Positions 1-25,278 of a DNA stretch of 25,278 nucleotides are shown here, piece by piece. Numbering within the stretch: position 1 is the stretch's first letter; every line of letters begins with the position of its first letter. Origin of the DNA: a virus. The stretch is from IMG/VR virus record IMGVR_UViG_3300007346_000206, positions 1 to 25,278 of that record; one strand, given 5' to 3'. Under the pieces are notes generated by a model. That model was given only the letters and a program-made list of their open reading frames with translations. It did no database searches and was not told the origin of the DNA. Position numbers and translations under genes: made by a program.

Positions 1-1
1 G

Positions 2-1153
2 AAAGTTTGGTCAATGCTAAACCGAGAAGTAAATGCTCTCGCTATGCTATCAAAGCGACCTTACACTTCTTCCGGTTGGAGAATTCTTAAGAGCCGACCA
101 TTTGGTGGTTCCGGTTCTACTCTAGCAGTTGATATTACAGGTGACGGTTCATCAGCAAACGGTATTGGTGGAGATAACCCACACGCTGACGAAATTGGTG
201 GTGTTCCAGAAAACGCAGGACTTTCTACTGCGGCTGACGGACTTGGCTCTATGGCCCCAACTTACGCTCAACTCTTTATGAGTCCTAAAACCATTGCACA
301 TCAGTTCGATATTTCCGAACTAGCAATGGAAATGGCTCAAATTGATGATGGACTCGGTGATATTCGGGCTATTATCCGTGAAGATATGGGTAAAGCACAC
401 GCAGAAGCACAGAACAAGATGCTCCTTATGCCTCTACAAGTTTATGGTGAAGTTTCCGCTCTAGCAAACATTGAGCGAAACTACACTTCCTTGATGAAGG
501 TTGTTTCAAGCCGAGCAGAACTACTAGCGGCTGACGGTGGAGTTCTTATGACCGATACAATGAATGATGCTACAAACAATCTTGCTCAAATCTATGGCGA
601 TGAGCGATTTACTGCGGCTTCTTTCCTTGATGCAGAAATAGACTTCAACAGTTCTTACGCCGCATCTTCGGTTCGACCACTAACTCTTACTTTGCTTAAC
701 AACATGATTCGTAATCTACGAATTGCTGGCGGTTCTCCAAAGGTTATCTTGACTGGATACGATACTATCCAAGCAATTGCAGACCTACTACAGTCCCAAG
801 AGCGATTCATGGACCGAAAGGAAATCGTTCCTACTCATAATGGTGTTCGTGGTATTAGGGGTGCAGAAGTTGGTTTCCGTGTGGCAACCTACTACGACAT
901 TCCATTGATTCCTGTTAAGGACATGGCTTCAACCCTAAACGCTTCCGATAGTGGAATTAGCGACTTGTTGTTCTTGGATACTGACCATCTATGGCTCTCT
1001 GTTCTTAAGCCGACTCAATACTTTGAAGACGGTGTTTCTAACGGAAACCCATTCGGTGTGGGACGACTCGGCAACCAAGCACTTTACCGAACTATTGGTG
1101 AAGTTGGTTGCTCTTTCTTCAAGGGACAAGGCAAGATTACCAATGTGGCTTGA
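2..1153 (+). CDS. Major capsid protein (HK97-fold type), 5' partial
   Basis: Builds the icosahedral capsid shell. The reading frame is open from base 2, and the first ATG in the window (base 14) has no ribosome site before it, so the true start probably lies upstream and the gene is 5' partial. Visible from the base-14 ATG are 379 residues. A long helical stretch (about 105-145, rich in Ala, Met, Glu and Lys) fits the spine helix. A later block reads like the P-domain and A-domain of HK97-type capsid proteins: a PKVILTGYDTIQAIADLL helix, then the YYDIPLIPVKDM pattern and LFLDTDHLWLSVLKPTQYFED near the C-terminus. Its position ahead of small head genes and connectors agrees. The assignment rests on sequence pattern and gene order; I could not run a structure comparison. 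Confidence 0.8.
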   Translation, partial: KVWSMLNREVNALAMLSKRPYTSSGWRILKSRPFGGSGSTLAVDITGDGSSANGIGGDNPHADEIGGVPENAGLSTAADGLGSMAPTYAQLFMSPKTIAHQFDISELAMEMAQIDDGLGDIRAIIREDMGKAHAEAQNKMLLMPLQVYGEVSALANIERNYTSLMKVVSSRAELLAADGGVLMTDTMNDATNNLAQIYGDERFTAASFLDAEIDFNSSYAASSVRPLTLTLLNNMIRNLRIAGGSPKVILTGYDTIQAIADLLQSQERFMDRKEIVPTHNGVRGIRGAEVGFRVATYYDIPLIPVKDMASTLNASDSGISDLLFLDTDHLWLSVLKPTQYFEDGVSNGNPFGVGRLGNQALYRTIGEVGCSFFKGQGKITNVA

Positions 1154-1162
1154 GGTGATAAA

Positions 1163-1756
1163 GTGACAAACGCTGTTACTTTAATCGCTGACCATAAAGG
1201 TATAGCAAAGCCATTCGTTGTGGGACACCAATATGTTTCACTAGCGAGTGTTGCTGTTTCGTCTTACCGAACAGGCTCCCCTGCTACTGCCGCTAGTCAA
1301 ACTATTACTGCGGCTGATGCTGACCCTGATACACTAACAAGAGGTGCTGGTAGTTATCTTACTGATGGCTTTGCCGCAGGTGACTATGTGACTATTCTCG
1401 GCTCTGCTTCGGCAAACAACTCACAAGTCTTTGAGATTGCTACGCTAACTGCAACCGTTCTAACAACATCGGGGCCAACTGCTCTTTCCGCTAACACCGG
1501 CAATGCAGATGAACAAGTTCTCCATGTTGGTGAAAAACTATTGGCGGCTGACTTCGGTTTGGCATCCTTCACACAAGTTGAGATTTCTAACCCATCTTTG
1601 TTGGATGCTCACTGGATTGTTGGTGACATTAGTTCGGATGGTACATACTGCTACCTTTACTGCTTCACTCTTGGTTCGGCGGCTAACACTGCCGGAGTTA
1701 AGGCTCTAGCAGACGACTTGGGAACTCTACGAGTTCGTGCAACAGGACTTCTTTGA
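1163..1756 (+). CDS. Probable head decoration or capsid-associated protein
   Basis: A 197-residue protein directly downstream of the capsid gene. It starts at GTG 1163, five bases after a GAGGTG ribosome site that overlaps the upstream stop. It is rich in Ala, Thr, Ser and Gly with few charged residues, as expected for a beta-rich virion protein. Residues about 50-100 hold the pattern GSYLTDGFAAGDYVTI followed by a short Asn-rich turn and TLTATVLTT, a beta-sandwich-like segment often seen in phage structural proteins. Position immediately after the capsid gene is typical of decoration or capsid-stabilising proteins. I do not recognise a specific family, so the decoration role is inferred from place and composition. 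Confidence 0.55.
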   Translation: MTNAVTLIADHKGIAKPFVVGHQYVSLASVAVSSYRTGSPATAASQTITAADADPDTLTRGAGSYLTDGFAAGDYVTILGSASANNSQVFEIATLTATVLTTSGPTALSANTGNADEQVLHVGEKLLAADFGLASFTQVEISNPSLLDAHWIVGDISSDGTYCYLYCFTLGSAANTAGVKALADDLGTLRVRATGLL

Positions 1757-1765
1757 GGTGTTTGT

Positions 1766-2176
1766 TTGGCAACCATCCGTTTAAGCGAGTCTTGTAAGGT
1801 TCCAACCTTGAGACTACGAAACGGGGTAGAGGGTTTTATGGAAGTGACGAAGGCTGAGACTATTACAATCTCGGCCTTCGTTGCTTCACATTACATTGGG
1901 GGTAAGAACTGCGTAGTTCAATTTACTTCCGAGGATAGAGAGGAAATCGAAAAATTACCTAACCGTGAAAAAGAAATCCTATCTAAATACCTTAGAGTCC
2001 CCAAAGAAACATTGGCTAATACCTTAGCCCCACTTCCTCCAAAAACAACAGTTCCGGAGAAATTGAAGGCTACTGCAAAGAAGGCTACCCGAAAGTCTAC
2101 TAAGAAACCTGCCGCTAAAAAGGCAACTACTAAGAAGACTACTACCAAGGCAGAACCCACTACAGAAGAAGAGTGA
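1766..2176 (+). CDS. Small head-region protein with histone-H1-like basic tail
   Basis: A 136-residue protein starting at TTG 1766, after a TGAGGTG element that contains the upstream stop. Residues 1-90 look globular and mixed alpha/beta. Residues about 100-129 form a Lys/Ala/Thr/Pro-rich tail (for example ATRKSTKKPAAKKATTKK) like the C-terminal tail of histone H1 or bacterial H1-like proteins, ending in an acidic TEEE. Such tails bind DNA without sequence specificity and are usually disordered. The neighbours are head genes, so the tail could contact packaged DNA or the capsid lining; that is inference. The N-terminal part is not recognised. The low-complexity tail makes similarity searches unreliable for this gene. 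Confidence 0.5.
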   Translation: MATIRLSESCKVPTLRLRNGVEGFMEVTKAETITISAFVASHYIGGKNCVVQFTSEDREEIEKLPNREKEILSKYLRVPKETLANTLAPLPPKTTVPEKLKATAKKATRKSTKKPAAKKATTKKTTTKAEPTTEEE

Positions 2177-2529
2177 TTACACAACCTTCATTAAGAGGGG
2201 CTAATTACCAACATCTAAGAAGTGATGTTATGGCAGATACATGCAGAAGCAGTGGAGTCCTTGGGGCAAGCGCAATAATTTCTAAGACGCAGTGCAGATT
2301 GAAAAGCATTCACGCTAACATTGTTATTGCTAGCAATGCGGCAGTGACCGTTAAAGTGTTTGATGGACAAGATAATAGCGGTACAGAAATTGCTAGAATT
2401 CACAATACGACCACAGGACAGTATAATCTAGAATATGATATGCACGGTGTATTATGCACTAGCGGTATATTCTTGGAAATAGCAGAAGCCGGTTCTTCGA
2501 CTGCACACATTTCAGTGGAATTTAATTGA
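2173..2529 (+). CDS. Small beta-rich virion protein, function unknown
   Basis: A 118-residue protein whose GTG start overlaps the previous stop by four bases (GTGA), a termination-reinitiation arrangement. Its composition fits a beta-sandwich: alternating hydrophobic strands such as IHANIVIASNAAVTVKVFDG, a short turn, then GQYNLEYDMHGVLCTSGIFLEIAEAG and a C-terminal strand HISVEFN. Small proteins of this kind are common in tailed-virus head modules, where they can serve as decoration or fibre proteins. No enzymatic motif, signal peptide or membrane segment is visible. The virion role is inferred from its place between capsid and connector genes. Confidence 0.45.
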   Translation: MITQPSLRGANYQHLRSDVMADTCRSSGVLGASAIISKTQCRLKSIHANIVIASNAAVTVKVFDGQDNSGTEIARIHNTTTGQYNLEYDMHGVLCTSGIFLEIAEAGSSTAHISVEFN

Positions 2530-2538
2530 GGTGGTTAA

Positions 2539-2937
2539 TTGCCAGCATTGAATCACGACACTCGATTGATTATGACTATCCTATTCGTAGGTACAGTTAG
2601 TGGAGCGAATGTTTTCTTCTACGCTAAATTCGGTTTGAACTTTCCATATACCATTCTAATGCACGGCGTATTGTTTGGACTCATTACAGTAGGGTCCGTT
2701 ATGGTAATGAAGGCACTATTTGACTTGGCTCTTAATGACAAAATTGAGATGTGGCTTTTGGACAGAAGGATTACTGCTTATTGGCAAAGAATCGCTAAAG
2801 ATGAACAACAAAGAAAGAAGATGCAAGATTCTTTGAAGACATTTCAAAACGAAAATCAAACTAATAGAATACCCCAAATTTCTCCGCAATATGAAACTGA
2901 GGGAGTTTCAGCCGATTTCTTAGCCACCCTGCAATGA
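2539..2937 (+). CDS. Two-span membrane protein, unknown function
   Basis: A 132-residue protein starting at TTG 2539 after TGAGGTG. Two strongly hydrophobic segments are clear: about residues 10-30 (IMTILFVGTVSGANVFFYA) and 37-60 (TILMHGVLFGLITVGSVMVM). They are followed by a charged, helical C-terminal region (about 68-100, Lys/Arg/Glu/Gln-rich, likely coiled) and a polar tail. By the positive-inside tendency the long C-terminal part would face the cytoplasm. It is the first gene of a run that continues with another membrane protein, a membrane-anchored GTPase and an HExxH protein, so it may be a partner of these. A holin-like role is possible but not supported by position. No family is recognised. 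Confidence 0.45.
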   Translation: MPALNHDTRLIMTILFVGTVSGANVFFYAKFGLNFPYTILMHGVLFGLITVGSVMVMKALFDLALNDKIEMWLLDRRITAYWQRIAKDEQQRKKMQDSLKTFQNENQTNRIPQISPQYETEGVSADFLATLQ

Positions 2938-2946
2938 GGTGGTTGA

Positions 2947-3177
2947 ATGGTTCTTGGCGACATAATGGGTTTCAGTGACTCCGACTATGCTTATAATCAA
3001 CAAAGAGCGCATTCTGCTGATTTGTTTTTTATTAAAATGAGAGCATGGTTTTGGGGCGGTTGTTCTACTTTATTTTTTTTCTTGGTAGGTAATATAATAG
3101 GTGTCGTTTTCGACATTAGTATTATGGGTTGGCTCATAGATAAGACAGTAAGTTTTTGGGATTATTTATGGCATTGA
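2947..3177 (+). CDS. Small single-span or two-span membrane protein
   Basis: A 76-residue protein starting at ATG 2947, a few bases after TGAGGTGG; an in-frame ATG at 2965 is a less likely start because it lies farther from the ribosome site. The N-terminal 30 residues are polar. Residues about 33-65 are hydrophobic and aromatic (WFWGGCSTLFFFLVGNIIGVVFD, then IMGWLI), giving one or two membrane segments, and the protein ends in a Trp-rich WDYLWH. It sits between the two-span protein and the GTPase with the same translation signal, so the three are probably made together. No known family is recognised. Confidence 0.45.
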   Translation: MVLGDIMGFSDSDYAYNQQRAHSADLFFIKMRAWFWGGCSTLFFFLVGNIIGVVFDISIMGWLIDKTVSFWDYLWH

Positions 3178-3186
3178 GGTATTCAA

Positions 3187-3849
3187 ATGTCTGTTCTAGC
3201 CGGTTTTGCTGTAGTTTGTATTGAAGCAACAGTGGCATTTTACAAGAGAATTCACGCTATCCAATTTGGAGTCTACGGGGCTACAATGGTAGGTAAGACT
3301 ACTTTACATCATCAACTTAGAACGAGAGGCGAAGTACCGGAAATTAGAGATAGAACTGTAGGTAGGCAAAGGGCTTCTAGAAAAACAATTAAGATGGACG
3401 GAGATACCCACACTGTTAAGACCGCAGATATGGGTGGGGAAGCAATTTATTGGAAGCAGTGGATTGACGATATACGAAGTAGAAATGTCAAATATGTCAT
3501 TTTTGTAGTAGACCATAGACATTTAGATTCTGCCGCTAATTTAGACCATCAACTTGCATGGAAGTTTTTAGTTGATGCTATTTGTAGTCAAACTTGGCCC
3601 AATGGTAAAAAGAAAAAGAATACCGATTACCCCCTAGCCGTTGGTATTTGGGCTAACAAGTATGACATTTGGGGAGATAAATACAAGGAAGATGTGGATA
3701 TTTCTAAGCATTCAATCTTCGCTCCATTTAAATATGGGATGCAACAGTTAAACGATAAGGGAATACCAACTTACAAGTATATTATTTCCGCTAAATCTCA
3801 GCCGGAAATGGTCTACAAGGGCGTTATTACAATGATAAAGGATTACTGA
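3187..3849 (+). CDS. Membrane-anchored small GTPase, Arf/Ras-superfamily-like
   Basis: A 220-residue P-loop GTPase. All five G-boxes are readable: G1 GATMVGKT (residues 31-38), a Thr candidate for switch I (46 or 57), G3 DMGG (81-84) followed by E and a nearby Trp, G4 NKYD (157-160) and G5 SAK (201-203). GKTTL plus D-x-GG-E resembles Arf/Sar1/SR-beta GTPases more than translation or signal-recognition GTPases. Residues 1-18 are hydrophobic and may insert in the membrane. A basic KKKKN insert precedes the G4 strand. The gene follows two small membrane-protein genes with the TGAGGT coupling signal and precedes an HExxH gene. The fold and nucleotide binding are strongly supported; biological role, partners and exact subfamily are unknown. 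Small GTPases are not part of standard tailed-virus morphogenesis. Confidence 0.8.
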   Translation: MSVLAGFAVVCIEATVAFYKRIHAIQFGVYGATMVGKTTLHHQLRTRGEVPEIRDRTVGRQRASRKTIKMDGDTHTVKTADMGGEAIYWKQWIDDIRSRNVKYVIFVVDHRHLDSAANLDHQLAWKFLVDAICSQTWPNGKKKKNTDYPLAVGIWANKYDIWGDKYKEDVDISKHSIFAPFKYGMQQLNDKGIPTYKYIISAKSQPEMVYKGVITMIKDY

Positions 3850-3853
3850 TATT

Positions 3854-4393
3854 ATGTGGAAGGATATTTTAAAAGTGGACAGATTCACTAATGAAGGGGG
3901 ATATAAAGGGGTCTATGATAAACAAACTGATGAGGTTTTAATCAACTTAGATAATTTTAATACAGTAGCAAGAGGCTATGACGATATGGAAAGAGTTGTT
4001 GAGTTTGCTAATGTAGTGACGCATGAATTATCCCACAGAGAATATGCAAAAGAATTAGGCAATAGCATGGATACAGTTCTTAAGGAATTGGACTCTATAG
4101 TTAAACAGTATGCAGAAGGTAATGCAACATTAGATTCTATTGGTGAAAAACTTAAAATTTTCTATAACTATGCTATTATCAATGAGTCATTTGCATTTGG
4201 AAGCGGAAAGGACTACGAAAGATTGAGTCATTTAGATGGAACAAAAAGTTCAGTTAGGTCTGTAATGTCTCAGGTTAATAATCACATTAGAAAACTAGTA
4301 GGTAAAAAAGACAGGCAGTTGGAAAAAATGTTGTCTAGGCTTTATGATGAAACCATGAGAGCAATTAGAAAGGTAAGAGATGGTAGCGCATAG
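3854..4393 (+). CDS. HExxH zincin-like putative metalloprotease
   Basis: A 179-residue protein with the zinc-protease signature HELSH at residues 57-61, set in a helix (VVTHELSHREYAKELG). A later NESF at 110-113 offers a glutamate (E111) as possible third zinc ligand, as in gluzincins. No signal peptide or membrane segment is visible, so it would act in the cytoplasm or virion. The ATG at 3854, four bases after the GTPase stop, has no clear ribosome site, which points to coupling with the GTPase. The N-terminus MWKDILK recurs in the gene at 8635 (MWKNILK). It could process virion or envelope proteins or act at entry or egress. The classical prohead protease is a serine enzyme and this is not one. 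Catalytic activity is inferred from the motif only. Confidence 0.55.
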   Translation: MWKDILKVDRFTNEGGYKGVYDKQTDEVLINLDNFNTVARGYDDMERVVEFANVVTHELSHREYAKELGNSMDTVLKELDSIVKQYAEGNATLDSIGEKLKIFYNYAIINESFAFGSGKDYERLSHLDGTKSSVRSVMSQVNNHIRKLVGKKDRQLEKMLSRLYDETMRAIRKVRDGSA

Positions 4394-4437
4394 AGGCGAC
4401 AGAAACCTATACAAAGAAAAGAAAACGAGGAATAATT

Positions 4438-5067
4438 ATGTTTCAACAGCCCAACCTAATCGCCAACAATCCTAGTCTTGCTAGTTCGTTCTTGCCTCCT
4501 CTAATGAGCGCAAGAGCCGCAGGTCCGGTTTCCGAATATTCTTTCGTACAAATTAAACCAAAGAAGATGCTGAAAGAGATTACCAAAGTACTCAATGCAG
4601 AAAAAAAGAAATTCTTATTCATCAAGTACGGCTGGAAATTTAATCTAAAAGACCGTTGTGTTGTCTGTGGTGTCCACCATGTTTGGGATAACGGAGATTA
4701 CATGAGGCCACCTATTCCCCTAAGCCATGTGACTAAAGGTAGGCCGATGCGAGGTACTTACTGTCCCAAACACGCTACACATCACAGACAACTGGAAATG
4801 CTACAACAACAGATACTAGCAGATGAGCATGGTCTTGATTTCAAAGCGTTTATTCCAAAGCCTAGAATGCCCCAAGTTTTATCTAAGGGACCACTTACCA
4901 CACTATCAAAGGCCGATGTTATTTCTCTAGCGGCGATTGGTTGGGCGATAAGTCCACCCAAAACCGAAGGAGAAGAAAAACCCATTGAAGAATTAAACAG
5001 ACTCTCCTTAGAAATACGATTGGCAAGCGAAAGAATGGGCGAAATTATAAAAAAAGGTGAACAATGA
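4438..5067 (+). CDS. Zinc-ribbon protein of unknown function
   Basis: A 209-residue protein starting at ATG 4438 with GAGGA about seven bases upstream, after a 44-base gap. A probable zinc site is formed by C74-x2-C77 and C109-x2-H112, followed by H115 and H116, with a Trp/aromatic loop between the pairs. The C-terminal part (about 155-209) is acidic and helical. The spacing resembles a treble-clef or HNH-associated zinc knuckle, but I see no clear catalytic His-Asn pair, so a nuclease call would be unsafe. It overlaps the next gene by four bases (ATGA) and is probably translated with it. A structural or DNA-contacting role in the head or neck is possible. Confidence 0.5.
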   Translation: MFQQPNLIANNPSLASSFLPPLMSARAAGPVSEYSFVQIKPKKMLKEITKVLNAEKKKFLFIKYGWKFNLKDRCVVCGVHHVWDNGDYMRPPIPLSHVTKGRPMRGTYCPKHATHHRQLEMLQQQILADEHGLDFKAFIPKPRMPQVLSKGPLTTLSKADVISLAAIGWAISPPKTEGEEKPIEELNRLSLEIRLASERMGEIIKKGEQ

Positions 5068-5714
5068 TGGGCGTTTTTGGAACAAGCAATACAGCAGTTA
5101 TGGGCGCAGTACAAGCGCAGAATGATACTCAATTTAAGACGGTCAATAATCTTCTGTCTTTACAAGAGAACCATGTGGAAGAGTTCTTTCAATATCATGG
5201 TGAACAGTTCTTATCTAGTTTGGAGCAGTTGATGGAAGATGTAATTGATAGGAGCGTTAGTAAGATGCTCACTAAATTAGAGTTCTATCAAGATTCTACT
5301 ACTGGAAACATGAAGGTTAGTAGTGATAGTCTAAGAGAATACGAACAGATTACTCAAGAAAATATTGACTTGGATATGAACGCTATCTTAAATTCTGCCA
5401 TCAATTCGGAAATTATCAATCAAAGAAAAATGGCTAAACAACAATACCTAGAATCACAAGGATTTAGTGGAGCATCTAATCCCGCACAAGGTATGCCTCA
5501 ACAACCAATTCAACAAGGAACATATGGAGCAACAGGGCTAGCAATGAACAACGGAAGCGGCTACCCTATTCCTCCTAGTGGACAAGACAACTATGGTAGG
5601 CCATATTGGATTGACCCAAGCACAGGACAAATGAGTTATGAGCCTCCACAAAGCGGATTACACCTAGCCCAAAAAGCACAGAAATTAGCGGCTTGGGGCA
5701 AGTGGCTAATGTGA
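5064..5714 (+). CDS. Gln/Pro-rich probable virion protein
   Basis: A 216-residue protein whose ATG overlaps the previous stop (ATGA). Residues about 20-130 are helical and acidic with likely coiled-coil character (repeated Leu, Glu and Gln; LLSLQENHVEEFFQYH, LEQLMEDVIDRSVSKML). From about 140 the chain becomes Gln/Pro/Gly-rich and probably disordered, with the segment GRPYWIDPSTGQMSYEPP that looks like a short WW-type sequence. It ends in a helical AQKAQKLAAWGKWLM. I recognise no family. Oligomerisation through the coiled coil and a flexible tail would suit a scaffold or internal virion protein, which is inference only. Confidence 0.45.
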   Translation: MMGVFGTSNTAVMGAVQAQNDTQFKTVNNLLSLQENHVEEFFQYHGEQFLSSLEQLMEDVIDRSVSKMLTKLEFYQDSTTGNMKVSSDSLREYEQITQENIDLDMNAILNSAINSEIINQRKMAKQQYLESQGFSGASNPAQGMPQQPIQQGTYGATGLAMNNGSGYPIPPSGQDNYGRPYWIDPSTGQMSYEPPQSGLHLAQKAQKLAAWGKWLM

Positions 5715-5726
5715 AGGTGATTTACA

Positions 5727-7325
5727 TTGGTCAATTTCAAACTAAATCGTACAACGACTTACAACTTAGATAAGGATACCTTAGAAAAGGATATTGTAGA
5801 ATATATTTTTGATGAACACTTATCGAGCGAATCTAAAATTTTAGACGATTTAGATTCGCTCGATGGAACAGAAGAAAACTTTCAAGAATTTGTTGATAAA
5901 TTACAAGCAATAGTAGTTCCTTTAGAACAAAGAACTATTGCTAGTATTGTCAATGATGAATCGTATAATTTGAAAAACAAATTGAAAGACGAATACAGTG
6001 GGGGAGGGGGAGACAAAACTCCAATAATTCCTAGCCTACTTAATTATTCAATAAAGGATTTAGATGCTCCTAATTTACTGAAAAGAGTTTCCGGCTTTGG
6101 TTCTTTTTCCGAGTTTAGAAAGCCTACTAGTGAAGATATAGACGAGGCAAACATTGCGGCGGAACTATCGCCATTATTTAATCTAGATGAATTATCTGCA
6201 TTACAAGATAAAGTCTATGTGCGCCTAGGTAAAGTTCTTTTAGATGCAGTAGACGCTGGATTAGAAGAGGCTAAAGGTAAATTCACAGAAGAGAAATTCT
6301 TCAAGGGAGAACAATTCACTTTAGAAATAGACTTAGATGAAAAAGCGCAAGTGCTTAGAGAGCAAGGTATTGCAGAAGTTGTTAGACTTGAAACTGATAC
6401 AGAAAAAGTAAAGGCCATTGCTAGTTTAGAAGGCAAGGATGAATTAGACAAAGCCGCTAGTGAATTATTTTCTGCTGGAATTAAGTCTATGAAAAATACT
6501 GCTGGTGAAACCTTTTCAAGTTTGGATTTGGATGCAGGAGTTCTTGCTAAAATTATCCTTCTCACATTACCATCTGTTTTAGATTTAGACATTTCTAATA
6601 ATTTGAAATTGACATTGGATTTTAAAAGTAAGGGTGCAAGAAAATTGACCGAAGAAAAATCTCACGATTTCATAACAGAAGGAGTGAAGAGATTAGTAAA
6701 GCATGTTAAATCTACTGAGCCTAGAAGGGCTGTAGCCCAATTGAAAAAGAATATTCTTAGTACATTCAAAGAACTATCTCTAGTCAATAAAAAGAGGGAA
6801 GATGGTCTTCTATACGATGAAGATTTAAAGGAAGCAAAAAGATTGTATAAAAAACTAAACTCTTATGATACTGAATGGAAAGACCAACAACGGATTCCAG
6901 AGGCTGAAATACTAGCCGAGAAAACTGAAACTAAATTAGTTAAAATAGAGAAGTTTATGACTGCTGGATTTACTGATGCCATTAGTAGAGATGTTTTAGG
7001 AGCAAAGAATGAAGTTATTATTGAAATAACCCATGAATATACTGAATTAAAATTCACACAAATGGCTAATCTAAAAGTAAAAGGTCAAGGGGATGAAAGA
7101 GTAGGGAGCGCGACCCCTACAGAAAGACCACTAAAAATGAAAGAATCGGAAAGCGAAGAAGAATACGCTGAAAGAATGGCAAGTTATGGCTTGCCTCATC
7201 TTCGCTTAATAGGGGATGATTTAGCCGCACAACAAATATTTGTCTCGGATTTCATAAGCGAAATACTAGGAAACTTTGATGATTTAGAAGAAGAACTTGC
7301 CGAATTAAAAGAGAAGGTGATATAA
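5727..7325 (+). CDS. Large acidic head/neck-region protein, unknown
   Basis: A 532-residue protein starting at TTG 5727, about eight bases after AAGGTGA. It is rich in Glu, Lys, Asp and Leu, mostly helical by appearance, with a Gly-rich break SGGGGDKT at about residues 91-98. The C-terminus is a short acidic helix (DDLEEELAELKEKV). No catalytic motif, membrane segment or signal peptide is seen. It precedes the head-tail connector and overlaps it by one base (TAATG). It could be a virion-internal or scaffold-like protein, but scaffolds normally lie upstream of the capsid gene, so I leave the function open. The 5' part of the gene contains a 16-bp inverted repeat, listed separately. Confidence 0.45.
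   Translation: MVNFKLNRTTTYNLDKDTLEKDIVEYIFDEHLSSESKILDDLDSLDGTEENFQEFVDKLQAIVVPLEQRTIASIVNDESYNLKNKLKDEYSGGGGDKTPIIPSLLNYSIKDLDAPNLLKRVSGFGSFSEFRKPTSEDIDEANIAAELSPLFNLDELSALQDKVYVRLGKVLLDAVDAGLEEAKGKFTEEKFFKGEQFTLEIDLDEKAQVLREQGIAEVVRLETDTEKVKAIASLEGKDELDKAASELFSAGIKSMKNTAGETFSSLDLDAGVLAKIILLTLPSVLDLDISNNLKLTLDFKSKGARKLTEEKSHDFITEGVKRLVKHVKSTEPRRAVAQLKKNILSTFKELSLVNKKREDGLLYDEDLKEAKRLYKKLNSYDTEWKDQQRIPEAEILAEKTETKLVKIEKFMTAGFTDAISRDVLGAKNEVIIEITHEYTELKFTQMANLKVKGQGDERVGSATPTERPLKMKESESEEEYAERMASYGLPHLRLIGDDLAAQQIFVSDFISEILGNFDDLEEELAELKEKVI
5822..5864 (+). repeat. 16-bp perfect inverted repeat inside a coding region
   Basis: The left arm is 5822-5837 and the right arm 5849-5864, perfectly complementary over 16 bases (ATCGAGCGAATCTA and then AA), with an 11-base spacer 5838-5848. 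In RNA this is a strong hairpin about 95 bases into the gene starting at 5727. The encoded peptide around it is unremarkable (SSESKILDDLDSLDG). There is no T-tract after it, so it does not look like an intrinsic terminator. Confidence 0.7.
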
Positions 7326-8629
7326 TGCCAGTTGCATCCTCCCCCAGTGACTATACCTCGATTAACCCAAACTATGCTACAGGGCAAGGATTCTATACAG
7401 ATATTGGAGCAGTATCGGATTTACTACAGGTGACTCCATTTACTTCCGGTACTAATCCATCTGCCGCACAAGTCGGCTCAATCATTAAGAGAATAGAAGG
7501 AATGGTTGATGAGAAAATTAACCGTTCTTATCGACCTATCATTTGGAAGAATGAGTTCAAGGATTTTGAATTTACTCGCCATCCAATAATGTCTTATTAT
7601 GGAGGCTATGTAGGATTTATACAACTGCAACAGATGAAGATTAGAAAGATTGTAAGTCTAAGAGTTTGGGAAGGAAACGCCTATCGAGAATTGGCTTCTG
7701 CTCAAGCCTCGATTACTCTCCTAGAAAACTTTAGAGATATTCATTCTCTTATTTTCCAACTACCTAATAGTGGGGTTTCTTTTGAACTGTTAGCAGAAAA
7801 CGATGTTTCCGCTTTAGCAAACGATGAGTTTTGTACTACCTTCGGAATAAAGACTACCAATAATGAAATTGTTGATTTGATTAACGAAAAGTTTCCATCG
7901 AACACCTCCCAATTTACAGGAGCAACTGCTTCAAAGGAACTATCATCTAGTAATCTCAATGTTTCCGATTTTTTCTTCTCGCAGAAAGACGACCAAGACG
8001 GTACTAAAGTCTTAATTTCATCTTTATTATCCGGTGATGATGGAGCAGGTTGCACACTAAAGGCTACTATTCAACAGTCCTGTACTACTAGTAATACTAG
8101 CACTAGTTTAACTGTAGCCGATTCTAGTAAATTAGCAGTAGATATGGAAGTCACAGGAACTAATATTCCTTCTTCTACTACTATTTCTTCTATTGATACT
8201 TCAACTACTGTCACTCTTTCTAAAGCCGCTACGGGTTCTGCATCAAGCACACTAACCTTTACCACTACCAATGAAATCCCCACAGTTTGTTCTCTTGTAG
8301 CCTTTACTGACAAAGAAGACATGAAGCGTTTGGGCGACTTTTGGATGATGAGCGATGATGGAAGAATCTTCTTTTTGAAGAAGTATCCTTATCATAATAA
8401 GAACTCAATCATTGTTTCTTATGTTGCTGGTGATGGAAGAGTACCTTCTACAGTTCACGAAGCCACTACCAAATTAGTAGCGGCAGAAATTCTACGACAT
8501 GACGACCAAACAATAATGATTGCTGAAACCGGAGCAAACATATCAGCGAAGGAAAAGTACGATTTACTTCGTGCAGAAGGCTTGGCTCTTATTGATGGTA
8601 AGAAAGACTTAGTGTATATGTTGGATTGA
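7325..8629 (+). CDS. Head-tail connector/adaptor with inserted beta domain
   Basis: A 434-residue protein starting at ATG 7325, overlapping the upstream TAA by one base. The N-terminal part (about 20-90) contains QVGSIIKRIEGMVDEKINR, the helix pattern of gp6-like head-tail adaptor proteins that dock below the portal. The C-terminal part (about 345-434), with HEATTKLVAAEILR and a helix-rich end, also fits this fold. Between them, about residues 247-312, is a Ser/Thr-rich beta domain of the type M-E-V-T-G-T-x-I-P plus TTISSIDTSTTVTLS. This looks like an insertion and recurs in the gene at 9330. At 434 residues the protein is longer than usual adaptors, consistent with insertions. The connector call comes from the N-terminal pattern and location between head and tail genes. 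Confidence 0.5.
   Translation: MPVASSPSDYTSINPNYATGQGFYTDIGAVSDLLQVTPFTSGTNPSAAQVGSIIKRIEGMVDEKINRSYRPIIWKNEFKDFEFTRHPIMSYYGGYVGFIQLQQMKIRKIVSLRVWEGNAYRELASAQASITLLENFRDIHSLIFQLPNSGVSFELLAENDVSALANDEFCTTFGIKTTNNEIVDLINEKFPSNTSQFTGATASKELSSSNLNVSDFFFSQKDDQDGTKVLISSLLSGDDGAGCTLKATIQQSCTTSNTSTSLTVADSSKLAVDMEVTGTNIPSSTTISSIDTSTTVTLSKAATGSASSTLTFTTTNEIPTVCSLVAFTDKEDMKRLGDFWMMSDDGRIFFLKKYPYHNKNSIIVSYVAGDGRVPSTVHEATTKLVAAEILRHDDQTIMIAETGANISAKEKYDLLRAEGLALIDGKKDLVYMLD
8080..8265 (+). repeat. Inserted beta-domain segment, copy 1
   Basis: Encodes the Ser/Thr-rich beta domain (MEVTGT-x-IP, TTISSIDTSTTVTLS) within the connector gene. It matches the second copy at about 9643-9830 in protein pattern and partly in DNA: both carry GCAGTAG, then ATGGA, GTCACAGG and ATTCC in register (from 8135 here and 9699 there). 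Domain limits are approximate. Confidence 0.55.
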
Positions 8630-8634
8630 TTGGT

Positions 8635-9144
8635 ATGTGGAAAAACATATTAAAAAATAACAGTGGTGGTAAAACTCACATTCCTTATCACACTAAAGTA
8701 GAATTTATGAATGGTTTGTATCGGGAACTTTATGATACAATAGAAAGAAAGGAAGGACTTGAGGGTTTTGAGTTCAACAATGGAATGATTTATTTTCCTA
8801 ATTACATATTGAGTTTTAACCCAAATGTTGGTCGTCATAATGACGACTTTATACCAAAACCATTTGAAGAAATACAAATAATATTAGATGTAGATTGGTA
8901 TGATTTGTGGTATAGAGGGTTTGAAGACGAAATAAATGAAATTGCTGATGGTTTTGGCGAAGAATACAGATTAAAAGCAGAAGACCAAGGCGTTCATCCT
9001 GTTTATGAATACAATGCAGGTTCTCACAATAATGAAGCCGGTGGTACAATTAGTGTGTTTTCAAAAACCTCTAATTCATTCATTGAGTCTTTAATTAAAA
9101 ACATTCATAAAAAAATAGAAAGTAAATTTGACGGAAGGGATTGA
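8635..9144 (+). CDS. Probable neck or head-closure protein
   Basis: A 169-residue protein. I chose ATG 8635 over the in-frame TTG at 8626 because it gives the N-terminus MWKNILK, nearly identical to MWKDILK of the HExxH gene at 3854, where no earlier start is used. Neither start has a good ribosome site, so translation probably depends on coupling to the connector gene that ends at 8629. The sequence is aromatic and acidic (DVDWYDLWYRGFEDEINEIADGFG) with a helical C-terminus. Its place directly after the adaptor gene and before a tail terminator-like gene is where head-closure or tail-completion proteins are encoded. No family is recognised from sequence alone. Confidence 0.4.
   Translation: MWKNILKNNSGGKTHIPYHTKVEFMNGLYRELYDTIERKEGLEGFEFNNGMIYFPNYILSFNPNVGRHNDDFIPKPFEEIQIILDVDWYDLWYRGFEDEINEIADGFGEEYRLKAEDQGVHPVYEYNAGSHNNEAGGTISVFSKTSNSFIESLIKNIHKKIESKFDGRD
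8831..8847. repeat. 17-bp near-perfect palindrome
   Basis: GTCGTCAT, one spacer base, then ATGACGAC: eight-base arms in perfect inverted order within the coding region of the gene at 8635. It could be a protein-binding or hairpin site, or chance. Confidence 0.4.
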
Positions 9145-9145
9145 T

Positions 9146-9337
9146 ATGTTGAAGATTACTGAAACTCTAAACTCTTTGATAGATAAACACAAAGAGCGTC
9201 AATTAGAAATGGAAAGAGTTTCTACTATTCTAGGAATTGACATTTCTTTCTCGGATGAAGAATTGGCTAGGTTCATTGAAGAAGATTTAGAAAAGGCAAT
9301 CTCTCAATCAATAATGGAGGAAATGGTCTATGGATGA
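9146..9337 (+). CDS. Small helical acidic protein in the neck region
   Basis: A 63-residue protein. ATG 9146 is preferred to an upstream in-frame TTG at 9128, because GGAAGGGA lies eight bases before the ATG and because the TTG would overlap the previous gene. The sequence is almost entirely helical (SLIDKHKERQLEMERVSTIL, then DEELARFIEEDLEKAISQSI). No known motif is seen. It overlaps the start of the next gene by eight bases. It may be a small neck subunit or an assembly factor; the function is not determinable from the sequence. Confidence 0.4.
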   Translation: MLKITETLNSLIDKHKERQLEMERVSTILGIDISFSDEELARFIEEDLEKAISQSIMEEMVYG

Positions 9338-10049
9338 AGTCACTCTAATTCTAGATTTATTGGATAACAATTGGTCTTCTTCTGCCACTACCCTAAACCA
9401 AGCCGGTACTATTCCAGTAGCATTGCCTAAGCCAAACCTAGTCGATGTTAGAACTTTAGAGAAGGGGCAGGGTGCTAGGTATGACCTTTCTAGCAAAGAT
9501 GTAATTGTAGTTTTTGAGGATGGCAACACCATAGAATATCCTACGGTTCTTTATGATGTTCGCAACGAATCCTATACCTTCACACTACACCTTCGTTGTA
9601 TTCACGATGAGAGAGCCGTTGGTACTTCGCTCACAGGTTCGGGAGGAGCATACACAACAGGCAGTACCAACATGACCCTTACTTCAACTTCGGGTATCGC
9701 AGTAGGCATGGAGGTCACAGGTACAGGAATTCCAGATGGTACAACAGTATCTAGTATCACGAATAGCACTACTCTTGTTCTATCGGCTACACCAACTAAG
9801 GCAAGAACTGGACAGTCTATTAAGTTCAATTCAAGAGATTCTAATTACGGAAGAGATAGGTTAAGGTCTTTATACTTGATACTTCGTCATGCACTTGAGA
9901 GCAAACGACGGGGTTATACTGCAAGCGATGGTTCACACTTTAGTTTATTAGAAGTTGGAAATCGAAGCGAAGCAAATGACAGAAAGAAACGACTCTTTGG
10001 ATATAAAGTGACATTAACGGCAAAGAGATACGCACAGACAATCCCCTAG
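9330..10049 (+). CDS. Tail terminator-like / tail completion protein with beta insert
   Basis: A 239-residue protein starting at ATG 9330, eight bases inside the previous gene, with GGAGGA about ten bases upstream. Residues 1-100 and about 168-239 together look like a compact alpha/beta protein: strands SYTFTLHLRCIHDERA, helix RLRSLYLILRHALESKRRG, final strand LFGYKVTLTAKRYAQTIP. This order resembles tail terminator/tail completion proteins encoded just before the tail tube. Residues about 104-167 are an inserted Ser/Thr-rich beta domain (VGMEVTGTGIPDGTTVSSITNSTT) shared with the gene at 7325. The terminator role comes mainly from gene order and the C-terminal pattern. Confidence 0.5.
   Translation: MDEVTLILDLLDNNWSSSATTLNQAGTIPVALPKPNLVDVRTLEKGQGARYDLSSKDVIVVFEDGNTIEYPTVLYDVRNESYTFTLHLRCIHDERAVGTSLTGSGGAYTTGSTNMTLTSTSGIAVGMEVTGTGIPDGTTVSSITNSTTLVLSATPTKARTGQSIKFNSRDSNYGRDRLRSLYLILRHALESKRRGYTASDGSHFSLLEVGNRSEANDRKKRLFGYKVTLTAKRYAQTIP
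9643..9830 (+). repeat. Inserted beta-domain segment, copy 2
   Basis: Second copy of the beta domain found at about 8080-8265, within the tail terminator-like gene. The encoded core is VGMEVTGTGIPDGTTVSSI followed by a Thr-rich strand. Similar domains are widespread in structural proteins of marine tailed phages, where they are thought to be displayed on the virion surface. Limits are approximate. Confidence 0.55.
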
Positions 10050-10076
10050 TAAGTTTGTAAAAGGGAGAGGGATTTT

Positions 10077-11672
10077 ATGACGAACAATAATATATTTTTA
10101 GGAAGCGGTGCATCGGTGACATTTGTTCCCGAAGTTGATTTATACATTGAATCTAACAGTAATACAATTGATAATAGCGTGACGGGATATAGCACTGTCA
10201 CTATTGATACTAATTTTACTGGAAACTTTTCCTTAGTCATTGACTTGTATGTTGGTTGTATCATCGAATACTACGACAATGCGGCCCTAACTTCTCGGCA
10301 TAGAATCACTTCCAATACAGCCACCACTATTACCTTCGCAACACAAATTCAAGGAACCATTGATGCTACCAACGATTTCTTTAGAATCAAGAGATATGGC
10401 GCACCTTGTCCAGCCCCTAAATCTTCCAGTGGTTCTGCGGCTAGACTAAATGCTGATAATTGGCTTGGCATTATTGATTCTCTTACCTTCCCCGATAATG
10501 AAATAGAAACTAAGCAGACTAATTTAATGGTTGGTGGTTCTAGAAACTACACCTATCAATACAAAGGAATTGAAACTGCTGGTTCTGCTGATATAGGAGT
10601 TATGGCTAATCACGGCGCATGGTTGTACTATTTCTTTGGAAAGATTACAGATATTCACGAAGGTTTGGATGCTAGTGGAAGCACCGTCACCTATGCGGCA
10701 GATGCGGCAGGTTCTCCCGCTCACTACATAGCAACAACTACCAATACTCACATTATTGAAGTGACTCCCGAACATACTGGACCTTTCTATTATCGAACCT
10801 TAACCGAAGGAGGAACTACCAAAATTATCGTCCCTCCTGTTGTTAGAGGACATGACTCGGAAAGTGACATGAAGAGAATTACTGCACCTGCTGAACATAC
10901 AGATGGTTCAATCATTAACGCAATTACTTACACCTTTGGAGAACAAGATGGAGAAGATTTACCCTCCTTCGCCTTAGAACAGTCCTTCTCCAAACTGCCT
11001 TCTACGAACACATATAGAACCAATAACGCTAACGCAGATGAAGATTTGAACTTCGTTAGAATTGCTAGAGGAAACCGAGTCAATACTCTAACTCTTACTG
11101 CTAATGAAAACGAAGAACTCAAGATGAGTATGAATTTAATGTGTAGAAATGTTCATTCTCTAGCCAAAACTGAATTGTATGAGGCAAGAAGAGGAGTGAC
11201 AGATGAAACACAATTCATCAATTATTCTTCTACTGATTCTTTCCGAGAACCATTCTTTTTCTCGGATGGTACAATCAATATGTTTGGACAAGAACTATTG
11301 AAGATTACTAACTTTACTTTAACAATGAATAACACGCTCACAGATAAGAGATTTATTGGCGTTGGAAGTCGTAAAGTAAAGGATGCTATTCCAGCACAAA
11401 GAACTTACGAAATGACCTTTAGTGCTATGGTCACTGACGATAAACTCTACAATGAATTACTAAATACTAGCGAAACAACAGGAAGCAACATTACCCTAAG
11501 TTTCACTAAAGGAAACGGCGAGGCAATTAACTTGGCGTTTGACAATTATTTCCTAACGACTAACTCTTGGCCTATGCCGGAAGACAAAGGGCCTGTGGTC
11601 GTAGAAGGTACAATTATGGCTAGAAGCATAGGAACTTGTACTGCTAAAACTCACTGGATTCTACAGGGGTGA
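10077..11672 (+). CDS. Major tail tube protein
   Basis: Forms the tube through which DNA is delivered. It has 531 residues and starts at ATG 10077 with GGGAGAGGG about six bases upstream. Two regions carry tube-protein patterns. Residues about 135-200 (LTFPDNEIETKQTN, GGSRNYTYQYKGIETAGSADI, then NHGAWLYYFFG) fit the first sheet and helix. Residues about 395-520 (KITNFTLTMNNTLTDKR, PAQRTYEMTFSAMVTDD, then LYNELL, ITLSFTKGNGEAINLAFDNYF and a final VVVEGTIMARS) fit the second sheet. The N-terminal 120 residues look like an extra surface beta domain. It is longer than simple tube proteins. Its place before the chaperone pair and the tape measure gene supports the call. A sheath protein is the main alternative by length, but the motifs fit a tube better. 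Confidence 0.65.
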   Translation: MTNNNIFLGSGASVTFVPEVDLYIESNSNTIDNSVTGYSTVTIDTNFTGNFSLVIDLYVGCIIEYYDNAALTSRHRITSNTATTITFATQIQGTIDATNDFFRIKRYGAPCPAPKSSSGSAARLNADNWLGIIDSLTFPDNEIETKQTNLMVGGSRNYTYQYKGIETAGSADIGVMANHGAWLYYFFGKITDIHEGLDASGSTVTYAADAAGSPAHYIATTTNTHIIEVTPEHTGPFYYRTLTEGGTTKIIVPPVVRGHDSESDMKRITAPAEHTDGSIINAITYTFGEQDGEDLPSFALEQSFSKLPSTNTYRTNNANADEDLNFVRIARGNRVNTLTLTANENEELKMSMNLMCRNVHSLAKTELYEARRGVTDETQFINYSSTDSFREPFFFSDGTINMFGQELLKITNFTLTMNNTLTDKRFIGVGSRKVKDAIPAQRTYEMTFSAMVTDDKLYNELLNTSETTGSNITLSFTKGNGEAINLAFDNYFLTTNSWPMPEDKGPVVVEGTIMARSIGTCTAKTHWILQG

Positions 11673-11676
11673 TTTT

Positions 11677-11790
11677 TTGGTTGATATATTAACCAAAGAA
11701 GAAAAACTTGCTAAGATGCAAGCCCTACACTTGCTTAAGAATGCACCGAAAAAAAGAGGTCGCCCTAAGAAAGTAGTAGAAGAAGAGTAA
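11677..11790 (+). CDS. 37-residue AT-hook micro-protein
   Basis: A small ORF starting at TTG 11677, five bases after the tail tube stop and just downstream of GGGGTGA, ending at TAA 11790. The product is Lys/Glu-rich: a short helix (TKEEKLAKMQALHLLKN) followed by PKKRGRPKKV, a textbook AT-hook core (RGRP flanked by Lys, residues 25-32), and an acidic end EEE. AT-hooks insert in the minor groove of AT-rich DNA. The length, good ribosome site and fit between two genes argue for a real gene, though a protein this short cannot be proven by sequence. A role in regulating the late operon, condensing the genome, or a structural basic tail is possible. Confidence 0.5.
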   Translation: MVDILTKEEKLAKMQALHLLKNAPKKRGRPKKVVEEE

Positions 11791-11842
11791 TATTCCACCA
11801 ACACCGTTTGTTTGTTTGTTGGTTTTGAAGGTGGAGAAAACT
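11791..11842 (+). other. Longest tail-module gap with T/G-rich tract
   Basis: A 52-base gap before the chaperone gene, among the longest intergenic gaps in the window. It holds a weak inverted repeat (ACCAAC 11797-11802 and GTTGGT 11818-11823) around a run of three GTTT units, then a GAAGGTGGAG ribosome site. A T-rich stretch could be an archaeal-type termination or pausing site, but I see no clear TATA box or terminator. Confidence 0.25.
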
Positions 11843-12205
11843 ATGGAAAATACCGTAAAAGATAAGAGTGTGCTATTTGCACTACAAGAAGAGAAGTGTC
11901 ACGAATTAAGAGTGTCACCGGAAAGCGACGAATACCTTAAGGTTTGGATTAGAGAACCTACATGGCTAGAAGTAGAACAAGCCATGACTTCTCTAATGAA
12001 CATTGATGCCAAGACGCAAAGTTTTGACATCGACCTAAATGGAATGTACCGCTACCTAGTAGAGAAGTTTGTTGTTCGCACAGAACCAAGTCTATCTACT
12101 CTAGAACTAATTAGACTCACGCCGTATATCGGCTCACAATTGAAAGAAGTGCTACCTAACCCAATGGAAGCACTAGGCGAGGATTCAGCAAAAAACGAAG
12201 AGTGA
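11843..12205 (+). CDS. Tail assembly chaperone (gpG-like)
   Basis: A 120-residue protein that assists tape measure folding and tube assembly around it. I chose ATG 11843, eight bases or so after GGTGGAG, over the TTG in frame at 11816, which lies in the T/G-rich gap. The sequence fits gpG-like chaperones: a beta start (ELRVSPESDEYLKVWIREPTWLEVEQAM), then helices (DLNGMYRYLVEKFVV, then LELIRLTPYIGSQLKEVL) and an acidic end. It lies between tail tube and tape measure as expected. Near its 3' end is a canonical -1 slippery heptamer, A_AAA_AAC at 12190-12196, so a fraction of ribosomes should extend it into the next ORF. Confidence 0.65.
   Translation: MENTVKDKSVLFALQEEKCHELRVSPESDEYLKVWIREPTWLEVEQAMTSLMNIDAKTQSFDIDLNGMYRYLVEKFVVRTEPSLSTLELIRLTPYIGSQLKEVLPNPMEALGEDSAKNEE
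12190..12196 (+). promoter_or_regulatory. Programmed -1 ribosomal frameshift site A_AAA_AAC
   Basis: The heptamer reads A AAA AAC with AAA and AAC in the zero frame of the gene at 11843, the X_XXY_YYZ type. The zero-frame stop TGA follows at 12203-12205. After a -1 slip the next codons are CGA, AGA, GTG, entering the 12202 frame directly with no stop. The predicted fusion is about 188 residues: 118 from the first ORF, two junction arginines and 68 from the second. This matches the conserved G/GT frameshift of tailed phages. Confidence 0.7.
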
Positions 12206-12408
12206 GAGATGCCCTTAACGGTAGGAGTAAAGACCCTGCTATGGCATCTCTCTTAATCACCTATACATTGTCTAGCGCATTATCAATAAGTCCCTTAGAA
12301 GTGATGCAAATGCCAGCAAGTATGGTGATGGACTTTTTGTATATCCACAGGAATGTAGAAGAACTTAAAGCCGAAGCCATGAACAAGGAAATGAATAAGG
12401 CGAAGTGA
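12202..12408 (+). CDS. Frameshifted C-terminal (T) part of the tail assembly chaperone
   Basis: A 68-residue ORF in the -1 frame relative to the chaperone gene. It can start on its own at GTG 12202, which overlaps the upstream stop (GTGA), but its placement after an A_AAA_AAC site indicates that it is mainly the extension made by frameshifting. The product is helical (MASLLITYTLSSALSISPLEVM, then MDFLYIHRNVEELKAEAM). The helix and the composition fit the T domain that binds the tape measure protein, encoded immediately downstream at 12413. It is too short to be a stand-alone enzyme. The gap to the tape measure start is only four bases. Confidence 0.65.
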   Translation: MRDALNGRSKDPAMASLLITYTLSSALSISPLEVMQMPASMVMDFLYIHRNVEELKAEAMNKEMNKAK

Positions 12409-12412
12409 TAAC

Positions 12413-13939
12413 ATGGCTGAATTAAATTTGGAAAAAATCAACAACAACATGTATGGTTTAGTCCAAATTCAAAAAGAAATGCTTACTATTCTAAGAGCAT
12501 CTAGTACTGCTATGAAAGCACAAAGCAAAGCAATGGAAACTTTGGGGGAATCTGCTAAAGAAACCACTAAACAAGTAGGTGAAGTAGAAACAATACTTAC
12601 TAGATTTATTGGTACTGGGGAAAAAGGATTTTTAAGAAGAACCACTGGAGGTGCGGGTTTCTTCCATAAAATGATGTACGGAGTCCCCGGCTATTTCATC
12701 TTTAAAAATCGTATGGACGGATTACTATCCGGAATTGATAAGTTTGTTTTGAAGCCTTTAGCGGGAGGGAATAGAGATGGTTTTATGGCTAAGGTTCTCT
12801 ATGGAGTTGGAGGTTCTTTTAGGAAATCTAAAAGCCAAATAGAGGCTTTGGGTTCTTTAGTCACAAAGGGAATGCCGAAGTTTCAAGGCCCTGCTCCTAG
12901 AGGTGGATTTAGAAACCCCAATACGGGTAGGTTTGAATCTAGGCCAAAATTAAACTTAATGACTTGGATTACTACATCAAAATTAGGAGTATTTATTTCT
13001 AAAAGTATGAGTGAATTGAAAAAACAAGGAAAATGGAATAGATTTAAACAGAAACTTTCCGCCAAAGGAAAGTCCTTTTTTAAATTCATAAAAAGTGGAG
13101 CATTATTTTTTGCTAGTGCTTTATTGGTTATGGCTAAATTAGGTGTAGCAGTTTTAGGAGGTTTAATAGTTCTATTTTTCATAGTCAAGGCTTTGAAGCG
13201 GTTAGGAGTAAGTGCTAGTTTCTTTGAAGAATGGGGAAGGAACATTTTAGAATTCATAAAACAAGGAATTTCAATGGTAGGGGCTGGTGTAGGTAAAATG
13301 GCGGAAGGAATAGGGGAAATATATTCTGCTATATTTGGTGATGGTGATATTAACGATTTACTAGGGGGATTCTTTAAGACCGCAGAAGGACTTTTGGAAG
13401 TCTTTGGAGGACTAATTCTTATTATTTTATCTCCTTTATTGGCTTTAATACAAACTACATTAGAGGCGATTTATGATAAAATGGTACAGAATGCCGAACA
13501 AATATACATGGGCTTTGCTAAATTACTGATGATAATTGGTCTTATAGCGGCTGGAGTTGCCTTCATATTAGTTTCATTTGGGGCAATAGGAGTATTAGTG
13601 GCGGCGGCTCCATACCTAATCGTGGCTGGTATAATAGGAGCAATTGGAATACTAGTAGCGGCAATTAATCCATTCGCTAATGGTGGTGTGACTAAGAGCG
13701 GCCTCTCCTTAGTTGGAGAAAGAGGGCCGGAACTAGTAAGACTACCAAAGGGAAGTCGAGTACATTCTAATCAAGAATCTAGAAGAATGATGAGCAGTGG
13801 AGGAAATAATATCACTGTCAATATCAACGGAAGAGTAGGGTCTTCCGATAGTGAATTAAGAATCATAGCACAGAAGGTTGGTAAAATGATTAACAAGGAA
13901 ATCAACAGAACGACTTCCTCTAGAAGTTTGGGAGCATGA
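12413..13939 (+). CDS. Tail tape measure protein
   Basis: Sets tail length and occupies the tube lumen before DNA ejection. It has 508 residues. The N-terminal 70 are helical. A central part holds long hydrophobic stretches (about 224-262, 327-355 and 370-420) typical of tape measure proteins that enter the host membrane at infection. The C-terminus is diagnostic: NPFANGGVTKSG, SLVGERGPELVRLPKGSRVHSN, then ITVNINGRVGSSDSELRIIAQKVGKMINKEINR. It starts at ATG 12413, four bases after the chaperone T part. At 508 residues it is short; at roughly 1.5 angstrom per residue the tail would be about 76 nm if the rule holds here. That length is an estimate. Confidence 0.8.
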   Translation: MAELNLEKINNNMYGLVQIQKEMLTILRASSTAMKAQSKAMETLGESAKETTKQVGEVETILTRFIGTGEKGFLRRTTGGAGFFHKMMYGVPGYFIFKNRMDGLLSGIDKFVLKPLAGGNRDGFMAKVLYGVGGSFRKSKSQIEALGSLVTKGMPKFQGPAPRGGFRNPNTGRFESRPKLNLMTWITTSKLGVFISKSMSELKKQGKWNRFKQKLSAKGKSFFKFIKSGALFFASALLVMAKLGVAVLGGLIVLFFIVKALKRLGVSASFFEEWGRNILEFIKQGISMVGAGVGKMAEGIGEIYSAIFGDGDINDLLGGFFKTAEGLLEVFGGLILIILSPLLALIQTTLEAIYDKMVQNAEQIYMGFAKLLMIIGLIAAGVAFILVSFGAIGVLVAAAPYLIVAGIIGAIGILVAAINPFANGGVTKSGLSLVGERGPELVRLPKGSRVHSNQESRRMMSSGGNNITVNINGRVGSSDSELRIIAQKVGKMINKEINRTTSSRSLGA

Positions 13940-13943
13940 TAAT

Positions 13944-14612
13944 ATGAGCGCACTAGACCATGTAGTATTCTTGAAATTTGGGGCCTATTCGACTGCTGAC
14001 TTATCTATCAATACCATTCCATTGAAAGTCACTAGTATGAGCATCAGCACTAACAAGACCATTCCTTCCGTTGAAGTACCTCTATCGGGGGCATTATCCG
14101 GAGAATCAATAACAGCCGCACTAGACTTAGGTATGGCTTCTAAGAGTGTAAGCCTACAAGGTTTCATTACAGAACAGGCTATCAATAAAAAGTGGAGTGA
14201 AAGTGACGCACCCACAGGAGCAAAAACATACACACCTATTGAGATAGCACAGATGATTCATTCCAGCGTAGACTCAACAGGAATACAAACATATCAGTCG
14301 ATTAACGAATTAGTTTTTCTTTATGATTCTAAGGTAGGTAATGATGGAAACTCTAGAACTGCTGTTTCTATTCCATTTACTTATGCTTCTAGAGGCGATG
14401 AAGGGAAATTGGATAACTATGGTACTAGAGATGATTTGAAAAGTGACTTTCCAACTTCAAGTACTTCCGAAGGAATGAAAGGATTCATTAGAAGTTTTGA
14501 AACCACAATAGACTCGGAAACTATTGATGTGAGTTTTAATTTGCAGTTTGAAATCGCAGAAGTGTTCCCAAGTGGAAAGGTTGCTACCAAGTTAGCCGAC
14601 GCTCTTTCTTGA
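13944..14612 (+). CDS. Distal tail / baseplate component
   Basis: A 222-residue protein starting at ATG 13944, four bases after the tape measure stop and without a clear ribosome site, suggesting coupling. It is beta-rich with an N-terminal block (HVVFLKFGAYSTADLSINTIPLKVTSMSISTNK) followed by SVSLQGFITEQ, and ends with strands FIRSFETTIDSETIDVSFNLQFEIAEVF. The gene lies where distal tail proteins, which join the tube to the baseplate hub, are encoded. The pattern of two short sheets with an intervening helix is compatible with that, but no diagnostic motif is visible. Confidence 0.5.
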   Translation: MSALDHVVFLKFGAYSTADLSINTIPLKVTSMSISTNKTIPSVEVPLSGALSGESITAALDLGMASKSVSLQGFITEQAINKKWSESDAPTGAKTYTPIEIAQMIHSSVDSTGIQTYQSINELVFLYDSKVGNDGNSRTAVSIPFTYASRGDEGKLDNYGTRDDLKSDFPTSSTSEGMKGFIRSFETTIDSETIDVSFNLQFEIAEVFPSGKVATKLADALS

Positions 14613-14621
14613 GGTGAAATT

Positions 14622-15782
14622 ATGTATCGAGTATTAACAGGAAAGCAACGAAGTTTAGTCTTCCCTGTAATGTGTAATGGTCATGTCAAAATAGACTATT
14701 ATGATAATATTGCGATAGGAGCAGATGCTAGCGTAGGAAGTAGTGATGATGTAATCTACGGTCCTTGGTCTTTAGACGACGCTTTTACTATCGAGGCTAC
14801 TGTGACACCCTATGACATAAATGGATTCGGAAGGCATAGTGTAGGTAGTTTAACAGGCGTTGCTACTGATTCGGGAAAGGTAATGCCAGCAGTAGATAAC
14901 GATGTGACTCAAACAGATTATATCTCTCATTATTATTTGGCTGAGACTGCAAAACATACACATGAGATGAGAATATTTCATAGTAGTAAAGCACAACTTT
15001 CTTTGATAAATACCACTTCACATAATGAAAATCAACCAGCAGAATACAAGATTAAATTTTCTGTCACACTAGGAACTACTACTCAAAACCTAGAAACTTC
15101 TGCGTTGATTTTGCCTTCTATCGGAATAAATTGGCCCCTCATAAGTCACACTTCGGGAGGTTCTTATGGTAGCGGTATTTTAGATTCAAAGGGGAAATAC
15201 ACTCATGTTTTTGCTAAAACAACAAAATCAAGTGGGAATAGTGGAACTACTTTGACCTTTCTTTCTACTGCAAATAATATACTACATGAAGACCAAGAAC
15301 TATTCATAAAGAATGGATTTGGTTTTACTTCCATAGGAAAGGTTGCCGCCACTCCATCGTCTTCTTCCGGAGATTCCTTTGCAGTGACTTTGGATACTTC
15401 TCAATCTACTGCATTAAATTCAACAGACCTTTTTATCAAAGCACCAATGAATCCATCTTATGTTGATGGGTTATTTCACATAGCCGCTACTTATGATTCG
15501 GCTAGTAAAGTAATGGCAATTTATTTTAATAATAGTGAAGTAGCAAGTGCCACTCATTCTGGAAGTGGGACTTTTGCTATGGATAAAGAAGATTTATTTT
15601 TAGGTGCTAATGGTAGTGGGGCCACTGGTCAAAATAGTGCAACTACCAATAAACAATTCATGGGAGAGTTTCACGAATTTGCCATGAGTAGAGGGGCTAG
15701 AAATAAATTCAATGTCAATAATTTAACCCCTAGATTTGCAGATACCGTACTTTATTTTAGATTCGAGGAGATAGACCAATGA
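14622..15782 (+). CDS. Tail-tip protein with LamG/concanavalin-like domain
   Basis: A 386-residue protein starting at ATG 14622, with TGAGGTG upstream formed with the previous stop. An early block (WSLDDAFTIEATVTPYDIN) and a late one (about 285-385: DGLFHIAATYDSASKVMAIYFNNSEVASA, then KQFMGEFHEFAMSRGARNKFNVN, LYFRFEEI) are the hallmark of the LamG/concanavalin-type jelly roll, which binds glycans. Between them, about 190-285, is a Ser/Thr-rich region that looks like an inserted beta domain. The gene overlaps the giant hub-like gene by four bases. A role in binding surface glycans of the host is a reasonable inference. Confidence 0.6.
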   Translation: MYRVLTGKQRSLVFPVMCNGHVKIDYYDNIAIGADASVGSSDDVIYGPWSLDDAFTIEATVTPYDINGFGRHSVGSLTGVATDSGKVMPAVDNDVTQTDYISHYYLAETAKHTHEMRIFHSSKAQLSLINTTSHNENQPAEYKIKFSVTLGTTTQNLETSALILPSIGINWPLISHTSGGSYGSGILDSKGKYTHVFAKTTKSSGNSGTTLTFLSTANNILHEDQELFIKNGFGFTSIGKVAATPSSSSGDSFAVTLDTSQSTALNSTDLFIKAPMNPSYVDGLFHIAATYDSASKVMAIYFNNSEVASATHSGSGTFAMDKEDLFLGANGSGATGQNSATTNKQFMGEFHEFAMSRGARNKFNVNNLTPRFADTVLYFRFEEIDQ

Positions 15783-18700
15783 CAGCAGTTTATGTGATGC
15801 GTAAGGGTACTACAATAAATCCCACTGTAGTCGCTACTCTAGCAAACGCAGGGAACAATGTCAATTTCGATTGTCCTACGAATCCCATTATCCATGACAC
15901 GGCTACTTGCACTGATACTCATAGAATGTTCACTTACATTTCTACTGATGATTCTAATAATGACACCTTTATTCAGCAATTACAAGGTTCGGATTCTGCC
16001 GGTACTCAATATTCTAATTTAGAAAATACTGAGGGGTATAAGATAAAGTGCTATGATAGTATTTCGGGAGAAGGCATCCGCCTAAATTCTACTGCTAGTG
16101 ACCACAACTACTATGTCTTGATAAACTCGGATAATGGATTAACTCATCACTTTGCTAGAATTACACAATTTACTACTGACGATGTTTCGGGAGATAGTTT
16201 TGAATTTGAGCCAAGACTAGGTTCTTCTATTACTAAGAATACTAAATTCATGGTGTTCAAGGGAGATGATGAAGATGAATCTACTATTGTAGCAGTAAGT
16301 AGTGGTATTCTTGCTACAGAGATTACTGCTGGTAGCACTACCTACAGAATGAATAAATCATTGCTATGCTCTAAACCCCTATTTTACTTCCACAATTCTA
16401 GACTAGATAAGAAGAATCAACTTGACCACAATAAAAAATATTATGTCAAATATGCTTCTTCTCAAATGAGCAGTGCTACCATTAATTCATTTACAACAAA
16501 TACATTTATCACTTCTCAAGATTATGGATTCTTGGTTAAAGACTATAGCAAGTTTAACATTAAAACTACACTTGTTGATAATCTAAAAACACTAGACGAC
16601 CCTACCAATACTAACAGTTATAATAGCACCAAACAGACTTCCAATGAAGGATTGACATTAGCGAATAATGACTTTACAGATTACGATGAATCGTTTTACA
16701 ATGCTAGGCGTGACGACGACAATGTGAAATCCGCTCTCAATCTAGTTGGCCCATATCGGTATCTTCACTACGGTTATTCTCCCGAAACAGCCAACGAAGC
16801 CCCTATGGTTCTTAGCACCAATTTGAAAGAATCGTATGGACGAAGGGGGGGTTATGCGGAGTCAAAAATCGTAGACACCTCCCGAATCATGTCCTCAAAG
16901 GTAGGGGAGTTTGAGGCTTTTAGAGTTCGACAGCAACAGCATAGAGGTGAGTTCTTTGAGTGGTTCCCGCTCAAGGCTACAGTGAAAGCAAATGTCACAG
17001 GAAATGAATACACATTTACTACAGAAGAAGGATATGATTTAGCGAATTTGTTATCAGCAAATGATGAAGTTATGGTAGGGTCTAGAGTAGTTAGATTGGC
17101 CTCTAGTAGTCCGATAGATTCTTTCAATACTAGTGCATTTACACAAGACATTACTTTCACTTCTAGTTCTAGATTAGATACAGAAAGTTCCTTTTCTACA
17201 TCTTCCTATACATTAAGTGCAGGGGATAGATTATACCGTAGGGCATTTAGTTCATCTAAGAACAATCTACTTACCACCTTTCCTTTCGTGGAAGGTAGAG
17301 AAAGCCAACTAAGAATAGTTTTCTTGGATAAGAACTATGCCGGACTAGAAGCAACCGTGACAGGCTCAAGTAAAGACCAAAAATATTTGACCCTATCTTT
17401 TACTAATGCCGAGGTTAGAAAATCTTCTACAGCATTTACATCTTTAGAATATATTTCCGGACAATATATCATTGAAGTAGAGAGATTCAACGGAGAAATA
17501 GAACAAATAGAAATAGACAAAAATATGGGTATGAGTACCATGACTATTTCCGGTAGAGATAATTATTCAAAACTAATTTCTCCAATAGTAAATCGTAATT
17601 CTAATTTCTCCGAAGATGTAATTTATTCAACTATGAGTCCACACAATAAGTTAGAACTTGTCGGTGTTTTGGATAGTGGGAATGATTTGAATTTCAATAG
17701 TAAGACCTTTGATTTAACATCGTCGATAACAGTTAATTCTTTAGCAAATACAAAACTCTTCGTGAAATATACTAATGGAGTTGTAGCATATATAGGAGAA
17801 GGGGCCTCTAACACCACTACTAGAATTACTCTCAAAAACTTACCATTAACAGAAGCATACGGGACTTCCACGCATAATGAAGTACAATTGTGGAAAGAAA
17901 TAGAAACAAATTACATTCTAAACAAAGCCCTATCTTCTAACAATAAACTACCCACTTTTGCTACTAGCCTAGGAGGAAACAGTGACAAGGGACTGCTTTT
18001 CAGCAGTGGCGAAAAACTAGACGGTACTTTATTGAGTGGAAGTACTACTTCTAGAACTTCCGGAGTTGATAGCAATGCGGTTGGATTTCATATACAACAC
18101 CCCACTTCTATAGGAAAAGAAGAAGCATTCCAAGCCAAACTAAGCGATGGAGGTACAAATTATGAAACCTTTGAAACAGTCAATACCTTGATTGATTTTA
18201 CTGTCTTGAATACTTCTACTGTAGATGGAAAGACCACCATAGAATTAGCCCCTTATCTTCCTGTCACTTTAGGAAGAGTAGACCACAACGATTACGATAC
18301 TTATGATGTGACATTAACCACAATAGGTACTACTACAGGAAGCGATGGTGGTTTCGATATTGATGGTAAAAAATACTTAGACATTACCCCATCTAACACT
18401 TCTACTATTAAAGCGGTAGCAGATGTAGGATTGCCTATTTATTTGAGTTCTATATTTGTAGGATATTGCACTCAAGTAGTATGCTATAATACAGTCTCAA
18501 GCGGGGCAGATACTTGGAGAGTTTTCTTGGATAGGCCAGTGAACAATTTCAGTTCCGGAGAAACTATTTCCACATTAGGGTTCACAACTGCTGTAAATAA
18601 TCAGTATTCCGGAAAAAATACTCATAATTTGTACCTAGTAAATGGAGAGCATTTACATGGAGGTAAGATGGTGACGCTATTGAATTCCCTATATGGAGTA

Positions 18701-21700
18701 GAAGCGGGAGTCGCCTACGGTGCTGATGATATGCAGAAGCCAACCTATTACAATTACATTAGGCCAACTACAGCACTATCTCACGAATTGGTCGGAACCT
18801 ATATTGAAAAATATGGGGTTCCACTTTACAAAATAAACCACATTGAGAAAGGAATTTTCAATAGAAAAACTCAAGCAATCGCCAGCGACTATCACACTAC
18901 TGATGCTAGCCCAACAGAAAAAGAAGAGGTCGGTAGGGCTTCCGATGCTAATTACTATGACGGTAGTAGTTCTGTTCAATATTATGCCTCGGCTTACAAA
19001 ATGAATCAAGGAAGAAGTTCTACCGCTTTAGAAAAGATACCTAGTAGATTTAGAGAAACTTCTCATTTGCATTTGCCGGTTGAAGAAAGAGGATACTTCC
19101 CCGCTAGCGGTTCACTGTTTTGGGATTATATCATACACGAAGCAAGTCACACTAGAGATAAAGTTCTAACTTCTCACGACCCTACATTAGGTGGCAGGGT
19201 CAAATCTAATTTCTACATTAAAGATTTCTTAGAACAACTAGACCCAAAGACTGCTAGACTCTTCTTATTTGCGACTTCGGACTTATTACCATATAGTAGT
19301 TTAAGAGATGATAGTTTGTTCTACTCCAATAGAGATTTGAAAAACTTTAGTCTATATTTGTTGAACAAACCGACAGAAGATACTACTTCCGATAAACACT
19401 CCAAGTATGGGGGTGCTGGAAAGGCAAAGAAATACTTAGACAGTGATTATGATACTGCGGCCATTCTAGAATACGATGTAGAAGACATTACCAAAATGAC
19501 CACTTTTGGTTTAATGAGATTAACCGAGGTATTGTTTGACTCGAATATGAATCAAATAAATCCGGAACATCTACCGGACAAAAAGAAAACAATGAGAGTT
19601 TTTAATTATCACTATTATGAATTTACAGATTTAGGAACGACTTTTGGTTTTAGAGATTCCGACGATGCTATACTCACTACTTCAGATGTAAGTTCGTCCC
19701 TAAGTGCAAATGACATTATTTGTGATAGCGATGGAAACATGATTGGGGAAGTTTCTAGTGTTTCGACCACTACAATAACGCTAAAGAATTTGTATCATGG
19801 AGATTCTACTAGAAAGATAGTAAAGACAACTAGTTCGGGAGGAATTGCTACAGGTAATTTATTCAAGGCAGTTAAACACCAAGCCGCATTTAGTGGACAC
19901 GGTGATGCACAGAATGTCAACAAACTAGATGGTTCTATACAACCCCTAGTTGCTTTATTTCACGGTGGAAATTATTCTAGTGATGCTTTCACGGATGAAG
20001 CGGGTCAAGCATTCAATGTAGGAAGTACAAGTGCTGGACACGAAAGCCACTTGGCTTTGCCTATGGTAATCACCAACATTACCTTTGATTCGGAACAACA
20101 CAATGGACACTCTAGTCTTCTTCTTAAGCAATATAATGACCTAAAATTACACACCGATTCTCCCGCTACAGCCGCCTCTTTCTTGAAGAGTGGATTGGTG
20201 GGTATGGTCCTTGATAGATTTGATATTTCCGGAGGGGATACCCTGTCCAGTGCTGGTACAGTAATGCCTCCAATTAACAATTCACATCTAAGAGAGTACA
20301 GTGCTACAGGCAAGAACTTTACAATTATCAATTACGGTATGGCTACTAGACCCAACCGATTTGCTACTACTAAATTAGATAATAATGGAGGTGGTCTTGC
20401 CGCATCTTCCGATGTTACTACGGATGCAGAAGGAATATATTTAGGATTTAAATTAAGGGTAAAATTACCTGCCAAGGAATCAACAAATCCTAGGGGGCCT
20501 TCCGGAACAACCCATTACAAATATATTCTAAACTCTAGCACCTATCCATATTTAGATTATGTGAAAGACTTAACAGGTTGTTATTTGGCCTCCGAAGCAG
20601 GTACAGAATACGCAACAGGAACAGCAGTAGCGCAACCTGCTATTGACGCAGATACTCAACAACATAGCATGCAGAATGTTTCTCCTACCTTTTTAGGATA
20701 TGTCGTTTCCCATGAAATAGATAGTGGAAATAGCACTAAAAGACACATTTTGATACTAGACCAACAATTGACTGCGGGATATTACAGAGTTATGCAACCC
20801 AATGAAACCTGTACTTATGAATACACACCTAGCAGAATTAAGTTGAATACTCTATCCTCGGAATATACTAAGATGCCATATAAAGATGAAACTTATTCGG
20901 CTACCCAAGACTATCACATAAGGGTGGAGTCTTCTCACGATAGGTCGCTAAATGGTTCTTTTGAAAATGTAGGCCACAATGAGGGAGTGTTATCTATGTA
21001 TTGCACTGTAGATTTGGATGGAAAAATTGCATCTGGCACTACAGAACATATCGTGTCTAGAAGTCCACTATTGGCCCTATACCAATTCGCTGATATGACA
21101 ACTAAGAAGGCAGAAATACCTTCAACATTATGCGTCAGCGATGGTAATACTACCTTCAAAACTTCAACTGAAATAGATTGGCTAGGAACAGGAGATGGCG
21201 AAACCATAGGAAGAGGACTTACTATTACCTTTGGAGAACACAAGTTGACTAAGGGTGTAGTTTCAGTATCGGATACGATTACTATTACTACGAATAAGAA
21301 CTTAAAAGGAAAACCTATTCGTGCTGTTATAGGTTCGGGAGTCACTATTGGAGAAGAAACAGAAACCCTCATCAATAATCTCTTTGAAGAGAATGACATA
21401 GAATTCACTACTGGTTATACCGACGACTACCCACTAGTTGTAGCACCTAATCTAAAGGGAGTAGACTTATTCTCTGCAATCAACTACTTAATTGAAAAGA
21501 AGAATAAACAATTGATTTATGATAATGACAAATTCTCAATTAAGGACCAAAAGGATTCAGCCTTTTCACCAAAGATAAAAATTACTGATATGAATAATGA
21601 TTTACAAATCATCAACTTTAGCCAATCCGATGTTCTCTTTGACTTTTACAATGAAGTAAGAGTCTATTCTAAGGATAAGATTGCTATTAGGAAGAACGGC

Positions 21701-22258
21701 ACTAGTATTAGTAAGAGAGGAAGAAAGGTACTAGAAGTCAACGACGATAGTTTGTCTACTCAAGAAGAGGTAGATAGTAGAGCATATAATCTATTAAAAT
21801 TACATTCTAGTTCTAACAAGAAGGTTTCCTTAGAACTAGGACATAGGAGTTTAGGGCAAATAAGGCCCTCGGATATTATTGAACTCGAACTATTACAAGA
21901 AGGTATTACTTCTTCTAAATATGTCATTTTAGAAATGGAACATACTCAAATAGGTACTATCAAATTAGAACTTGGTAAATTCACTAAGGGCTTAACTGAT
22001 AGGTTTGCTGAAATCTTGAAAAATAATAAAAAGATAGAGGCAAATGCAAGAAGTGAGGCTTTCAACAATGTCCGTACTTCTAGGGACTATTTTGGAAAAA
22101 TAGGCATCACTGAAAGAAAGTTAATCGTCAAGAAGAGAGCCAACGCAAGCGCAAACTCTTTCAATCTTGGGTTTGAGCAGACTCTAGGCTTCGCCCTAAA
22201 TTTGGGCCTATCAACAGGTGGAAATACGCTTACGACTATATTGGAGGAAGAATTTTGA
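15779..22258 (+). CDS. Giant (2159-residue) baseplate hub-like tail protein
   Basis: Starts at ATG 15779 with GAGGAG upstream. Two separated parts look like halves of a gp27/gpD-type baseplate hub. Near residues 560-605 is a beta-barrel pattern (GQYIIEVERFNGEIEQIEID, then TMTISGRDNYSKLISPIV). From about 1865 to 2080 is the C-terminal part: VDLFSAINYLIEKKNKQLIYDNDKF, FYNEVRVYSKDKI, KVLEVNDDSLSTQEEVDSRAYNLL and LGQIRPSDIIELEL. About 1250 residues of Ser/Thr/Asp-rich sequence intervene, without repeats I can resolve, making the protein several times longer than an ordinary hub. No peptidase, lysozyme or membrane motif was seen. The hub identity is inferred from these patterns and the gene order. 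Confidence 0.55.
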   Translation: MTAVYVMRKGTTINPTVVATLANAGNNVNFDCPTNPIIHDTATCTDTHRMFTYISTDDSNNDTFIQQLQGSDSAGTQYSNLENTEGYKIKCYDSISGEGIRLNSTASDHNYYVLINSDNGLTHHFARITQFTTDDVSGDSFEFEPRLGSSITKNTKFMVFKGDDEDESTIVAVSSGILATEITAGSTTYRMNKSLLCSKPLFYFHNSRLDKKNQLDHNKKYYVKYASSQMSSATINSFTTNTFITSQDYGFLVKDYSKFNIKTTLVDNLKTLDDPTNTNSYNSTKQTSNEGLTLANNDFTDYDESFYNARRDDDNVKSALNLVGPYRYLHYGYSPETANEAPMVLSTNLKESYGRRGGYAESKIVDTSRIMSSKVGEFEAFRVRQQQHRGEFFEWFPLKATVKANVTGNEYTFTTEEGYDLANLLSANDEVMVGSRVVRLASSSPIDSFNTSAFTQDITFTSSSRLDTESSFSTSSYTLSAGDRLYRRAFSSSKNNLLTTFPFVEGRESQLRIVFLDKNYAGLEATVTGSSKDQKYLTLSFTNAEVRKSSTAFTSLEYISGQYIIEVERFNGEIEQIEIDKNMGMSTMTISGRDNYSKLISPIVNRNSNFSEDVIYSTMSPHNKLELVGVLDSGNDLNFNSKTFDLTSSITVNSLANTKLFVKYTNGVVAYIGEGASNTTTRITLKNLPLTEAYGTSTHNEVQLWKEIETNYILNKALSSNNKLPTFATSLGGNSDKGLLFSSGEKLDGTLLSGSTTSRTSGVDSNAVGFHIQHPTSIGKEEAFQAKLSDGGTNYETFETVNTLIDFTVLNTSTVDGKTTIELAPYLPVTLGRVDHNDYDTYDVTLTTIGTTTGSDGGFDIDGKKYLDITPSNTSTIKAVADVGLPIYLSSIFVGYCTQVVCYNTVSSGADTWRVFLDRPVNNFSSGETISTLGFTTAVNNQYSGKNTHNLYLVNGEHLHGGKMVTLLNSLYGVEAGVAYGADDMQKPTYYNYIRPTTALSHELVGTYIEKYGVPLYKINHIEKGIFNRKTQAIASDYHTTDASPTEKEEVGRASDANYYDGSSSVQYYASAYKMNQGRSSTALEKIPSRFRETSHLHLPVEERGYFPASGSLFWDYIIHEASHTRDKVLTSHDPTLGGRVKSNFYIKDFLEQLDPKTARLFLFATSDLLPYSSLRDDSLFYSNRDLKNFSLYLLNKPTEDTTSDKHSKYGGAGKAKKYLDSDYDTAAILEYDVEDITKMTTFGLMRLTEVLFDSNMNQINPEHLPDKKKTMRVFNYHYYEFTDLGTTFGFRDSDDAILTTSDVSSSLSANDIICDSDGNMIGEVSSVSTTTITLKNLYHGDSTRKIVKTTSSGGIATGNLFKAVKHQAAFSGHGDAQNVNKLDGSIQPLVALFHGGNYSSDAFTDEAGQAFNVGSTSAGHESHLALPMVITNITFDSEQHNGHSSLLLKQYNDLKLHTDSPATAASFLKSGLVGMVLDRFDISGGDTLSSAGTVMPPINNSHLREYSATGKNFTIINYGMATRPNRFATTKLDNNGGGLAASSDVTTDAEGIYLGFKLRVKLPAKESTNPRGPSGTTHYKYILNSSTYPYLDYVKDLTGCYLASEAGTEYATGTAVAQPAIDADTQQHSMQNVSPTFLGYVVSHEIDSGNSTKRHILILDQQLTAGYYRVMQPNETCTYEYTPSRIKLNTLSSEYTKMPYKDETYSATQDYHIRVESSHDRSLNGSFENVGHNEGVLSMYCTVDLDGKIASGTTEHIVSRSPLLALYQFADMTTKKAEIPSTLCVSDGNTTFKTSTEIDWLGTGDGETIGRGLTITFGEHKLTKGVVSVSDTITITTNKNLKGKPIRAVIGSGVTIGEETETLINNLFEENDIEFTTGYTDDYPLVVAPNLKGVDLFSAINYLIEKKNKQLIYDNDKFSIKDQKDSAFSPKIKITDMNNDLQIINFSQSDVLFDFYNEVRVYSKDKIAIRKNGTSISKRGRKVLEVNDDSLSTQEEVDSRAYNLLKLHSSSNKKVSLELGHRSLGQIRPSDIIELELLQEGITSSKYVILEMEHTQIGTIKLELGKFTKGLTDRFAEILKNNKKIEANARSEAFNNVRTSRDYFGKIGITERKLIVKKRANASANSFNLGFEQTLGFALNLGLSTGGNTLTTILEEEF

Positions 22259-22626
22259 TAGTAGATTCCGTTAGAGAAAGTCTTGCCTTACATTTGAAAA
22301 CTGTATTTACAAAGGCTAGGGTGGGGGTGGGTGGCAACGCTACTGACCCATCAGCAACTAATTTAGATGTACCTATTTACAGTATTTCTGCTTCTTCTTC
22401 TACTAGCGAAGGAAATGTCATAGATTTCAAATTCACTCTTTTGGGTTCTTCTGTCGCAGGGTACACAATAAGAGAAATAGGTATTTTTAATAAAGCATAT
22501 GACAATGTGGCGGAAACTTCGATAGCAGAATACACTGAAATGCTATCTAGGATTACATTCGATGGAATAGGGCCATTTGCCTCCGGAGAAGAAATTGATT
22601 TTTACATTACCATAGAGGTTGAGTGA
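22255..22626 (+). CDS. Small tail-fibre/collar-type protein
   Basis: A 123-residue protein starting at TTG 22255, overlapping the giant gene's stop by four bases, with GGAGGA about eight bases upstream. The central segment GYTIREIGIFNKAYDN and the following LSRITFDGIGPFASGEEIDFYITIEVE match the conserved core of phage tail-fibre and collar proteins (a strand ending in E-I-G-I-F-N, then an R-I-x-F strand and a final hydrophobic strand). It sits between the baseplate hub and the long fibre gene, so an adaptor role between baseplate and fibre is likely. No enzymatic motif is visible. Confidence 0.55.
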   Translation: MIVDSVRESLALHLKTVFTKARVGVGGNATDPSATNLDVPIYSISASSSTSEGNVIDFKFTLLGSSVAGYTIREIGIFNKAYDNVAETSIAEYTEMLSRITFDGIGPFASGEEIDFYITIEVE

Positions 22627-22627
22627 T

Positions 22628-24202
22628 ATGACAGACAGCAGAAATATAGGACAGTACAGTAGATTCCATTCTAATCCAGCAGGTAGCGGATTAGTTGATG
22701 GTGTAGATTTTCCTCACAGTGGGTTGCTTAAAGCACTATCAGTAGGGTTGCAGAACAGTTATGCTATTCTAAATGGAACTACAGCAGACGCAACTAAGAA
22801 CTTTAGTATCGTACAAACAAACTCCAGTGGAAATACGCAATTCGTAGTGAGGGCGGGTACAGTCATTAGAGATGGAAAACTAATGCCAGAAATCGCTACT
22901 GCTACTTTCACTCAAGGAACTCCTTCTACCTTCGATGAACCTGCCTCCGGAAACGCATACTTCGTCTTAGTGGTGACTAGTGACTCTACAAATGTATTGG
23001 CCATTAGAGGAGATAAGGCCGATACTGATGTAGTGCCACAACTAACTGCGGGTGATATTCCTGTTGCTATAATCAAATTAGATGCAAGCGGAACTGTAGA
23101 TGGTAGGTCTATCCAGTATTTGACTACGGCTAAGAGTGAAAATTCAGTGAGTATTGGTTATGATGCTGGAAGTACTACCTACACAGAAACAAGTGCTATT
23201 ACTGGAACAAGTGCGGGTTTATTTATTTCAGGTATAGGTGACCATACAAGTTCATTAGCAAGTGACGATAAAGTCATTATTCAAGATACTAGTGCTTCCA
23301 ATGTAATTAAATCAGTCACAGCCGCTTCTATTGCCGCATTAGCCCCACAGGGAGATATTACATCTGTTGTGGCTGGTAGTGCTTTGACAGGTGGAGGAAC
23401 AACAGGAGATGTTACACTAAATGTTGGCGTTGATGATTCTACTATTGAAATTAATTCGGATGCTTTAAGATTAAAGGATGGTGGAGTGACAGTTGGAAAG
23501 ATGGCCGCTAATTCTGTCGATTCCGACCAATATGTAGACGGTTCTGTTGACAATATACATTTGGCAACAGGAATAGATGCAGTTAAAATTGCTGATGGTA
23601 CGGTTACAAGTGAAGAATTTCAAAGAATAAATACGCTTACTTCAAACGCACAAACACAATTAGACACTAAATTACAAGTGGGACAGTTTAGTATGTGGAT
23701 TCCAGCAGAAGCAATAAGCCCCCAATCAGTAAATCCTTGTGGTAGTTTAACAACAACTGCTAACGCTAACGCTACTCAACCGGATTTTAGAACCTTAGCA
23801 TTCGACGCAGGTACTGATGAATTTGCTCAGTTTTCAATTGCTATGCCAAAAATGTGGAACGAAGGCACAGTTTTATTTACTTTCTATTGGACACATGCTG
23901 GTAGTGCAGGTAATGATGTAATTTGGACTATTGCTGGAACTTCTGTTTCTAATGATGAAGCCATAGGTGGGGTTATTTTTGGAACTGCTGTTAATTATCA
24001 AGATACAGCACTAACCGCTAAGGATTTACATATTATCAGTAGCGATACTGCTCTCACTATTGCAGGTTCTCCGGCGGTAGGAGATGTTTGCTTTTTCCAA
24101 ATATCAAGAGATGCTAATAATGGTAATGATGATTTCGCTAGTGATGCTTTGCTTATGGGCGTTAAAATGACATATACTGTTGATGGATTAAATGATGCGT
24201 GA
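22628..24202 (+). CDS. Long tail-fibre protein
   Basis: A 524-residue fibre. ATG 22628 is used because GAGGT lies eight bases upstream; the in-frame TTG at 22619 would sit directly on that site. The N-terminal part (about 10-190) is a fibre-anchor type domain with HSGLLKALSVGLQNSYAILNG and many strands. The middle (about 240-350) has the phage fibre pattern ALTGGGTTGDVTLNVGVDDSTIEI, then LKDGGVTVGKMAANSVDSD and repeated DG-x-V segments. The C-terminal domain, from MWIPAEAISPQSVNPCG through FAQFSIAMPKMWNEGTVLFTFYW, is a tail-fibre tip domain seen in many marine phages. Ser/Thr-rich and beta-rich throughout, without a chaperone gene next to it. Confidence 0.75.
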   Translation: MTDSRNIGQYSRFHSNPAGSGLVDGVDFPHSGLLKALSVGLQNSYAILNGTTADATKNFSIVQTNSSGNTQFVVRAGTVIRDGKLMPEIATATFTQGTPSTFDEPASGNAYFVLVVTSDSTNVLAIRGDKADTDVVPQLTAGDIPVAIIKLDASGTVDGRSIQYLTTAKSENSVSIGYDAGSTTYTETSAITGTSAGLFISGIGDHTSSLASDDKVIIQDTSASNVIKSVTAASIAALAPQGDITSVVAGSALTGGGTTGDVTLNVGVDDSTIEINSDALRLKDGGVTVGKMAANSVDSDQYVDGSVDNIHLATGIDAVKIADGTVTSEEFQRINTLTSNAQTQLDTKLQVGQFSMWIPAEAISPQSVNPCGSLTTTANANATQPDFRTLAFDAGTDEFAQFSIAMPKMWNEGTVLFTFYWTHAGSAGNDVIWTIAGTSVSNDEAIGGVIFGTAVNYQDTALTAKDLHIISSDTALTIAGSPAVGDVCFFQISRDANNGNDDFASDALLMGVKMTYTVDGLNDA

Positions 24203-25209
24203 TTAAGATGTGGATAAGTAGAGTATCGGGAATGGGGTCTTATGCGAATAGGACTACCCCTGTAAATGCTAATCTTTATAATTTGGCTTCTGTAAAATCC
24301 ATTCACCAGACTAACTCTAATGATGGCGTTGGAATAAATTTTAATGCTGGTGCGGCTGATTCGGCTTGGATGACAGGTGTTCAAGTAATAGGGACTGACA
24401 TGTATATTTCAAATAGAGGAAATAACAACAGTTTTGATAGCACTAATGTTTTTATTACGAAAATAGCAATAAGTTCTACCGGAAGTGGAAATGCGGTTGC
24501 CCAAAATGCCGCAGGTTTAGGGCTAAACAGTTGTGATGGATTTGGACTTAATGATGATGCCACCAAGATTATACTTGCTGATTTTCATGGGAATCAAATA
24601 AGAAGTGGAACGATGGATGTTAATTTAGCCATAACTCTCAATGGTAGTGCTTTAAGTGCGGGGGGTGGAGTAAGATTTGCTCGATGGAATAATGACGGTT
24701 CTAAGTATTATTTTGGATATGGTGTATCGGGTGGAAACAGTATAATTAAACAATATACTGCTGGAACTAACTACATAGTGGCTTCCGGTGATAGTGCTGG
24801 AACTTCTCAAACTCTATCAATAGGAGCGGCTAGTGATTTAGTCTTCAATAGTGATGGAAGTAAAATGTATATTCCTGACGCACTAACCGCCGAAGTTTTT
24901 GAATATGATTTGTCTACTCCTTACGATACTTCAACAGAAACATTAGTCACTACTTTAGACATAAGAAATTTCTTTACCAATAGTAGCAGTTCTACTAATA
25001 CTCCTTGGAGGTCGGCAAGTAGTAGTAGTAGTACGCCTTGGATTTCAGGTTTGTCTTGGAATGACGATGGAAGCAAATTATATGTCATTAGTTTATGGGG
25101 GACTACAATACAATCTAAAGTTAGTGGAACGGTTAATCCTTCAACTGTCACAGGAGAAGGCGGAACTAGAACAAATACTATGCCAATAATTGAGTTTAGA
25201 GTACAATGA
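24199..25209 (+). CDS. Beta-propeller-like probable receptor-binding protein
   Basis: A 336-residue protein starting at GTG 24199, overlapping the fibre gene's stop by four bases (GTGA); an ATG at 24208 is an alternative. Four blade-like units end in similar strand-turn motifs: GFGLNDDATKIILAD, ARWNNDGSKYYFG, LVFNSDGSKMYIP and SWNDDGSKLYVIS. The pattern of a hydrophobic strand, DGSK turn and aromatic strand is characteristic of NHL/WD-like or PQQ-type propellers. No signal peptide is clear. A Ser-rich linker with two TPW motifs precedes the last blade. Its place at the end of the fibre genes suggests a receptor-binding head; binding partner unknown. Confidence 0.5.
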   Translation: MIKMWISRVSGMGSYANRTTPVNANLYNLASVKSIHQTNSNDGVGINFNAGAADSAWMTGVQVIGTDMYISNRGNNNSFDSTNVFITKIAISSTGSGNAVAQNAAGLGLNSCDGFGLNDDATKIILADFHGNQIRSGTMDVNLAITLNGSALSAGGGVRFARWNNDGSKYYFGYGVSGGNSIIKQYTAGTNYIVASGDSAGTSQTLSIGAASDLVFNSDGSKMYIPDALTAEVFEYDLSTPYDTSTETLVTTLDIRNFFTNSSSSTNTPWRSASSSSSTPWISGLSWNDDGSKLYVISLWGTTIQSKVSGTVNPSTVTGEGGTRTNTMPIIEFRVQ

Positions 25210-25278
25210 GATTTAAAGAAACTATAGTAAAAGTTTTGCTTTTTATAATAGCACTATCTTATTTCTTTTTTCTTTGGA
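25206..25278 (+). CDS. Membrane protein, 3' partial
   Basis: An ATG at 25206 overlaps the preceding stop by four bases and opens a frame that runs to the end of the window (24 full codons). The visible part is MRFKETIVKV followed by a strongly hydrophobic stretch LLFIIALSYFFFLW, so it has an N-terminal membrane segment. It is incomplete. Placed after the fibre genes, a holin-, spanin- or other lysis-related function is possible but cannot be judged from this fragment. Confidence 0.45.
   Translation, partial: MRFKETIVKVLLFIIALSYFFFLW

Follow-up and report, generated by a model that had tools for sequence, protein, structure and literature searches.

Why should a tailed virus carry, among the genes that build its particle, a protein with the appearance of a small GTPase, and what might such a protein do there? 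The question is raised by IMG/VR virus record IMGVR_UViG_3300007346_000206, of which positions 1 to 25,278 were analysed (25,278 nucleotides, hereafter the window). Small GTPases of this kind run membrane traffic in human cells. An earlier note, made from the letters of the window, had read five GTPase boxes and a hydrophobic N-terminus in one open reading frame, and all of these elements are present (GATMVGKT, Thr57, DMGGE, NKYD and SAK), as listed below with their conservation over 213 distinct homologues.

3187..3849, + strand: small GTPase open reading frame, 220 aa, with an ATG start; the stop of the previous gene lies 9 bases upstream
3190..3252, + strand: N-terminal hydrophobic helix, aa 2-22, a putative membrane contact (from the structural model and hydrophobicity)
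3277..3300, + strand: G1 / Walker A, GATMVGKT, aa 31-38; G31, G36, K37 and T38 in 212/213 homologues
3355..3357, + strand: switch I Thr57 (in RT), G2; 213/213 homologues
3427..3441, + strand: G3 / switch II, DMGGE, aa 81-85; D81 and the second G (G84) both 213/213
3655..3666, + strand: G4, NKYD, aa 157-160, guanine specificity; N157, K158 and D160 each 213/213
3787..3795, + strand: G5, SAK, aa 201-203; SA in 145/213, AT in 68/213, third position mostly K

IMG/VR was scanned for relatives, the queries being the window protein, profiles and two divergent members, and these scans revealed that more than 500 marine viral contigs encode one (at least 536 confirmed relatives in a single scan). By identity the relatives fall into three clades, namely A1, to which the window belongs (~70-100%), A2 (59-65%) and B (~30-36%). 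Apart from the residues listed above, T39 is retained in 212/213 homologues (99.5%, as are the Walker A residues) and G83 in 206/213 (96.7%), with Ala in the other seven, while the window's own clades retain SAK and the distant clade has AT followed mostly by K, R or N. Since the G boxes are invariant, nucleotide binding by the viral protein is very likely. The position of the catalytic Gln (85) is occupied by Glu in 150, Gln in 58 and Asp in 5 of the 213 homologues, and by Glu in all 85 distinct A1 loci. The Q61E variant of Ras hydrolyses GTP faster than the wild type, and therefore Glu at this position is no argument against activity. The earlier note had made its reading depend on homologues keeping NKxD and DxxG, and they keep both. 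Comparison of the window GTPase with four close relatives gave dN/dS values of 0.03-0.10, and the gene is under strong purifying selection; together with the 213 homologues, these values rule out a chance open reading frame.

Prediction of the structure with AlphaFold2 from an alignment of 58 diverse members yielded a model with pLDDT 87.5 and pTM 0.85 (a model from a shallow alignment, pLDDT 59, was not used), in which strands and helices alternate as in Ras after a helix at residues 2-22. Foldseek comparison of this model with the PDB retrieved 1,572 chains at E <0.001, among them Rab1, Rab6, Rab5, Ras and Arl1, the lowest E being 1e-10; the structural check proposed by the earlier note thus led to Rab/Ras/Arl proteins and not to an ATPase. 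These matches, together with the invariant NKxD, rule out a non-GTPase P-loop protein such as an ATPase. On the joint evidence of sequence signature and predicted fold, it is confirmed that 3187-3849 encodes a genuine small GTPase, of the Ras-like class of TRAFAC P-loop proteins.

The protein stays below every curated Pfam and NCBIfam cut-off, with sub-threshold matches to small GTPases only. The best single Pfam match was SRPRB at 19.2 bits (cut-off 25; E 8e-4), accompanied by MMR_HSR1 at 17.6 bits (cut-off 21.9; E 4e-3), Roc (E 5e-3) and Ras (E 0.03), and TIGR00231 scored 25.1 bits (cut-off 42.5; E 1e-5). A profile search of PDB sequences returned Rab33B and 8oun. No meaningful PHROG family match was obtained, the window GTPase had 0 matches in 50,697 annotated phage records, and the distant-clade (B) GTPase found nothing credible in annotated phages or in plasmids. 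Full-text literature searches for a small GTPase in archaeal tailed viruses or phages, or for magroviruses with a GTPase, brought up nothing relevant, earlier annotation in a table being possible. The view that small GTPases lie outside the standard tailed-virus gene sets is borne out by these searches, as none of the phage family libraries, annotated phage records and papers searched contains the combination.

Among viral structure models (BFVD), giant-virus proteins made up nearly all of the 50 matches listed and were mostly annotated as Ras/Rab/Ran-type GTPases, and no named prokaryotic-virus protein was among those 50. The giant-virus Rab/Ras proteins (Pithovirus, Edafosvirus, Mimiviridae) are likewise virus-encoded small GTPases and the best viral structural matches, but their viruses have eukaryotic hosts and unrelated capsids, whereas the present GTPase gene is a conserved core gene of a tailed archaeal virus and lies near its capsid gene. 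With regard to cellular homologues, a degenerate-pattern search of a genome collection of 84,980 species, which could miss distant ones, found no close one except in virus-like contigs. Recent capture of a host gene is unsupported, because the only matches in that collection are three viral-looking contigs in marine bacterial metagenome-assembled genomes (MAGs). As a separate observation, contigs resembling these archaeal viruses (L082, L083 and L084) lie inside public marine MAGs labelled Maricaulis and Cytophagaceae, and one Maricaulis MAG holds three different members of the GTPase family.

The genomic setting was found to be that of a tailed-virus structural operon, in agreement with the earlier note: a major capsid protein (MCP) gene lies upstream of the GTPase, and a tail tube protein (PF18906) and a tape measure are encoded downstream.

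2..1153, + strand: MCP, with its 5' end cut at the window edge (Pfam SU10_MCP E 5e-6; phrog_24667 E 3e-17)

Two further features of this region may be recorded. Short overlapping open reading frames at 11816-12205 and 12202-12408, before the tape-measure gene, are arranged as in frameshifted tail assembly chaperones, of which one is annotated in HCTV-1. A similar insert of ~70 residues (MEVTGTxIPxxTTxSSIxxSTTxxLS) occurs at 7325-8629 and 9330-10049, a domain repeated in two nearby structural genes.

The MCP of the window is ~25% identical to those of Druskaviridae. Long related contigs measure 58-109 kb, save one 34-kb fragment and one 184-kb record; 18/22 long relatives encode a Cpn60/thermosome (11/15 in clade A, 7/7 in clade B) and 21/23 a family-B DNA polymerase (PolB), whose matches are split into two separate pieces in most clade-A records. 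A PolB in two pieces is also described for Aoguangviridae in the ICTV profile. One of the records, G015 (the record of L063; 184,733 bases), carries both the thermosome gene and the set of PolB pieces in duplicate, ~90 kb apart, and probably joins the genomes of two related viruses. Thermosome, PolB and Druskaviridae-like MCP are shared by the window group with Magrovirales (Aoguangviridae, Apasviridae) and Druskaviridae. The features by which Magrovirales are recognized, a Druskaviridae-related HK97 MCP, PolB, a chaperonin and a genome of 85-110 kb, were all found when scored on the long relatives, the window being a 25-kb piece. From this pattern of genes, the window virus very probably belongs to Magrovirales, and its host, as judged from the virus group and its magrovirus features, is therefore very probably a member of Poseidoniales, which are abundant ocean archaea. 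A GTPase is mentioned in neither of the two ICTV profiles consulted for this comparison, and neither 25 kb around the MCP of the druskavirus HCTV-1 nor the MCP regions of two methanogen viruses matched profiles of the GTPase or of the neighbouring genes described below.

How regularly the gene accompanies the capsid gene was assessed in a sample drawn by MCP profile, so that GTPase-positive loci were not preselected. The GTPase lies 1.6-2.8 kb downstream of the MCP in 62 of 80 MCP-bearing contigs; in the remaining 18 the sequence runs out no more than 3.5 kb from the MCP. Among contigs that are long enough it is thus present in 62/62, a universality that holds for the group sampled, the 80 closest MCPs at ~76% identity or more. 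Since every related virus in which this could be checked has the GTPase, it is probably a working part of virus building or of exit from the cell.

The genes on either side of it are fixed as well. Their presence was counted only in loci with enough flanking sequence, which amounted to 69 A1 and 45 A2 loci (114 of clade A) and 55 of clade B. The order of five genes is fixed, with the GTPase in the middle; the four companions and one inserted gene are as follows.

2539..2937, + strand: gene -2, membrane protein of 132 aa with two predicted N-terminal transmembrane (TM) segments and a charged, coiled-coil-like C-terminal part; A1 69/69, A2 45/45
2947..3177, + strand: gene -1, small TM-containing membrane protein, 76 aa; A1 68/69, A2 45/45
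3854..4393, + strand: lineage-specific insert gene with HELSH (HExxH), 179 aa, beginning MWKDILK; outside the conserved core
4438..5067, + strand: gene +1, Cys/His-motif protein, 209 aa; A1 69/69, A2 45/45, B 55/55
5064..5714, + strand: gene +2, FGTSN protein, a partner of 216 aa; A1 69/69, A2 45/45

Over clade A as a whole, the TM-containing -2 protein is present in 114/114 loci and the small -1 protein in 113/114. Clade B repeats the size order of the cassette. Its Cys/His protein and the protein in the FGTSN position are related to those of clade A in profile comparisons (E 1e-66 and E 9e-11, respectively), and its -2 and -1 slots also hold TM-containing proteins, that in the -1 slot of ~80 aa, with no detectable sequence homology to those of clade A (hhalign probability <1%). 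C74, C109 and H112 of the Cys/His protein are conserved (99%); metal binding by this protein is unproven, because these are the only three Cys/His residues common to both clades. The strict linkage of the GTPase with two membrane proteins upstream and two soluble partners downstream persists between clades with ~33% GTPase identity. In two clade-B genomes (G020 and G021) the MCP lies ~20 kb from the GTPase and the cassette is intact; the cassette is therefore held together for its own sake, which points to genes that work together.

Some A1 loci have extra genes between the core genes of the cassette. The HExxH gene at 3854-4393 was ruled out as a part of the module, as other A1 loci have unrelated genes or none in this slot. 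Its product, encoded between the GTPase and Cys/His genes only in close relatives, is a possible metallopeptidase cargo, and the different genes found in this slot elsewhere in A1 carry MWxxILK tags. The tag is the commonest form of an N-terminal peptide, Trp-x-x-Ile/Leu/Val-Leu/Ile-Lys within the first 20 residues, which was seen in 105 distinct proteins of 43 otherwise unrelated groups; MWxxILK occurs in clades A and B, and in the window at 3854-3874 and 8635-8655. When the pattern was relaxed to [WF]xx[ILV][LVI]K, the first ten residues held 115 match starts and most of the later ten-residue bins 1-23, the bin of residues 90-99 being an exception (107 matches). Stretches of the form ILKS or LLKxAG are also carried by the N-terminal regions of the putative prohead protease and the MCP of related loci. 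The peptide may serve to sort proteins, for instance by targeting them to the capsid.

The N-terminus of the GTPase and its closest neighbours bear on where it would act. Residues 1-18 form a hydrophobic stretch in the sequence, the N-terminus is hydrophobic in most homologues, and the predicted helix has a mean Fauchere-Pliska hydrophobicity of 0.86 with a moment of only 0.28, values more in keeping with a helix that is buried or inserted in a membrane than with a classical amphipathic helix. As this helix is accompanied by two membrane proteins as fixed neighbours, we favour a switch attached to the membrane late in infection. The low amphipathic moment and a conserved Glu13 within the helix speak against a membrane reading, and the helix may instead pack on the GTPase domain. 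The proposal of the earlier note that the virus brings a membrane switch into assembly, entry or egress is strengthened by the TM-containing upstream neighbours in both clades; the switch itself and its role in any of these steps are what we infer.

A functional GTPase that belongs invariably to a late module associated with the membrane, for virion assembly or exit in magrovirus-type tailed viruses, is accordingly put forward as a tentative reading, with a chance approaching but short of even. The protein would cycle between GTP and GDP, and in one nucleotide state it would be anchored at the cytoplasmic membrane of the host by its hydrophobic helix together with the two small membrane proteins. 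Its regulators or effectors (GAP/GEF-like or scaffold) could be the Cys/His protein, the FGTSN protein or both, and late in infection the switch would set up a place on the membrane for assembly or exit, with capsid assembly at the membrane, membrane remodelling, lysis and egress as candidate steps. Its mode of action would be that of a small GTPase recruited to membranes, and in function it would compare with Arf, or with archaeal ArvA and its partners. A more ambitious version, in which GTPase, two membrane proteins, Cys/His regulator and effector constitute a dedicated GTP-switched membrane-remodelling machine obligatory for assembly or exit, is doubtful at present; to our knowledge no such machine has been described in Caudoviricetes.

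The position of the GTPase between capsid and tail genes in the same tight operon, and its universal company with the capsid gene in the sampled group, would also be expected of a minor virion protein or soluble morphogenesis factor whose GTP hydrolysis sets the timing of a step in head or neck assembly, with the membrane proteins serving another task. This explanation appears unlikely in view of the two membrane proteins that are its closest fixed neighbours in clades A and B, its own hydrophobic N-terminus and the cassettes that stand ~20 kb away from the MCP in two clade-B genomes.

The viral protein shares with Rab1, Rab6, Rab33B, Ras and Arl1 the fold (TM-score up to 0.74, target-normalised), the size and the G1-G4 motifs, but differs from Ras-like GTPases in an identity of only 14-20%, in GGE in place of the catalytic Gln in most members, in a longer switch-I/interswitch stretch in clade B, and in its N-terminal hydrophobic helix and virus-specific partners. 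Likeness to Arf and Asgard ArfR, which the earlier note had suggested, holds for the DxGG doublet (DIGGQxxFWNLW in clade B), for the hydrophobic helix directly before the first strand, and for the alignment with 8oun (deposited as 'GTP-binding protein'), which runs through the N-terminal helix and the Arf-typical DxGGQ..W stretch. It fails at Gly2, the myristoylation site (Ser stands at position 2 in 98.1%), at the Trp before the switch-II Asp, which is replaced by Ala/Ser, and at the invariant Gln, which is found in 58/213 only; there was no confident Pfam Arf match, and membership of the Arf family is not shown. For SR-beta, the SRPRB score lies under the cut-off, as given above.

A parallel in layout is offered by ArvA (OapA) of Haloferax, an archaeal small GTPase that drives membrane vesiculation and works with a nearby-encoded Zn-ribbon protein proposed as its GAP (PMC10927574). 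The likeness to ArvA with ArvB and ArvC consists in a small archaeal GTPase, an N-terminal membrane helix, a Cys-motif partner nearby and a euryarchaeal setting (PMC10927574), whereas the viral version has extra membrane proteins and sits in a virion-structure module. ArvB (DUF2073, PF09846) was found in 0/23 viral records, with positive controls in Haloferax volcanii and Methanosarcina acetivorans, and the Cys/His protein at 4438-5067 had no Pfam match at E<=1 to ArvC (DUF2072 Zn ribbon). The viral cassette resembles the ArvA system in layout, but ArvB and ArvC are not among its recognizable components.

Since archaeal hosts use such GTPases (PMC10927574) and the best, weak profile matches of the viral protein are SRPRB, Roc, MMR_HSR1, Ras and Arf, it could be supposed that it mimics or blocks a host GTPase of Arf, SR-beta or ArvA type and so alters secretion, vesicle release or surface proteins to the benefit of the virus. 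We consider this quite unlikely, for the gene is co-inherited with four virus genes across great divergence, it sits in the structure operon and not among accessory genes, and in the degenerate-pattern search it had no close cellular homologue beyond the virus-like contigs in marine MAGs. That the conserved cassette, with membrane proteins encoded in a structural module, is packaged and delivered with the DNA so that the GTPase and membrane proteins act at the membrane of the host as infection begins is very improbable, as the MWxxILK peptide that is frequent on accessory proteins is missing from all five cassette proteins of the window.

Overall, we present a virus-specific branch of small GTPases that is core to a group of tailed prokaryotic viruses, other viral members of the class having been found here only in giant eukaryotic viruses. 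The conserved GTPase with its fixed membrane partners constitutes a system that is testable in vitro and in Haloferax, and it bears on the spread of GTPase-controlled membrane events in archaea. The membrane-remodelling machine, if real, would give Arf/ArvA membrane traffic a counterpart among viruses.
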